From Patescibacteria group bacterium (GTDB lineage: Bacteria > Patescibacteriota > Minisyncoccia > Ryanbacterales > GWA2-47-10b), in assembly GCA_038064855.1 (NCBI GenBank), contig JBBTSE010000004.1:1-57962 (forward strand): a DNA stretch of 57,962 nucleotides. Reading direction: 5' to 3'. A program made the translations under genes and the position numbers. Under the pieces are notes generated by a model. The model was given only the letters and a program-made list of their open reading frames with translations. It ran no database searches and had not been told where the DNA came from. This document shows positions 1 to 57,962 of the stretch, piece by piece (within the stretch, counting starts at the first letter, position 1; every line of letters begins with the position of its first letter).

Positions 1-58
1 TCGAACCGGGGACCTTCACTTTACGAAAGTGCTGCTCTACCAGCTGAGCTAAGGTGGC
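1..58 (-). tRNA. tRNA-Thr(CGT), cut by the window edge
   Basis: The reverse strand shows a 7-base acceptor strand, a D-arm and an anticodon stem-loop whose loop TTCGTAA gives anticodon CGT (codon ACG). The T-arm is only partly inside the window. One pair of the anticodon stem (27-43) looks mismatched as G-A. Five bases separate it from the next tRNA. Confidence 0.85.
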
Positions 59-62
59 GTGG

Positions 63-133
63 TGCGGACAGGGAGAATCGAACTCCCATCTATTGCTTGG
101 GAAGCAATCATTTTGCCACTAAACTATGTCCGC
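63..133 (-). tRNA. tRNA-Gly(CCC)
   Basis: The acceptor stem GCGGACA/TGTCCGC is perfect, the anticodon stem ATTGC/GCAAT closes loop TTCCCAA with anticodon CCC, and the T-arm is canonical. The 3' CCA is not encoded, so it would be added after transcription. Confidence 0.93.
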
Positions 134-177
134 GTCGAGGCCTTTTTCTTTACTTCACTAGTCTGTCAAAAACTATC

Positions 178-561
178 TCAGAGGGCAATACCGACCCAGC
201 CAAGTACATTTTTCCACCATGGGCGGTCAGCGTTGTCAGATGTTACTTCTTTTTTCTTTTCGTCTTCAACAATAATCACTACTGCTTCATCGGGTTTTTG
301 TAGATTAAGCCGACCTCGCGCCTCCATCTCCAAACCTTCACCTGACTTGAGTTTGGTAATGCGCGTCTCGAGCTCGCGGATTTCTTGTTCGCGCTTACCG
401 ATCGCGTCATCAACCGCGCCTGTCTCGCGAAATGCTGTGCGCGCCTGAAAGAAAACAAATGCTGTGCGTGTTACTGCGGTGACGGCAAAAATGAACGCCA
501 AGACAAGACCGATTCGCCAAAACCACACGACCTGTTTTCTTTTTCCTTGCATACGGCGCAT
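178..561 (-). CDS. DivIC/FtsB-like septum formation initiator
   Basis: A protein of about 127 residues: a basic N-terminus, one transmembrane helix (residues 12-34) and a coiled coil rich in Glu, Arg and Lys (about 45-80, including KREQEIRELETRITKL). This is the plan of DivIC/FtsB proteins, bitopic members of the divisome that bridge FtsL to FtsQ. A short C-terminal tail contains DRPWWKN. I chose ATG 561 because a TAGTAT -10-like box lies 8 bases before it, giving a leaderless transcript; ATG 552 is the alternative. It lies downstream of lepA on the same strand, with a 111-bp ORF on the other strand between them. The family call rests on topology and coiled coil, not on a signature residue. 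Confidence 0.7.
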   Translation of the reverse strand: MRRMQGKRKQVVWFWRIGLVLAFIFAVTAVTRTAFVFFQARTAFRETGAVDDAIGKREQEIRELETRITKLKSGEGLEMEARGRLNLQKPDEAVVIIVEDEKKKEVTSDNADRPWWKNVLGWVGIAL

Positions 562-574
562 ACCCTTGTATACT
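547..574 (+). promoter_or_regulatory. Promoter of the 583 ORF, overlapping the divergent -10
   Basis: TTGCAT (547-552), 16 bases, TATACT (569-574), then 8 bases to ATG 583. On the reverse strand TAGTAT (570-575) sits 8 bases before ATG 561, so the two -10 boxes occupy the same bases and only one polymerase could bind at a time. Confidence 0.55.
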
Positions 575-582
575 ATCGTGTA

Positions 583-693
583 ATGCAAAGAAAGCGAAAA
601 CAAAAAATGGTAAGAGCTGTTTGGACTGCGGTAGCCGTCTTTGTGGCACTGAGCATGATCCTCTTTCTCATACCACCCAGCGTGTTCCTCTAG
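583..693 (+). CDS. Small membrane protein, 36 residues
   Basis: Starts MQRKRKQKM, very basic, followed by one hydrophobic helix (about residues 10-32) ending in PPSVFL. It would insert with a cytoplasmic N-terminus. Support for a real gene is the promoter TTGCAT-16-TATACT ending 8 bases before the ATG, the sensible topology and the compact fit: it stops 5 bases before the convergent lepA stop. I do not recognise a family. A longer reading from 385 is open in frame but would overlap the DivIC-like gene antisense, so I prefer the short form. Confidence 0.5.
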   Translation: MQRKRKQKMVRAVWTAVAVFVALSMILFLIPPSVFL

Positions 694-698
694 GTTCG

Positions 699-2477
699 CT
701 ACATTTTGAGCAGTTTGAGATAGACCTCGGGTTCAATCGATACGCGCCCCTCCGCCTGAAGGCGCTTTTTGCCTTCTTTTTGTTTTTTCCAAAGCTTCAT
801 TTTACGCGACCGATCGCCACCGTACAGATATCCGGTGACATCTTTGCGCATCGCACTAATGGATGCTGACGCCACAGTACGCCCCTCAATCTCACCTTGC
901 ACTTTGACCACAAAAAGTTCTTGCGGGAGGGCTGCCTTTACCTTATCGACAATGCGCCGCGCCTCACGCTCACCTGCATCCGTACGCACCACGCGCGAGA
1001 GTGCCTCTACCCTATCACCGGAAACTATGATATCAATACGCACCAAGTCCGCCGGCCGCCAGCCATCTTCTTCGTAATGAAATGATGCGTATCCCTTGGT
1101 AGAAGATTTGAGTGAATCAAAAAACCCATTGATCATCTGGCGCAACGGCAAACGCGCATCGAGCGTCAGGCGTCCGGTAGAACCCACCTTCATATCACCT
1201 ATGGCACCTTCAAATGATTCGGTTGTGCGAACGACATCCTGCAAATATTGGGGTGGCGTAATGATCTCAAGTTTCATCCAAAGTTCTTCTACTTTTTCGC
1301 ACTCGTGATGTTTTGGAAAAAGTGCGGCATTGGCAATCTGCTCCTGCATGCCTTTGCGCCAGATGCGATAGGTCACTGATGGATGGGTGACCACAAAATC
1401 AAGATCAAACTCACGGCGCAATCGCTCAGCAGTCACCTCAAGGTGCAGGGTCCCCAAAAATCCACACTCATACCCGCGGCCGAGCACCATGCTTGCCCGC
1501 TCTTCGAACGCCAACGATGAGTCATTGAGCTTAAGCTTTGAGAGTGCGTCACCGAGTGTAAAAAAATCTCCTTGATCGGTTGGGAAAAAACTTGCCCAGA
1601 CTACCGGGCGCGGTTCCAAATACCCGGGTAAGGGCTCTGCGCCGTGCACTTTTTGTCTCTGTTCGATAATCGTATCACCCACGCGCACCTCGCCCGGCTC
1701 TTTGATACCGGTCACCACATACCCTACCTCACCCGCCGCCAACTTATCTTTTGCTTTCATGGTGGGCGTAAAATATCCCACCTCTTTTGCTACAAATTGT
1801 TTGCCACGCGCAAAGAGATACAGAGAATCGCCCGTCTTGAGCTCACCGTCCATCACACGAACTGACGCGATAATACCTTTGTGACTTTCAAAAAAAGAAT
1901 CGAACACTAGCGCACGAAGATATGTTTTTTTGCTCTCTGGTGGCGGTACGCGCTTGATAATACCCGCGATGAGCTCGGGCACACCAACACCATCTTTGGC
2001 AGACACTTTAAAAACTTCTTCGGGCGCGAATCCACCAAGTTCGCATAGTTCCGCGATCACCGCATCAGGATTTGCATGCGGCAAATCAATCTTATTGACC
2101 ACCGGTACAAAAGTGAGGCCGAGTTTTTTTGCTACAAAAAAATGCGAGAGCGTTTGCGCCTCGATACCTTGGGTGGCATCCACCAACAACAGCGCACCCT
2201 CACAACACAAAAGCGCGCGCGATACTTCATACGAGAAATCGACATGGCCGGGAGTATCGATGAGATTGACGATGTACCCGCCTGTCTCCATCCGTACCGG
2301 TTGCATTTTAATAGTAATCCCGCGCTCGCGCTCAAGATCCATCGAATCGAGCACTTGTTCTTTCATCTTGCGTTTTTCTACCGTACCCGTGTATTCCAAA
2401 AAACGATCGGCAAGGGTCGACTTGCCGTGATCAATATGAGCGATAATCGAAAAATTGCGTATATGACCGAGGTCCAT
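699..2477 (-). CDS. lepA: Elongation factor 4 (LepA), ribosome-bound GTPase
   Basis: 592 residues, the usual LepA length. The GTPase domain carries P-loop AHIDHGKS (13-20), switch II DTPGH and the guanine-specificity NKID, followed by domain 2, an EF-G-like domain III/V and the LepA-specific C-terminus (about 485-592, including GRVSIEPEVYLKLLKM). EF4 acts on stalled or assembling ribosomes. The ATG lies 12 bases after the murJ stop, so the two are almost surely cotranscribed. Nothing is missing. Confidence 0.97.
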   Translation of the reverse strand: MDLGHIRNFSIIAHIDHGKSTLADRFLEYTGTVEKRKMKEQVLDSMDLERERGITIKMQPVRMETGGYIVNLIDTPGHVDFSYEVSRALLCCEGALLLVDATQGIEAQTLSHFFVAKKLGLTFVPVVNKIDLPHANPDAVIAELCELGGFAPEEVFKVSAKDGVGVPELIAGIIKRVPPPESKKTYLRALVFDSFFESHKGIIASVRVMDGELKTGDSLYLFARGKQFVAKEVGYFTPTMKAKDKLAAGEVGYVVTGIKEPGEVRVGDTIIEQRQKVHGAEPLPGYLEPRPVVWASFFPTDQGDFFTLGDALSKLKLNDSSLAFEERASMVLGRGYECGFLGTLHLEVTAERLRREFDLDFVVTHPSVTYRIWRKGMQEQIANAALFPKHHECEKVEELWMKLEIITPPQYLQDVVRTTESFEGAIGDMKVGSTGRLTLDARLPLRQMINGFFDSLKSSTKGYASFHYEEDGWRPADLVRIDIIVSGDRVEALSRVVRTDAGEREARRIVDKVKAALPQELFVVKVQGEIEGRTVASASISAMRKDVTGYLYGGDRSRKMKLWKKQKEGKKRLQAEGRVSIEPEVYLKLLKM

Positions 2478-2489
2478 AGGTACCCCGCA

Positions 2490-4172
2490 TTATAGGTGCT
2501 CTGTCTCGGGTTGCAAGACCTCACGACGCGAGAAGCGTGTGACGAGCGCCGCTTTGATCTCTTGGTATTCGGGCATCTCCATACGCTCTGCGAGCATGAT
2601 ACCGACTGTGATTGATACTACGCCCGCCAAAAAGGCGTGCGCAAAAACTGCAAGCGTCGTCTCAAGTGGGAAGGTGTCGGCAAAAAATGAAAGCGTTACA
2701 TAGCCCGCGAGCGCCATCGCGATACCGAGACCTGTAATGCGCTTTACCGCTACACCGAGCACGCGACGCGTCGTTTTGCCATCGAGCCGAAAGATACTAC
2801 GCATCAGGAGCACCGCGTTTACCAATGATCCGAGTGTATATGCCAAGGGAAGTGCTAAAAACTCGATATCGGCAGTCGCCACATCTTCTATCCGAATATG
2901 CAAGATCCATGCAAAAAATTGTTTTGCGACCATACTTTCTTCCATCACAAACACGCCACTGAGTGCCGCTGCAACCGTCACGACAAAGGAGGCGACATTA
3001 TATTTGAGTGGCTCACGAATACGCCCGAGCGCGTAGTACGCACGCACCGCAAGCGTCACGACACTCTGTGTGACAATAGCAAATGAAAACAAAAACAAAC
3101 TGGCAATCGTCAGATGCGTATCGAGCCATGCGAACGCTCCCGTACCCAACACCAACCGTACAATGTGCGCGCGAAATACAATAAAAAGCATAGTGGCAGG
3201 TACTGTCCAAAATAAAATATGCCGCAATGCGTTGGTAAACTGCCGAAAGAAAAGATCTTTTTCATCTTTAAGTACGAGCTCTGCCATGGTCGGAAATGCC
3301 GCAATACTATACGAAAGCCCAATGATCGTAAGCGGTAAAGCAAAAAGATTATGCGAGAGATTGAAAATAGCGATAGCTCCTGCACCGAGAGTAGACGCGA
3401 TGGCCGTTAGCACAAGCTGGGATACTTGATTAAGTGAGAGCGCACATGCACGCGGAAACGAGTAGGAGACAATATCGAACGGGCGCGCCTCAAGACTAAT
3501 GCGAGGGCGGGGAAACGCGTGTATCAAAAGAAGCGCGGGGATTTGCACTACCATATGGAGCGCCGCTCCAAGCACCACGCCATAGGCAAGCCCCGCAATC
3601 CCCCATTCGGGCAAAAATACTACAACACCCATAATGATGCCTGCGTTATAAAATATGGGAGCTACTGCGTACGCAAAAAATCGTTTTGATGACTGAATAA
3701 CACCCGATATCAAACTTGAGAGACCGAGAAACAATGGAGAGAATAGCATGATACGAGAAAGCATGACGGTGGTCGCCACTTCACCCGCGGAGAATCCTGG
3801 CACCATCCAAGGAATAATCCATTGCATACACAGGTAGGCAATACCGATAGCCACCAACATGGCTACCAGAAAAATAGTCACTAAAGAATCGAAAAATGCC
3901 TGTGCCTTTTTTGGAGACTCTTCCTCGCGCGCGATAAAAAGCGGGATAAACGCGGTAGATGCGATAAAAAAAAGCGAAAGTGAGAAAAGAATATCCGGTA
4001 TACGAAATGCAGCGTAGTAGATATCGAGGGAACGCGAAGCGCCAAACTCGGCTGCCAAAAAACGATCGCGCAACAGCCCCAAAACACCGTTTACAATATT
4101 TGTTAAAGCAAGCAGGAGTGCTGTTTGATGCACTCCTGCTAACTCGGTTTTAAAGAAACGAGAAGGTGTCAC
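2490..4172 (-). CDS. murJ: Lipid II flippase MurJ
   Basis: 560 residues of a polytopic membrane protein with about 14 helices and the MVF/MurJ pattern: an N-terminal segment with GLLRDRFLAAEFGAS, then helices containing ISGVIQSSKRFFAYA and the RAYYALGRIREPLKY segment. MurJ flips undecaprenyl-pyrophosphate-linked peptidoglycan precursor across the membrane. It starts 4 bases after the ligase gene stops and ends 12 bases before lepA begins, so the three form an operon. Together with uppS at 57.1 kb and ftsA/ftsZ it implies a genuine peptidoglycan wall. Confidence 0.93.
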   Translation of the reverse strand: MTPSRFFKTELAGVHQTALLLALTNIVNGVLGLLRDRFLAAEFGASRSLDIYYAAFRIPDILFSLSLFFIASTAFIPLFIAREEESPKKAQAFFDSLVTIFLVAMLVAIGIAYLCMQWIIPWMVPGFSAGEVATTVMLSRIMLFSPLFLGLSSLISGVIQSSKRFFAYAVAPIFYNAGIIMGVVVFLPEWGIAGLAYGVVLGAALHMVVQIPALLLIHAFPRPRISLEARPFDIVSYSFPRACALSLNQVSQLVLTAIASTLGAGAIAIFNLSHNLFALPLTIIGLSYSIAAFPTMAELVLKDEKDLFFRQFTNALRHILFWTVPATMLFIVFRAHIVRLVLGTGAFAWLDTHLTIASLFLFSFAIVTQSVVTLAVRAYYALGRIREPLKYNVASFVVTVAAALSGVFVMEESMVAKQFFAWILHIRIEDVATADIEFLALPLAYTLGSLVNAVLLMRSIFRLDGKTTRRVLGVAVKRITGLGIAMALAGYVTLSFFADTFPLETTLAVFAHAFLAGVVSITVGIMLAERMEMPEYQEIKAALVTRFSRREVLQPETEHL

Positions 4173-4176
4173 TCCT

Positions 4177-6603
4177 CTATCGTATCTGTTTTTCCTCAGG
4201 AAGTGGAGTGCCCTTTCGTTTTTCTGGTGGCGGATCGCCTAAAACATCTGCGGCCTTCCGGCCCGCGCGAAGTGCTTCAACGATACGCACCACCTCCTCA
4301 TTGCCAGGATTAAGCTCAGCAATAGCTTCAAATTCTTTGAGCGCACCGTCAGCGTTACCGTTACGATCATAGATAAGCCCCAAGAAATAACGAGCGTTTG
4401 AATAGTTTGGAGCAAGCTTAATCACTTCGCGAAATATCGGTTCGGCCGCGACAAAGTTTTCTTTCTGATAGTACAGGAATCCGAGCTGAAAGAGTGCGCC
4501 TACATTTTTAGGTGCAAGTGTTACTGCCGCCTCTCCACGACTGATCGCCTCATCGAGCTGACCTCGATCAAGATACAGACGCGAGAGGGTAAAGTGCGCT
4601 TGCGCGTAATCCTGCTTAAGGTTGGTCGCGTCACTCAAATATTTTATTGCTTTGTCTTGGTACTCGCCAGCGATTTTACGCGAGGTAGACCCGCCGCCAC
4701 GCAAGATAGTGACATCCGAAATGGCAAGATAGGTTCGCGCGAGATCTACATAGATAGATGGATCGTTGGGACTCAAGTTGAGAGCTGTCTCGTAATTTTC
4801 TATTGCCAACTTCGAGATGCTTTCTTCGACAGGAATAGCGAGCTCGTAGATTTGCCCCAACATCCGGTAATTGAGTGCATCTTTTTTGCCATAATCGCGC
4901 GCGAGCTCAGCCATCACGCGACCTTCATTGTACGCTACACGAAATTCTTCAAACTGTTTTTCGCGCTCAGCACCCTGTTGATTGAGAACGCGCGTCATCT
5001 TTACATATTGAAGCTGTGCCGCTGTCCTGTAGTACCGATCTTGATACTGATCGAGTTCAATCGCAGCTCTTACAGAATCAAGCGCGGTATTGGCCGCGCC
5101 CTCACGGTTAAACACATCAACACCGCGCGCAAAGGCGACTGAACCTAGATACCGCACCGTTTGAAAGTACACGCCAGCGACACTTGATACCAATACAAAG
5201 ATAAGAATAAGCGAGAAAATAAATCCTCGTTCTTTTGTCTCAAAAAGGTTAACAGTTCCCGTCGCGATGACTCCAGCGTCTCTGAGTGATGCGTAAAACA
5301 ACCCGAGAAACACAAAAGTAAGAAGTACAAGTGCGCCAGAGAGTGGATGCAAAAACCACATAATTGCCAAGTAGAGGGACGCGGCAAAGGTCGCGCGTAC
5401 ATAGACGCTCTCAGGCCCCGTCATGCGTGCGAGCGCGCGTATGCCATTGGCAAAGAAAAATCCAAGTAACACCGAGAAGGTAATCGTGCCGAGGATACCG
5501 CCTTCGAGTACGAGTTGGAGAAACGAACTAAAACCTGAATTAAATCGCGTCTGCCAAAATATCGTCGTGTTAACCGCAGGATCCTTGAAACGGTCCCACA
5601 GAAAACCAAAGGTGTTTGGTCCGGTACCAAGTATGGGTGATTCGGCAAGACCCTTTTTGGTTATCTCTACCGTATTACCAAACGCTGGTATAACCTCTTG
5701 TGTTTTACCAAAGTTATCAGCGCCACTAAACGCAGTGGCAAGGGTGTTGGTTAATAGAACAAAGAGTACCGAGAAAATGAGGAGCATAAGTGCGGCACCA
5801 AAAAGTGACGAGCGTTGCTCACGGTGAGAGAGAGAAAGAGCTACAAATAAAAGTGCTACGACACCTAAGACAATCCAAGCAGTCGGGAAGTTTGCGAAAA
5901 ACATCCCGAGAACCGCGAATGCAAGCGCGGCATACGATGCCCAAAAGCGAAGCCCTACGAATGGTAGAAAGAGCGCCACGCTCAAACCAAAAAATGTTGC
6001 GAGCGCATTCCATGAGCCGAACAAATTAAACGAACGAGGTTGGGCAAACTCCCACGAGAAAAAATCGACGCCACTAACGCTCTGAACAAGAAAAAAGAAT
6101 GCTTGGATCACAACCGCGACAGCAAAAAGCGAGAGCGCGCGATGTACCTGACGAATATCGCGAAGTGCCAAGGGTGCTACAAAGAGTGCGATAACCGCAA
6201 CAACTATTTGTGTCCACCCAAGCGGCTCGCTACCAAATCCCCAAAGAGACTGGATAGGACTTGTGGAAAACAACGCAGCCGCCGTCCATACCGCTATAAA
6301 CACGATCGCCGCTGAGAAAAACCGTGCGCGCGGAAAACGGATAACCCCCTCTTGCAACATACCTCCTATAAGAAGCATAAGCGACACTGAGAGTGTTATA
6401 CCTGCGAGAAATGTCTTGTTGAGCTCGACAGGATTACTTGTGCTCGGTAAAAACCAAATAGGAAATAAAAGAAGGAAGGCATAAAAAACCCACCTTCCGG
6501 CCTTCGATAGAGCTGACTCTTCCACGCTTGCGCTGTCATTACCTGCGTCAATACCACCCGATACAATATCGTCTTCGTAGATATCCATTGATTTACTGTT
6601 CAT
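4177..6603 (-). CDS. O-antigen-ligase-like polytopic membrane protein with C-terminal TPRs
   Basis: About 808 residues. The first 30 are acidic and cytoplasmic. Around 12 membrane helices follow, then a long loop with LGTGPNTFGFLWDRF, the Wzy_C-type region of O-antigen ligases and polymerases. From about residue 490 the protein becomes a soluble tetratricopeptide array (for example GALFQLGFLYYQ, NARYFLGLIYDRNGN). Family members join polyprenol-linked glycans to an acceptor at the outer membrane face. Without an outer membrane the acceptor may be a wall polymer, S-layer or lipoprotein. ATG 6603 is preferred over 6621: an AGGT sits just upstream and the TAGTAT-like -10 overlaps the longer start. 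It heads the murJ-lepA operon. Confidence 0.8.
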   Translation of the reverse strand: MNSKSMDIYEDDIVSGGIDAGNDSASVEESALSKAGRWVFYAFLLLFPIWFLPSTSNPVELNKTFLAGITLSVSLMLLIGGMLQEGVIRFPRARFFSAAIVFIAVWTAAALFSTSPIQSLWGFGSEPLGWTQIVVAVIALFVAPLALRDIRQVHRALSLFAVAVVIQAFFFLVQSVSGVDFFSWEFAQPRSFNLFGSWNALATFFGLSVALFLPFVGLRFWASYAALAFAVLGMFFANFPTAWIVLGVVALLFVALSLSHREQRSSLFGAALMLLIFSVLFVLLTNTLATAFSGADNFGKTQEVIPAFGNTVEITKKGLAESPILGTGPNTFGFLWDRFKDPAVNTTIFWQTRFNSGFSSFLQLVLEGGILGTITFSVLLGFFFANGIRALARMTGPESVYVRATFAASLYLAIMWFLHPLSGALVLLTFVFLGLFYASLRDAGVIATGTVNLFETKERGFIFSLILIFVLVSSVAGVYFQTVRYLGSVAFARGVDVFNREGAANTALDSVRAAIELDQYQDRYYRTAAQLQYVKMTRVLNQQGAEREKQFEEFRVAYNEGRVMAELARDYGKKDALNYRMLGQIYELAIPVEESISKLAIENYETALNLSPNDPSIYVDLARTYLAISDVTILRGGGSTSRKIAGEYQDKAIKYLSDATNLKQDYAQAHFTLSRLYLDRGQLDEAISRGEAAVTLAPKNVGALFQLGFLYYQKENFVAAEPIFREVIKLAPNYSNARYFLGLIYDRNGNADGALKEFEAIAELNPGNEEVVRIVEALRAGRKAADVLGDPPPEKRKGTPLPEEKQIR

Positions 6604-6615
6604 ATGACCTATACT
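6588..6615 (+). promoter_or_regulatory. Promoter for the MerR-like gene
   Basis: TTGATT (6588-6593), 16 bases, TATACT (6610-6615), lying over the start of the divergent ligase gene. Transcription would start near 6622. Confidence 0.5.
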
Positions 6616-6703
6616 AATCATAAGATAATGCGATAGGCAAGCTGTGGATATAAATGGGGGGAAGGATCAAGCCATCTCAAACCTTCATCAAGATTATTCA
6701 AGT

Positions 6704-6925
6704 ATGGATCAACGCTACTACACTATTAAACAAGCTGCCTCACTTTTAGGCGTGAGCGCCCTTACTCTTCGCAACTGGGACAAAAATGGTAAACTTATCG
6801 CCTACCGCCATCCTATGAACAATTATCGTGTATATAAAAAAGACGACCTTGATAGTGTTATAAAAAGCATCGAAACCAACCCACGAAAATCTCGCAAACT
6901 TCATATAAGCATTGAGGAAGAATAA
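6704..6925 (+). CDS. MerR-type helix-turn-helix mini-regulator
   Basis: 73 residues beginning MDQRYYTIKQAASLLGVS, a MerR/excisionase-type winged helix (HTH_17 style): residues 6-25 form the helix-turn-helix, NWDKNGKLIAYRHP the wing and YRVYKKDDLD the closing helix. The tail is basic then acidic (RKSRKLHISIEEE), with no effector domain, so it is either a bare DNA binder or an excisionase/accessory factor. A GTG at 6644 in frame would add 20 residues and be closer to the predicted transcript start. I chose the ATG because the domain begins there. It is divergent from the ligase operon and ends in a shared terminator with rnpB. Confidence 0.7.
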   Translation: MDQRYYTIKQAASLLGVSALTLRNWDKNGKLIAYRHPMNNYRVYKKDDLDSVIKSIETNPRKSRKLHISIEEE

Positions 6926-6957
6926 AAAAACAACCCCGCAACTGCGGGATTGTTTTT
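6925..6957. terminator. Bidirectional terminator between the MerR-like gene and rnpB
   Basis: A stem of about 12 pairs with one A-C mismatch around CCCGCAACTGCGGG, flanked by a T-run on the right and an A-run on the left, so it works in both directions. It directly follows the MerR-like stop and the 3' end of RNase P RNA. Confidence 0.85.
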
Positions 6958-7353
6958 AGATACGCCCGTAAGCCGGGTTCTGTTTTATGTAATCATCTAT
7001 CTGGGCTCGTGGTTACCCGACGAGCTCGAGCCTCCGACAAAATGCTTTCGCATAGTACGGGAGTTGCACCGGGCAAGTGTTTTCCTCCGTGCGTGATTGC
7101 TCACGCACGCTGTGGTCTCTTACACCACTCTTTTCACCCTTACCTCCTTCAACATTTTGAGCATTACCTCAAGCTGATGACGATCGGCGGTTTGGTCTCT
7201 GTGGCACTATCTCGTATCTCGGCTCACCATTACTAGTGAGACGGAATGGATGGTCGTTAGCCATTGCCACTTTATCAAAGAAAAAATCTTTGAAATGGTG
7301 CCCGGACTTTCCTCTCATGCACTTGCGTACACAAGCGATTACTCAGCGTATCT
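6958..7353 (-). ncRNA. rnpB: RNase P RNA
   Basis: The reverse strand has the hallmark 3' end ACAGAACCCGGCTTA and the 5' GAGGAAAGTCCGGGC. Helix P1 can be placed exactly: AGATACGC at the 5' end (7346-7353) pairs perfectly with GCGTATCT at the 3' end (6958-6965). This gives a 396-nt RNA. It is the catalytic subunit that cuts tRNA 5' leaders. It has its own promoter and terminator. The protein subunit rnpA is not in this window. Confidence 0.96.
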
Positions 7354-7360
7354 ATGTGGT

Positions 7361-7388
7361 ATTATAGCAGATTTCCAGAAAAAATCAA
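7361..7388 (-). promoter_or_regulatory. rnpB promoter
   Basis: On the reverse strand TTGATT, 16 bases, and a perfect TATAAT (7361-7366); the P1 helix begins 7 bases later at 7353, exactly where transcription should start. Confidence 0.85.
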
Positions 7389-7390
7389 GC

Positions 7391-7912
7391 TCAATATTCA
7401 ATCCCCCTCCTCGCTTTTTTGCCATCGTGAAATGGATGCTTTACATCGTGTACTTCTGATACTAAATCCGCGCGATCGATACATATTTGTCTTGCTCCCC
7501 TACCGGTAAATATTAGATCTATTTTTTTCTCTACCACTATATCTACCAATTTCATCGCGTCATCATTTGTAATTAAATTTAAATCGAGCGCGTTATTGAT
7601 CTCGTCTGCGATCACGATATGCCACGCGCCTGACTCGGTCTCGCGCACGAGTTCTGCGAGCGCGTCGCGTGCCGCCTGCTCATGTTCTTCTCTTGGTAGC
7701 TTATCATTTAAAATACCTACAAATCCTTTGCCTCGTTTTCGTAATTCAAATTCTGGTGCTAATCGTTTGAAAGACTCATCTTCACCTGATGGCCACGGCC
7801 CTTTGATAAACTGGATCATCAACACACGCTTGCCATCACCTATCGCGCGCAATGCCTGACCAAGCGCCGCCGTAGTCTTACCTTTGCCGTCACCTGTAAA
7901 GATATAAAACAT
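7391..7912 (-). CDS. cobO: Cob(I)alamin / cobyrinate a,c-diamide adenosyltransferase (CobO/BtuR)
   Basis: 173 residues, normal for the CobA/CobO/BtuR family. Residues 2-36 hold the P-loop TGDGKGKTTAALGQALRA and RVLMIQFIKG. ADEINNAL is the Walker B-like acidic segment and HPFHDGKKARRGIEY is the C-terminal family signature. The enzyme moves the adenosyl group of ATP to the cobalt of a corrinoid. No other corrinoid biosynthesis gene is visible, so salvage is likely. The obvious client here is the adenosylcobalamin-dependent ribonucleotide reductase at 10595-13345. It is last in a leftward three-gene operon, 6 bases after the membrane protein. Confidence 0.92.
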   Translation of the reverse strand: MFYIFTGDGKGKTTAALGQALRAIGDGKRVLMIQFIKGPWPSGEDESFKRLAPEFELRKRGKGFVGILNDKLPREEHEQAARDALAELVRETESGAWHIVIADEINNALDLNLITNDDAMKLVDIVVEKKIDLIFTGRGARQICIDRADLVSEVHDVKHPFHDGKKARRGIEY

Positions 7913-7918
7913 ACCTCA

Positions 7919-8437
7919 TTAATTTTTTACCGCACATGCCTTACATCCTTCATTTAACCGTGATGAAGCGAAGTAAAGCGAAATAAATAACAACAAGAAA
8001 GAAGCTGCCACAATATACCAACGATAGGTGATGATCGTAAGAACTGCACTAAACCCCAGAAAACCGAAGAGCGCCACAAGACACATACCACAGGTAGCAG
8101 ATGCGAAGAGAGAAGAAAAGACACCTGACAGCAAGCCTGCCCCACTCAATGCCGCGCTACCCATTGTCTGTCGAACTGTCTCAAATTTTTGAAGAAATAT
8201 ATTGATCTGAATAGTTAGGGTAAGAGCGCCAAAGAAACCTAATACCGCCAATAAGCCGTAATCCCCGAATCTAAAGAGCTCCGCCTGGAACCCAATATTA
8301 TTTCCTGGGATAGCGACGACGGGTATGGAAAACATACCTGCAAAAAGAAGCGCCCAAAGAATGGCAAATGCAAGGGCAAGCCTCCCCGAAGAAAGGGTGG
8401 CATGAGCCGCCGAGTAAATCGTAGATATGAACCCCAT
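7919..8437 (-). CDS. Membrane protein of unknown function, about five helices
   Basis: 172 residues with helices near 15-40, 50-70, 75-95, 105-130 and 135-160. Cysteines are notable: SATCGMCLVA in a membrane segment and NEGCKACAVKN at the C-terminus, which could bind a metal or form a disulfide. I do not recognise the family. ATG 8437 is one base after the TAG of the Asp-box gene, so translation is coupled; the upstream start at 8470 would overlap that gene. Its place between an Asp-box protein and CobO suggests a shared pathway, perhaps metal- or corrinoid-related, but this is only inference. Confidence 0.7.
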   Translation of the reverse strand: MGFISTIYSAAHATLSSGRLALAFAILWALLFAGMFSIPVVAIPGNNIGFQAELFRFGDYGLLAVLGFFGALTLTIQINIFLQKFETVRQTMGSAALSGAGLLSGVFSSLFASATCGMCLVALFGFLGFSAVLTIITYRWYIVAASFLLLFISLYFASSRLNEGCKACAVKN

Positions 8438-8438
8438 A

Positions 8439-9350
8439 CTAGTGAATTTTAACCCAGCCCTCTCCCCCATTTACACTTTTATAAATCGAGTTCTTATGTG
8501 TAATGCTGTAAACAGTATTTTGATCATGCGGGCTATACACAATATACAATACCGTCTCGCCTTCAAAATCTTCTGGAACATTTGACCATGTTTCCCCACC
8601 ATCACTGCTACCAGCAAGACCTCCCTGCTTTTCAGCATACGCAAGCATTTTATTAGGCTCTCTTGGATTAATCGCCATGACAGCCACCTGTCCACCCCGC
8701 AAATCATCTGAAAGATCGCTCCATGTCACGCCCTTATCTTTACTGACTAGCACTCCGGGTCCGTTTGGTGTTGATGCGTATATGATATTTTCATCTTTTG
8801 GATGAGCGGCAAGTTGCACTGCCAGAATATCTTTATTCACAATTTTCCACGCTATCCCTCCATCATCACTTCGCTGAAGAGTACCTTGGTACCATCCATA
8901 CATGATACTCGGATTTGCAGGACTAACCGCCATCGCATGAAAATCTACCGGACCATTTACCCCATCGGAAATTTTCTTCCATGTAAACCCTTTGTCCTCG
9001 GATCTTTGAAAACCAATATTGCCGCCTCCTACCGGATGACCGCTAGATAAAAAGATATTAGATTCTGTTGGATGTACGGAGAAACCCATATAGTCATCTT
9101 TACTTGAGCCAACTCGATAGAGTTCTTTTTCGTCTTTGAGTAAGAGTAAGCCGTGATGAGTAGCAATATATAACTTTGACCGGTCTTCTCTATCCAGCGC
9201 AAGACCATGACCGTGTGTGATCGAACTCACAGGAATCAACTCCGATTTTTGCTGTTCCGACTCTCTGCTACCGCCGTAATATATAATAGCTCCGCCGACT
9301 AGCAGAAGTAGAAAGATGCCGATTTTGTTATTTTTAATAATGATATTCAT
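8439..9350 (-). CDS. Extracytoplasmic Asp-box (BNR) beta-propeller protein
   Basis: 303 residues: an N-terminal signal anchor (10-28), then repeated Asp-box motifs SEDKGFTW, SDDGGIAW, SKDKGVTW, SSDGGETW and SVNGGEGW at about 45-residue intervals, as in sortilin/BNR propellers. The opening HGHGLALDREDRSKLYIATHHGL matches the F510_1955-type 'glycosylhydrolase' group. Catalytic activity is unproven. It may be a binding propeller held at the cell surface. First gene of the operon with the five-helix protein and cobO. Confidence 0.8.
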   Translation of the reverse strand: MNIIIKNNKIGIFLLLLVGGAIIYYGGSRESEQQKSELIPVSSITHGHGLALDREDRSKLYIATHHGLLLLKDEKELYRVGSSKDDYMGFSVHPTESNIFLSSGHPVGGGNIGFQRSEDKGFTWKKISDGVNGPVDFHAMAVSPANPSIMYGWYQGTLQRSDDGGIAWKIVNKDILAVQLAAHPKDENIIYASTPNGPGVLVSKDKGVTWSDLSDDLRGGQVAVMAINPREPNKMLAYAEKQGGLAGSSDGGETWSNVPEDFEGETVLYIVYSPHDQNTVYSITHKNSIYKSVNGGEGWVKIH

Positions 9351-9372
9351 AGTACAATAATGACTTATTAAT

Positions 9373-9469
9373 AAAAAGACCCACCGTGGTGGGCTTCTCC
9401 AATGTTTGTTTAATGCTTAAATATCAAGGCGTTGCCTTGATAGAACTCCTACCATCACTGATGATGGTA
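9373..9469 (-). ncRNA. Hairpin array: candidate small RNA or attenuator leader
   Basis: Three perfect inverted repeats lie in 90 bases of noncoding DNA: TACCATCA/TGATGGTA (9450-9469), ATCAAGGC/GCCTTGAT (9423-9441) and CCCACC/GGTGGG (9380-9393). Read leftward, the last is followed by TCTTTTT and would terminate. A possible leftward promoter, TTGTAA-16-TATATC (9473-9500), would start RNA near 9466. The product would be about 90 nt and end just before the Asp-box gene, so it is either a free RNA or an attenuator of that operon. Confidence 0.4.
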
Positions 9470-9551
9470 TACGATATAACCCATTTGTATCAGTTTACAA
9501 AAGTATCGCAACTCTGCTTTACTAACCCGAGACAACTAGTGGAGGTGCACC

Positions 9552-10475
9552 TTGGCAATACTAAAACATGTCTATAAATCCCAGCAGTTCACGCGCGAAC
9601 TTCTCGAGGAGCTCTTCTTGCAAGCAGAACTCTTTGAACGGGTCTCAGCGCTCGGCAACATCAACCACTTCCCGAACAAAACGATGGCAGCTCTCTTCTA
9701 TGAGCCCTCAACCCGCACGCGCCTCTCATTTGAGGCGGCGATGATCCGCCTTGGCGGCAAGGTTATTGGCACGGAAAGCGCACGCAAGTTCTCCTCAGCC
9801 CTCAAAGGTGAGAGTTTGGAGGATACCATCCGTGTCGTTGAAAACTATGCGGATGTCATCGTGCTCCGACACGATAAAGAGGGTGGGGCTGAGCGCGCGG
9901 CAAAGGTCAGTAAAGTGCCTGTCATCAATGCAGGCGATGGCTCTGGTCAACATCCCACACAAGCACTCCTCGATCTGTACACCGTCCGGCGAGAGCTTGG
10001 CGGTATCGATGGTGTCACCGCAGCACTCGTCGGAGATCTGGCGAAGGGTCGCGCAGTACGATCACTAGCGTATCTCCTCTCAAAGTACGCGGTCGCCAAG
10101 ATCTATTTCGTAGCACCACCAAGCGCGCAGATCGCTCCTGACATCCTCGCCCATCTTGGCGAGCACGGCATCGCGTACGAGCTCACCGATGACCTTGGAG
10201 CAATTGTGCCGCTGGTAGATATCATCTACCAGACACGCATCCAAAAAGAGCGCTATACTGACGCAGACGAGCTCGCGAGAGTCCAGCGAGGCTGCTACAT
10301 CATCACGAGTGCAACCCTCGCTGCTATGCGACCGAATGCGATCATACTCCACCCGCTCCCGCGCAACGATGAGATCGCCACCGAGGTAGACAGTGACCCG
10401 CGTGCCGCGTACTTTCGCCAAGCACGCAACGGGCTCTTTGTCCGCATGGCGCTCTTGAGCATGGTGCTCTCGTAG
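9552..10475 (+). CDS. pyrB: Aspartate carbamoyltransferase catalytic chain
   Basis: 307 residues. Carbamoyl-phosphate binding motif YEPSTRTRLSFE (about 51-62), the flexible-loop SALKGESLEDT, GDGSGQHPTQALLDLY, and HPLPRNDEI near the C-terminus are all intact. It condenses carbamoyl phosphate with aspartate, the first committed pyrimidine step. Start is TTG 9552, backed by GGAGG at 9541-9545. No other pyrimidine gene is adjacent and no PyrI regulatory chain is visible, so the gene stands alone between terminators. A weak promoter TTTACA-18-TTTACT is possible at 9495-9524. Confidence 0.95.
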   Translation: MAILKHVYKSQQFTRELLEELFLQAELFERVSALGNINHFPNKTMAALFYEPSTRTRLSFEAAMIRLGGKVIGTESARKFSSALKGESLEDTIRVVENYADVIVLRHDKEGGAERAAKVSKVPVINAGDGSGQHPTQALLDLYTVRRELGGIDGVTAALVGDLAKGRAVRSLAYLLSKYAVAKIYFVAPPSAQIAPDILAHLGEHGIAYELTDDLGAIVPLVDIIYQTRIQKERYTDADELARVQRGCYIITSATLAAMRPNAIILHPLPRNDEIATEVDSDPRAAYFRQARNGLFVRMALLSMVLS

Positions 10476-10482
10476 TCCTCAT

Positions 10483-10516
10483 TCCCTACCGCAATCATGC
10501 GTGTAGGGATTTTTTA
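10483..10516 (+). terminator. pyrB terminator
   Basis: TCCCTAC plus CGCA pairs with TGCG plus GTAGGGA, with a one-base bulge, followed by six T. It begins 8 bases after the pyrB stop. Confidence 0.85.
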
Positions 10517-10527
10517 TTTCCCTAGAA

Positions 10528-10563
10528 CACAAAACCCCCTCGCCGAAGCGTGGGGGTTTTGTG
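10528..10563. terminator. Terminator between convergent pyrB and nrdJ
   Basis: A perfect 12-bp stem, CACAAAACCCCC with GGGGGTTTTGTG, around a 12-base loop. The U-tract is part of the stem, so it can serve either direction; nrdJ ends at 10595. Confidence 0.8.
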
Positions 10564-10594
10564 CCCTTATCTCAAAATTGAAAAATACTTTCAC

Positions 10595-13345
10595 TCATCC
10601 ACAGGAACCTACATTCGCTCCGCATGACCGGCAGGTATAACAAGAACCCGTTCTGACCATAATCGCGCCACAACGGCATGCAGGAGCATCAAGGTAGGAG
10701 GAAACAGTCATCTTTTCTACGCGTACGATTTCGGTATTTTGTACGGTCACTTCGGTATGTGGAGAGTCGGTGGTGGTCTCTGTGGCGGGCGCCATCGATT
10801 CGGCGTAAATGCCGAGGCCATGCTGATCGTCAGAACTCAAAAATTTAAGTGCTAAAAACTTTGCAAGATAATCAAGGATTGATTTGGCAACAGGTATATC
10901 GGGATTTTCAGTAAAGCCGGCTGGCTCAAATCGCGCGTGGACAAACTTGCGTACGATTGTTTCTACCGGCACACCATATTGGAGTGATACCGACATCAAC
11001 ACGCCGATCGAATCGAGGAGACCTGAGATGGTGCTGCCTTCCTTTGCCATACGGATAAATACTTCGCCGAGCGTACCGTCAGGATACATTCCATAATGTA
11101 AATATCCTTCGTGACCCATGACAGAAAACTTGTGACGAGCCGCGACAACATCGGCAGGCAGTGGCCTGCGCGTAAGGCGTTCTGTCGCTACCTGATCTTC
11201 GTTCGATCCTTTGGTGCGGCCCGTGTTGAGTGGTTGCGCGCCCTTGGATCCATCACGATACACGGCGACTGCTTTGAGTCCAAGCTTCCAGCTATCCATA
11301 TAGACACTCATGATGTCCTCAACTGTCGCTGATGATGGAAGGTTTACGGTTTTTGAAATTGCCCCTGAGATAAATGGCTGCGCTGCCGCCATCATACGAA
11401 TGTGACCCATATAATGAATCGAGCGGACACCACCTGGTGCATTGGTCGCGCAGTCAAATACTGCCAAATGCTCATCTTTGATATGTGGGGCGCCTTCAAT
11501 ACGGTCGTTTTCTTCTACGAAGTGTACGATCATCTCTACCTCCTCGGCGCTATAACCAAGGTTTGAAAGCGCGTGCGGAAGCGTACGATTTGCGATCTTG
11601 AGAAAACCGCCGCCAACCATCTTCTTATATTTAATAAGCGAGAAATCAGGTTCTACGCCCGTCGTATCGCAATCCATCATAAAGGCGATCGTACCGGTAG
11701 GAGCCAAAACAGAAGCCTGGGAGTTGCGAATACCGTGCTTCTCGGTGCGTTCTACTGCCTTGTCCCACGCCTCGTAGGCGCTTTCCAAAAGGTCTTTTTG
11801 TACATAGCTCGCGTCAATATGATCTATTTCATTGCGATGCATACGAAGTACTTTCTGCATGGGCTTTTTGTTCGTCTGGTAACCCGCAAATGCCCCTACA
11901 CGCTCAGCTACATAGGTAGAAGTCAGATATGCCTCCCCCGTCATGAGCGCGGTGATGGCACCGGCCCATGCGCGCCCTTCATATGAGTCGTAAGGCAATC
12001 CTTTGTACATCAACATCGCGCCTAAGTTTGCATAACCCAAACCAAGCTCGCGAAAATCTTTTGCATTCTTGGTAATTTTTTCGGTAGGATACGCGGAACC
12101 CGCGACGACGATATCCATCGCAGTTGCCATGGTGCGTACTGCTGCGCGAAACGCGGTCACATCAAATGATCCATCGTCTTTAGTAAACTTCATCAAATTC
12201 AATGACGCAAGATTGCACGCGGAATCATCGAGGTGCATATATTCGGAGCATGGGTTTGATGCGTTAATGCGACCTGTCACCGACGCAGTGTGCCAACGGT
12301 TGATCGTCGTATCATACTGAATGCCGGGATCGGCACAATGCCACGAAGCCTCCGCTACCAATTGCATCAAGTCACGAGCACGAACCGTCTCAAGTGTATG
12401 GCCCGTCATAACTGCTTTGAGATCCCACTCGCCGTCTTCTATGACGCGTTGCATAAAGTCATCAGTCACGCGTACGGAATTATTTGCGTTTTGAAAAAAG
12501 ATATTGTTGTACACATCGCCGTCGATCGCATCACTGTAGCCCATTGAGATGAGTGCTTTTGCTTTTTCTTCTTCTTTCCATTTGCAGGTGATAAACTCGC
12601 GAATATCGGGATGATCGATTTTCATTACTACCATCTTTGCCGCCCGACGCGTCTTGCCACCTGACTTAATCGTACCCGCGATCGCATCGGCTCCTTTCAT
12701 AAAAGAAACGGGGCCTGATGATTTGCCACGATTACGAATATATTCACGCGATGAACGGAGAGATGAGACATCGAGACCTGCGCCTGATCCACCCGAAAAA
12801 ATAAACATTTCGTTTTTATACCACTCGGCGATTGACTCCTTATTGTCTTCCACAGACAAAATAAAGCACGCGGAGCACTGTGGCTTCTCCTCTACTCCGA
12901 GATTAAACCAAACGGGCGAGTTAAACGCCGCATATTGATTAACCAAAATCGCTTTGAGCTCTTCGGAAAAGATTTGCTCTTCTTCTTTGTCTTTAAAATA
13001 CGAGTACTGGACGCCCCAACGCGTCAAAGTATCTGCAACACGATTGATAAGTTGCTTGACCGACGACTCACGACCCTTTTTGCCGATGTGACCAGAGAAA
13101 TATTTCTCCGCGACAATGTCAGTTGCAGTCTGTGACCAAAAAGAAGGGACTTCGACATCAGTTTGTTCAAAAATAACATTACCCTTAGAGTCACTGATGA
13201 GGGCGCGACGCTTTTCCCATGTAATTTCATCGTATGGATGAACATTTGCATGAGAAAAAAACCGCTCAATACCCAAGGTGCGACCTTTGACTGCTGATTG
13301 TTTTTTTTCTGTTGTCTTGGTAATGGCCGAAGGTGTGGTAGACAT
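10595..13345 (-). CDS. nrdJ: Adenosylcobalamin-dependent (class II) ribonucleotide reductase
   Basis: 916 residues. It has the class II/NrdJ features FNSPVWFNLG, QCSACFILSV (a redox cysteine), GGSGAGLDVSSLRS, the active-site N-x-C-x-E in NPCSEYMHLDD (about 365-375) and SVLAPTGTIAFMMDCDT. The C-terminus is a Cys-rich tail (CRCG, CYTCRSCG) that should re-reduce the active site. It makes deoxyribonucleotides using a radical derived from adenosylcobalamin, so no oxygen or NrdB partner is needed. I chose ATG 13345: the open frame runs on to 13765 but would read through the ftsZ terminator and into ftsZ. No NrdR box pair or cobalamin riboswitch was found upstream. Confidence 0.96.
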   Translation of the reverse strand: MSTTPSAITKTTEKKQSAVKGRTLGIERFFSHANVHPYDEITWEKRRALISDSKGNVIFEQTDVEVPSFWSQTATDIVAEKYFSGHIGKKGRESSVKQLINRVADTLTRWGVQYSYFKDKEEEQIFSEELKAILVNQYAAFNSPVWFNLGVEEKPQCSACFILSVEDNKESIAEWYKNEMFIFSGGSGAGLDVSSLRSSREYIRNRGKSSGPVSFMKGADAIAGTIKSGGKTRRAAKMVVMKIDHPDIREFITCKWKEEEKAKALISMGYSDAIDGDVYNNIFFQNANNSVRVTDDFMQRVIEDGEWDLKAVMTGHTLETVRARDLMQLVAEASWHCADPGIQYDTTINRWHTASVTGRINASNPCSEYMHLDDSACNLASLNLMKFTKDDGSFDVTAFRAAVRTMATAMDIVVAGSAYPTEKITKNAKDFRELGLGYANLGAMLMYKGLPYDSYEGRAWAGAITALMTGEAYLTSTYVAERVGAFAGYQTNKKPMQKVLRMHRNEIDHIDASYVQKDLLESAYEAWDKAVERTEKHGIRNSQASVLAPTGTIAFMMDCDTTGVEPDFSLIKYKKMVGGGFLKIANRTLPHALSNLGYSAEEVEMIVHFVEENDRIEGAPHIKDEHLAVFDCATNAPGGVRSIHYMGHIRMMAAAQPFISGAISKTVNLPSSATVEDIMSVYMDSWKLGLKAVAVYRDGSKGAQPLNTGRTKGSNEDQVATERLTRRPLPADVVAARHKFSVMGHEGYLHYGMYPDGTLGEVFIRMAKEGSTISGLLDSIGVLMSVSLQYGVPVETIVRKFVHARFEPAGFTENPDIPVAKSILDYLAKFLALKFLSSDDQHGLGIYAESMAPATETTTDSPHTEVTVQNTEIVRVEKMTVSSYLDAPACRCGAIMVRTGSCYTCRSCGANVGSCG

Positions 13346-13481
13346 GTAAAATAATTTCTTTGGATAAGGTATATGTAGTGTATGCCTCCCCGACACCCGA
13401 CTGGAAGTGGATAACTCAACTTTTTTTCGAAATAGTGCGGCCCATTTATGGTATTGTTGCGGGCACCCATTTTTGGGATAT

Positions 13482-13510
13482 AAAAAACGCCCCGCGGATG
13501 CGGGGCGTTT
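13482..13510 (-). terminator. ftsZ terminator
   Basis: AAACGCCCCGC and GCGGGGCGTTT form an 11-bp stem with a four-base loop. On the reverse strand six T follow. It lies 22 bases past the ftsZ stop and separates ftsZ from nrdJ. Confidence 0.9.
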
Positions 13511-13532
13511 GTTTTTGGAGACCTTTTGGTGA

Positions 13533-14645
13533 CTATTTTTTGGTTCGGCGCAAAAATGCGGGGATCGCGTCCCACTCGTCTGATGGCTCCTCTTCGGTGG
13601 TCGGCTTGATAGCTCGTGGTGCAAGCATTTCTTCTTTTCGCGGAAGTGCCGAGAATAAATTTGGACTTTTTGGAATGACAGATGCATACCCATCACCAAA
13701 ACCAGTAGCAACGACGGTAATTTTGAGCTCGCCTTTGCGCAAGCGATCATCTTTGACCGCGCCAAAAATAACTTTTGCGTCTTTTGCGATACTTTCGGTG
13801 ATAATCTTCGCCGCTTCGTTCACTTCCCACATCGTAAGATCGTCACCACCAGCAACCGAGAACAAAACACCATGTGCTCCTTCTATAGAGAGGTCAAGGA
13901 GTGGCGAATTGATAGCTTGCTTTGCCGCTTGGATCGCTCTATCATCCCCCGTCGCCTTGCCGATACCCATAAGTGCCGACCCTGCGTTCTTCATAATCGC
14001 GCGGATATCGGAAAAATCAACATTGATGATGCCGGGAAGGGTTATCAAATCAGAAATACCCTGAACTGCTTGACGCAACACTTCATCACATTTTGAAAAC
14101 GCATCGAGAAACGAAGTTTTTTTCTCGATCATGCTCAAAATACGATCGTTGGGGATGACAATCATCGCATCAACGACTTCGCGAAGTCTTTGTAATCCTT
14201 CATCAGCGATGCGATTGCGTTCTGATCCTTCAAATGCAAATGGTCGCGTGACAACCGCGACGGTGAGCGCACCCTCGGCGCGTGCGATCTCGGCTACGAT
14301 AGGTGCGGCACCCGTGCCGGTACCTCCACCAAATCCGCCTGCGATAAAAACCATATCGACGCCGCGCACAAGTTCAGTGATTTCATTTTTATTTTCTTCG
14401 GCCGCGAGCCTGCCAAGTGATGGATCCATACCGGCACCCAAACCACGCGTGGCATTTTTGCCAATGTGAATTTTTCGGGGAGCGAGCGATTGATGCAAAT
14501 CTTGCGCGTCAGTGTTGATAGCGACAAAATCAACGCCCGGCACTTTTGAACGAATCATGTGATCGATGGCGTTTCCGCCCGAACCGCCCATACCAAAAAC
14601 TTTGATCCGTGCGAATGTTTCAGCTTCTGGATTGATGCGTGGCAT
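13533..14645 (-). CDS. ftsZ: Cell-division GTPase FtsZ
   Basis: 370 residues. The tubulin-like GTPase core shows GMGGSGGNAID (about 18-28), VDFVAINTDAQDL, the signature GGFGGGTGTGAAP (about 103-115) and the T7-loop region around LPGIINVDFSDI. The C-terminal tail ends EEPSDEWDAIPAFLRRTKK, containing an IPAFLRR-type conserved peptide that binds FtsA. It forms the Z ring. It lies 100 bases after ftsA, and a promoter before it allows independent expression. Confidence 0.98.
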   Translation of the reverse strand: MPRINPEAETFARIKVFGMGGSGGNAIDHMIRSKVPGVDFVAINTDAQDLHQSLAPRKIHIGKNATRGLGAGMDPSLGRLAAEENKNEITELVRGVDMVFIAGGFGGGTGTGAAPIVAEIARAEGALTVAVVTRPFAFEGSERNRIADEGLQRLREVVDAMIVIPNDRILSMIEKKTSFLDAFSKCDEVLRQAVQGISDLITLPGIINVDFSDIRAIMKNAGSALMGIGKATGDDRAIQAAKQAINSPLLDLSIEGAHGVLFSVAGGDDLTMWEVNEAAKIITESIAKDAKVIFGAVKDDRLRKGELKITVVATGFGDGYASVIPKSPNLFSALPRKEEMLAPRAIKPTTEEEPSDEWDAIPAFLRRTKK

Positions 14646-14651
14646 GGCTTC

Positions 14652-14681
14652 ACTCTAGCGTTGTAAAACGATAAGCGTCAA
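14652..14681 (-). promoter_or_regulatory. ftsZ promoter
   Basis: Reverse strand TTGACG, 18 bases, TAGAGT (14652-14657), then only 6 bases to ATG 14645. The mRNA would be leaderless or nearly so, with no room for a ribosome binding site. Confidence 0.55.
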
Positions 14682-14744
14682 GGAAAAATGCCCCTCGAGC
14701 ATTCTCTAGAACACGAGGTTTACAATATCGTCAAATGGCGTTCT

Positions 14745-15971
14745 TTATGGAATGAGAGATCGGAGGATTTTTTTGACGCGTTGGGAAAATGATGACGAAA
14801 AAAGTTCGGACATGCGGCCTGCGGGTGGGTGCTGTTCGGCCGCATATCGCGCGAGACCCGTGGCGGTCACCCATTCGGGACCAGAGATAAGCTCCTTGTG
14901 CTCGCCAAGCCCTAGAGCTCCCTGCGCCAACTCTACAGGCAGGCGTAGCTCATCGCGGGCGGCAGCTTGAATATCAAAAAGCTTTGAACCACCACCAGCA
15001 AGAATCACGCCTCCGGGCAAAAGCTCTGCTCGGTCAATGCGCTTTAAATGCTTTGCTACGAGCTCAAAAATATCACCGAGACGCGCCGAGACTATTTCTT
15101 TGAGTTTGCGCTGAGAAAAGCTTTCTTCAAAGTTTTTGGGAAAGTCGGAAAGACGGATTTCCTTTTTGCCCAGCTCAAGAAATGAAGAGAGGTTTCGTTT
15201 GACACGCTCGGCAGATGCCTGGTCAATCTGAAATCCGAGGCCAATATCAAAGGTAATATGACTTGATCCTACCGGGAGCATCTCGAGTGAAACCAGCATA
15301 CCCTCCTCAAAAACGGCGATACCTGATGTCTGTGCGCCAATATCGATCAGTACGCACCCAGCCTCTTTTTGCTTGCGTGAGAGCGCGTGGAACGAAGCAG
15401 CGTAGGGAGAGGCAAGAATATCATCGGCGACAATGCCCGCAAGCTCAAGAGCACGGTAGAGATTTCTCATATGTAAAGAAAACGCGGCGACAAAAAAAGC
15501 TTCGACCTCGAGCTTGGCGCCGGAAAGACCTACGACTTCGCGCAAGCGTGTATCGCGATCAACATTATAAAAAAGCGGAAATTGATGCAGTACCTCACGG
15601 TTACCGAGACGCGGGAGAGCACCTTCGGCATTTTCAATGACACGCGCGATGTCTTCTTGGGTTACCTCACCGTCCGCACGCGAAATAGATACCGCACCTC
15701 TTGATGCGACACCTACGATGCGCGGCTCGCCGAGTGACACGACCGCGTGACCCACTTCGATACCATATTGTTTTTTGAGCTCGTGCGCAGCTTTGATAAT
15801 ACCGCGCGCCACGATATCTGAAGACGCAACAGCGCCCTTACGCATACCGTCGAGTGCTTGCTCGGAAACTCCAGCTACCGAAAAGGTGCCGGTATCATTT
15901 TTCTGAAGTGCTACAAAACGAACGCTTGCTGATCCGATGTCAAGACCGACGAAATAATGAGGTCGCGCCAT
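14745..15971 (-). CDS. ftsA: Cell-division protein FtsA, membrane tether of FtsZ
   Basis: 408 residues of the actin/HSP70 fold: GLDIGSASVRFVAL (phosphate 1, about 9-22), the 1C domain, VLIDIGAQTSGIAVFEEG (phosphate 2) and LAGGGSKLFDI (adenosine motif). The end, SFSQRVKKILRSLIP, is a plausible amphipathic membrane helix. FtsA recruits FtsZ to the membrane. The start follows the yqeY stop by 9 bases. Confidence 0.96.
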   Translation of the reverse strand: MARPHYFVGLDIGSASVRFVALQKNDTGTFSVAGVSEQALDGMRKGAVASSDIVARGIIKAAHELKKQYGIEVGHAVVSLGEPRIVGVASRGAVSISRADGEVTQEDIARVIENAEGALPRLGNREVLHQFPLFYNVDRDTRLREVVGLSGAKLEVEAFFVAAFSLHMRNLYRALELAGIVADDILASPYAASFHALSRKQKEAGCVLIDIGAQTSGIAVFEEGMLVSLEMLPVGSSHITFDIGLGFQIDQASAERVKRNLSSFLELGKKEIRLSDFPKNFEESFSQRKLKEIVSARLGDIFELVAKHLKRIDRAELLPGGVILAGGGSKLFDIQAAARDELRLPVELAQGALGLGEHKELISGPEWVTATGLARYAAEQHPPAGRMSELFSSSFSQRVKKILRSLIP

Positions 15972-15980
15972 GAGTGCGTA

Positions 15981-16451
15981 CTACTGCACTGCCTGCGCAC
16001 TAAGCGCATCCTTGGCAAGCTTAGTAATACGATCACCGGAAGCGCGTCCTTTGAGTGACGGCATAATGATTTTCATAAGAGCACCTGTATCTTTTGCTGT
16101 CGGAGACCCGAGCTGGCGAACACCGTCTTGAATGACACGAATTATTTCTTCATCAGAAATTTCCTGCGGTAAATATATATCGAGCATAGCAAGCTCTTCT
16201 TTTTCTGATTCGGCAAGTTCCGGTCGCCCCGCCTTTTCATATTCGGCAATCGCGTCTTTACGCTTTTTTGCCTCACGCCTGATAACTGCTATGACATCTT
16301 CGTCACCCAATCCGATATCTTTTTTGCGTTCTTCGATTTCTTTATTTTTAATTGCGGCAAAAACCATTCGCAGAGTGCTTGTGCGTTTCTGCTCACCCGC
16401 CTGCATGGCGCTCTTGAGATCTACTTGCAGTTTCTCTCTAAGATCCATCAA
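15981..16451 (-). CDS. GatB/YqeY domain protein
   Basis: 156 residues matching YqeY: MDLREKLQVDLKSAMQAGEQKRTSTLRMVFAAIKN at the N-terminus, ERKKDIGLGDEDVIAVIRREAKKRKDAIAEYEKAGR and the C-terminal G(A)LMKIIMPSLKGRASG. The domain is shared with the tail of GatB, which contacts tRNA in the amidotransferase. The free-standing role is not settled. Two adjacent ATG codons exist; either could start. It is tightly packed between rpsU and ftsA, as in many Gram-positive-like genomes. Confidence 0.92.
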   Translation of the reverse strand: MMDLREKLQVDLKSAMQAGEQKRTSTLRMVFAAIKNKEIEERKKDIGLGDEDVIAVIRREAKKRKDAIAEYEKAGRPELAESEKEELAMLDIYLPQEISDEEIIRVIQDGVRQLGSPTAKDTGALMKIIMPSLKGRASGDRITKLAKDALSAQAVQ

Positions 16452-16453
16452 GC

Positions 16454-16669
16454 TTATACGTCTTTACCTAATTTACGAAGTCGATCGTACTCTTTGCGTT
16501 TCGTAACACGACGCAGGGCATCTTTTTTCTTTTTAGTCTTTGACTTCGGGCGCGACCTAACATTGAGTGATCGGGCTTTGAGTAAGATCTTTGACTGCTG
16601 CACCTTTTTGCTAAAACGGCGCAAGAGTGAGCCGGTAGTTTCTTTTTCGCGTTTTAATACGGTAACCAT
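16454..16669 (-). CDS. rpsU: Ribosomal protein bS21
   Basis: 71 residues, typical length, extremely basic. It opens MVTVLKREKETTGSLLRRFSKKVQQSKIL, matching bS21, and ends in the RK-rich tail that binds near the anti-Shine-Dalgarno region of 16S rRNA. Two bases separate its stop from yqeY. Confidence 0.93.
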   Translation of the reverse strand: MVTVLKREKETTGSLLRRFSKKVQQSKILLKARSLNVRSRPKSKTKKKKDALRRVTKRKEYDRLRKLGKDV

Positions 16670-16690
16670 AATATGTTTCTAGTAGTAATC

Positions 16691-17992
16691 TTAAGAAAAT
16701 TCTTTTAATCGTGCCTTTATTGTACCAATAAATTTCTCTGTGGGAAGGGTCTCCTGCACTCCTGTCTCCATATTGCGTAGTGCGACCGTTCCGTCGAGCG
16801 CCTCTTTCTGCCCCACAATCAGCGCAATCGGTATCTGGAGCTTTGATACAATCGCGAGTTGTGCGCGCAGACTGTCTTTGGCAAGTGTCTGCATCACCGG
16901 CACTCCAATCTTTCGCAATTCCTCAAGGAGCACCAGACTTTTCTTTTTTGCCGCCGGCCCCAATTGGATAAGGAATATTTTCGGATGCGTCTCGGGGCGT
17001 GCCTTGATACCTTTTTTGCGAAGCAGGTCGGCTACACGCTCGACACCCAACGCCCCACCGACCGCGGGGGTTTTTCGCGCCCCCATGAGTTCGGCGAGAT
17101 CATCGTAGCGTCCGCCCCCGCCAATCGCCTGCGGCGAGATGCCTTCGCCTAAATCTGTCGGCACAATCTCAAAGACCGTACGACCATAGTAATCAAACCC
17201 GCGCACCAAGTGACTATCAAGCGCGTACGGAATACTACACTCATCAAGATACTCAAGTACTTCGGCAAAATGTTTTTTGCAAAACTCGCACACATAATCG
17301 AGCATCTGTGGTGCATGCTTTGATATCTGAGCGCAAATCTCTTCTTTGCAATCAAGAAGGCGTAGAGGATTTTCCTTGATGCGACGCTTGCAGTCTTTAC
17401 ATAAACGCTCTTGGTGCTTGCGGTAGTAGTTGATAAGTTCTTTGCGAAACGCGGGACGACATACTTTGTCACCAATCGTATTGATGTTGACCATGATTTC
17501 TTTGAGTCCGAGTGTTTGGAGGGCTGAGACAAGAATGCGGATGACAAGCGCGTCATTGATCGCGTCATCGTCCCCGATGACCTCAACTCCCGCCTGATGA
17601 AACTCTCGATAGCGACCCGCTTGCGGATTTTCATGACGAAAGAATGACCCACCGTAAAAAACTTTTACCGGCTGAGGCATGCTACCCATGCCGTGTTCAA
17701 AATACGCGCGCATAATAGGCGCGGTGCCTTCAGGACGAAGCGTGAGACGGTCACCGCCCTTGGTACGAAGACTGTACATTTGTTTTTCGACGACATCAGA
17801 CTCGGCGCCGAGTGGGCGTTCAAAAAGCTCGGTCTTTTCGAGGTGGGGGGTCGCAATCGGTGAAAAACCATAATAGTCGCCTACGCGCTTTACTTCTTTG
17901 ATAATGCGCTCGAGGTAGGCGTAGTCATCCCCCGTAAGGTCGTGCATACCTTTGACGCTTGCGATCAATTCTTTTTTTATTGGTTTTGGCAT
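16691..17992 (-). CDS. hisS: Histidyl-tRNA synthetase
   Basis: 433 residues. Class II core: motif 2 EFHQAGVEVIGDDD, TLRPEGTAPIMRAY, the histidine-A loop LVRGFDYYGRTVFEI, and motif 3 GGALGVERVADLL. A C-terminal anticodon-binding domain follows (about 330-433). The insertion region contains CKDCKRRIKENPLRLLDCKEE with four Cys, as in many bacterial HisRS. Its substrate tRNA-His(GTG) is at 51020-51092. Confidence 0.97.
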   Translation of the reverse strand: MPKPIKKELIASVKGMHDLTGDDYAYLERIIKEVKRVGDYYGFSPIATPHLEKTELFERPLGAESDVVEKQMYSLRTKGGDRLTLRPEGTAPIMRAYFEHGMGSMPQPVKVFYGGSFFRHENPQAGRYREFHQAGVEVIGDDDAINDALVIRILVSALQTLGLKEIMVNINTIGDKVCRPAFRKELINYYRKHQERLCKDCKRRIKENPLRLLDCKEEICAQISKHAPQMLDYVCEFCKKHFAEVLEYLDECSIPYALDSHLVRGFDYYGRTVFEIVPTDLGEGISPQAIGGGGRYDDLAELMGARKTPAVGGALGVERVADLLRKKGIKARPETHPKIFLIQLGPAAKKKSLVLLEELRKIGVPVMQTLAKDSLRAQLAIVSKLQIPIALIVGQKEALDGTVALRNMETGVQETLPTEKFIGTIKARLKEFS

Positions 17993-18000
17993 AGTATTTT

Positions 18001-18549
18001 CTAGAGAAAATTGAATTTATTGATTGGCCAGAGACGCAAAAATGTTCTGCCTACTATATATTGGGTTTCGAGTGGCCCCCATACGCGTGAATCAGAGCTA
18101 TCGGGTCGATTGTCACCAAGGACAAAATATTCATCGGGTCCGAGTGTCACCGTCTTATCTGGTAAGGTAAAAACCGCAGAACCAATGTACGACTCATCAA
18201 TCGGCGCCAGCTCACCTTCGGGACTTGCCAGATACACATACCCATCCCTGATAGTAATGGTTTCTTGTGGCAAACCTATGACGCGCTTGATGAAAAAGGT
18301 CTTTGGATCATTAGGATAGCGAAAGATAATCACCTCTCCTCTCGCAAGATCGCTGAAACGAAGCGAGATCTCATCGACAATCAGGTATTCGCCGTCATGA
18401 TAGGTCGGCTCCATAGAAGCGCCTCGCACAATAAAGGGTTGAGCGACGAAAATCCGTATAGGGATGACTACCGCAAGCGATATCAAAAGAACACGGACGA
18501 TTTCTCGTACCTCATGTCTTAGTGTGCGTGATGTTTCTTCAGAAGGCAT
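18001..18549 (-). CDS. lepB: Signal peptidase I
   Basis: 182 residues with one N-terminal membrane helix. Box B RGASMEPT carries the catalytic Ser, FIKRVIGLPQETI the catalytic Lys, and VLGDNRPDSSDSR is box E. It removes signal peptides on the outer membrane face. ATG 18549 is preferred over TTG 18561. It is first of the run lepB-hisS-rpsU-yqeY-ftsA-ftsZ; gaps are 8 to 100 bases. Confidence 0.95.
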   Translation of the reverse strand: MPSEETSRTLRHEVREIVRVLLISLAVVIPIRIFVAQPFIVRGASMEPTYHDGEYLIVDEISLRFSDLARGEVIIFRYPNDPKTFFIKRVIGLPQETITIRDGYVYLASPEGELAPIDESYIGSAVFTLPDKTVTLGPDEYFVLGDNRPDSSDSRVWGPLETQYIVGRTFLRLWPINKFNFL

Positions 18550-18571
18550 AAAGGACAACAAAAGTGATGCT

Positions 18572-18600
18572 AGTATACATCAAAAAATCCCTTCTGGCAA
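18572..18600 (-). promoter_or_regulatory. lepB operon promoter
   Basis: Reverse strand TTGCCA (18595-18600), 17 bases, TATACT (18572-18577). On the other strand a TAGACT box (18617-18622) lies 6 bases before pth ATG 18629, so the two promoters are back to back in 80 bases. Confidence 0.7.
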
Positions 18601-18628
18601 ATGGGGCTTTCTATGGTAGACTCTCAAC

Positions 18629-19165
18629 ATGAAAGTCATCGTAGGGCTTGGCAATCCGGGCAAAGAGTACGACGGCACGCGCCACAATGTCGGGCGTGAG
18701 TTTGCTATGACTATCGCCAAAAAATATGGCTTTGAGCCGTTTATTGAAAACGCGAAATACGCGGGGCTCACCAGCAAGGGTGAGATCGAGGGCGAGAAAA
18801 CGCTCATCGTGCTACCGAACACCTTTATGAATAAATCAGGTAAGGCGCTCACTGAAGCTGGGGTAAAACCCAAAGATCTCATCGTCATCCATGACGATAC
18901 CGACATCATACTGGGCTCGGTCAAAGCATCATTTGGTAAGCGCTCGGCAGGACATCGTGGCGTCGACTCAGTGATGCGTGCCGTAAAATCACGCGACTTC
19001 TGGCGTATCCGCGTGGGCGTTCAAAAGAAAAAGCGCGTAGACGCCATGCAGTTGGTACTCAAAAAATGGGCGCCCGCCGAAAAGCTCATACTCAAAAAAG
19101 TAGAAAAACGCGTAGTAGAGCTTATTGCTCAAGACCTACAGATAACGACCATCTCGGTCTTCTAA
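18629..19165 (+). CDS. pth: Peptidyl-tRNA hydrolase
   Basis: 178 residues. VGLGNPGKEYDGTRHNVGREF holds the substrate-binding Asn and the catalytic His; LPNTFMNKSG and VIHDDTDI hold the partner Asn and Asp. SFGKRSAGHRGVDSV is the usual loop. It releases peptides from prematurely dropped peptidyl-tRNA. Followed by the mfd-like gene after 19 bases, the pth-mfd order common in bacteria. Likely leaderless (TAGACT 6 bases before the ATG). Confidence 0.96.
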   Translation: MKVIVGLGNPGKEYDGTRHNVGREFAMTIAKKYGFEPFIENAKYAGLTSKGEIEGEKTLIVLPNTFMNKSGKALTEAGVKPKDLIVIHDDTDIILGSVKASFGKRSAGHRGVDSVMRAVKSRDFWRIRVGVQKKKRVDAMQLVLKKWAPAEKLILKKVEKRVVELIAQDLQITTISVF

Positions 19166-19184
19166 TCATCCCCAACTCACAGAT

Positions 19185-21128
19185 ATGACTAGCGAGCTTT
19201 TTATCGCCTCTCGCATTCCTGAATTTGCCGAAAAAGATGAGGCATGGTTCAGGCGCAATCGCCGAACTATTGAAAAGGGTCGCCATCTCAATACCTTTTG
19301 GGAACACAATTCACTCGTCATCACAAACGCATGGCACAGGGGTCTGCGTACGCTCACCGAACGACTCATCGAGCTCGGCTATGAAATAAACTCGTGGCCC
19401 GAGCGCCGAGGCGAATTTGCTATCAGAGGCGGCGCGCTCATTGTCTCCCCTATCGGTACCGATGGCATCTGGCATATCGATTTTTTTGGCAATCAGATTG
19501 ATGACATTCGTAAACTTCCACCATCAGCTCGAGGCGAATCACTCGAGCGAAAGATTAAAGATCGTAGTTTGCTCGAATATTTGCGTAGCGGTGATTTTGT
19601 CGTACACGAGCACCACGGCATTGGTCTGTGGCGCGGTATTACCACCGAAGGTGGTAAAAAATATTTTCATATCGAATACCGCGGGCCGCGGGGCGGCGAT
19701 GCGGACACCTTGATGGTACCCGTCACCGAGGCCTCTCGCATATCGCCGTATATCGGCTTTCGTGCACCAAAAGTTTCGCGTCTTGGCACGCCTATCTGGA
19801 AGAAAACTCTCCGGCAAACCAAAGATGACGCGATCGCGTTCGCCAAAAAACTTTTGGCGGTACACGCCATGCGCAACACCGCCTCGCGCGCGCCCTATAC
19901 TCCCTCACCTGAGATTGAAGAAAAGCTCGAGGCATCATTTCCATATGAAGAAACACAAGCACAAAAGCGCGCGCTGGCGCGCATCTGGCAAGATCTATCA
20001 TCAAAAATGCCGATGGACCGTATCATCATCGGTGATGTGGGTTTTGGTAAGACCGAGTTGGCTCTCCGCGCATCTGTTCGCGTGGCGGCAAACAGTAAAC
20101 AGGTAGCGATACTTGCACCCACTACTATTCTTGCCGCGCAACACTACGAGACATGGAAAAAGCGCCTTTCAGGCCTTCCCATCAAAGTAGCGCGCCTCTC
20201 GCGCCTAGAGGATGCGGGCACTATAAAAAAGGCGCTTGCGGGCATTCGTGACGGATCAGTCGATATCGCTATCGGCACACATCGGATTCTTTCAAAAGAT
20301 ATCGCATTTAAAAATTTGGGGCTTTTGATAGTCGATGAAGAACAACGCTTTGGAGTTGGTGCAAAAGAAAAACTCAAAGAACTTAAGGCCGAAGTTGATG
20401 TGCTCACGCTATCTGCTACACCACTACCGCGCACACTCTCGCTCTCGCTCGCGCGCGTACGCGCCATGACGGCGCTTGATGAAGGCCCTGTAGGTAAAAT
20501 CGCGCCAGAAACTTTGATGCTCCCCTATCAGGCGGAACTCATGGCCAAAGCGCTTGAACTTGAACTGCAACGCAAAGGACAAGTATATGTAGTTGAATCA
20601 CGCATACACCGCATACCCAAAACACTTGAGCTCATACGCAAACTCGTGCCCAAATCAAAAGTCGGATACTTGCATGGCCGGATGCGCGAAAAAGAATTGG
20701 TAGAGACGATGGAAAGTTTTCGCAAAGGAGATATCGAGATACTTGTCTCGACCACTATCATAGAAAACGGTATTGATCTGCATACGGTAAATACATTGAT
20801 CGTGACTGACGCGGTTATGTATGGACTCGCTGACCTCCATCAGCTTCGCGGGCGCATCGGTAGAGGCACCCTACAGTCATATGCATACTTTTTCTATAAT
20901 CCTGCGCACCTCACGCCCAAGGCTGAACGACGACTCGATGTACTCCAAGACACACAATTTTTGGGCGCGGGGTCAGTCATCGCCGAGAAAGATTTGGAAA
21001 TGCGCGGCGCAGGAAATATCTTAGGACGCGAGCAATCAGGCATCGCCGCCCGCGTGGGGCTCAATCTCTACTCGCAATTTTTAGCAGAGGCGGTTGAACA
21101 ACTCCGCACCAATGACAGTCACTCGTAA
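19185..21128 (+). CDS. mfd: Shortened Mfd (transcription-repair coupling factor-like translocase)
   Basis: 647 residues, against about 1150 for Mfd. Residues 70-110 (GEFAIRGGALIVSP, IDFFGNQID) are the tail of the UvrB-like module. GDFVVHEHHGIGLWRG (about 138-153) is the CarD/RID domain that binds RNA polymerase beta. The helicase motifs follow: GDVGFGKTELAL (Walker A), IVDEEQRFG (DEEQ box), LSATPLPRTLSLSL, VSTTIIENGIDL, HQLRGRIGRG. The protein ends soon after the translocation module (MRGAGNILGREQSG), so the UvrA-binding region and the C-terminal D7 lock are absent. Not RecG, because of the RID domain and pth synteny. Confidence 0.88.
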   Translation: MTSELFIASRIPEFAEKDEAWFRRNRRTIEKGRHLNTFWEHNSLVITNAWHRGLRTLTERLIELGYEINSWPERRGEFAIRGGALIVSPIGTDGIWHIDFFGNQIDDIRKLPPSARGESLERKIKDRSLLEYLRSGDFVVHEHHGIGLWRGITTEGGKKYFHIEYRGPRGGDADTLMVPVTEASRISPYIGFRAPKVSRLGTPIWKKTLRQTKDDAIAFAKKLLAVHAMRNTASRAPYTPSPEIEEKLEASFPYEETQAQKRALARIWQDLSSKMPMDRIIIGDVGFGKTELALRASVRVAANSKQVAILAPTTILAAQHYETWKKRLSGLPIKVARLSRLEDAGTIKKALAGIRDGSVDIAIGTHRILSKDIAFKNLGLLIVDEEQRFGVGAKEKLKELKAEVDVLTLSATPLPRTLSLSLARVRAMTALDEGPVGKIAPETLMLPYQAELMAKALELELQRKGQVYVVESRIHRIPKTLELIRKLVPKSKVGYLHGRMREKELVETMESFRKGDIEILVSTTIIENGIDLHTVNTLIVTDAVMYGLADLHQLRGRIGRGTLQSYAYFFYNPAHLTPKAERRLDVLQDTQFLGAGSVIAEKDLEMRGAGNILGREQSGIAARVGLNLYSQFLAEAVEQLRTNDSHS

Positions 21129-21146
21129 AAATACTATACTGACAGC

Positions 21147-21350
21147 ATGTTAGCAAAAGCTTTCTATATAGTACTCGCGCTCGTCTGCTTTGCGGTGTTT
21201 GGCGGATCGGTGTACGCGATACAGCTCGCGCAAGATCAAGCGGTTCACCCCGTCTTTTTGTATCTGGCAATCGCCGGTATTATCGGCGGGCTCGGCGGTG
21301 GCATCGCACTGCTCACGCAAGCAACTCGCGCTGGTGGTAACCGTTGGTAA
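21147..21350 (+). CDS. Small two-helix membrane protein
   Basis: 67 residues: helix 5-27, short loop, helix 34-58 rich in Gly (IAGIIGGLGGGIALL), then a polar tail. No family recognised. A promoter ATGACA-17-TATACT (21112-21140) ends 6 bases before the ATG, so the transcript should be leaderless and independent of mfd. A bidirectional terminator follows. Confidence 0.65.
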   Translation: MLAKAFYIVLALVCFAVFGGSVYAIQLAQDQAVHPVFLYLAIAGIIGGLGGGIALLTQATRAGGNRW

Positions 21351-21386
21351 AAACAAAAAATCCCCGTATGGGGATTTTTTGTTTTT
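21351..21386. terminator. Bidirectional terminator between the small membrane gene and rpsA
   Basis: AAAAAATCCCC GTAT GGGGATTTTTT, a perfect stem with A/T tracts on both sides, between convergent genes. Confidence 0.9.
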
Positions 21387-21391
21387 ATGGT

Positions 21392-22507
21392 TTATTCTGC
21401 TTTTTTCTCTGCGCCGTCTTTACCGAGAAACGCGAGTGAGAGCTTGTGGCTTTCTGGTTGGTAGACCACGATTTGAAACGGGTACCCCTTACCTATCTCT
21501 ACGAGATCGCGCATCTTTTGTGCTGATTCAAATTCGGATACATGTGAGAGGCCTGAGATACCGCCTTGCTTGGGAAGTTTTACAAACGCGCCGTACTTAT
21601 TGAGCTTCGTGACAACGCCCTCTACAATATCGCCCTTCTCAAGTTTGAGTTCTTTCCATGGATCAGGCTTGAGCGCTTTGATTGAAAGCGAAACTTTATC
21701 AGCATCAACGCCGATTATTTTTACCTTCACTTTATCACCGACCTTATACAAATCGTTAGGATTTTCGACAAGAGACCAATCAATCTCCGAAATATGTACG
21801 AGACCTTCTAGTCCTTCTTCGAGTTTTACGAATACGCCGAATTCAACGATACCGGAAACTTCACCTTCGTATTCAGTGCCTACCTCATAATTTGCGAGGC
21901 GCTCCTTCATGCCATCGGGTTCGAGTGTTTTTTCCGAAAAAATAAGTTTTTCTTCGCGAGGATCCGCGGTAATAAGGTGAAGTTGAAACTCTTCGCCGAC
22001 AAGTTTTTGGAGTTCTTCGAAAATTTTCATCTTGTCGCCACCTTCAACGCGCGGGTAATGTTTTTGGGATAGTTGTGAGAGCGGCAAAAATCCTTTGGTG
22101 CCCGCCCACTCAAATACCAAACCGCCACGGTTTGCCTCAAGCGCTTTGAGCGCCAAAAGACGCTTTTCAGACACACATGCCGCAGCTTCTTTCCAAAACT
22201 TCTCGCGACCGGCTTCCTTTATAGAAAGCTCGATGTATCCTTGCTCGTTCTCAAAATCAACGATTTTAGAGACAATGATATCGCCCTCTTTTTTGTTGCG
22301 AAGCATGTCACGACCTTCCTGAAACTCACGGCCATAGATGATGCCAGTACCAAATCCGAGGTCGATAAAGATAACCGAGCCTTGAGCGCGTAAAATAGTA
22401 CCTTCAACGACATCCCCCACACGCGGGATACGCCATTCAGAACTTATGCGTGAAAACGCCCCCTTATCAGAGGCGATGCCTTCCGTACTTTCAGTGTCTT
22501 GAGTCAT
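21392..22507 (-). CDS. rpsA: Ribosomal protein bS1-like, four S1 domains
   Basis: 371 residues. Four OB-fold S1 repeats are readable: about 23-95 (GDVVEGTILRAQGSVIFIDLG), a degenerate second, about 190-265 (GTEYEGEVSGIVEFGVFVKLEEGLEGLVHISEIDW) and about 278-350 (GDIVEGVVTKLNKYGAFVKL, GLSHVSE). S1 binds mRNA on the 30S subunit. Four domains is shorter than the six of E. coli but common elsewhere. ATG 22507 lies 8 bases after TATACT, so this mRNA looks leaderless. The 12 upstream in-frame codons overlap the promoter and are rejected. Confidence 0.92.
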   Translation of the reverse strand: MTQDTESTEGIASDKGAFSRISSEWRIPRVGDVVEGTILRAQGSVIFIDLGFGTGIIYGREFQEGRDMLRNKKEGDIIVSKIVDFENEQGYIELSIKEAGREKFWKEAAACVSEKRLLALKALEANRGGLVFEWAGTKGFLPLSQLSQKHYPRVEGGDKMKIFEELQKLVGEEFQLHLITADPREEKLIFSEKTLEPDGMKERLANYEVGTEYEGEVSGIVEFGVFVKLEEGLEGLVHISEIDWSLVENPNDLYKVGDKVKVKIIGVDADKVSLSIKALKPDPWKELKLEKGDIVEGVVTKLNKYGAFVKLPKQGGISGLSHVSEFESAQKMRDLVEIGKGYPFQIVVYQPESHKLSLAFLGKDGAEKKAE

Positions 22508-22514
22508 GAAGAGC

Positions 22515-22565
22515 AGTATACGGAAAACCAAAAATCTTTGCAAGAGAAGGCCTTTGGGCTATACT
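22515..22565. promoter_or_regulatory. Divergent promoters sharing one palindromic -35 box
   Basis: TTGCAA at 22538-22543 is its own reverse complement. Leftward: 17 bases to TATACT (22515-22520), then 7 bases to rpsA ATG. Rightward: 16 bases to TATACT (22560-22565), then 13 bases to the MBL gene ATG 22579. Confidence 0.7.
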
Positions 22566-22578
22566 AGGAATACTTTTT

Positions 22579-23157
22579 ATGGTTGTGAGCTATTATGGGC
22601 TCTCCTGCCTCAAGCTTCAGTCAGGAGATGCGGTCATCGTTGCCGATCCGTTCGGTAAAGGAGCCCAATTCCCCGCCCCTCGCTTCGAGGCACGGGTGGT
22701 CTTTTTTACTGATCCGGAGGCAAAGAAAGATATTTCTATCGCGGGTGAGCCGCGTGTCTTCGGGATCCCTGGTGAATATGAAGCGGGCGATATTTCATTT
22801 GTAGGGTTTGGATCTACGGGTGTTACTCCATTTCTCGTCGAGTGGGAAGGCATCCGGTCGCTCTTTTTGGGCACCCTGAGTGATGTCGAGACAGCTGATA
22901 TGATCATTGATTTTGCTGGTACCGTTGACATCTTATACCTCGTACCATCAGGTACGCCGTCGGCTCTCCAAAAGATCGTATCAAATATCGATCCGCGCAT
23001 CGTCGTACCATTGATGGGTGACGGGGTGAAAAAGAGCGCGTTTGATAATTTTGTTAAAGAACTTGGCGAGAAACCTGAGAAGATGGATAAGCTTACCATA
23101 AAGAAAAAAGGTCTCCCCGCCGAAGGTCAGCGTGTCGTTATCCTCGAGCGTGCATAA
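22579..23157 (+). CDS. MBL-fold (UlaG-like) protein lacking the metal site
   Basis: 192 residues. The opening VSYYGLSCLKLQSGDAVIVADPFG, the middle VFGIPGEYEAGDISFVGFG and IRSLFLGTLSDVE, and DPRIVVPLMGDG follow the UlaG-type metallo-beta-lactamase fold strand by strand. The HxHxDH metal motif that should follow ARVVFFTD is replaced by PEAKKD, so it is probably not an active hydrolase. Start follows a short leader with TATACT 13 bases upstream. It heads the rightward run ending in the pilin genes. Confidence 0.7.
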   Translation: MVVSYYGLSCLKLQSGDAVIVADPFGKGAQFPAPRFEARVVFFTDPEAKKDISIAGEPRVFGIPGEYEAGDISFVGFGSTGVTPFLVEWEGIRSLFLGTLSDVETADMIIDFAGTVDILYLVPSGTPSALQKIVSNIDPRIVVPLMGDGVKKSAFDNFVKELGEKPEKMDKLTIKKKGLPAEGQRVVILERA

Positions 23158-23158
23158 T

Positions 23159-23383
23159 ATGGCACTCATTGACCACATTGAACGCATCCAACAATCTCAA
23201 CCCAGTACGCGGCGTATGATTTTGGTTATATCAGTAACTCTTATCATGGCTGCCATCATCGGTATTTGGGTAGCGCAGCTTAAATATGAACTGCGCGAAG
23301 ACACACAGGCGCCTTCGCTCGCGGATAGTTTCGGATCAGTCTGGAAAAAGATTAAAGACCAAAAGCCCGATTTTTCTAAATAA
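23159..23383 (+). CDS. Single-helix membrane protein
   Basis: 74 residues: amphipathic N-terminus MALIDHIERIQQSQPSTRRM, helix about 20-40, then a charged extracytoplasmic or cytoplasmic tail (SVWKKIKDQKPDFSK). ATG 23159 follows the MBL stop by one base, indicating coupling; an upstream ATG at 23132 overlaps that gene. gyrA starts 3 bases later. Function unknown. Confidence 0.7.
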   Translation: MALIDHIERIQQSQPSTRRMILVISVTLIMAAIIGIWVAQLKYELREDTQAPSLADSFGSVWKKIKDQKPDFSK

Positions 23384-23386
23384 TAT

Positions 23387-25852
23387 ATGAAACGCAAAGA
23401 ACCTACCGAAGAACCCAAAAAAATAAGCTACGCCCTCCACACTCAAGATATCACGCACGAGATGCGCAACGCGTATATCGACTATGCGATGAGTGTCATT
23501 GTCGCGCGCGCGCTACCTGATGTGCGCGACGGACTCAAACCGGTACACCGCCGTATTCTCTATACGATGAAGGAGATGGGCCTCCGTTCATCGGCAAAAT
23601 ATGTAAAATCGGCACGCGTGGTTGGTGATGTACTTGGTAAATATCATCCGCACGGCGACACCGCGGTCTATGACGCGATGGTACGCATGGCGCAGTACTT
23701 TAGCATGCGCTACATGTTGATTACCGGTCAGGGAAACTTTGGCTCCGTTGATGGTGACTCGCCCGCGGCTATGCGTTATACGGAGGCAAAAATGTCACGC
23801 ATCGCCGATGAACTTTTAGCTGATATTGATAAGGAAACGGTTGATTTTACACCAACCTATGATGGTTCGCGCGAAGAACCTACGGTACTGCCCTCACGCG
23901 TACCCAATCTACTGCTCAATGGTTCGTTTGGTATCGCAGTTGGTATGGCGACGAGTATTCCTACGCATAACCTCACCGAGCTTATCGATGCATCACTCAC
24001 CCTTATCGATAACCCAAAAGCAACTATTGAAGATCTCCTGGTTCATGTCAAAGGCCCTGACTTTCCTACGGGCGGCATGATTTTTAACAAGGCGGATATT
24101 CACCAAGCGTACGCCACCGGTAGAGGTGGCGTCGTCATGCGTGGTGAGGCAGATATCGTCGAGCGCGGCAAAGGGTATAGTATCGCTATCTCATCGCTCC
24201 CCTTTCAAGTAAACAAAGCTGAACTCGTTGAAAAAATAGCCGACCTTGTGCGCGATAAAAAAATTGAAGGCATCAGAGATATCCGTGACGAATCAGACAA
24301 AGATGGCCTCTCGGTGGTTATTGATTTAAAAAATGACGCCTACCCGCAAAAAGTACTCAATACACTCTACAAGCATACGGATCTCGAAAAGATTTTTCAT
24401 TTCAATATGCTCGCACTGGTCGGTGGGATCCAACCACAAACGCTCTCACTCAAAACCTATCTCGAAGAATTTTTAAAAGCGCGCCTTGAGGTAGTCGAGC
24501 GTCGAACGCGCCATGATCTGCGCATCGCCGAAGAACGCGCGCATATTTTAGAAGGTCTCAAAATAGCACTTGATCATATCGATCAGATAATCGCTACCAT
24601 CAAGCGCTCGAAAGATAAGGATGACGCGCACAAAAACTTGATGCAGAAATTTAAGCTCTCCGATCGCCAATCAACCGCAATCCTTGAAATGCGCTTGCAA
24701 GCACTCGCCGCGCTCGAACGCCAAAAGATTGAAGATGAATACGCTCAAACAAAAGCTCTTATACGCGAGCTCAAAGCAATTCTCGAAGACCCAAAGCGCA
24801 TTCGCAAGGTCATCAAAGATGAATTGGTAGAGATTAAAACAAAATACGGCGACAAGCGCAAAACCAAAGTTATCGATGGTCCCGTGGGCACCCTCAATAT
24901 CGAAGACTTGATACCCGAAGAAGAGCAGGTCGTTGTGATGACACAGACGGGATACCTCAAGCGTGTCCGACCACAGGAATTTCGCGCACAAAAACGCGGC
25001 GGCAAAGGTCTTGTGGGCGCCGAATGGAGAGAAGAAGATGTCGTCTCACAATTTGTCTCAGCCGGCACTCATGACTCGATCTTATTTTTCACAAGCTCGG
25101 GCAAAACCTACGAGATAAAGGCCTATGACATCCCTGAGGGTTCGCGCACCTCAAAAGGCAAGCCGGCGGTCAACTTCTTATCACTCTCGCCGGGCGAAGA
25201 TATAACCTCAATTCTTGCTATCCCTAAGAAGCGGAAGGGAAACCTTACTTCTTCATTGGTGATGGCTACCAAACAAGGTATGATGAAGAAAACAAACTTC
25301 GATGATTTTGTCGATGTACGCCGTTCGGGCATCCTCGCTATGAAACTCAAAAAAGGTGATGTGCTCGGATGGGTGCGTATCGTCGAGAAGGGTGATGATA
25401 TCATGCTCCTTAGTAAAAAAGGTCTTGCGATACGGTTTGCCGAAACAAAAACGCGCGTGATGGGCAGACAAGCACAAGGCATTCGCGGCATGCGGCTTAA
25501 GTCGACCGATGAACTTGTTGGCTGTGAGATCATACCGAAAGACGGCAAAAACCTAGAGGTTCTGGTCGCGAGTACCAATGGCTTTGGTAAAAAAACCAAA
25601 GTGAGTGAATTTAAAACACAGGCAAGAGGCGGATCAGGTATCAAAGCAATGAATGTTACTGACAAGACAGGTCCCTTGGTCGCCGCTCGTCTCCCCGAAC
25701 CGGCAGCTGAAGAATTTATCGCAATCTCTGAGAAAGGTAAGGCTCTCCGTTCATCCTTACAACAGATGCCATCACTCAGGCGCGCCGCGCAAGGCGTGCG
25801 CATTATGAAGCTCGAGGCAGGCGACAAACTGCGCTCAGTAGCAATCCTCTAA
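23387..25852 (+). CDS. gyrA: DNA gyrase subunit A
   Basis: 821 residues. The breakage-reunion domain shows [35 protein letters not shown] and the catalytic tyrosine in [10 protein letters not shown] (near 127). The C-terminal half is a beta-pinwheel with AQKRGGKG, a GyrA-box variant, which argues for gyrase rather than topoisomerase IV. It cuts and passes DNA during negative supercoiling; GyrB is not in this window. Sits 3 bases after the small TM gene and 4 before the methyltransferase. Confidence 0.96.
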
Positions 25853-25856
25853 TTTG

Positions 25857-26396
25857 ATGCAAAACTTTAGCGGCCCCAAAGAACTTATCGACCATCTTGA
25901 TATCTATGGCCCTCAGACGGTCGTTGATTTTGGCGCGGGCGCGGGACTGTTAGCGCTCCCGCTTGCAAAAAAATTATCACCCGAAAACGGCAAACTCTAT
26001 GCGATCGATATCCAAGAAGGACCCCTCGAAGTACTGCGTAATGCAGCGCGCAAAGCACACCTCTATCATGTTGAGACCTTACGCGGCAATCTTGAGAAAG
26101 CCGGCGGCAGTAAACTGAAAGACAGTATCGCGGACTGGGTCTTTGTGGCAAATGTTCTTTTCCAGGCGCCCGATAAAAAAACGATCCTTGAAGAAGCGTT
26201 TCGTATACTTAAAGACCACGGTACACTGGTAGTAGTTGAGTGGCATCCGGAAACAGTACATATGGTTGGGCCAAAGCGCGAAACGCGAATCCCCAAATCA
26301 ACCTTGTTTGATATCGTACGCGCTAGTGGCTTTGCCTCACTGCGCGAATTTACTCTCGGTGAACATCACCATGGGCTCATCGCCAAAAAAACATGA
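25857..26396 (+). CDS. Class I SAM-dependent methyltransferase
   Basis: 179 residues. Motif I VVDFGAGAGLLALPLA (about 20-35), acidic motif II YAIDIQEGPLEVLR, motif III region ADWVFVANVLFQAPD and a Methyltransf_11/25-like end (LKDHGTLVVVEWHPE, FTLGEHHHGLIAKK). The substrate cannot be told. ATG 25857 is preferred to the TTG three bases earlier. Its TGA overlaps the next ATG (ATGA at 26393). Confidence 0.85.
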   Translation: MQNFSGPKELIDHLDIYGPQTVVDFGAGAGLLALPLAKKLSPENGKLYAIDIQEGPLEVLRNAARKAHLYHVETLRGNLEKAGGSKLKDSIADWVFVANVLFQAPDKKTILEEAFRILKDHGTLVVVEWHPETVHMVGPKRETRIPKSTLFDIVRASGFASLREFTLGEHHHGLIAKKT

Positions 26397-27685
26397 AAAA
26401 CAAAGTACAAATCATTGCCATCATCGTCTCGATTATTGTCATAATTGCTTCGCTCATTGTATTTTCTAGTACGGGAGAACCCCGACCCGTAGGTTTTGGT
26501 GATGTCAAAGAAGTTATCATTTGGGGCGTTGACGACCCAATGCTCTTTGAAGAAGCGGTAGAAGACTACACAGATCAATTTCATAAAAAAGTAACCTACA
26601 TCGAAAAAGATCCGCGCACCTTTGATCGCGATCTGCTCGAGGCAATCGCCGCAGGTGAAAGTCCGCAGGCGATTATCACCTCAACCGATTGGATAGCAAA
26701 AAACCGCGACAAGATAGCCCCACCCAAACAATCAATTGTACGCGCAGAAGATGTGGAGATGGCATTTGCCGACCTTGCGACCATAGCGCTCGTTGAGCAC
26801 AAAAAAGTTGAGAACAAACCTGATGAAAAAACCGTATGGGGACTCCCCTTATGGATTGACCCTTTGGTGCTTTTTTGGAATAAAGATCTTTTTAATCAAT
26901 CACTTGTCGCCGTCTCACCCGCTACCTGGCATGACTTTCTAAGTACCTCAAATAAAATAAAAGAACTTGGTGCAGGAGGTACCATACTTCGCTCAGGTGC
27001 GTCATTGGGACGCGCACGCAATATACCACTCCACAAAGAGATACTCGCATTGTTACTTCTCCAACAGGGCGCTTCCCTTGAAGAAGCACTCTTTGCGGAT
27101 ACCACCAACCAAGGTCCGATATCATTGAGTGTACTACGCTTTTATACCGATTACGGCAAACCAGGTACGGCTGCCTACACTTGGCACGGTGTACTTGCCG
27201 AGCCTCGTGAGCTTTTTATCGAAGGCAAGCTTGGCATGATGCTTGATCACTATTCGTACAAAAAAGAACTGGAGGATAAAAATCCTCATCGTGCGTTTGA
27301 TATTTCACCCGTACCACAAACGCAAGGTGGCAAACTGGCCTATGTCGCCGATGTGCGTGCAATCACCATACCCAAAGGAGCATCGGAGCAAGATGCCGCG
27401 TGGGCTTTCGCGCGCTTTCTTGTCAGTGAACCGGAACTCAAAAAAATCATTTCTCGAGGTGTCGTTGTCGCGGCGCGGCGTGACCTCATCGCCGTTGACT
27501 CACTGCCAGAGATTCTCAAAAGATCAGTTCTCAATGCAAAATCATCGTTTGAACAGTATCCAAAAGAAAACGCGCCCATCATCAAAGAGATGATCGAGAG
27601 TATTGCTAACGGGCGGCTTTTACCGTCAGAAGCAGTGAGTGAAGCGCGATTAAAACGCAAGCGTCTCATCGATGAAAAAAAGTAG
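26393..27685 (+). CDS. Extracellular solute-binding protein, membrane-anchored, orphan
   Basis: 430 residues: an N-terminal hydrophobic anchor (6-26) with no lipobox Cys, then a family 1 (sugar-type) periplasmic-binding fold with SPQAIITSTDWIAKN, VWGLPLWIDPLVLFWNKDLF, ATWHDFLSTSNKIKEL and the hinge-region FARFLVSEPELKKI. No ABC permease or ATPase is nearby. It overlaps the methyltransferase by 4 bases and the first pilin-hydrolase gene by 14 bases, so it is translationally tied to the surface cluster. It might sense or capture an oligosaccharide, perhaps a wall fragment, but this is inference. Confidence 0.82.
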   Translation: MKNKVQIIAIIVSIIVIIASLIVFSSTGEPRPVGFGDVKEVIIWGVDDPMLFEEAVEDYTDQFHKKVTYIEKDPRTFDRDLLEAIAAGESPQAIITSTDWIAKNRDKIAPPKQSIVRAEDVEMAFADLATIALVEHKKVENKPDEKTVWGLPLWIDPLVLFWNKDLFNQSLVAVSPATWHDFLSTSNKIKELGAGGTILRSGASLGRARNIPLHKEILALLLLQQGASLEEALFADTTNQGPISLSVLRFYTDYGKPGTAAYTWHGVLAEPRELFIEGKLGMMLDHYSYKKELEDKNPHRAFDISPVPQTQGGKLAYVADVRAITIPKGASEQDAAWAFARFLVSEPELKKIISRGVVVAARRDLIAVDSLPEILKRSVLNAKSSFEQYPKENAPIIKEMIESIANGRLLPSEAVSEARLKRKRLIDEKK

Positions 27686-28817
27686 CGCGATTTTCACCCT
27701 CACCCTCCTTCTCCTCGCGCTTCCCCTCCTTACCTTTGCCGCAGCACCAGAAGGTGGATTGGTACCAGTAGGATGTCAGACGGGTTGTCCGTGTTCGTTC
27801 TGTGATCTGTATGATCTTGCTGACAATATCATAGGGTTTTTGCTCTACATCATTGCCGTACCTGTTGCGGCAGGTGCTTTCTTGTATGGTGGAGTACTCA
27901 TGCTGACATCGGGAGGCAATCCGAGTCAGATTACCAAAGGAAGAGGGGTGATGACCAATGCGGTTATTGGTATGGCATTGGCGTTCTTTGCATGGGCGAT
28001 ATTCAATACTATTCTTTCGACTATTGGGTTTGGTATTAAAAAAGCAAGTTGGTATGACATACCAAAGTGTGACCCTGGTGGTGGGACTGCGAGTTGTAAT
28101 GTTGATTTGGGAAAAGAGGTGACAGTGGATCCAGTGGGGCCGGTACTTGCAGGTAGAAATTTTACCGGAAATATCGATGATGGGTGCTTTCGTGATGGCG
28201 TTAATATCTGCGGAGCCGATGGGTCCGATCTCCTCAATGGTAACGAAGGACTCCACCAAGAGGCGAAATCTGCTTCTATGGCTGATCTCGCGCGCTATGA
28301 AAGCGTCATCAATGCATTGGCCGCACAGTATGGCGTTGATCCTGATCGTATTCGTGCCATTATTGCCGCTGAATCGTCAGGCAACGAAAATGCGACACAC
28401 CAAGACCGCGACGGCAAATCATCCTACGGACTCATGCAAGTCCGTATGGATACTGCGTGCCAGATAGACCCGCCACTTTGCAGTCTGTCGCCTGCCGAAG
28501 CGCGAGAGCGTTTGAGTGCGCCGTCATATAATCTTGAAATGGGTATCGCATACTATAAACAAATGCTCAATAAATATGGCGGCGATGAGACGCTTGCATC
28601 TGCCGCTTACAATGGTGGTCCAGGAGCAAATAACAATAGTACAAATTGCCCCGGGCAACTGCGCTGGCAATGCGAATGGGATGATGATCCGGCCGTCTCC
28701 GGCACCTGCAATAGTAGCGTGTCAACTGCTGGTTGCAAAAGAAACACGGGCTATCAAGTTACTCGCGATTACACGGGAAAGCTGAATGATCTTGAAAACC
28801 AATACCGTGGAAATTAA
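27672..28817 (+). CDS. T4SS-pilin-like domain fused to a lytic transglycosylase (SLT)
   Basis: 381 residues. Signal peptide 1-24 (cut near FAA), then a VirB2/T4SS-pilin-like module (about 25-150): a Cys cluster CPCSFCDLYDLADN, helix 1, YGGVLMLTSGGNPSQITKGRG, helix 2 (AVIGMALAFFAWAIFNTIL). A linker leads to a soluble SLT domain from about 205: IIAAESSGN (catalytic Glu), YGLMQV, SLEMGIAYYKQ-type helix and SAAYNGGPG. This would cut glycan strands of peptidoglycan. It resembles VirB1 and VirB2 in one chain, which I have not seen described. Residues 9-150 are encoded by a repeat identical to the next gene. Confidence 0.85.
   Translation: MKKSSAIFTLTLLLLALPLLTFAAAPEGGLVPVGCQTGCPCSFCDLYDLADNIIGFLLYIIAVPVAAGAFLYGGVLMLTSGGNPSQITKGRGVMTNAVIGMALAFFAWAIFNTILSTIGFGIKKASWYDIPKCDPGGGTASCNVDLGKEVTVDPVGPVLAGRNFTGNIDDGCFRDGVNICGADGSDLLNGNEGLHQEAKSASMADLARYESVINALAAQYGVDPDRIRAIIAAESSGNENATHQDRDGKSSYGLMQVRMDTACQIDPPLCSLSPAEARERLSAPSYNLEMGIAYYKQMLNKYGGDETLASAAYNGGPGANNNSTNCPGQLRWQCEWDDDPAVSGTCNSSVSTAGCKRNTGYQVTRDYTGKLNDLENQYRGN
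27695..28121 (+). repeat. 427-bp direct repeat, copy 1
   Basis: Identical by eye, base for base, to 28848-29274 (offset 1153). It encodes the end of the signal peptide and the whole pilin-like module, in the same frame in both genes. Confidence 0.95.
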
Positions 28818-28821
28818 TCGC

Positions 28822-29727
28822 ATGAGATATCAATACTTCAGTATTGCCACCCTCACCCTCCTTCTCCTCGCGCTTCCCCTCCTTACCTTTGCCGCAGCAC
28901 CAGAAGGTGGATTGGTACCAGTAGGATGTCAGACGGGTTGTCCGTGTTCGTTCTGTGATCTGTATGATCTTGCTGACAATATCATAGGGTTTTTGCTCTA
29001 CATCATTGCCGTACCTGTTGCGGCAGGTGCTTTCTTGTATGGTGGAGTACTCATGCTGACATCGGGAGGCAATCCGAGTCAGATTACCAAAGGAAGAGGG
29101 GTGATGACCAATGCGGTTATTGGTATGGCATTGGCGTTCTTTGCATGGGCGATATTCAATACTATTCTTTCGACTATTGGGTTTGGTATTAAAAAAGCAA
29201 GTTGGTATGACATACCAAAGTGTGACCCTGGTGGTGGGACTGCGAGTTGTAATGTTGATTTGGGAAAAGAGGTGGTGCCCGAGCCGCCAGGGCCGACCGT
29301 CCCACCTCCTAGTGGAGGGCCGCCTCCACCCTTAGGCGAAGGTCTCTCGCATCAGGAAGCACGAGATATGTTACGCGCGGCAGGTATTGATATCTCCTCG
29401 TCAGGAAACTGCGAAGAAGATAGGCCCGGATGCACCTATCTGGGAGGACTATCGCAAGAAACTATCAACCGCATCATACAAGTTGATATAGGATGCAATG
29501 GCTGTGTTACAATTACGGGAGGAACCGAGCCGGGCCATGCCTCTCACGGTGCCGACCACCCAAACACCGTAGATCTCCGCTATAGTGAAGGAGCAGTCTC
29601 TTCATTGCGAGGCAATGGGCTACCTACAGATGCGAACTTTGGGCGCGGAGCTACCTGCGAACTTGGCGGCCGAAAAGTTACCTGCGGTAGCTTGCCCAGA
29701 CCAGATCATATCCATGTTGAATTCTAA
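28822..29727 (+). CDS. T4SS-pilin-like domain fused to an M15-type peptidase-like domain
   Basis: 301 residues. It shares the preceding protein's pilin-like module exactly, with a different first 9 residues (MRYQYFSIA). A proline-rich linker (PEPPGPTVPPPSGG) leads to a C-terminal domain (about 185-301) with GHASHGADHPNTVDLRYS and the closing DHIHVEF. The spaced His/Asp and final HxH fit the zinc site of M15/hedgehog-fold D,D-carboxypeptidases, which trim peptidoglycan stems. Four extra Cys (GNCEEDRPGC, IGCNGC) suggest disulfides outside the cell. ATG 28822 is 4 bases past the previous stop. The M15 call is moderately sure. Confidence 0.78.
   Translation: MRYQYFSIATLTLLLLALPLLTFAAAPEGGLVPVGCQTGCPCSFCDLYDLADNIIGFLLYIIAVPVAAGAFLYGGVLMLTSGGNPSQITKGRGVMTNAVIGMALAFFAWAIFNTILSTIGFGIKKASWYDIPKCDPGGGTASCNVDLGKEVVPEPPGPTVPPPSGGPPPPLGEGLSHQEARDMLRAAGIDISSSGNCEEDRPGCTYLGGLSQETINRIIQVDIGCNGCVTITGGTEPGHASHGADHPNTVDLRYSEGAVSSLRGNGLPTDANFGRGATCELGGRKVTCGSLPRPDHIHVEF
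28848..29274 (+). repeat. 427-bp direct repeat, copy 2
   Basis: Second copy of 27695-28121. No mismatch was seen on reading through both, including third codon positions, so the duplication or conversion is recent. Confidence 0.95.
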
Positions 29728-30055
29728 AACACTCACACCTCTCATAGCATTTTTGACACCGCTTTTCGCAAACGCGGAGAAGCTTACCTTGAACTACAAA
29801 GAACTCCTTGACCTCAAATGCACTACGATCCCGGCATGCCTCGAGCTTCTCTTTAAAGCAGCTGTTGATGTCGCCTTCCCTATTGCTGTCGTCTTTATCC
29901 TCTGGTCGGGGTTTCTCTTTGTCTCGGCAGGTGGTAACCCTGAGAAGATAAAAACAGCGCGTACAACGCTCCTTTGGGCGCTTATAGGTCTTACGGTCGT
30001 GATCGGTGCATGGACGCTTTCGGTCGCCTTTAAGGACTCATTCCTCGGCCTCTAA
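29714..30055 (+). CDS. T4SS-pilin-like small membrane protein
   Basis: 113 residues: weak signal sequence (MLNSKTLTPLIAFLTPLFANA), Cys pair in LDLKCTTIPACLELL, helix 1 (FPIAVVFILWSGFLFVSAGGNPEKIKTA) and helix 2 (LLWALIGLTVVIGAWTLSVAF). The GGNPEKIK turn between helices is the VirB2/T4SS-pilin hallmark. ATG 29714 overlaps the M15-fusion stop by 14 bases; the longer reading from 29585 is rejected because it lies in that gene. Confidence 0.82.
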   Translation: MLNSKTLTPLIAFLTPLFANAEKLTLNYKELLDLKCTTIPACLELLFKAAVDVAFPIAVVFILWSGFLFVSAGGNPEKIKTARTTLLWALIGLTVVIGAWTLSVAFKDSFLGL

Positions 30056-30057
30056 TT

Positions 30058-30420
30058 ATGATCTCTTTCCACAAGCTGTTTGGCAAAAAACCACTCTCGG
30101 CTATACTAATGGTAGCGGCTCTCTGCGTCATAGCGGGCACGGCATCTGCGGCGCTCGATAATATCTCAAAGTCCCCTACCAAATCTCAAGACTTCGCAGG
30201 AATCTTGCAAGGGATCGCCGATTTTGTAACCACATTCGGCACTCCGGTAGCAGCATTCTTTATAGTGCTCAGCGGTCTCATGTTTGTTGCCGCACGAGGC
30301 AACGCGCAGAAACTCGAGGAGGCACGCACGATGTTTCTATGGGTTTTGGTGGGTACGGCTATTATCGTGGGCGCAGGACCCATCGCCTCTATGATCATTG
30401 ACTTTGCAAAAAAGCTCTAG
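30058..30420 (+). CDS. T4SS-pilin-like small membrane protein
   Basis: 120 residues: signal peptide to about 32 (ending ASA), then helix 1 (FGTPVAAFFIVLSGLMFVAARGN), AQKLEEARTMFLW, and helix 2 (VLVGTAIIVGAGPIASMII). It has the same two-helix plan with an R-G-N-A-Q-K-L turn. Two bases after the preceding gene. Confidence 0.8.
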   Translation: MISFHKLFGKKPLSAILMVAALCVIAGTASAALDNISKSPTKSQDFAGILQGIADFVTTFGTPVAAFFIVLSGLMFVAARGNAQKLEEARTMFLWVLVGTAIIVGAGPIASMIIDFAKKL

Positions 30421-30479
30421 TGAGATATTGCAAAGATCGTCGTCCGTTATTATCCATTATTCACAACAATAATTACTTT

Positions 30480-30833
30480 ATGAGTAAAAAAATTTTCACA
30501 CACGCTGCTGTCTTAGCGATCGCTCTTATGCCCTTGATTGTCGCGGCACAAGCACAAGGTGGTGACATCAAAGGATTTATCACTGGCACCCTCGGAGGTA
30601 TCGTTGGCGCGCTTATCAACTTCTTGATCGCGGTCGCCACCCTCGTGTTCATCTTCGGTGTCATTAGATACATCGCGGCCGGCGGTGACGCTGAAAAGGT
30701 TAAAGAAGCCCGTAGCTATATCATCTTTGCAATCGTAGGCCTTGCGGCAATCCTTGGTATTTGGGGTATCGCGAGACTGCTCGCAACAGGTATTGGAGGT
30801 TCTGATACCAACATCCCAACGCTTACTATCTAA
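30480..30833 (+). CDS. T4SS-pilin-like small membrane protein
   Basis: 117 residues: signal peptide MSKKIFTHAAVLAIALMPLIVAAQA, helix 1 (GALINFLIAVATLVFIFGVIRYIAAGGD), the turn AEKVKEARSYI, helix 2 (FAIVGLAAILGIWGIARLLA), short tail. This is the closest of the set to textbook VirB2/TrbC pilins. ATG 30480 is preferred because the signal peptide starts there; 59 noncoding bases precede it. Confidence 0.83.
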   Translation: MSKKIFTHAAVLAIALMPLIVAAQAQGGDIKGFITGTLGGIVGALINFLIAVATLVFIFGVIRYIAAGGDAEKVKEARSYIIFAIVGLAAILGIWGIARLLATGIGGSDTNIPTLTI

Positions 30834-30840
30834 TAACCGC

Positions 30841-31092
30841 ATGCCGCCACTCGCAGATATCCAAGACATCGTTGGCACCGTTGTTGATAATATTATCAAC
30901 CCACTATTCATACTGGCTTTCGGTCTAGCAACACTCCTCTTTATGTGGGGCGTGATCCAAGCCATGATGAGTCCTGATGATACGGAGGCACGCCAAAACG
31001 GCAAGCAGCATATTATCTGGGGAATTGTAGGGGCAGCAATCATGCTCGGAACTGGTGGGATCATCCGCCTCCTCATGAGCATTTGGAAGTAA
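30841..31092 (+). CDS. T4SS-pilin-like small membrane protein, no signal peptide
   Basis: 83 residues: MPPLADIQDIVGTVVDNIIN, helix 1 (PLFILAFGLATLLFMWGVIQAMM), turn SPDDTEARQNGKQHI, helix 2 (IIWGIVGAAIMLGTGGIIRLLM). It lacks a cleavable signal, unlike its neighbours. Seven bases after the previous gene; last of the cluster, followed by a terminator. Confidence 0.78.
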   Translation: MPPLADIQDIVGTVVDNIINPLFILAFGLATLLFMWGVIQAMMSPDDTEARQNGKQHIIWGIVGAAIMLGTGGIIRLLMSIWK

Positions 31093-31104
31093 GCTAAGGC
31101 ATAC

Positions 31105-31135
31105 AAAAACTCCGCAGCTGCGGGGTTTTTGTTTA
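31105..31135. terminator. Terminator at the end of the pilin cluster
   Basis: Palindromic CCGCAGCTGCGG core with AAAAACT and GGTTTTTG flanks, followed by TTT. Serves the rightward cluster and probably the convergent glycosyltransferase. Confidence 0.85.
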
Positions 31136-31136
31136 T

Positions 31137-32384
31137 CTATATACCGTAGGTATAGCGCGATGCCAAAAGAAATCCGGCGATCAAGAAAAGAGCAAAGAGG
31201 ACACGAGCACTTTTATGTGTAGCGCGCGGCAGTATGATGCCTCGCAACTCTTCTAATGCCCACGGAGCGAGGAGCCAACCAAATGTCAGCGCCATAAAAT
31301 AGTGATACATAAAAAATGGCCTACCGATAGCAAAAAACGGTACAAAACTTATCATATATCCTACAAGCGCGAAAAGTGCGGGGGCAGGCAGACGCCCCGA
31401 GACAAGCATAGTGCATGCAAAAACGACGCTGATAAACACCGTACCCCACCCGGCAAAGTTTGGACTAAGGGCTATGGCCCGCTCACCTCTACCCCACATA
31501 CCCACCATCCCTTGCCCCAACGGCCACTCCCACGGCCGCGATGAGTGTGGATGCTCGTCTACCGTATAATTTGCCTGATACATAATCTCAGTGTAGCGGG
31601 GTAGAAAGGTTATCGTCTCGCCAATGCTCCATGGCGCCGGGTACGCGAGCGCGGGTACCGCGTCAAACGAAAATCGATCGGCAAGAAACCCACCTGAAAA
31701 CTGCCCGAAGAATATAAAAAATACTGCGATATACACCGCCACCGCGCCAACGCCCAGCACCCCGATATCTTTGTATTTTTTGTGCCACAGAGAAGCGAGT
31801 ATCACCGTACCCAAAAACGCCAGACCAATCCATTTGATAGAAAACGCGGCGCCAAAAAAAATACTAGCGAGTATGAGTTTGGCGAGGCCACCCCTACGCT
31901 CATACCAAAGATATGTCATGATACCCGCCATGCCAAAAGTCACGAGCATCATGTCAGGCAAAAGAGTGCGTGAGTACACAATGAGTGCGTTATCGAGCGC
32001 GATACCAAGCCCCGCGATAACTGCAAAAGATCTATCCGCCCATAAAAGCCGTGCTGATATAAATACCAACACAGCCAACAGCGAGCCAAAAATAATATTT
32101 ACGAACCGTAGAGCGGCGAATGGAAAATCTCCAAACGGGACGCCCGTGCCACGAAATATCTTATAGTCAAAAGAAAAGTTGCGCGCGACGCTCGCCATAA
32201 TAATATTTGGCAGCGGCGGGTGGAGTTCAAAGTACGGCCTATCGTAAATTATATTGGAGATATAGGTCGCGTAAATACCTTCGTCGAGCACCGTGCTGTC
32301 AGGATACCAAAAGAATGGCGCGCGCAACAAAAACGCTACGAAAAAAATAAGCGCGCCCAAAAGTACATCTCGATTTTTCATCAT
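31137..32384 (-). CDS. PMT-type (GT-C fold) membrane glycosyltransferase
   Basis: About 415 residues with 10 or more helices. The first outer loop has STVLDEGIYATYISNIIYDR and ELHPPLPN, the D-E and HPPL signature of GT39/ArnT-like enzymes using polyprenyl-phosphate sugars. Substrate unknown; it could glycosylate surface proteins such as the neighbouring pilins, though no sequence evidence links them. ATG 32384 (or 32381) is chosen; the frame further upstream runs through tRNA genes and is not coding. Confidence 0.82.
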   Translation of the reverse strand: MMKNRDVLLGALIFFVAFLLRAPFFWYPDSTVLDEGIYATYISNIIYDRPYFELHPPLPNIIMASVARNFSFDYKIFRGTGVPFGDFPFAALRFVNIIFGSLLAVLVFISARLLWADRSFAVIAGLGIALDNALIVYSRTLLPDMMLVTFGMAGIMTYLWYERRGGLAKLILASIFFGAAFSIKWIGLAFLGTVILASLWHKKYKDIGVLGVGAVAVYIAVFFIFFGQFSGGFLADRFSFDAVPALAYPAPWSIGETITFLPRYTEIMYQANYTVDEHPHSSRPWEWPLGQGMVGMWGRGERAIALSPNFAGWGTVFISVVFACTMLVSGRLPAPALFALVGYMISFVPFFAIGRPFFMYHYFMALTFGWLLAPWALEELRGIILPRATHKSARVLFALFLIAGFLLASRYTYGI

Positions 32385-32398
32385 AATCGTTCTGACTG

Positions 32399-32481
32399 TG
32401 CCGCGGGTGGGATTCGAACCCACAAGCCCTTTCGGGCCAAGGATTTTAAGTCCTCTGCGTAAACCGTTCCGCCACCGCGGC
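32399..32481 (-). tRNA. tRNA-Leu(TAA)
   Basis: 83 nt with a long variable arm; loop CTTAAAA gives anticodon TAA. Acceptor GCCGCGG pairs perfectly. First of four closely spaced tRNAs on this strand. Confidence 0.93.
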
Positions 32482-32491
32482 AAGACACTTG

Positions 32492-32563
32492 TGCGGTCAT
32501 GGGGAGTCGAACCCCAATCTCGTCCTTGGCAAGGACGCATAATAGCCACTATACGATGACCGC
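32492..32563 (-). tRNA. tRNA-Gly(GCC)
   Basis: 72 nt; acceptor GCGGTCA/TGACCGC, loop TTGCCAA with anticodon GCC. No encoded CCA. Confidence 0.93.
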
Positions 32564-32612
32564 AAATATGTTTTCAATCATAGCGCGCAAACAGGTGAAA
32601 CTCAAGAGTTTG

Positions 32613-32696
32613 TGCTGAGGGGGAGAGTTGAACTCCCACGGGATTTCTCCCACCAGCTCCTAAGGCTGGCGCGTCTGCCAATTTCGCCACCTCAGC
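32613..32696 (-). tRNA. tRNA-Leu(TAG)
   Basis: 84 nt with long variable arm; anticodon stem CCAGC/GCTGG closes loop CTTAGGA, anticodon TAG. Confidence 0.93.
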
Positions 32697-32709
32697 AAGG
32701 AACGCCTGG

Positions 32710-32781
32710 AGGCGTGGGCGGGAATCGAACCCGCGTATAAGGGTTTTGCAGACCCTTGCCTTACCACTTGGCTACCACGCC
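32710..32781 (-). tRNA. tRNA-Cys(GCA)
   Basis: 72 nt; anticodon stem AGGGT/ACCCT, loop CTGCAAA with anticodon GCA, and discriminator U73, the tRNA-Cys identity base. Confidence 0.94.
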
Positions 32782-32782
32782 G

Positions 32783-33067
32783 CTACCGCACACTAAATCG
32801 TATCGCGGGAGTATACTTGTTGTCGAGCTTTTGACGCACGAAATGTGTCGCTTCATTTTCCCGTGTTTTGAGCTCTTCGGCAACCCCATCGCGAGCCTCA
32901 TCGGGAAAAACGCTAACCGAAATAGCGGCCCGCGAAGAAGTTTCATTGAGATCAACGAACTGCACTGAAACAAACACGCCGGGCGCAAACGAACATTCGC
33001 GCAAAAAGAATTCGGAAAGCGCTTCTTGCAAAAATGCGGTAAGCCTTTCTCTACGCCTCTCGTTCAT
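32783..33067 (-). CDS. rbfA: Ribosome-binding factor A
   Basis: 94 residues of the KH-like RbfA fold: MNERRRERLTAFLQEALSEFF at the N-terminus, VFVSVQFVDLNETSSRAAISVSVFPD, and IRFSV at the end. RbfA assists late 30S maturation. ATG 33067 overlaps the end of infB by 17 bases, matching the widespread infB-rbfA order; 33094 would overlap more. The stop lies 2 bases from tRNA-Cys. Confidence 0.9.
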   Translation of the reverse strand: MNERRRERLTAFLQEALSEFFLRECSFAPGVFVSVQFVDLNETSSRAAISVSVFPDEARDGVAEELKTRENEATHFVRQKLDNKYTPAIRFSVR

Positions 33068-34523
33068 AGTAAAACGCCAAGATGTCGCGTTCATCGATAG
33101 CGCGTGACGACTGCACCATCAAACCGCCCTCCTCGCCTGAACGCAGAGCTGTCGCGGCTATTTTATTTCTCTGCAGACTTATGATGCGCCCCTTCCCTAC
33201 AACCTCACCCTGACGAATGATTTCGAACTGCGCGTCAGCCGGTACAATACCGTCTTTCGCGCGTCCACCAATAATACGGCCGGCGGGTAGGTTGGCAAAA
33301 ACTTTGAGTACCAAAAGCTTGCCGTGATCTTCGCGCGTAATCTTTTTGGGCGCAAGTTTTTTGAGCTCTTCGCGTATCCAATCAACCGCCTCATAGATCA
33401 CTTCAAATGATCTGATAGACACATGAAAGCGTTCGGCGATATCCAATATCGGCCCGCGCATACGCACATGAAAACCCACAACAAATGGGATCTTTGCCGC
33501 GGATACATTTTTGATTTCACTCTCAGTCACCTCGCCTACCCCGCCGTCAAAGAATTTTACCGGTAAATCCGCGGGCACGATCGTGCGAAGTTCTTCGGTG
33601 AGCGCCTCGTATGATCCGGCAACATCGGCTTTTACTAAAATACCAATATCGGCAGGTGCGTTATCGCGGGCGGCGGGTTTTGCAATTGCTGCGCGCGCCA
33701 CCTCAAGATCATCCTTTGAAGAAAAGCTGATCGCCTCTGATCCAATCTCAGGCACCCTATCAAACCCAACAATGCGCGCGGGGCTCGACGGTCCTGCGCT
33801 CTCGATTGGTTTACCAAAACCGTCTTCCAAAATACGCACGGGAGCTGACGCACTACCTGCCAGCACAAAATCTCCTTTTCTTATCTGACCATCGCGCACG
33901 ATAATCACGGCGGCGGGTCCCCGACGCGGATCGAGATGTGATTCGATCACAATACCTCGAAGCGGCAGTGATGTGTCGCCATGCAATTCTTCAAGATCGG
34001 TGAGCAAAAAAATAGTCTCAAGCAATTCATCGATGCCCTTGCCTTCTTTTGCCGATACCGGCACACAAGGCACGCTCCCTCCCCACCCTTCTACCAACAC
34101 ATCGATCTCTGCAAGACTTGCTTTTGCGCGATCAATATCCGCAGTTGCCTTATCAATTTTATTGAGTGCTACGATAAAAGGAATGTTGGCCTTTTTGACT
34201 GCCTCGAGCGCCTCTTTGGTTTGCGGTTTTACACCATCGTCAGCTGCCACCACCAACACCGCGACATCAGCAACACGCGCCCCGCGTACGCGCATTTTAG
34301 AAAATATTTCGTGACCTGGAGTGTCGAGAAATGTCACGCGTTTGTCATGCCATAGAATCTCTGAGGCGCCCAAATGCTGTGTGATCCCTCCTGATTCTTT
34401 ACCTACGATATTTGTCTTGCGAATATAGTCGAGGAGCGTTGTCTTGCCATGATCAATGTGCCCCAAAATAACCACAATGGGGTGGCGCGATGTCGATACC
34501 TTGTTGTCGGTTATGTGTGACAT
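33051..34523 (-). CDS. infB: Translation initiation factor IF-2, short form
   Basis: 490 residues. The G domain begins almost at once: VVILGHIDHGKTTLLDYIR (about 18-36), GGITQHLGA (switch I), DTPGHE, NKID, VSAKEG. Domains II, III and the fMet-tRNA-binding C2 domain follow. The long N-terminal extension of most bacterial IF-2 (several hundred residues) is absent. IF-2 places initiator tRNA on the ribosome. It follows a DUF4446 gene by 30 bases. Confidence 0.96.
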   Translation of the reverse strand: MSHITDNKVSTSRHPIVVILGHIDHGKTTLLDYIRKTNIVGKESGGITQHLGASEILWHDKRVTFLDTPGHEIFSKMRVRGARVADVAVLVVAADDGVKPQTKEALEAVKKANIPFIVALNKIDKATADIDRAKASLAEIDVLVEGWGGSVPCVPVSAKEGKGIDELLETIFLLTDLEELHGDTSLPLRGIVIESHLDPRRGPAAVIIVRDGQIRKGDFVLAGSASAPVRILEDGFGKPIESAGPSSPARIVGFDRVPEIGSEAISFSSKDDLEVARAAIAKPAARDNAPADIGILVKADVAGSYEALTEELRTIVPADLPVKFFDGGVGEVTESEIKNVSAAKIPFVVGFHVRMRGPILDIAERFHVSIRSFEVIYEAVDWIREELKKLAPKKITREDHGKLLVLKVFANLPAGRIIGGRAKDGIVPADAQFEIIRQGEVVGKGRIISLQRNKIAATALRSGEEGGLMVQSSRAIDERDILAFYYEREA

Positions 34524-34553
34524 AAAGTTGTCTGCGAGTGTAGTTCATATCCT

Positions 34554-35000
34554 CTAAGCACCCTGAATTGCGCGTGCCAGTGCGTCAGTCTCCTCCCCTG
34601 AGAGTTGGTAGTGAGATACTCCTTCCTTAATGGGTTTGGCATACACAAGTGGTTGGCCACGCGTATACAAGCTTGAGAACACCACGCCATTGTTTTTGCC
34701 GTCGAGGAGTGCGATGACAAAACTTTGATCGCCTCCCGTATCAGAAAACGGGTTAAACCTAACCATGGAAACTTTCTGTATACTGCCCAAAAAATCTTGC
34801 GCGAGTGTGCTGTGCGCGTCACCAAGCTGACGCAGTACCCCTTCTGTCTCCTCAATGCGGCCTGCATGCTCTACCACGAGCGCCTCGAGCGTTTTGGGAT
34901 CGCCTTCCCCAAAGATTTTCTGAAACTTTTTTTCGAGGTAAAAAAGTCGCGCTATACACGCGACAAGCATCACACCCAAAACTGCAAGCGCTATCTGCAT
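34554..35000 (-). CDS. DUF4446 family protein
   Basis: 148 residues: one N-terminal helix (2-20), a coiled segment (about 22-72), then a compact C-terminal domain with VSMVRFNPFSDTGGDQSFVIALLDGKNNGVVFSSLYTRG, the DUF4446 core. Function unknown. Eight bases after the polytopic gene and cotranscribed with infB-rbfA. Confidence 0.82.
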   Translation of the reverse strand: MQIALAVLGVMLVACIARLFYLEKKFQKIFGEGDPKTLEALVVEHAGRIEETEGVLRQLGDAHSTLAQDFLGSIQKVSMVRFNPFSDTGGDQSFVIALLDGKNNGVVFSSLYTRGQPLVYAKPIKEGVSHYQLSGEETDALARAIQGA

Positions 35001-35007
35001 ACTGGCT

Positions 35008-35715
35008 CTAAATTACCAGTTCGTCGGGCTCCTGTAAAGCGATTATAGCAAAATAAGCAAGAATCGCCGAGATAAGTGTGATCAAGCGAGATACGGTCAC
35101 ATACCAGTCAGTAACAACGCCCGTCTCATCAAGAAACCCCGTAATACCAAGCAAGACAAATGAGCTATTTGCTAAAAGTGCGAAGCGCCGAGCCAAAGGA
35201 TCAACTTCATGCGCACGAAACGCTTTGAAAAGGCCATATATCGATGCGGCAAAGAGTGGGATAAAGAGCATAGTAAAAATAAAGGTAGTCGTATCGCTGG
35301 TGATAATCTGACTCGCGAAAAAACTATCGGGACGAATATCAATTGGAAAGAGAACGAGTGACACCAAAAACGCCGTATACCCAAGCCCGTAGAGAACATG
35401 AATGAGCGTCGCCGAAAGGTTGGGAAACAATGCTTGACGAAAGTACTGCGCGACAACTACTAGCGAAAACCCGACAAAAAACTGCATGATATAAATGATA
35501 ACCGTGGCGAGATCTTTGCGTTCGATGTAGCCAAAAAAATCAGCGCCAGCGAGCAAGTACCATACGACTCCCATCATGTACCAAAAGAGTGCGTAGGAAA
35601 GAAACTCTTTTCGCTCATGGCGTGGATTGATACGATAGCGCGCAAGAAATACCATAACACTAAACGAACCGATAGCGATCGATACGAGCACACTAAACAA
35701 AATACCGACGAGCAT
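35008..35715 (-). CDS. Polytopic membrane protein, about seven helices
   Basis: 235 residues with helices near 2-24, 40-60, 72-98, 105-126, 140-165, 180-200 and 207-228. The layout resembles 7TM sensor N-terminal domains, but no kinase or effector domain follows. No family recognised. Sits 12 bases after the small two-helix gene. Confidence 0.65.
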   Translation of the reverse strand: MLVGILFSVLVSIAIGSFSVMVFLARYRINPRHERKEFLSYALFWYMMGVVWYLLAGADFFGYIERKDLATVIIYIMQFFVGFSLVVVAQYFRQALFPNLSATLIHVLYGLGYTAFLVSLVLFPIDIRPDSFFASQIITSDTTTFIFTMLFIPLFAASIYGLFKAFRAHEVDPLARRFALLANSSFVLLGITGFLDETGVVTDWYVTVSRLITLISAILAYFAIIALQEPDELVI

Positions 35716-35727
35716 ACGATTAGTATA

Positions 35728-35937
35728 TCACGCCTCCGGCGGTTTTTGATCTGTGGGCGACTTTGGTTTTCTTCCAAGCCATTCCATAACTCTGTCTTTT
35801 GCCGCAAGTCGAATACCCAAGAGCTCGAGTCCCACAAACGCGAGCCACGCGCCGGGAGTAAGCGGTGTCACGAGAGCTAAAAGCCCAATGATGATGAGTA
35901 CAACGCCGAGCACCTTTTTGCTAGTCTGTTTGACCAT
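35728..35937 (-). CDS. Small PGPGW-like membrane protein
   Basis: 69 residues: MVKQTSKKVLGVVLIIIGLLALVTPLTPGAWLAFVG, two helices joined by a TPLTPGAW turn that resembles the PGPGW motif of a small transmembrane family; basic/proline tail. First gene of the run to rbfA. Promoter TTGTTT-16-TATAGT lies 7 bases before the ATG. Confidence 0.65.
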   Translation of the reverse strand: MVKQTSKKVLGVVLIIIGLLALVTPLTPGAWLAFVGLELLGIRLAAKDRVMEWLGRKPKSPTDQKPPEA

Positions 35938-35944
35938 AGTTTTT

Positions 35945-35972
35945 ACTATACTACCTCTCGTACGAGAAACAA
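35945..35972 (-). promoter_or_regulatory. Promoter of the 35937 operon
   Basis: Reverse strand TTGTTT (35967-35972), 16 bases, TATAGT (35945-35950), 7 bases to ATG: leaderless start. Confidence 0.6.
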
Positions 35973-35979
35973 TACTTTG

Positions 35980-36066
35980 CGGAGGAGGTGAGATTCGAAC
36001 TCACGATACGGTTTCCCGTATACCGCTTTTCGAGAGCGGCGCTTTCAACCACTCAGCCACTCCTCC
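35980..36066 (-). tRNA. tRNA-Ser(CGA)
   Basis: 87 nt with long variable arm; anticodon stem CCGCT/AGCGG closes loop CTCGAAA, anticodon CGA; discriminator G as usual for Ser. Confidence 0.93.
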
Positions 36067-36122
36067 ATACATCCTCCCTTTTCATTATCAGCGAACACGG
36101 GTATCATAGAGGGAACACTGTT

Positions 36123-36677
36123 ATGAATCAAGTACGCTTTCTCAAAAGTTTCTTCAAAGACCGCAATATCGCCGCCGTTGCCGAAACATCCCAGCCAACT
36201 ATCCGTAAAATCCTCAGTAGAATAGATTTCAGCAAAGATTTGACGGTCGTTGAATACGGGCCTGGCACTGGTGTCTGTTCTTTTGCTGTCCTCAAAAAAC
36301 TCTCGCCCAATTCACGATTTATCGGCATCGAGGCAAATGCTGATTTTGCCCGCCACCTGCGCGCTCATAAAGATCCTCGCCTTACTATCGTAGAGGGCGA
36401 TGCGCGCGACATAAAAACCATACTCAAGAGCCTGGGCCTTTCGGGCGCGGATATCGTCCTCTCGAGTATTCCCTTTACCTTTTTTCCCCCAGCCACACGC
36501 AGAGAGCTTGTAGCGAGCACCGCGTCGGTCATCAACCCAGGAGGTTCGTTTATCGTCTACCAGTACTCTCCCCTCATGAAAGGATACCTACAAGAAGTCT
36601 TCCCTGAGGTACACCTCGCCTTCTCACCTATCAATATCCCAAGTGTCTTTATCATGGAGGCTCGGAAGACGGCGTAG
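36123..36677 (+). CDS. Class I SAM methyltransferase (phospholipid/rRNA-type)
   Basis: 184 residues. VVEYGPGTGVCSFAVLKKL is motif I (about 41-59), FIGIEANADFARHL motif II, IVEGDARDIKTIL the acidic post-II segment, and IVLSSIPFTFFPPATRRELV resembles the NPPF-like motif IV of PmtA phospholipid N-methyltransferases and KsgA-like enzymes. ATG 36123 is chosen, with TATCAT 15 bases upstream; the longer frame from 35988 runs through tRNA-Ser. Stands alone. Confidence 0.83.
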   Translation: MNQVRFLKSFFKDRNIAAVAETSQPTIRKILSRIDFSKDLTVVEYGPGTGVCSFAVLKKLSPNSRFIGIEANADFARHLRAHKDPRLTIVEGDARDIKTILKSLGLSGADIVLSSIPFTFFPPATRRELVASTASVINPGGSFIVYQYSPLMKGYLQEVFPEVHLAFSPINIPSVFIMEARKTA

Positions 36678-36698
36678 TGGGCTGATCAGACTCAACAC

Positions 36699-36724
36699 AA
36701 AAAACCGCCTTCCGGCGGTTTTTT
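36699..36724. terminator. Terminator after the methyltransferase
   Basis: AAAAAACCGCC TTCC GGCGGTTTTTT, a perfect stem with T/A tracts, between convergent genes. Confidence 0.9.
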
Positions 36725-36771
36725 GATTATATGTTATCAGATGAATAATTTGAGATTGACCTTTCTCTATA

Positions 36772-37155
36772 CTAACTAACGCGTCTGACCCCCAAAAAGT
36801 TACTACGCATCTGACGGGTAACACGCATCGCATCGCGCACTACAAGCCAACCTGCAGCTGCCGCACCTACCGCAAAGAGTTTGATCATATATTCAGTTTG
36901 TATCATCATATCAGCCCAATACCACAAGGTATTCGCCAACGGTCTGCCAGTCGAACGCTCCATGGCGTTACGGAAAAACTCGCCAAATGACATATAGCTT
37001 TGTACAGCGGTTATGACAAACACGAGGGTTGCTACCTCAAGCGCCAAAATGGGTAGGACACGGCGCGCAAACCAAATACCATACACACGACCCATAGTGC
37101 GCCGCATGATGCGGCGTGCGTGAAGATCCGTTGTCATATGATGTGAGTGGTCCAT
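36772..37155 (-). CDS. Two-helix membrane protein, possible ECF sigma partner
   Basis: 127 residues. His-rich N-terminus (MDHSHHMTTDLHARR), basic segment, helix about 32-52, loop, helix about 92-112. It follows the sigma factor by 5 bases, the usual anti-sigma position, and its N-terminus could face the cytoplasm, but there is no ZAS (HxxxCxxC) motif. An anti-sigma role is inference only. Confidence 0.6.
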   Translation of the reverse strand: MDHSHHMTTDLHARRIMRRTMGRVYGIWFARRVLPILALEVATLVFVITAVQSYMSFGEFFRNAMERSTGRPLANTLWYWADMMIQTEYMIKLFAVGAAAAGWLVVRDAMRVTRQMRSNFLGVRRVS

Positions 37156-37160
37156 AGTAG

Positions 37161-37712
37161 TTATGCCGATACGGCAAATTCTTTCATCATCCGCTTTGCT
37201 CGGAACAGGCGCATCTTAAGTGTTGAGAGCGATACATTCTCTTCGCGCGCGATATCAGCGTATGATTTGTCTTCTATATAGTAAGCCTCGACGACACGGC
37301 GTAAATCTACCGGCAACTGATCAAGTATTTTTTCTGCTGTCATTTTTTGGTCAAGTACACTCGAAAGTATTTCTTCTACTCCAAGATTTTCGTAGTGCTC
37401 GGGCTCCAACAGCGTAAATCGTTCGCGTTCACGCTTGAGCTTGCGGTAGTGAGAGATTGCCTTGTTGATCACGACACGATACGCCCAACTTTTAAAGCTG
37501 GCCCCTTCCTGTTTTTTAAACTTTGTCGCGTTACGATAGATGTCGCAAAACGCCTCTTGCACGATATCTTCGGCTTCTTGCGGATTGCGTACAACACCGT
37601 ATGCGACCCGCAAAAAAGGCCGCTGATATTTCTCGACAAGCAAAGAAAACTGTTCTGGATCATCGAGTGACGCGGTGAGTATGTCTTCGTCGTATTGTAC
37701 TGTTTCGTTCAT
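37161..37712 (-). CDS. ECF-type (sigma-70 family) sigma factor
   Basis: 183 residues. Region 2: FSLLVEKYQRPFLRVAYGVVRNPQEAEDIVQEAFCDIYRN (about 22-61) and FKSWAYRVVINKAISHYRK; region 4: LPVDLRRVVEAYYIEDKSYADIAREENVSLSTLKMRLFRAKRMM with its helix-turn-helix. Regions 1 and 3 are missing as in RpoE-like factors. A TATACT box lies 22 bases before the ATG with no good -35, which might mean self-regulation. Confidence 0.93.
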   Translation of the reverse strand: MNETVQYDEDILTASLDDPEQFSLLVEKYQRPFLRVAYGVVRNPQEAEDIVQEAFCDIYRNATKFKKQEGASFKSWAYRVVINKAISHYRKLKRERERFTLLEPEHYENLGVEEILSSVLDQKMTAEKILDQLPVDLRRVVEAYYIEDKSYADIAREENVSLSTLKMRLFRAKRMMKEFAVSA

Positions 37713-37781
37713 GAAAATATGCTTATTCCTCTATAGTATAGAACGACCTGCCCAAAAAGAAAGTCACTCAGCTTAAAACCC

Positions 37782-38471
37782 TTATGGTAAGTCCTTTTTT
37801 CGCTCATCGGACACGATTGTGCCATCGACCAAGGTTATAATGCGTCCAGCGAACGCCGCGTACTCGGGTTCGTGGGTCACCATGATAATCGTCTGATTAC
37901 TCTTTGTATGAAGATCACGAAACGCCTCCATCACGCGTATACCGTTGGCAGAGTCGAGGTTTGCCGTCGGCTCATCAGCAAAAAGAATCTGTGGCTCGTG
38001 TGCGATAGCGCGCGCGATACTCACCCGCTGCTGTTGACCGCCTGAGAGCTGACTTGGCACATTGTGTTTTTTATCGACCATACCGATGCGTTCGAGCGCA
38101 AGCGACGCTTTTACATACGACTCTTGCATCGTGTGCCCCTGCATAATAATAGGCAACGCAACATTTTCGAGAGCAGTCAGTTCGGGCAAGAGCGCGTAGT
38201 CTTGAAATACATATCCGAGTTTGCCGAGGCGTATATCGGTTTTTTCTTGCATTGAAAGCTCGCCTGTACGAATACCATCAAGAGTGACCTCGCCTGAAGT
38301 CGGCTCATCAAGAAGTGAGAGTTGATACAAGAGCGTCGATTTACCCGAACCCGAGGGTCCGATGATCGCTACAAACTCGCCCGCCTTGACTTCAAAGGTA
38401 AGACTCTTGAGTACGACAAGCTCAAGTTCTCCCGATCCATATGTTTTTACCAGTTTTTCTATTTTGATCAT
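37782..38471 (-). CDS. ABC exporter ATPase (LolD/MacB-type)
   Basis: 229 residues. Walker A GPSGSGKST (about 39-47), Q-loop GYVFQDYALLP, signature LSGGQQQRVSIARA, Walker B ILFADEPTANLD, His switch VTHEPEYA. It pairs with the FtsX/MacB-type permease 2 bases upstream and the MFP gene before it. Together they suggest a tripartite-like exporter for peptides, lipids or macrolides, without an outer-membrane channel. Confidence 0.93.
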   Translation of the reverse strand: MIKIEKLVKTYGSGELELVVLKSLTFEVKAGEFVAIIGPSGSGKSTLLYQLSLLDEPTSGEVTLDGIRTGELSMQEKTDIRLGKLGYVFQDYALLPELTALENVALPIIMQGHTMQESYVKASLALERIGMVDKKHNVPSQLSGGQQQRVSIARAIAHEPQILFADEPTANLDSANGIRVMEAFRDLHTKSNQTIIMVTHEPEYAAFAGRIITLVDGTIVSDERKKDLP

Positions 38472-38473
38472 GG

Positions 38474-39742
38474 TTACCTACCTAAAATAGAATCAAGCGT
38501 GTTTCTGCGCACAATGATTTTTGCGGGAATATAACCCGCGATCAGTGTCACCGCAAGTAAAATGGCGATGCGGATAGCGGCGCCCTCTGCTGTCGCTACT
38601 AAAATGCCGTCTGAAAAAGGAAAATCAATTGGATAAATATCAAAATAGGGTTTCAAAATACCAAAAGTGAGAATGACACCGATAGCTGATCCTACCACCC
38701 CATAAAAGAGCGCTTGGAAGATATAGGAAAACTGAATCGCCTGTGGACTAATACCGATGCCCTTCATGATGCCGATAAATTTTCGTTTGGTGACCGCATT
38801 GATAAAGATCACGATAAAAACCGTGATAGACGCTACGATAAGCGCGACTGACGAGAGCGCGTTTCCCAAGATACGAAAGGTCGTCTCGATATCGCGCAAA
38901 AACGAAGGGATCGCCTCATCGGTCGTCTGGATGCGCGCGGCATGTCCCTCCATAAATACTTTTGTCTCTGCTACCAATGTAGTGGCGTACTCATAATCGG
39001 TTTTAACGGCGATCGCCTGTACTTGCTCTTTGTTTACCGGCAAGAGTTTTTTAAGCTCGCGATCCGTGATAAAAGCGCGCGTTGAAATCTCATCTACTTT
39101 ACTCTTTACAATGCCTTTGATGATAAACTCTTTGCTCACGACTCCACCGCCTTCACGCGAAAAACTCACACGCACACGATTCCCAATATCAACATCTTCA
39201 AGAAGTGACAGACCAGGGATGTTTGCGTCGGCAAATGACGAATATTTTTTGATCATATTGGCGCCGAGCAATACCTGTCCTTCATCGCCCTCTTCGAGAG
39301 GTTCGCCGTATTTCAGAAATCGCGAGAAACCCGTGATAACCTCCTCTCTGTCAGGATCGATGCCAGTGAGCGTGATACCGATGCGATTGGGCTTTTCATT
39401 TTTCCCGGGCAGGTCGGTAAGCGAACCCAGCATCTGTACGCCCACTGAATAGCGTGGGGAGATCGCGCTCACCTTCGGATGACTTTCGAGAAACGCGATA
39501 AGCGCGGGAGAGTTCTCAATATAATCACGCCCATCAGCTGATGTAATAAGCACTTCGCCCGAGTACGCTTCGCGAAATTGCTTAAATGAACCTGAAATCA
39601 GACCTACTAACAACCCTGAGACAACCACGAGGTTGAGAAAGGTTAAAACCATAATAAAAGTGATGAGTATGGTAGTCCCCTTGCCCGAGCGCTTGAGCTG
39701 TCTCGAGGCAAGAAAGAAACCCACACGCATCGAAAGAAACAT
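38474..39742 (-). CDS. FtsX/MacB-type ABC permease
   Basis: 422 residues: helix 1 (about 20-45), a large extracytoplasmic domain (about 46-285, MacB_PCD style, YSGEVLITSADGRDYI), then three helices with the FtsX-domain pattern (IVASITVFIVIFINAVTKRKFIGIMKGIGIS). ATG 39742 is one base after the MFP stop (TAATATG), so translation is coupled; the frame open to 39811 overlaps MFP. Confidence 0.9.
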   Translation of the reverse strand: MFLSMRVGFFLASRQLKRSGKGTTILITFIMVLTFLNLVVVSGLLVGLISGSFKQFREAYSGEVLITSADGRDYIENSPALIAFLESHPKVSAISPRYSVGVQMLGSLTDLPGKNEKPNRIGITLTGIDPDREEVITGFSRFLKYGEPLEEGDEGQVLLGANMIKKYSSFADANIPGLSLLEDVDIGNRVRVSFSREGGGVVSKEFIIKGIVKSKVDEISTRAFITDRELKKLLPVNKEQVQAIAVKTDYEYATTLVAETKVFMEGHAARIQTTDEAIPSFLRDIETTFRILGNALSSVALIVASITVFIVIFINAVTKRKFIGIMKGIGISPQAIQFSYIFQALFYGVVGSAIGVILTFGILKPYFDIYPIDFPFSDGILVATAEGAAIRIAILLAVTLIAGYIPAKIIVRRNTLDSILGR

Positions 39743-39743
39743 A

Positions 39744-41297
39744 TTATTGTGAGATGATCGTATCGCCTTCGGAAAGACCGCCGGCAACTTCAGAAAAACT
39801 ATCAGAACCACGAAGGCCGAGGGAAACTTCTACTTCTGTAGCATTGTCGGGTTTTGAGCCAACCTTAACAAAGCGTTTTCCGTCGCGCGATGTAACAAAT
39901 CTCTGTGGAATTGCTAGCACCCCGGCGTTGCGCTTGCTTTCGATCTCAATACTCGCTGTCATACCTGATCTGATGCGATCATCTTTTTGCGCAAATTGTA
40001 ATTCGATTTTATAAGTAGAAACACTGTCGATGATAGTTTCGGCAGGATCGATGCGCACCACGCGCGCCTCAAACGGATTTTCACTACCGTAGGCATCGAG
40101 CACCACACGCGCAGACTGCCCGAGCGAAACCTTCGCGATATCAGCCTCGGGAATACTCGCCTCAATCTCAAAGTCAGAAGCGCTGATGAGTGAAATAAGG
40201 CTCGTGCCCGCGCTCACAAATTCGCCCGCGTCAGCATCTTGTCTTGCAACAACACCCGAGATAGGTGCGATGATAACGGTTTTAGCAAGTTGCGCGCGGA
40301 TATTGTCAGCGGCCGCTTTGGCACGCTCTACCTCTGCCTCACCACTCAATAGTTCTTCAGCAGTACTGCCAGCTTTCTTTACTAAAAGTTCGCGTTCGGA
40401 AACCACTAACGCGGTTTCGGCGGATCGCAATTTTTCTTCTGCTGTCGATAGATTTGAAATCGCCGCGTTCACATTCGTACGCGCGGTAACAATATCAACC
40501 TTAAATCCGTCGAGTGTCACCTGAGAAAGACTGCTACTGGAAGATAAACTATTTATGAACCGAGCCGCATTGCTCAATACCCCACTTATCACACCGAGAC
40601 TATCTTTAACAAATTGGATAAACGAAGAATCGTTCGCGTCAAGAGTTTGTGTACGCCAATCTGCTAGCACAAGACCAGCTGCGTACCGACCCAATTCAAG
40701 ATCGATTTGTAATTGTAAATTTGCGTTAGTATACGCGAGTTTGGGATCGGCACTGTGTGGATTGGAAAAAAGCTGATCTATACGGCCACTCACCGCATCG
40801 TCTGCCTTGGTATACGCATCGGCAAGAACATTATGAAGATTAATACGGGCGTTTGCTACTAACGCCTTTGCGCTTGCTACTTTTGATTCATACAGTGCAA
40901 TATCTTCCGTGCGCGTACCGCGTTTGAGTTCGGAAAGTTTTGCCTCACTTGATTTTACATTTGCTTCCGCTTCACGAACTTGAGCGGCAAGATCGCCTGC
41001 AGAGAGTGTGGCAAGGCGCTTACCTACTACTACTTTGTCCCCCACTGCTACATATGAGGCGGCGACGCGGCCACCCACTCCAAAGCCAAGATCAACAGTA
41101 CTTGCCGGCTTTACCTGTCCTGATACATTTACTTTTTGAACAACATCTCGCTTTGTTACAACAAAAGTCTCGGCACCACCGTTGCCGTTACCTCGAAAAA
41201 CAAAAAAGATGATAAGCACCAACAGTATGGCGCCGCCTATAATCCACTTGGTTCTGCGTGGGAGTTGTTTAAGGAATTGTTTAAATCGTGCAATCAT
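39744..41297 (-). CDS. Periplasmic adaptor (HlyD/MFP family) of the exporter
   Basis: 517 residues: basic N-terminus, one helix (18-34), a biotinyl-lipoyl half-motif (VNVSGQVKPASTVDLGF), a long coiled-coil hairpin (about 95-310), the second lipoyl half (IIAPISGVVARQDADAGEFV) and beta-barrel domains (ARVVRIDPAET). Adaptors link an inner-membrane pump to outer layers. The coiled coil is broken by a non-coiled insert around 140-240. Twelve bases upstream is the start of a four-helix gene's stop. Confidence 0.9.
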   Translation of the reverse strand: MIARFKQFLKQLPRRTKWIIGGAILLVLIIFFVFRGNGNGGAETFVVTKRDVVQKVNVSGQVKPASTVDLGFGVGGRVAASYVAVGDKVVVGKRLATLSAGDLAAQVREAEANVKSSEAKLSELKRGTRTEDIALYESKVASAKALVANARINLHNVLADAYTKADDAVSGRIDQLFSNPHSADPKLAYTNANLQLQIDLELGRYAAGLVLADWRTQTLDANDSSFIQFVKDSLGVISGVLSNAARFINSLSSSSSLSQVTLDGFKVDIVTARTNVNAAISNLSTAEEKLRSAETALVVSERELLVKKAGSTAEELLSGEAEVERAKAAADNIRAQLAKTVIIAPISGVVARQDADAGEFVSAGTSLISLISASDFEIEASIPEADIAKVSLGQSARVVLDAYGSENPFEARVVRIDPAETIIDSVSTYKIELQFAQKDDRIRSGMTASIEIESKRNAGVLAIPQRFVTSRDGKRFVKVGSKPDNATEVEVSLGLRGSDSFSEVAGGLSEGDTIISQ

Positions 41298-41308
41298 TGT
41301 TCTTTATG

Positions 41309-41722
41309 CTAACGCATATTGTCTTTTTTCAAAAGACCTGACAAGCGAAAACTGATATACGCCAAAAGGGCAAGTTGCACAATGGGCGTGAGGCCGACAT
41401 CAAGACACGGGAGTGTCGGCATCCATGATGAATAATTCCAGCGCAGGGTTGCGAGTGCAAAAAGTTCAAGTCCTATCGCAAATGAGAGAAGACCGCCGAT
41501 AGTCACATCGAGGCGACCTCGAAATGGCTTGACCCAAAGATAAAGCGCTCCGGCAACCAAAGTGACGAACGCATCAAAAAAAGCTGCTTTCACTAATATA
41601 AGCTCGGTGATAGTACCGCCCTGATAGTGTATATAGAGATACGAGTGCACATTTTCCCATATAAGGTTAAGGAGAAATGCGACGATGAAGACAATGGCGA
41701 GTTGTTTTGTACGAGAATGCAT
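41309..41722 (-). CDS. Four-helix membrane protein
   Basis: 137 residues: helices near 8-28, 42-62, 75-95 and 108-130, with WENVHSYLYIHYQGG in the first loop. No family recognised. First gene of the likely exporter operon, 11 bases before the adaptor. Confidence 0.65.
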   Translation of the reverse strand: MHSRTKQLAIVFIVAFLLNLIWENVHSYLYIHYQGGTITELILVKAAFFDAFVTLVAGALYLWVKPFRGRLDVTIGGLLSFAIGLELFALATLRWNYSSWMPTLPCLDVGLTPIVQLALLAYISFRLSGLLKKDNMR

Positions 41723-41766
41723 TGAGTCTACTTATACCATTTTTTATATAAATAGTCAATCTGTTG

Positions 41767-41837
41767 TGGACCTATGGAGAATCGAACTCCAACCTCATCC
41801 ATGCCATGGATGCGTTCTGCCACTGAACTATAGGCCC
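41767..41837 (-). tRNA. tRNA-Ala(GGC)
   Basis: 71 nt; loop ATGGCAT gives anticodon GGC. The acceptor stem GGGCCTA/TAGGTCC has G3-U70, the tRNA-Ala identity pair, and A73. Confidence 0.95.
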
Positions 41838-41886
41838 AATCCATTTTCCTTATATATGTAAATCACTCTACACAAAAACTGCGGAT

Positions 41887-41918
41887 AAAAAAAGGCGGCC
41901 GAGCGTATGCTAGGCCGC
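41887..41918 (-). terminator. Terminator overlapping the end of the 41910 gene
   Basis: Reverse strand GCGGCC, 12-base loop, GGCCGC, then CTTTTTTT. The stem starts inside the last codons and the stop is in the stem-loop. Confidence 0.8.
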
Positions 41919-42257
41919 GATCCGTGCGGAGATAGAAGCGATGAACTTCTGCTCGAGTATGAGAGCTGCCCGTTCGAGTTCTTCTTGTATGCGCTCGTAT
42001 CCGAGCGAGGTACAAAGAAGCTTGAAATTAAACCCGAGACGAAAGTAGCGTGTCGCCGCCGGATTTGGACTCTCGACGAGCGTGTCCTTTGTCGCCAAAG
42101 ACCGGTAGATGAGTGTCGCCACCTCGAGACACAAAAGTGGCAAGAGATGAGCTCTCTTGGCCTCTTGCTCGCGCGCCTCCATGAACTCGAGTGCGTCGGC
42201 GATCGCCTTATCAGCAATCTTCTGAAGATGCTCTTCAGGTACTGGGAAAAATTTCAT
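41910..42257 (-). CDS. Unknown soluble helical protein
   Basis: 115 residues, mostly alpha-helical and charged (EEHLQKIADKAIADALEFMEAREQEAKRA), no membrane helix. No family recognised. ATG 42257 is chosen because GGAGGAG sits 4 bases upstream, one of the few strong ribosome binding sites here; 42287 has none. Codon use favours GC-ending codons compared with neighbours. It lies between two tRNA genes. Confidence 0.65.
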   Translation of the reverse strand: MKFFPVPEEHLQKIADKAIADALEFMEAREQEAKRAHLLPLLCLEVATLIYRSLATKDTLVESPNPAATRYFRLGFNFKLLCTSLGYERIQEELERAALILEQKFIASISARIAA

Positions 42258-42312
42258 GTACTCCTCCTCTGCGTACATTCGTAGCACGAAAAATTGCTCT
42301 TCTCAATAATAG

Positions 42313-42384
42313 TGTCCCCGGCAGGAATCGAACCTACATCCACTCCTTAGGACGGAGTTGTTCTGTCCATTGAACTACGGAGAC
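42313..42384 (-). tRNA. tRNA-Arg(CCT)
   Basis: 72 nt; anticodon stem ACTCC/GGAGT closes loop GTCCTAA, anticodon CCT. The acceptor has one G-U/T-G pair (GTCTCCG/CGGGGAC). Confidence 0.93.
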
Positions 42385-42430
42385 TGTTTGTTGCTTCTTT
42401 ATAGCACGCTCTTTTGATATAGTGAAAGCA

Positions 42431-43477
42431 ATGACCCATGAAGATGAAGTGGTACGCGCGGTAGAAAAAATTTTACCATCCGTCGTATCGATCACTATTT
42501 CCAAGCATGTAGATTTTGTAAATCGCATGCTGCCACTCGATGGTATTGCTGCCGATCTTCCTAAAGACGCTGACGGCAATATCCGCCTTGGTGGTGGTTC
42601 GGGCTTTATTATTTCCAATGATGGCTTGGTACTCACTAACAAGCATGTAATTATGGATCCTGACGCGCAGTACGCGATCTTTGATCAAAGTGGCGCGCGC
42701 AGTGATGTGCAAATTCTTGCGCGTGATCCTATCCATGATATTGCTATCCTCAAAATGACGCCTCCGGCAAATTTTGCTACAGCATCACTCGGTAAATCGC
42801 AAAATCTTCGCTTGGGCCAGACAGTTATCGCCATCGGCAATGCACTTGGTGAGTTTCAAAGCTCGGTATCAACTGGTGTCGTATCTGGGCTCTCTCGGCT
42901 CATTACAGCCGTCAGCGATATGTCAGGGCATCATGAGCGCCTTCGTGGTCTCATCCAGACTGATGCTGCCATCAACCCTGGTAATTCGGGCGGCCCACTC
43001 ATCAATCTTCATGGTGAAGTCATCGGCATCAACGCTGCCGTCATCTTTGGCGCGCAAAATATCGGCTTTGCGATTCCTATCGAAAAGGCGGCGCGTGATC
43101 TAGGTGATATACAAAAATACGGACGCATCCGTAGACCATTCTTGGGTGTGCGGTATCTGCTTGCTAATACAGCTTTGCAAAAACAATTTGGCCTTCCGGT
43201 AAACTACGGTGCTTTTGTGGTGCGTGAGATGATCCCGGGTGATCACGCTATCATCCCCGGCAGTCCTGCAGACATTGCGGGGGTTAAAGAGGGTGATATC
43301 ATCCTTGCCTGCAACGGTAAATCAATCAATGAGAAAACTTCGCTCGAAGATATGCTCGAAAATACCAACCCCGGTGACACGCTCACCTTCTCGGTTTTAC
43401 GCGGTACTGAAAAACTCACTATTCCGATAGAGCTCAAAGAACGCGCTCAGGTCAAACCCGAGAGTCTCGGAAAATAA
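42431..43477 (+). CDS. HtrA/DegP-type serine protease with one PDZ domain, no visible signal peptide
   Basis: 348 residues. Trypsin-fold triad: His in LVLTNKHVIM, Asp in DPIHDIAILK, Ser in AAINPGNSGGPLIN. A single PDZ follows (about 245-335; GAFVVREMIPG, IAGVKEGDIILACNGK). HtrA proteins usually act outside the membrane, but this one begins MTHEDEVVRAVEKILPSVVS, straight into the protease domain. ATG 42431 lies 7 bases after TATAGT, so it is probably leaderless; the GTG at 42422 falls in that -10 box. It could be cytoplasmic or exported by another route. Confidence 0.9.
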   Translation: MTHEDEVVRAVEKILPSVVSITISKHVDFVNRMLPLDGIAADLPKDADGNIRLGGGSGFIISNDGLVLTNKHVIMDPDAQYAIFDQSGARSDVQILARDPIHDIAILKMTPPANFATASLGKSQNLRLGQTVIAIGNALGEFQSSVSTGVVSGLSRLITAVSDMSGHHERLRGLIQTDAAINPGNSGGPLINLHGEVIGINAAVIFGAQNIGFAIPIEKAARDLGDIQKYGRIRRPFLGVRYLLANTALQKQFGLPVNYGAFVVREMIPGDHAIIPGSPADIAGVKEGDIILACNGKSINEKTSLEDMLENTNPGDTLTFSVLRGTEKLTIPIELKERAQVKPESLGK

Positions 43478-43799
43478 TCTCGCGCAACACTACACCGCGC
43501 GTTTGAGGCACGATACATATCGTGCCTTCTTTTATTTGTATATCACACTTGTCACTATCCCCCACTAGTTCGTATTTGCCGCTATCATTGAATGCCAAGT
43601 ACCCTGCAACCGGCTCGCCTGCGTACTCGATCTCATCGGCGCGCACAATCCATGACCCGTGGAGATAGGGGGTATGTATTTCTTTTTTGGCGTCAGTATC
43701 GATATAAGTGGCCACGCTATCGCGCGCGAAACCCTTGGGGTTTCCTATAAACCCGTAGCGATACCCAAGATGTAATCTCTCCCCCTTTGTATCATCCAT
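43452..43799 (-). CDS. Unknown small soluble protein
   Basis: 115 residues, mixed alpha/beta, no helix for the membrane: LHLGYRYGFIGNPKGF, DTDAKKEIHTPYLHGSWIVRADEIEYAGEPVAGYLAFND. No family recognised. ATG 43799 is 4 bases after the VIT1 stop. Its 3' end overlaps htrA by 26 bases and contains a strong hairpin that would end htrA transcription. Confidence 0.6.
   Translation of the reverse strand: MDDTKGERLHLGYRYGFIGNPKGFARDSVATYIDTDAKKEIHTPYLHGSWIVRADEIEYAGEPVAGYLAFNDSGKYELVGDSDKCDIQIKEGTICIVPQTRGVVLREIIFRDSRV
43506..43533 (+). terminator. htrA terminator inside the opposing gene
   Basis: AGGCACGATA CA TATCGTGCCT, a 10-bp perfect stem, then TCTTTT. It begins 29 bases after the htrA stop and lies in the coding sequence of the 43452-43799 gene. 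Confidence 0.75.
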
Positions 43800-43803
43800 A
43801 GAT

Positions 43804-44496
43804 CTAAAGTATACCGGCGACTCCATGCAACATCACGCCAACGCCGTACGCGATGCTAGCCGCAAATCCTCCGATGAGGAACATCTCGAGGCCCGAGAGA
43901 AAAAATGATCGTTTGGTGATGAGTGCGCGCAATGCGCCAAGTATAAATAAAACTACTCCGGTCGATATAATCGAATACAAAAAGATGTGCGTAATACTTG
44001 AAAATACCAAAAACGGCAAGACGGGTAGTAGCCCGGCGACTACAAAAGCAATAAAGGTGAGTAAAGACCTTGCAAGGATAGGCCCACGCTCATGATTTGA
44101 TACTCCAAACTCCTCATGCATCAGGAGATCGACAAAAAACGCTTTATTTTTGAGCATCAAGTGAGAAAGTGACCGAGCATCGCCATCGGCATATCCTTCT
44201 TCGCGCAAAAGCTTCGTCATCTCCTCGCGTTCAGTATCAGGGTCTTGAGTAACTTCAATATTCTCATCACGATATTCCCTCTCTACTACATCGCGCTCAG
44301 ATTTTGACCCGAGATAATTTGACGCTGCCATCGAAAAACCATCGGCAAGCACATTGGCAACGCCGAGTATGATAATGGTTGTACGCGGATCAGTAATGTT
44401 GGCGCCCGCTACCCCCGCGATAATAGCGAAGGTGGTGATAACGCCGTCATTGGCACCATACACAATGTCTTTGATATAGCGCCCGCCAGCTTTCAT
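43804..44496 (-). CDS. VIT1/CCC1-family membrane protein (iron/manganese transporter)
   Basis: 230 residues, five helices. It has DIVYGANDGVITTFAIIAGVAGA (helix 1, with the conserved ND), VLADGFSMAASNYLGSKSERD and the charged metal-binding loop (about 70-120), then three C-terminal helices. The family moves Fe2+/Mn2+ out of the cytosol. The start is directly after glutaredoxin's stop with no gap. Confidence 0.9.
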   Translation of the reverse strand: MKAGGRYIKDIVYGANDGVITTFAIIAGVAGANITDPRTTIIILGVANVLADGFSMAASNYLGSKSERDVVEREYRDENIEVTQDPDTEREEMTKLLREEGYADGDARSLSHLMLKNKAFFVDLLMHEEFGVSNHERGPILARSLLTFIAFVVAGLLPVLPFLVFSSITHIFLYSIISTGVVLFILGALRALITKRSFFLSGLEMFLIGGFAASIAYGVGVMLHGVAGIL

Positions 44497-44733
44497 TTAT
44501 TTGATACCTAATATTTCCCGAAGCCTGCGTTCGTCAAACCCGACGATGAGCGTACCATCAACCTCGATGACTGGCACCCCCATCTGCCCAGTACGCTTTA
44601 TCATCTCATCGCGCTTGATTACATCAGTCATCACATTGTATTCACTATAGGGAATATTATGCTTTTGAAACATGTCTTTTGCCTTACGGCAGTAGACGCA
44701 GGAAGGCGTCGTATAGATTCCAACTTTCTTCAT
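44497..44733 (-). CDS. Glutaredoxin / NrdH-like redoxin
   Basis: 78 residues: IYTTPSCVYCRKAKDMF (active CVYC, about 12-15), TGQMGVPVIEVDGTLIVGFDERRL with the cis-Pro VPV. It could reduce NrdJ, since no other thiol-redox gene is visible here, but this is inference. Reverse strand TATACT (44742-44747) lies 8 bases before the ATG. Confidence 0.9.
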   Translation of the reverse strand: MKKVGIYTTPSCVYCRKAKDMFQKHNIPYSEYNVMTDVIKRDEMIKRTGQMGVPVIEVDGTLIVGFDERRLREILGIK

Positions 44734-44741
44734 ATGCGCCC

Positions 44742-44791
44742 AGTATACACGACCTGCTCGTTCTGCAAAAACGGTACGCGCATGCTACGAT
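44742..44791. promoter_or_regulatory. Divergent leaderless promoters of the glutaredoxin and nth genes
   Basis: Leftward TTTGCA (44764-44769), 16 bases, TATACT (44742-44747), 8 bases to ATG 44733. Rightward CTGCAA (44763-44768), 17 bases, TACGAT (44786-44791), 6 bases to ATG 44798. The two -35 boxes overlap in one TGCAA core. Confidence 0.5.
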
Positions 44792-44797
44792 ACCCGC

Positions 44798-45481
44798 ATG
44801 CATCGCTTTCAAAACTACACCAAACCGTGGATAAAAAAAGAAACACCCTTTGAGAAAGAAGTACGAGTAAAGGAGATTTTCCGCCGACTCAAGAAAGAGT
44901 ATCCAAGGGCCACTATCGCGCTCACCTACAAGACAAACTTTGAACTTATGGTAGCCGTCATCCTATCGGCCCAGTGCACCGACAAAAAAGTAAACGAGAT
45001 CACGCCAGCACTTTTCAAAAAATATCCGTCCGTACGCGCATTTGCGCGAGCAAATATCATAGAGCTTGAAGATCTTATTCATTCGTCGGGCTTTTACCAC
45101 AACAAAGCAAAAAGCATTATCGGTGCTGCCAAAAAAATCGAGAGTGATTTTGAAGGCAAGGTACCTCGCACCATGAAAGAGATTCTCACCATACCCGGCA
45201 TCGCGCGTAAAAGTGCCAATGTGATTTTGGGCAACGCATACGGTGTTGTCGATGGCATCGCCGTCGATACTCATGTGGGGCGTATCTCTCAGCGTTGGGC
45301 ACTCACTGAATCTGAGAACCCCGTAAAAATCGAGCAAGACCTTATGGAGCTCTTACCAAAAAAAGAATGGTTTGGGGCTACTTATCGGATCATTGATCAC
45401 GGGCGCGCTATCTGTAAAGCCCAACGACCCCAATGCGCACGCTGCCCACTCAAAGATATCTGCCCATCTTCTGTTGTATAA
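44798..45481 (+). CDS. nth: Endonuclease III (DNA glycosylase/AP lyase)
   Basis: 227 residues. HhH-GPD core: ILSAQCTDKKVNEI, hairpin LTIPGIARKSANVILGNAYG (catalytic Lys) and VDTHVGRISQRW (catalytic Asp). The [4Fe-4S] loop is CKAQRPQCARCPLKDIC, spacing C-6-C-2-C-5-C. Removes oxidised pyrimidines. The N-terminus is about 15 residues longer than E. coli Nth. Confidence 0.96.
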   Translation: MHRFQNYTKPWIKKETPFEKEVRVKEIFRRLKKEYPRATIALTYKTNFELMVAVILSAQCTDKKVNEITPALFKKYPSVRAFARANIIELEDLIHSSGFYHNKAKSIIGAAKKIESDFEGKVPRTMKEILTIPGIARKSANVILGNAYGVVDGIAVDTHVGRISQRWALTESENPVKIEQDLMELLPKKEWFGATYRIIDHGRAICKAQRPQCARCPLKDICPSSVV

Positions 45482-45513
45482 AAAAGACCCTGCCGCATAG
45501 TGCTGCGGCAGGG
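45481..45513 (-). terminator. Terminator of the 3D-domain gene
   Basis: Reverse strand CCCTGCCGCA/TGCGGCAGGG, a 10-bp perfect stem, followed by TCTTTTTT. No U-tract in the nth direction, so it mainly serves the leftward gene; it overlaps the nth stop region. Confidence 0.85.
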
Positions 45514-45540
45514 TTCGAGTTAGCCCCTTTTATGGGGATG

Positions 45541-46089
45541 CTAGAAGTAACATTTTCTCCGCGTACCGTACTCGACAACCTCCACTCGGATCATTTCCTT
45601 GACCCCAAATTTCCGTGCAGGCGCAAGTCTCGGCATCCAAACATCAACACGGTGTTTGTACCGTTCGTTCATGCAGTCTTCGACTACGAAGATTTCGGGA
45701 CCGAAAAGATCTGGTAAGCGAAGTTGTGTACCGAGCGGAAACTTGTTTGACGCGACGATACCCCATCGTACACGCTGGCCCGTTGCGGTAATAAACGGTG
45801 TACTATCGGTCTCACGCGCGCGTGATGTATACGCGCTGACCTCTAGGTTATGCACGCGCACAGGTGTACGCGCGTCAAAATCACGATCCCTTTGTCGGGA
45901 ATCTGGTTCGTATGCAACTCTCCTCGAAGACGATGTGTGCCAGGAGATGTTCTCCATCGATGATGCGGGATATCCAACGAGCGATGTGATCGGCTGGATC
46001 TGATGGGGAATTTCTTCTAGCTGCGAGAGTTGGTACGCTTCTACGGTAGACGCTCCAAGAAAGAGCGTCAGCAGCAGAATTGCTACCAT
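45541..46089 (-). CDS. Secreted 3D-domain (RlpA-like barrel) protein
   Basis: 182 residues: signal peptide 1-18 (ending VEAYQ), a low-complexity linker, then a 3D domain (about 80-178): VSAYTSRARETDSTPFITATGQRVRWGIVASNKFPLGTQLRLP, FVVEDCMNERYKHRVDVWMP. The name comes from three conserved Asp; here the Asp of TDSTPF, VEDCM and VDVW are visible. Related proteins (YocH, MltA) bind or cut peptidoglycan. Very strong expression signals: a near-consensus promoter and AGGAGG before the ATG. Confidence 0.85.
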   Translation of the reverse strand: MVAILLLTLFLGASTVEAYQLSQLEEIPHQIQPITSLVGYPASSMENISWHTSSSRRVAYEPDSRQRDRDFDARTPVRVHNLEVSAYTSRARETDSTPFITATGQRVRWGIVASNKFPLGTQLRLPDLFGPEIFVVEDCMNERYKHRVDVWMPRLAPARKFGVKEMIRVEVVEYGTRRKCYF

Positions 46090-46104
46090 ATATGTTTCCT
46101 CCTT

Positions 46105-46497
46105 TCAGGAACTCTGATGAGAGTATAGCACAGTTTTTTCTTGTGTCAAGATATCGGGCTGCCACAGATCTTGGACAAAGCAACGCACACCCTGCGTCTC
46201 AATATTTCTCACCTCTTCTATCGGTAAGTCAGGCGCAAAAAATAACGGCACAAGTCGTATAGCTTCATCATCAAAGCTCATGCCGTCAGGCAAATAAAAT
46301 GAGAGAAAATATCGATCCCCCTGATCGGTAATGTTGCGCGTAAAACAAAGCTTGATACCTGACAAAAATTCCGCGCGGTGTCGAGGCGCAGGCGCGTCAG
46401 CACATGCGTCAATAGGATGTTCATCGGCACTACTACGCAAACGCTCGGCGAGCGCCAACACTTCTTCGGACTGTTCAAAGATACTAGGGGTTTTCAT
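46105..46497 (-). CDS. Unknown protein
   Basis: 130 residues, acidic, soluble. ATG 46497 overlaps the previous gene's stop by 14 bases. The middle (AEFLSGIKLCFTRNITDQGDRYFLSFYLPDG) looks like beta structure. No family recognised; the longer frame from 46620 overlaps the neighbour and is rejected. Confidence 0.6.
   Translation of the reverse strand: MKTPSIFEQSEEVLALAERLRSSADEHPIDACADAPAPRHRAEFLSGIKLCFTRNITDQGDRYFLSFYLPDGMSFDDEAIRLVPLFFAPDLPIEEVRNIETQGVRCFVQDLWQPDILTQEKTVLYSHQSS
46122..46149 (-). promoter_or_regulatory. Near-consensus promoter of the 3D-domain gene
   Basis: Reverse strand perfect TTGACA (46144-46149), 16 bases, TATACT (46122-46127). The leader of about 26 bases carries GGAGG before ATG 46089. 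The promoter overlaps the end of the upstream gene. Confidence 0.85.
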
Positions 46498-46744
46498 CAA
46501 GATATTTATTTGATTCTTGCGCTTTTTTCTCCAAATCATCGGCGACGCCCGATGCTTTCTTTTTTGCATCGATTCCTGACTCGATGAGTGCTCTGTCAGG
46601 CACACTGCTACCTGTATCACCTATTGTTTTTGGATTTTCTGCGTCATGAGGTTTCGCACTACCACCTGGCCGCATAAAATATATCATCATCACGATAGCG
46701 ATGACGATAAGCAACCCAAGCAACATCGAACCTTTTTGGTTCAT
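46484..46744 (-). CDS. Single-helix membrane-anchored protein
   Basis: 86 residues: MNQKGSMLLGLLIVIAIVMMIYFMRPGGS (anchor about 7-25), then a polar, Lys/Asp-rich tail (GIDAKKKASGVADDLEKKAQESNKYLDENP) probably outside the membrane. No family recognised. Coupled to the next gene. Confidence 0.65.
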   Translation of the reverse strand: MNQKGSMLLGLLIVIAIVMMIYFMRPGGSAKPHDAENPKTIGDTGSSVPDRALIESGIDAKKKASGVADDLEKKAQESNKYLDENP

Positions 46745-46771
46745 GTGACTATTGTAATGAAAAGCTAAAAA

Positions 46772-46800
46772 GAAAAAAGAGGGGTCGCTCTGCAACCTCT
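46772..46800 (-). terminator. Terminator after the 46816 gene
   Basis: Reverse strand AGAGGTTGC and GCGACCCCTCT pair with small bulges, then TTTTTTCTTTTT. Confidence 0.6.
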
Positions 46801-46815
46801 CTCCTCGTGAGCATT

Positions 46816-47145
46816 CTACTCTACTCGTGCTTCTTCATAGCGACTCAACCAATCAGCAAGACGCTGTTCGTCGGCATCATCGAGCGGACCCTTCAAGAGC
46901 CTGCGCAACACCGTGCGCATCTCTTGCGCCTGAGCATCATCAAGCCCTAACACTTCTTCGCCGTTTACCATCAAACGGCGTAAGGGATCGTCGAGCTCGA
47001 GACTTTCCTCAAACCCAAGATCATTTTCGTGTACCCCTCGCCGCTCATGCAACGCCGCGATGCGATCTTCTACCTCACGCACATCCTGGCGATGTTGCCG
47101 CATCTTCGCATCCTCCGCGCTGTGAAATTCCGGATTTGTTTCCAT
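46816..47145 (-). CDS. Unknown highly charged helical protein
   Basis: 109 residues, about half charged (REVEDRIAALHERRGVHENDLGFEESLELDD, RLADWLSRYEEARVE). Predicted soluble and helical; no family recognised. No clear ribosome binding site. Alone between terminators. Confidence 0.6.
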   Translation of the reverse strand: METNPEFHSAEDAKMRQHRQDVREVEDRIAALHERRGVHENDLGFEESLELDDPLRRLMVNGEEVLGLDDAQAQEMRTVLRRLLKGPLDDADEQRLADWLSRYEEARVE

Positions 47146-47187
47146 GGGAACTAATTTAACCTAATAGTATGCCTCATAAATAAAATA

Positions 47188-47733
47188 TCAACTGCGTCTT
47201 CTATCGAGCGCCATGCCAAGCCCGAGTGCCATCCCCGTCTGCCAGCAGACATACAGCGTAAAAAACTGTTTTTGATACCATAGCTCTGATGCGGGATCGC
47301 CCAAAAACCAAGTAAGCCCGAGAGCTGTACCAAATACGACAAGTATTCCAAGCTCTTTTAATTCGAGTCCAAAAAGTAAAATACTAAATGACGCGAGCAT
47401 GGCAAGCGCACCCGCCCCGCCGGCTATCAAAAACTCGCCATACCTCGGCGCTACATTGGTACCCTCGATCAAAAGCTGTACAGTTTTGACGGCGATAAAG
47501 TAACTCGCGGTAGACCCTACGATCCAGAGCGGCAAACGAAAGAGTAGTGTCGCCTCTCTGTCGCGACGCATCAAAATACCTATGGCAATAAAAATACCAA
47601 ACATGATACCTGCCGTGTACCACGGCGCATCGCTCCATTGGTAGTAATGTTGGAGCGTATCGGTCGCAACTGCCGAGAGAAATCCTGATACCGCACCGAG
47701 CGCGCCAAACATAAGTGTGTTAGTAACCTTCAT
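47188..47733 (-). CDS. Membrane protein, about five helices
   Basis: 181 residues: helices near 7-25, 40-57, 68-86, 100-145 (two) and 158-175. Charged loops; no family recognised. ATG 47733 is chosen because TTGTTT-16-TAAACT ends 8 bases upstream (leaderless); the frame is open to 47853 but passes through a terminator-like hairpin. Confidence 0.6.
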   Translation of the reverse strand: MKVTNTLMFGALGAVSGFLSAVATDTLQHYYQWSDAPWYTAGIMFGIFIAIGILMRRDREATLLFRLPLWIVGSTASYFIAVKTVQLLIEGTNVAPRYGEFLIAGGAGALAMLASFSILLFGLELKELGILVVFGTALGLTWFLGDPASELWYQKQFFTLYVCWQTGMALGLGMALDRRRS

Positions 47734-47776
47734 ATATAGATAGTTTAATGCCCTCCTAGAGCCAAACAATGCACAA

Positions 47777-47885
47777 ATAGAAAACCCCTCACCTTTCGGT
47801 TCGGGGTTCGCTACTATGGGTGTTCTCTGGTTTAATCTCGCCATCATCAGCATATATCTGACAAGTGGGCGGAACTCATAGGTAC
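47777..47885 (-). ncRNA. Candidate small RNA or attenuation leader
   Basis: Reverse strand promoter TTGACT (47915-47920), 17 bases, TACACT (47892-47897). About 80-110 bases later a hairpin AACCCC...GGGGTT with inner ACC/GGT (47783-47808) is followed by TTCTATTTG. It contains a 10-codon ORF starting MSSAHL. No known RNA family recognised. It could end as a free RNA or regulate the 47733 gene. Confidence 0.45.
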
Positions 47886-47891
47886 TTCTCT

Positions 47892-47920
47892 AGTGTATCA
47901 AACCGCTACCGGCGAGTCAA
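47892..47920 (-). promoter_or_regulatory. Promoter of the candidate small RNA
   Basis: TTGACT-17-TACACT on the reverse strand, 5/6 and 4/6 matches to consensus, in noncoding DNA after the mscL stop. Confidence 0.6.
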
Positions 47921-47941
47921 GGGCTCTGGGGATACCGCCCA

Positions 47942-48247
47942 TCAGTCTTTTTTATCGAGCTTATCAAGACCAATCCACTTGACCCCAAAATACACAACAA
48001 GCGCTATGACCGTAAAGTCAATAAGCGTGCTGACAAAGTTGCCAACTCCAAATGATACAGGACCTATAGCGAGCTTCGCGTCCTTGAGATTTCCTGCCGC
48101 CCCCAATGCGAGACCGATGATGGGGTTTACGAGGTCGTTAACCACCGAGCTTACCACCCTTGATACAGCACCGCCCAAGATAAAACCGACAGCAAGTCCT
48201 ACTACGCCCTGCTTGCGGACAAAATCGAGAAACCCCCGAAGATGCAT
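47942..48247 (-). CDS. mscL: Large-conductance mechanosensitive channel MscL
   Basis: 101 residues: MHLRGFLDFVRKQGVVGLAVGFILGGAVSRVVSSVVNDLVNPIIGL (helix 1 pore), then helix 2 FVSTLIDFTVIALVVYFGVKW. A pressure-release valve against osmotic shock. ATG 48247 is preferred to TTG 48256. It lies 13 bases after the small helix gene. Confidence 0.94.
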   Translation of the reverse strand: MHLRGFLDFVRKQGVVGLAVGFILGGAVSRVVSSVVNDLVNPIIGLALGAAGNLKDAKLAIGPVSFGVGNFVSTLIDFTVIALVVYFGVKWIGLDKLDKKD

Positions 48248-48260
48248 GGTTAACAATTAT

Positions 48261-48488
48261 TTAGAAAGGACTGGCGTCTCTCAAAATCTGCTGAGGTGAT
48301 GGTGTGTTTTCAGCTCCGTTCTCGAGTAGAAGATTATTGATATAGTAAAGCGCGAGCATCCAGATAACAGTTGCGGTGATGACGCCTACCACAAAACCAC
48401 TCAATGCGGACGCGACAACCTGTCCTAACTTGAAAGCGTATTTTTGTTTGTCATCGGAGACAAACGCCTTTCTTAAAGATGTGTACAT
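48261..48488 (-). CDS. Small single-helix membrane protein
   Basis: 75 residues: basic N-terminus MYTSLRKAFVSDDKQKYAFKLGQ, one helix about 25-50 with Gly, then a polar tail. No family recognised. TATACT at 48538-48543 on the reverse strand may be its promoter. Cotranscribed with mscL. Confidence 0.6.
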   Translation of the reverse strand: MYTSLRKAFVSDDKQKYAFKLGQVVASALSGFVVGVITATVIWMLALYYINNLLLENGAENTPSPQQILRDASPF

Positions 48489-48674
48489 AGAATGTATAAA
48501 AATAAATAATAAAAAGCTTTAAAAGCAACCTAAAGCCAGTATACCAAGAAATCTCCCCAGCAAAGAGTCACGACAGTGGATAGAAAAAATGAACGCAATG
48601 TTAGTATACGGCAATCTTGTACACTTAAAGACCCTATGGTATGAGTAGTTTGGGATTTGACAACAGGAGGTCAC

Positions 48675-48698
48675 ATGAAGCCGTTCGGACAATCATGA
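48675..48698 (+). CDS. Leader peptide MKPFGQS or first part of a frameshifted gene
   Basis: AGGAGG (48666-48671) lies 3 bases before an ATG that opens a 7-codon ORF. Its TGA overlaps the ATG of the lipoprotein gene (ATGA at 48695). Either a coupled leader peptide or an indel has split MKPFGQ from the following signal sequence. Confidence 0.45.
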   Translation: MKPFGQS

Positions 48699-49171
48699 TT
48701 GCCGTACTGCTTTGCCTCGCCACCTCGTGCAACGTGCCATCGCTCGACGGCACCGTATCCATCGCTCAACTTACGGGGAGTGAGGCGGATGCGCTCGAAG
48801 GCCTTCTCACCGCAATCTACAAACAAGAACTTGGCCGCGGCGTCATCGCATTCTACTCAACTACCTACTACCACATGCCGGAGGAAGATGGCTCCCCCAC
48901 CATATCCGGAAACGGTGAACTCGATCCTCCCATCACAGTACTCTCTGCAGCGTGTAGTGAAATCGTCACATTTCGAGACGACACCCTCAAGCCTCGCCTC
49001 AAGGCAGCAGCTCTTTCAAAAGGGGTCCGCTGGACGCAGGACGGAAAAACGCAAGAGCTCGAGATCGTCGATGCATTCGTCGTGATCGACGAACATGGCG
49101 CGGGAGGTACGATGTATGACCGCAATATGATGATCAGCATCGTCCCCGTGCGCCTCAAGGTAACGCGCTGA
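48695..49171 (+). CDS. Predicted lipoprotein of unknown function
   Basis: 158 residues: MIAVLLCLATSC is a short signal sequence with a lipobox-like LATSC (Cys 12). The mature part is alpha/beta (LEGLLTAIYKQELGRGVIAFYSTTYYH, KGVRWTQDGKTQELEIVDAFVVID). No family recognised. GC-rich codon use. The only good ribosome binding site serves the short ORF before it, so translation of this frame may depend on coupling. Alternative start ATG 48641 has no ribosome binding site. Confidence 0.65.
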   Translation: MIAVLLCLATSCNVPSLDGTVSIAQLTGSEADALEGLLTAIYKQELGRGVIAFYSTTYYHMPEEDGSPTISGNGELDPPITVLSAACSEIVTFRDDTLKPRLKAAALSKGVRWTQDGKTQELEIVDAFVVIDEHGAGGTMYDRNMMISIVPVRLKVTR

Positions 49172-49185
49172 ACAAAACAGCAACA

Positions 49186-49217
49186 CCACTCTTTTTCGTT
49201 AAAGGGTGGCTTTTTAT
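49186..49217 (+). terminator. Lipoprotein gene terminator
   Basis: CCACTCTTT/AAAGGGTGG stem with one G-U pair, six-base loop, then CTTTTTATTT. Confidence 0.8.
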
Positions 49218-49310
49218 TTCAAAATCTTTTTATTGGGTCGCCTATTGGACGAGTTCAGAACTTTGGATTGGGCTCAAATAGAGAATGGCCTTCGCACATT
49301 TCAACCTTAT

Positions 49311-49355
49311 ACCCTCAGCAGAACTTGAACCTACAATCAAAGTTTAAGCGACTTT
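49311..49355 (-). other. tRNA-like 3' half, possibly a decayed tRNA
   Basis: Reverse strand: 5-bp anticodon stem AAAGT/ACTTT with a 7-base loop, 4-base variable region, 5-bp T stem (two G-U) with loop TTCAAGT, then 7 bases TGAGGGT. The geometry is exactly that of a tRNA 3' half. Base 33 is G, not U, and no matching D-arm or acceptor precedes it. Confidence 0.35.
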
Positions 49356-49390
49356 AAATATTCGCTCATGGTGTTATGATACCGATCAGT

Positions 49391-50236
49391 ATGTTTAACC
49401 TCTATATTGATGAATCCGGTAAACACGATCTTAAAACGATAGACCCACGCGCCCCCCACTTTTCTTTGGCTGGCATCCTAATCCACGATAACGGCAAATC
49501 AGATCTGAAAAACAAGGCCAACCAAATTAAATTTAAATATTGGGGAGATGTAAACATTGTTTTCCATGCTAATGACATTAGACAACAAACTGGGGATTTC
49601 GCCATATTCAAGGAAAAAAAATCGAAACTTACTATTGATGATTTTTATAGAGACCTATCAACCTTTTTGAATTACACCTTCAAAATCGGGCTGGTTTCAA
49701 TAAATAAATCAACCTACTTGGCTCATAACCCAGTGGTAGCTCATGCGGTTTTACAGCTCCCGAGCGCTCATCCAGGAAGTAATTGGGAGAAACAAGTTAG
49801 GGGAACAGGAAATAATCTTTTAAAAAAAGTTTCGACTGAACTTCTCACAATGTATCTGGATTACTTAAATCGAAAAAAGGCAAATGGCGAAGTCATTATG
49901 GAGTCTTCAAATGAAGTTCAAGATACACTAATATACTCGGCCTACAACAGACTTCTAACGAGCGGCTTTCCTCCATTTGGGATGGATGCGACTACAGTGA
50001 GAAAGCACTTTACTGGTATCTCATTCGTAACAAAGCAGAACCATGACATAGAGTCACAAGTAGCAGATATAGCCGCTCATTATCTCTCTTTAGAATCCAG
50101 ACTAAATGACGGGGTTATTTCCTCTTACCATCAAAAATACGACCAAGATATTATTAAAATTTTAAAATCAAAAACTTTTTCTTATAGAAAAGTAGCCAAC
50201 GGAATACCCGAAAATAGCTACTTTAAAATGTACTAA
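49391..50236 (+). CDS. DUF3800 domain protein
   Basis: 281 residues. MFNLYIDESGKHD is the DUF3800 opening (acidic YIDESG), and near the end HDIESQVADIAAHYL supplies further conserved acidic residues. The fold is suspected to be RNase H-like, and such genes often occur with mobile or defence loci; activity here is not shown. Distinctly AT-richer than its neighbours, suggesting transfer. ATG 49391 is preferred over 49376. Followed by its own terminator. Confidence 0.82.
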   Translation: MFNLYIDESGKHDLKTIDPRAPHFSLAGILIHDNGKSDLKNKANQIKFKYWGDVNIVFHANDIRQQTGDFAIFKEKKSKLTIDDFYRDLSTFLNYTFKIGLVSINKSTYLAHNPVVAHAVLQLPSAHPGSNWEKQVRGTGNNLLKKVSTELLTMYLDYLNRKKANGEVIMESSNEVQDTLIYSAYNRLLTSGFPPFGMDATTVRKHFTGISFVTKQNHDIESQVADIAAHYLSLESRLNDGVISSYHQKYDQDIIKILKSKTFSYRKVANGIPENSYFKMY

Positions 50237-50240
50237 AATG

Positions 50241-50266
50241 CAAAATCCCTCTTACGAGGGATTTTG
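50241..50266 (+). terminator. DUF3800 gene terminator
   Basis: CAAAATCCCTC TTAC GAGGGATTTTG, an 11-bp perfect stem whose right arm includes the T-run. Confidence 0.85.
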
Positions 50267-50408
50267 TGAGAGAGTGAGCTCAAAGGCTCGTTCCCATACT
50301 GCCTATACTTTACACCGATCAGTGACAGGAAACAACCCCAATTCACTTTAGGGCTGTGTGTTAATCACAGCTATTGAGAATGGCTGAAATGTAAACTAAA
50401 GTAAAGAA

Positions 50409-50756
50409 ATGGATGAGAAATTGAAGAAGGGAAAGCCAAAAATCAATGAGAAAGCGGCTAGTTTTGTGGCCGAATTACTCACTACGCGCGGGTTTAAAAA
50501 AAGGGTTAATTTAATTCGCAAAAAATTATCCATCCGTTCTCAGAGCATTGATATTACTGAGTTTGATCAACTGGTGATTCGCGATAAATCTCCCCGCATA
50601 CCGGCAACTATAAAAAATCGTAAGTTATACCTTTCGGAGATCAATGAATTACTAAAAACTTACGGCCTAAGTTCTGAATGGTTTAGCTTCTTTAGCGATT
50701 ATGTCCTCTTTGGATTTATTGGAGAATTACTAAGGATGAATATGACAAGAAGTTGA
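50409..50756 (+). CDS. Unknown ORF in the accessory patch
   Basis: 115 residues, basic, AT-rich: KKGKPKINEKAASFVAELLTTRGF, RNRKLYLSEINELLKTYGLSSEWFSFF. No family recognised. It ends inside the recombinase-like remnant in another frame, so it may itself be a fragment. A GCTGTG/CACAGC hairpin lies 40 bases upstream. Confidence 0.4.
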   Translation: MDEKLKKGKPKINEKAASFVAELLTTRGFKKRVNLIRKKLSIRSQSIDITEFDQLVIRDKSPRIPATIKNRKLYLSEINELLKTYGLSSEWFSFFSDYVLFGFIGELLRMNMTRS

Positions 50757-51028
50757 AAGAGTACAAAGAAAGGCAGTATGAAGTCGGACAAGAATTAGAG
50801 GAACATACGAAGGCAGACGAAAACTATCATATTACCGCTTCTACTGTGTTTTCATTGGCTAATCGGGCTCTTGAGATATTCGAGAGTTCTGAACCACAAG
50901 AAAAACGACAGTTACTGGGATTTCTACTTCAGAACTGCCAGCTATCTGGCAAAAACCTTTTGTTTGACGTACGATCCCCCTTCGACACTATCCTCAAAAC
51001 CGCACATCACTCCTCAATGGGTGGCTAG
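50711..51028 (+). pseudogene. C-terminal remnant of a large serine recombinase
   Basis: The frame reads ITKDEYDKKLKEYKER, then ADENYHITASTVFSLANRALEIFESSEPQEKRQLL and GKNLLFDVRSPFDTILKT, the end of large serine integrases (coiled coil and C-terminal cap). The catalytic serine domain and DNA-binding zinc ribbon are missing. A TAG at 50693 closes the frame upstream. The reading frame runs into the 3' end of tRNA-His. Likely left by an old integrated element. Confidence 0.7.
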
Positions 51029-51092
51029 AGGGAATCGAACCCTCATCTCCGCTTCCACAGAGCGGCGCTCTAACCGCTGAGCTATAGCCACC
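51020..51092 (-). tRNA. tRNA-His(GTG)
   Basis: Anticodon stem CCGCT/AGCGG closes loop CTGTGGA, anticodon GTG. Discriminator C73 and an encoded G-1 opposite it fit tRNA-His identity. The recombinase remnant ends in its 3' end. Confidence 0.94.
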
Positions 51093-51114
51093 ATGATTAC
51101 CTCTCAAATCCTTG

Positions 51115-51198
51115 TGCGCGAGGGGAGACTCGAACTCCCACGGGATTGCTCCCACACGCCCCTCAAGCGTGCGTGTCTACCAGTTCCACCACCCGCGC
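51115..51198 (-). tRNA. tRNA-Leu(GAG)
   Basis: 84 nt with long variable arm; anticodon stem CACGC/GCGTG closes loop TTGAGGG, anticodon GAG; acceptor GCGCGGG/CTCGCGC. Confidence 0.93.
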
Positions 51199-51204
51199 AT
51201 GTAT

Positions 51205-51864
51205 TTATAACGTGACTCCGATTATAGCCAATGCCTTCTCGATTTTCAACCTCTTTCTTTTCAGACAAATAACTTCTTTTGAATGATACATTCTACGTAA
51301 TAATACGAGCGATTCTTGCTTTGCATACTTTAACTGATAAACACCTCCACCTCCACGATTAATATGACCTTTTAACTTGAGAACATTATATAACTTGCCC
51401 TGTAACCACATAGTATGCTTTTTACTAGCCGAAGCAAAAACTGTATAAAACATAAAACTCGAACGCCATCGCGGATCATAATAGGAATAAAAAGTGCCAT
51501 CTCCATCAAAACCTCCCCTCAAGAAATCAAAGAAATATTTATCGGGCATAAAAACTTCAGAGATTGTTTTTGATTTGTTTGGAGAAAGCCCGTGATCTAC
51601 AAGAAACCTATAAAACTGGACATCGCCGAACTGTACAAAATAATATTTTTTTATCTTACTTGAGCCACTACCTTTCTTAGAAATTTTATTTGTAAGTCCT
51701 AAACATTTTTTAAAATTGATTACTAAAACTAGATCTTTAGAAGTAAAACTCATATGTCTTTCATCTTTTGATAAATTACCATCTGTAACAAGTAGACCAA
51801 TCGCATAGGCAAACTCTGGCGACCATTTAATTTTTACTCTCCCCTTCGGTTTTACTCCTGCCAT
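51205..51864 (-). CDS. Free-standing LAGLIDADG homing endonuclease
   Basis: 219 residues with two LAGLIDADG-like helices: AYAIGLLVTDGNL (about 17-29) and DFLRGGFDGDGTFY (about 110-123), each with the catalytic acidic residue. It is not inserted in a protein or recognisable intron; it ends 6 bases from tRNA-Leu(GAG) and starts before rplS. AT-rich codon use points to transfer. ATG 51864 is chosen; 51900 has no extra conserved residues. A maturase or regulator role is possible. Confidence 0.82.
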   Translation of the reverse strand: MAGVKPKGRVKIKWSPEFAYAIGLLVTDGNLSKDERHMSFTSKDLVLVINFKKCLGLTNKISKKGSGSSKIKKYYFVQFGDVQFYRFLVDHGLSPNKSKTISEVFMPDKYFFDFLRGGFDGDGTFYSYYDPRWRSSFMFYTVFASASKKHTMWLQGKLYNVLKLKGHINRGGGGVYQLKYAKQESLVLLRRMYHSKEVICLKRKRLKIEKALAIIGVTL

Positions 51865-51924
51865 AACCTTATTGTACCTCAAGCTTATAGCGTATGCCAA
51901 TCATAAAAAATAAAATCGCCAAAC

Positions 51925-51952
51925 AAAAAGGAGGATATTACTCCTCCTTTTT
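51925..51952 (-). terminator. rplS terminator enclosing the stop codon
   Basis: Reverse strand AAAAAGGAGG, 8-base loop, CCTCCTTTTT, then GTTTGG. The TAA of rplS (51938-51940) lies in the loop. Confidence 0.8.
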
Positions 51953-52306
51953 GGCTTCTACCTTTTTCTCTTCTTTTGGCATCTCAAAGCGTACCTGGCG
52001 CATCTTCTTGCGCGTATCGCGCGCAGCCTTGTCGCGGATGTAGTAAAGTTTTGCACGGCGCACGCGGGTTGCGCGGCGTACGATCTCTACTTTTTCAATA
52101 TTTGGAGAATGCACAGGGAAAATACGCTCAACACCCACACCGGCTGACACTTTGCGTACCGTAAAGGTACCCTCGATGCCCTTGCCGTGTTTTTGAGCGA
52201 TGATAAGACCCTCGAATGTCTGGAGTCGAGACTTGTCCCCTTCTTTGATCTTCTGTACCACGCGAATAGTATCGCCTGGCTTCATGTCTACCTGTGCTGG
52301 CTTCAT
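51938..52306 (-). CDS. rplS: Ribosomal protein bL19
   Basis: 122 residues: [55 protein letters not shown] and [13 protein letters not shown], all bL19 signatures. The tail ([15 protein letters not shown]) is an acidic-basic extension. It sits at the 30S-50S interface. The start lies 19 bases after the RluA stop. Confidence 0.97.
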
Positions 52307-52325
52307 AGAATCCCTTTATATCACA

Positions 52326-53024
52326 CTATTTTATGGCGCGCAACACTTTGAGCGCACCCTCAAGGTCTGTGGGCAATGACGAGATAAGCTCGAGTTTTTT
52401 ACCTGATGGCGCCTCAAATGTAAGTGAATGGGCATGCAAAAACTGACGCCCGAGACCTGTAGGACACATATAGCGCTTGCCACCATAAAGCTTGTCACAT
52501 GCCACCGGATACCCAATGTGTGCGAGGTGCGAGCGGATTTGGTGAGTACGCCCCGTCTTAGGGGAAGCCTCGACCAATGTATATTCGGGTAGGCGTTCGA
52601 GTACACGGTAGTGCGTGACGGCTTCGCGTGATCTCCCCTGCCCGCCGCCCACCACACGCTTTTGAAAATTTTTGGTCGAACGCGCAATCGGCTCGTCGAT
52701 AATGCCATTGTCATTTTGCATCACACCGATCACAAGCGTCTGATATTTTTTCTGGATACCGCTAGTTTGGAAAAGATTTTTTATATACAAAAAAGTCTTT
52801 TGATTTTTAGCGACCAACAACACACCCGACGTATCTTTGTCGAGCCGATGCACGATGCCAGGACGCTCAGAGTCTCCTACCTCTTTTACCTCGGGTCTAT
52901 TTACTAAGAGCCAATCGACGACCGTACCACTCGTATGTGTCGCATCATGATGTACGACAATACCCGCGGGTTTCGCTAGCGCGAGCATATCATCATCTTC
53001 ATATATAATTTCTAAAGCTTGCAT
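52326..53024 (-). CDS. RluA-family pseudouridine synthase (RluD-like)
   Basis: 232 residues: catalytic Asp in VHRLDKDTSGVLLVAKN (about 58-74), VEASPKTGRTHQIRSHLAHIGYPVACDKLYGG, GRQFLHAHSLTFEAPSG. The N-terminal S4 domain found in RluD is absent (the protein starts in the catalytic domain), closer to RluA. It makes pseudouridines in rRNA or tRNA. Cotranscribed with rplS. Confidence 0.93.
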   Translation of the reverse strand: MQALEIIYEDDDMLALAKPAGIVVHHDATHTSGTVVDWLLVNRPEVKEVGDSERPGIVHRLDKDTSGVLLVAKNQKTFLYIKNLFQTSGIQKKYQTLVIGVMQNDNGIIDEPIARSTKNFQKRVVGGGQGRSREAVTHYRVLERLPEYTLVEASPKTGRTHQIRSHLAHIGYPVACDKLYGGKRYMCPTGLGRQFLHAHSLTFEAPSGKKLELISSLPTDLEGALKVLRAIK

Positions 53025-53061
53025 ACTTATATGTTAGCTAACAATGATCGCTTCATAATTA

Positions 53062-53089
53062 TTGACAATTGAAAAATATATGCTATTCT
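53062..53089 (+). promoter_or_regulatory. Promoter of the 53144 gene
   Basis: Perfect TTGACA (53062-53067), 16 bases, TATTCT (53084-53089). The leader has a TTTCGGA/TCCGAAA hairpin (53099-53121), then GAAGGAGAG before ATG 53144. Confidence 0.7.
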
Positions 53090-53143
53090 CTCTAAGGATT
53101 TCGGAGGGCAGTCTTCCGAAAAAGTGCATGAAGGAGAGAAGAT

Positions 53144-53818
53144 ATGCGAAGATTCTTGACATTGGTATGCGCGCTTGCGTTCATCGCAGCAGCACGCACC
53201 CCGGCCACTGCTACGGTGGTGGTGGTGGATAACCAGGTAGTCGCCACCGAGGCGACACCAGAGGCGGCCATCGATGCTGCAAACGAGGCCTCCGAGGAGA
53301 AGTTCGCGGGCTTCGGCTTCGCGCCCGCCCTCATCGGATCGTTCGACATCGGGTCGCATGAGCGCGTCGATACCGCGGAGATCGTGGGAGATCCCAAGGT
53401 CGTACGCGTCACGAAGGACAACAACGTGAACGTCGGGTTCGGCCTCGAGAGCCACTACATGTTCCTACCGCCAGCCCGCTTCCTGGGCATTCCTCAGCTC
53501 ATGGAAGGCAAGTGGGGCGTTGGACCCTATGTGAGTGTGACTCTCGGGTCCAACGACATCATCGACACCGTGGGAGCGGGATTCGTACTCGGACTTCGAC
53601 GGGATGCCTTCTTCGATGTCGCGACCGATGCCGCGCGTACCAACGGCGACAGCTTCAACATCGGAGTCGGTATCGCGATCGACCCCGATGCAAAAGTTCT
53701 TGGAGCCGGCTTCAACTCCAACCAGCCGCCGCCCGCAGGTGAAGATCAAGTCCGCTTCCGCACCACCAGCCAAGTAGGCTGTCAAGTATTCTTCTCTTAC
53801 CAGTTCAACGTTCTCTGA
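53144..53818 (+). CDS. Secreted beta-rich protein of unknown function
   Basis: 224 residues: signal peptide MRRFLTLVCALAFIAAARTPATA, an Ala/Glu-rich stretch (30-52), then alternating beta strands (FAGFGFAPALIGSFDIG, NVNVGFGLESHYMF, VGPYVSVTLGSNDIID, GFVLGLRRDAFFDV, FNIGVGIAI) and the end FFSYQFNVL. This looks like a small beta-barrel or lipocalin-like domain with an aromatic-rich C-terminal strand, unexpected where no outer membrane is known. GC-rich codons and GAAGGAG ribosome binding site. No family recognised. Confidence 0.65.
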   Translation: MRRFLTLVCALAFIAAARTPATATVVVVDNQVVATEATPEAAIDAANEASEEKFAGFGFAPALIGSFDIGSHERVDTAEIVGDPKVVRVTKDNNVNVGFGLESHYMFLPPARFLGIPQLMEGKWGVGPYVSVTLGSNDIIDTVGAGFVLGLRRDAFFDVATDAARTNGDSFNIGVGIAIDPDAKVLGAGFNSNQPPPAGEDQVRFRTTSQVGCQVFFSYQFNVL

Positions 53819-53838
53819 ACCAGCCGGGGAACCGGCAA

Positions 53839-53870
53839 GCTCTACACCATTAAGGTGTAGAGCATTTTAT
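53839..53870 (+). terminator. Terminator of the 53144 gene
   Basis: GCTCTACACC ATTAA GGTGTAGAGC, a 10-bp perfect stem, then ATTTTATTTTG. It reaches the convergent HIT stop. Confidence 0.85.
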
Positions 53871-54280
53871 TTTGTAGACCTTATCTTCTCAGCTATTACT
53901 TTTATATCTTCCGTTGGAATATTTGAGACTACCGACTGCACCGAATGGCCGCCATCGCCCGCCCAGCGTGGCATGATATGAAAATGCATATGATCAACCT
54001 CTTGGCCTGATACACGCCCGTGATTCATGCCGAGAGTGAACGCATCGGGCCCCAGCGCGCGCTTGACCATGCCAACCACTTTTTGCACTCCTTCAAAAAA
54101 AGGGCCAACTTGTTCGCGCGGCAAATCAAGCAAAGTTTCTGCGTGTGTTTTAGGGATCACCATCGTATGCCCTGGTGTGCGCGGATGAATATCAAGAAAC
54201 GCAAAGACCATATCATCTTCGTATACCTTGTCAGCAGGAATATCACCTTTGACGATTTTGCAAAAAAGACAGATATCCAT
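53867..54280 (-). CDS. HIT-family nucleotide hydrolase/transferase
   Basis: 137 residues. It starts MDICLFCKIVKGDIPADKVYEDD with an HIT-type CxxC-like start (CLFC), VFAFLDIHPRTPGHTMVIPKTHAETLLDL, and the histidine triad DHMHFHIMPRW. HINT/Fhit-like enzymes act on nucleoside phosphoramidates or dinucleotides. ATG 54280 lies 4 bases after the Clp-like stop. Confidence 0.93.
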   Translation of the reverse strand: MDICLFCKIVKGDIPADKVYEDDMVFAFLDIHPRTPGHTMVIPKTHAETLLDLPREQVGPFFEGVQKVVGMVKRALGPDAFTLGMNHGRVSGQEVDHMHFHIMPRWAGDGGHSVQSVVSNIPTEDIKVIAEKIRSTK

Positions 54281-54284
54281 ATAT

Positions 54285-56702
54285 CTATAATGCAGCAATA
54301 TCCTCGCTTGTAAACCGAAATGTATCGCCGCGTTTGAGCTTGCCTTCCAAAATCTTTTTGGCGATTACTTGCTCTACCTTATCAGCGACCGCACGGCGCA
54401 TGGGGCGCGCGCCAAAGGTTGGATCGTACCCAATCTCGACCACACGGGCCGCGAGTTCGAGCGTGGGTTCAAAAATAATTTCTTGTTTTTGTAACCTTTT
54501 CATTAAGTCTTGTAACAACAACATTGCCACTTCGGTAAGCTCGGATTTATCGAGTGGGCGGTAGACAATGATCGCATCGAAGCGGTTTAAAAGCTCGGGT
54601 GAAAAAATACGCTCACGGCGAATCGCATCAATCACACGCCCCTCAATATCCGCAAGCTCTTTACCTTCTTTGAGTAAATCCCAAATAATATTGGCGCCTG
54701 CGTTTGATGTGGCGATGATCATCGTCTCGCGCGCTGACACGCGCTTGCCAGCACCATCAGAGAACAACCCTTCGTCGAGAATTTGTAAAAAAAGATTGTG
54801 AACTTCTTTAGACGCTTTCTCAAACTCGTCGAAGAGCAAGAGTGAAAACGGTTTTTCGCGCAGGCGTGATGTTAAAATGCCCGGATCATGCGCGTCGCGC
54901 GAACCGATAAGTTTTTCGATGCCGTCAGTACCCTGATATTCCGACATATCAAATCGAAACATCGCATCCTCTTCTCCAAAATACGTAAATGCCAATGCTT
55001 TTGCGGTCTCAGTCTTACCCACACCTGTGGGCCCTAAAAAGAGAAATGATCCTACAGGTCGCGTACTTGCACGCAGACCCGAGCGCGCCCTGCGCAGCGC
55101 ATCAGCTACCGCGCGCACTGCCCGCGACTGCCCGATCACGCGCGCGCCGATGAGCTCTTCGAGATGTAAAAGCTTTGAACGCTCTTCGGGCTCGGCAATA
55201 GTCGTCGGTATATGAGTCTTTTTCTCTACTACCGTGTCGATATCAGAAGGCATGATGACGATGCGGTCAGCTGGTACTGAAGATGCCGCTTGCTCTAAAA
55301 GATCAATAGCTTTCTCGGGCATGGCGCCCGTCGTGATAAACCTATCGGCAAGCTCATGGGCGCGTAAAAGTGCAGGATAGGTAAAAAACTTGCCTGTATG
55401 CGGTTCGATAGCGCCGAGTGCGTCTTGCAACATACCAAGTGTGCGCTCGCGCGTTGGCTCTTCGAGTGTTACTTTCTCAAAAAGTTTCATTATCTTGCCG
55501 TTAGGTTCGAGGTCGCGATGAAATGAATCCGTATCGGAGAGCGCCACTACCTGTATCGCCGAACCTGCCATATATGGCTCGAGGAGTGAGACGGCGTCCA
55601 CGCCAAGCTCACTGGCTGACGCAATAAAGCTTGGAAAGTTTTCAATAACCAAAAGAATATTACCTGCCCCCGTCGCTTCGTTAAACATTTGGATCATGAG
55701 CCCTTCAAAGGCGCCCTTGACCTGTGCCGATGCCACGACCGACGAGCTGTCAAAAAATACCACTCGTTTGTGTTCGAGCGCCGGATGCGCGCGACCCGTG
55801 CGGATCCATTCGGTAAGTCCTTCGAGTACTGCGTGCTTACCTGAACCTTCTTCCCCTACCAACAGCACATTGGCCTGCGAATTGCGCGCGAGCACTTCTT
55901 CGATGCGTTCTATCTCATCTTTGCGAGCTTCTCTGGCAAAATGCGTCGTCGCATATGAAAGATCGTGCGAATACTGGTTAAGCGTCCAGGTATACCCAAA
56001 GCCCAAATCTTTTCCGATGCCGGGTATGCGCGAGAGTCGTGCTCTCATCCACCAACGCGTATGGGCGTACTCTTCTTCAAATTCTGCTTCTACCCACAAT
56101 GCCGCTCCCTCCAAATCTTCACGCTTGACTTCGTGTGCGAATAAAAATTCGGCAAATGCTTTATCAGCATCAATCGCAAAAGTCAGCACGCGCGCGACAG
56201 TCAGCATTTGCTCTTTGTCCGCGATCGCCTCGATTGTCACCTGTGGCGCATCCGTGGTGGGATATGCTTTGAACCAAGCATCAAAATCGCCACGCGCGAT
56301 ACCAAGACGAAAGAGCAAAAGATGAAACGCGTCGGTACCCGCGAGCGCACGCCACCATTCACGAAATGAAAGTTTGTCATCGGGCCCGCGTGGCATGAGC
56401 GCCCAGAGGCGCAGTATCTCGGAGGACACCGCTATGCGCCCCGACCCTACGGTAACCATCTCGCGTACCAGCGCGCTGCGATAATAAAACTCGAGAAACC
56501 CAAAAAAGAAAAAGAATGAAAATGCGATGAGCCCCGCACCCGCCGCCTTGTCGATATGAGGGATGCTGACGGACAATAGGTTTGCTGCTACAAAAAATCC
56601 GACACCCACGATACCGACAAACAAAAATATTTTGACCAGCATCCCCCGTGCGCCTGTCGAGAGCGTCTGCTCAATACACAAAATATGTCTGCGCGGAATC
56701 AT
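54285..56702 (-). CDS. Membrane-anchored Clp-type double AAA+ ATPase
   Basis: 805 residues. Two N-terminal helices (about 21-45 and 55-75), then a Clp-N-like region, a first AAA module (about 280-480) and a second (about 510-800). AAA-2 is intact: GPTGVGKTETAKALA, LLLFDEFEKA, IIATSNAGAN, ELLNRFDAIIV and the D2-small end FGARPMRRAV. AAA-1 has Walker A GEEGSGKHAV (His in place of Thr) and Walker B LLVIENF (no DE), so it may not hydrolyse ATP. There is no IGF/L ClpP-binding loop. ATG 56702 is one base after the upstream stop. Confidence 0.85.
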   Translation of the reverse strand: MIPRRHILCIEQTLSTGARGMLVKIFLFVGIVGVGFFVAANLLSVSIPHIDKAAGAGLIAFSFFFFFGFLEFYYRSALVREMVTVGSGRIAVSSEILRLWALMPRGPDDKLSFREWWRALAGTDAFHLLLFRLGIARGDFDAWFKAYPTTDAPQVTIEAIADKEQMLTVARVLTFAIDADKAFAEFLFAHEVKREDLEGAALWVEAEFEEEYAHTRWWMRARLSRIPGIGKDLGFGYTWTLNQYSHDLSYATTHFAREARKDEIERIEEVLARNSQANVLLVGEEGSGKHAVLEGLTEWIRTGRAHPALEHKRVVFFDSSSVVASAQVKGAFEGLMIQMFNEATGAGNILLVIENFPSFIASASELGVDAVSLLEPYMAGSAIQVVALSDTDSFHRDLEPNGKIMKLFEKVTLEEPTRERTLGMLQDALGAIEPHTGKFFTYPALLRAHELADRFITTGAMPEKAIDLLEQAASSVPADRIVIMPSDIDTVVEKKTHIPTTIAEPEERSKLLHLEELIGARVIGQSRAVRAVADALRRARSGLRASTRPVGSFLFLGPTGVGKTETAKALAFTYFGEEDAMFRFDMSEYQGTDGIEKLIGSRDAHDPGILTSRLREKPFSLLLFDEFEKASKEVHNLFLQILDEGLFSDGAGKRVSARETMIIATSNAGANIIWDLLKEGKELADIEGRVIDAIRRERIFSPELLNRFDAIIVYRPLDKSELTEVAMLLLQDLMKRLQKQEIIFEPTLELAARVVEIGYDPTFGARPMRRAVADKVEQVIAKKILEGKLKRGDTFRFTSEDIAAL

Positions 56703-56703
56703 A

Positions 56704-57093
56704 TCAGAAAACGATTATCCATATACCACTAAGGAAAAGTGCGGGGATCACTATTGGGCTCAATAGCGCGGTGCACAAAATACAGAAACCAATAGCAAAC
56801 GCTACAACCTGTACTACAAGACCCGCGCTGATAAATACCAATCGTACCAACGCGCCCACAAAACGCATCAAGATATTGATCGCGAACACTTCAAAAATAT
56901 CCTCGAGATCAAATCCTTGTTTTTTACGCTCGCGCATGCGGTGAAATGGTGAGAATAGACTACGAGCAAGCTCGGGTACCGAAAAAAAGTGCAATAAAAA
57001 CCAATGCACATTCATCCACGCCTCAAGCATCAGTACAAGTCCTGCCTCGTACTGCCACCAAAGATATTCCCCCACGACCAGGGCGCTATTCAT
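56704..57093 (-). CDS. Membrane protein upstream of the Clp-like gene
   Basis: 129 residues: WWQYEAGLVLMLEAWMNVHWFLLHFFSVPELARSLFSPFHRMRERK, then a charged stretch and two long helices (about 70-92 and 97-125). No family recognised. The TGA-T-ATG junction couples it to the membrane-anchored Clp gene, suggesting one complex. Confidence 0.7.
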   Translation of the reverse strand: MNSALVVGEYLWWQYEAGLVLMLEAWMNVHWFLLHFFSVPELARSLFSPFHRMRERKKQGFDLEDIFEVFAINILMRFVGALVRLVFISAGLVVQVVAFAIGFCILCTALLSPIVIPALFLSGIWIIVF

Positions 57094-57105
57094 GCGTTTA
57101 GTATA

Positions 57106-57858
57106 TCACGCACCAAACCTGCGTTCACGGCTCTGAAAGTCTTTTATAGCGCCCTCAAAATCATCCGGCGTAAAATCAGGCCAAAGTTTTTCGGTAAAGT
57201 GTAGCTGCGCATCCGCTGTATCCCACATCATAAAACCGGCTGACAGGTGTGGGTCGCCCCCCGTGCGAACAACGAGATCTACCGGAGGCAAGTCGCGCGT
57301 CCACAAATAATCTTTGGGAGAAGTAAATGGTTTGCCCGAACTCATCGCCGCCTCAAACGCGCGTGTCATCTCAGTCTTGCCGTCATAACACAGCATCAAA
57401 TTCATAATATGCTGTTTGCGATCCTTGGTCTCTTCTATAAGTCGCTCGCCAGTTTCTACTAAACTTTTTGGAAAAAGAGTCCGCCACTCACCAACGATTG
57501 ATATGCGCACATCATGTTCTTTGAGTCGTGGGTTTTTGAGCGCGTCTAATAAAGCTTTTGAGAAAGCTTTGAGTAAAAATTCCACTTCGGCTGCCGGGCG
57601 TTTTTTGATATTGTCGACACTCATTCCCCAAAAGGACACGCAAAAAATATTGAGATCAAGTGCACGATCAATAACTTTTTCGTATGCGGTGATACCTTCT
57701 TTGTGTCCAAGCCATGGGAAGAGGCCTTTCCCTTTCGCCCACCTGCGGTTGCCGTCAGGAATAATGGCCACATGCCCTACGGAGTAATCTTGCATGATGT
57801 TCTCTAGTATAGCCATAGAACGCCCTTGAGGGAAGATTTGGCTAGGGACTTTCCGCAT
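57106..57858 (-). CDS. uppS: Undecaprenyl diphosphate synthase (cis-prenyltransferase)
   Basis: 250 residues. HVAIIPDGNRRWAKGKG (catalytic Asp, about 29-45), SMSVDNIKKRP-like helix, and VDLVVRTGGDPHLSAGFMMWDTADAQLHFTEKLWPDF with the RTGG and the metal-binding Glu/Asp. It makes the C55 lipid carrier for wall and glycan synthesis. ATG 57858 is kept: TATCAT lies 10 bases upstream, but 57816 is also possible. Confidence 0.94.
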   Translation of the reverse strand: MRKVPSQIFPQGRSMAILENIMQDYSVGHVAIIPDGNRRWAKGKGLFPWLGHKEGITAYEKVIDRALDLNIFCVSFWGMSVDNIKKRPAAEVEFLLKAFSKALLDALKNPRLKEHDVRISIVGEWRTLFPKSLVETGERLIEETKDRKQHIMNLMLCYDGKTEMTRAFEAAMSSGKPFTSPKDYLWTRDLPPVDLVVRTGGDPHLSAGFMMWDTADAQLHFTEKLWPDFTPDDFEGAIKDFQSRERRFGA

Positions 57859-57891
57859 AAGGGTAAAAATGATACGATGACCGCGTCATAT

Positions 57892-57962
57892 GGCCCTATC
57901 GTCTAATGGTTAGGACAGCGCTCTTTCAAGGCGTAAATACGGGTTCGATTCCCGTTGGGGCC
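57892..57962 (+). tRNA. tRNA-Glu(TTC)
   Basis: Acceptor GGCCCTA/TGGGGCC, loop CTTTCAA with anticodon TTC, T-arm GGGTTCGATTCCC. The discriminator base lies just beyond the window edge. It is divergent from uppS. Confidence 0.92.

Follow-up and report, generated by a model that had tools for sequence, protein, structure and literature searches.

Can the enzyme that opens the wall for a type IV secretion system (T4SS) be part of the pilin itself? A locus in the genome of a Candidatus Ryanbacteria bacterium (~805 kb in 11 contigs) raises this question. In the window, that is, the whole stretch of 57,962 nt that was analyzed, six consecutive rightward and mostly overlapping ORFs form an array at 27672-31092 (+), and a first-pass annotation had proposed that the first two join pilin and wall-hydrolase functions in single chains. 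The text of a survey of Patescibacteria T4SSs describes tandem VirB2/T4SS_pilin arrays of 2-11 genes, among them the array that is essential in Ca. S. epibionticum, with identity within arrays of at most 54%; it also states that most Patescibacteria genomes with VirB2 are without VirB1 (PMC12102498).

Two long fusion genes lead a pilin array

The tandem cluster of six pilin-like genes was confirmed at the coordinates first assigned to it. The T4SS_pilin family (PF18895; cut-off, 26.6 bits) was matched above cut-off in ORFs 1, 2, 3 and 6 (36-41 bits), and TrbC/VirB2 (PF04956; cut-off, 27.9 bits) was matched in ORF4, placing the shared module in the pilin family. ORF1 (27672..28817, +; 381 aa) consists of a Sec signal, a lead VirB2-like pilin module (PF18895, 36.1 bits) and an SLT lytic transglycosylase domain. 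ORF2 (28822..29727, +; 301 aa), whose exact start is 28822, consists of a Sec signal, a lead pilin module identical to that of ORF1 (PF18895, 36.7 bits) and a putative LAS-type (Hedgehog/M15-like) metallopeptidase. The remaining genes encode short VirB2-like pilins: ORF3 (29714..30055, +; PF18895, 41.2 bits), ORF4 (30058..30420, +; PF04956, 36.3 bits), ORF5 (30480..30833, +; PF18895 at 23.8 bits, just under the cut-off, with a syntenic orthologue in the relative G002 that is 91% identical) and ORF6 (30841..31092, +; PF18895, 41.1 bits), the last without a signal peptide. The array ends at an intrinsic-terminator-like hairpin (31103..31132, +) whose 13-pair stem precedes a T-rich tail.

Upstream of the array lie gyrA and the genes for a methyltransferase and a solute-binding protein. 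The last of these (26393-27685) overlaps ORF1, and its position ahead of the array is kept in the relatives G001, G003 and G004. The window also holds a class A RNase P RNA gene at 6953-7354.

The SLT domain of ORF1

The SLT domain (28305..28640, +) matched PF01464 with E=1.7e-19 and contains the motifs AESSGN, SYGLMQV and AAYNGGPG. The catalytic Glu (in ESSGN), GLMQV and AAYNGGPG are all present and aligned with their counterparts in two genomes of other families (G036 and G020), in agreement with the earlier description of an intact transglycosylase. This is the sole SLT domain in the 805-kb genome, and the only SLT of G036 and of G020 is likewise fused to a pilin, so that the same arrangement is found in three genomes from three families. 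No SLT was found in the assemblies of the nearest relatives, G001, G002 and G003. Judging from its domain and its genomic context, ORF1 would cut glycan strands for T4SS assembly.

The C-terminal domain of ORF2

The C-terminal domain of ORF2 (29347..29724, +; AF2 pLDDT 83.7) had no Pfam, PHROG or NCBIfam match and no significant PDB-sequence match. In an alignment of 18 homologues, which included actinobacterial secreted proteins, a zinc triad of His (29545-29547), Asp (29572-29574) and His (29707-29709) was invariant. Homologues occur in Patescibacteria (G001, G002, G004 and others), Actinobacteria and Chloroflexi. A profile search of the PDB ranked Sonic hedgehog top, at a sub-threshold E of 1.3; a search of a viral fold library gave M15A, cell-wall-hydrolase and MepK proteins, of which the best, M15A (E 0.02, probability 0.92), was not significant alone; and a PDB fold search with the model of an actinobacterial homologue (pLDDT 94) gave MepA at E 0.45, again not significant alone. 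Foldseek with the model of the ORF2 domain itself gave no meaningful match in the PDB. Because the three sub-threshold searches that indicate any fold all indicate LAS, a LAS-type fold is probable, with an enzyme class that is not statistically secured. The first-pass label of this domain, M15/hedgehog-like, thus stands as plausible on its motif, its topology and several sub-threshold matches, but it gained no significant family match.

Many of the actinobacterial homologues have the glutamate of an ExxH motif. The Ryanbacteria form, HIHVEF, has HxH and is without ExxH, and for this reason the enzymatic activity of ORF2 is less sure than that of ORF1. Comparison of ORF2 with its homologue in G002 gave a dN of 0.20 and a dS of 1.0, indicating purifying selection between species. 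ORF2 would probably cut stem peptides. The domain family itself (29347-29724 in the window; loci L093-L131) is an uncharacterised secreted family without a Pfam entry that is common in Actinobacteria (Streptomyces, Nonomuraea, Microbispora) and is found in some Chloroflexi.

Lead pilins and their payloads across the class

ORF1 and ORF2 are members of a recognisable subfamily, here called lead pilins, with a CxxC-(D/H)-L motif ahead of the first helix, a GG and an SGGNP turn. Of 287 genomes sampled from the source genome's class, 269 had a match to a profile of the lead pilin at E<=1e-12. It is normally encoded by the first gene of its array, with short pilins after it. Taking the best match per genome among the matches listed, the ORF with the lead pilin was 250 aa or longer in 67 of 148 genomes.

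We surveyed 91 C-terminal extensions (payloads) from 72 genomes with Pfam at E<=0.01. Wall hydrolases were represented by SLT (16), SLT_3 (6), VanY (2) and M15 (2), with M23, CHAP, NlpC/P60 and glucosaminidase as single cases; Ig, PKD, PA14 and lectin domains were also present. A profile of the ORF2 domain matched 16 of the 91 payloads, some of which had gone into building it. One genome (G029) carries three different wall-hydrolase payloads on neighbouring pilins, and in another (G038) the payload pilins reach 700-800 aa. Divergent LT-like and LAS-like payloads gave no significant profile comparison with the SLT and ORF2 sets, probably because the alignments were too shallow, and for lack of significance they were not counted as proven. 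The fusion is not universal, since 30 of 101 lead pilins in the tree set have no payload. Although the module tree was poorly resolved, its well-supported branches force at least four payload changes each for the SLT and the ORF2 type. Payload type changes often on this tree, and payloads would be exchangeable between lineages. These data bear out the expectation that the fusion recurs in other Patescibacteria: the module has a pilin-family match, the catalytic residues are conserved in homologues, and fusions are present across the class.

The sampled genomes also contain pilin-like matches in other settings. In G032 (loci L148 and L150) the order is reversed, with a long N-terminal extension (DUF2341 in one case) and a C-terminal pilin module, in several paralogues. 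A match at G367:C1:501430-501633 lies within a 14266-aa open frame, which would encode a giant protein, and those in several genomes of the phylum (G467, G429, G361, G348, G314, G293 and G449) lie within open frames of ~1500-1680 aa that resemble one another.

Linkage to VirB4 in relatives

As the first-pass annotation had noted, no VirB4/VirD4 ATPase gene lies in the window: the genes of the VirB4 cluster had no meaningful match within the 57,962 nt. The VirB4, TrsD, VirB3/PrgI and VirB6-like genes of the source genome adjoin dnaA on a different contig (C5), where names other than those of VirB4 and the pilin were assigned by comparing the order and length of the genes with the description in PMC12102498. 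The pilin-like protein of this cluster (L086:10308-11012) has 234 aa and a Cys-rich C-terminal extension. The earlier suggestion to look for VirB4-type ATPases near the fusion was answered in relatives rather than in the source genome. Pilin-hydrolase fusions directly adjoin VirB4/TrsD in three genomes (G037, G045 and G038), payload pilins of unknown type lie directly beside VirB4/TrsD in G040, and in G019 a lead pilin is followed by PrgI-TrsD-VirB4. Recurrence across the class, conserved catalytic residues and VirB4 neighbours in relatives together support the claim that single chains combine the functions of pilin and wall hydrolase.

Identical pilin modules with different payloads

The first-pass annotation had missed a direct repeat of 427 bp that makes the pilin modules of ORF1 (copy A, 27695..28121, +) and ORF2 (copy B, 28848..29274, +) identical at 427 of 427 positions, synonymous sites included. 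The repeat begins just past codon eight and runs through the remainder of the pilin module; outside its borders the two ORFs are unrelated. Because the module has reached saturation at synonymous sites between the source genome and its congener G001 (pS 0.74), protein constraint alone is insufficient to account for this identity, and the copies were therefore duplicated recently or homogenised. In G001, contigs break within the pilin at residue 106 (ORF1 side) and residue 117 (ORF2 side); one G002 contig begins at pilin residue 109, and one G003 contig ends inside the pilin gene. These breaks suggest that the same repeat is present in all three, although we found no overlap between the broken G001 contigs, which would prove it there.

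The comparison covered 112 sampled genomes and 796 pairs of non-overlapping pilins, each pair from a single locus; a pair counted as near-identical when 120 bp or more matched at 97% or above. Near-identical modules were found in 3 of the 14 pairs with long C-terminal payloads on both members and in 2 of the 782 remaining pairs, a comparison biased by one case, G327, which had been selected for the equal scores of its two matches. Several other seemingly identical pairs were discarded as overlapping ORFs on the same DNA. In G038, adjacent SLT-bearing pilins have modules that are 99% identical and payloads that are merely 26% identical over 626 aa. In G327, which is outside the class, 500 bp are 99.8% identical, the transglycosylase-like parts of the payloads are 34% identical and the other domains differ. 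In G035, adjacent pilins share an identical run of 263 bp, after which one continues into PKD/PA14 domains and the other into a 75-residue tail; this was one of the two remaining pairs. Payload pilins paired in this way thus occur in the source genome and three further lineages. Since homologous payloads have diverged far while the module has stayed identical, the pattern points to homogenisation of the paired modules by gene conversion. At the G327 locus (L234), the far ends of the two pilin-transglycosylase-like fusions resemble, by eye only, an N-acetylmuramoyl-L-alanine amidase and an SGNH esterase.

Discussion

We propose, with a probability of roughly 0.6, that in ORF1 and ORF2 the function of VirB1 has been built into a specialised VirB2, so that the T4SS receives its wall hydrolase in cis, in place of a separate VirB1. 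Both proteins would be payload-bearing versions of the lead pilin, a VirB2-like pilin specialised for the Patescibacteria T4SS. Sec would export the lead pilin, and its two-helix hairpin would enter the cytoplasmic membrane, which would put the C-terminal domain outside the cell. The protein, with its extension of 150-260 aa, could then stay anchored there, or it could be taken up by the VirB4 machine and become a minor subunit of the pilus, the first one or the one at the tip. The peptidoglycan hydrolase thus carried to the secretion site would open the wall in cis, the job of VirB1, with ORF1 cutting glycan strands and ORF2 probably stem peptides, and the four short pilins would be the bulk subunits. 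Where two payload versions coexist, gene conversion could preserve the identity of their modules and thereby let both fit one and the same filament or machine. This reading has points against it: lead pilins often carry no payload, VirB4 in the source genome is on a contig other than that of the array, the G001-G003 assemblies yielded no SLT, and the enzyme class of ORF2 is not secured statistically.

A rather unlikely alternative is that the pilin hairpin is merely a membrane anchor and that the fusions are wall hydrolases tethered near the T4SS that never enter the filament. Gram-positive VirB1 homologues are indeed membrane-anchored, multi-domain hydrolases (PMC12857230), and payload pilins as large as those of G038 would be awkward in a polymer. 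However, the anchor in question is no generic transmembrane helix but a VirB2-family pilin that heads a pilin array, and identity of the module between differing payloads in four genomes would be needless for a mere anchor.

The payloads might also be anti-host weapons, hydrolases that the filament tip brings to the wall of the cell carrying the epibiont in order to puncture it, a reading we consider unlikely. It would suit the lifestyle of cultivated Patescibacteria and the essential T4SS pilins of Ca. S. epibionticum (PMC10633639); the adhesion-type payloads of other lineages (lectin, PKD, PA14, Ig) suit an outward-facing subunit, and ORF2-type domains are also found in Actinobacteria and Chloroflexi. 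A sole SLT gene that lies in the array is, however, equally compatible with opening of the cell's own wall. The first-pass suggestion of a hydrolase at the filament tip or of a punctured host wall gained no support. VirB1-like opening of the own wall fits the data at least as well as puncture of a host wall, and sequence cannot separate the two.

It is very improbable that assembly produced the repeat artificially, or that it is a meaningless tandem duplication of very recent date: 427 bp is longer than short reads and the G001-G003 assemblies have no SLT gene, but the repeat is in frame on both sides of each unique segment, the G001 and G002 assemblies break inside the same module and that of G003 in the pilin gene, and G035, G038 and G327 are independent cases.

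A broader possibility, which we put forward tentatively and with the odds somewhat against it, is a system of constant pilin and variable payload. Gene conversion would keep lead-pilin paralogues identical, and recombination would swap their C-terminal payloads (hydrolases of several chemistries, lectins, Ig/PKD), and one T4SS filament could thereby be equipped anew to suit different walls or hosts. A recurring identical module with differing payloads would, if true, represent a new way in which pili diversify by modules. The data suggest that the wall-opening enzyme is often hidden inside Patescibacteria pilin genes, and this would account for part of the absence of VirB1 from most VirB2 genomes in the survey (PMC12102498). 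The fusion also offers a testable handle on how epibionts, whose T4SS is essential and of unknown function, pass a filament through walls.

T4SS pilin arrays and the function of VirB1 were already known. Our literature searches on pilin-hydrolase fusion yielded only papers on separate VirB1 and VirB2, and the literature searched held no description of the modular payload pattern or of recurrent module homogenisation. The present array belongs to the same pilin family as the Patescibacteria VirB2/TrbC and PF18895 arrays of the survey, but the main text of the survey has no hydrolase-bearing pilins, whereas here two hydrolase-fused modules are 100% identical in DNA (PMC12102498).

The ORF2 domain has H-x6..8-D and H-x-H/D motifs and a predicted strand order in common with the LAS metallopeptidases (MepA, M15, Hedgehog N-domain). 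Unlike these, it has no Pfam match and only sub-threshold sequence and fold matches, and it forms a distinct family that extends to Actinobacteria and Chloroflexi. Bacteria-killing T4SS effectors are likewise wall hydrolases associated with a T4SS, but they are soluble proteins that pass through the channel and are not parts of pilins. The VirB1 transglycosylases, including Gram-positive PrgK/TraG, are likewise SLT-type wall hydrolases of T4SSs, and the Gram-positive ones have multiple hydrolase domains and a membrane anchor. Known VirB1 proteins are separate from VirB2, whereas the anchor of the present SLT domain is itself a VirB2-like pilin module.
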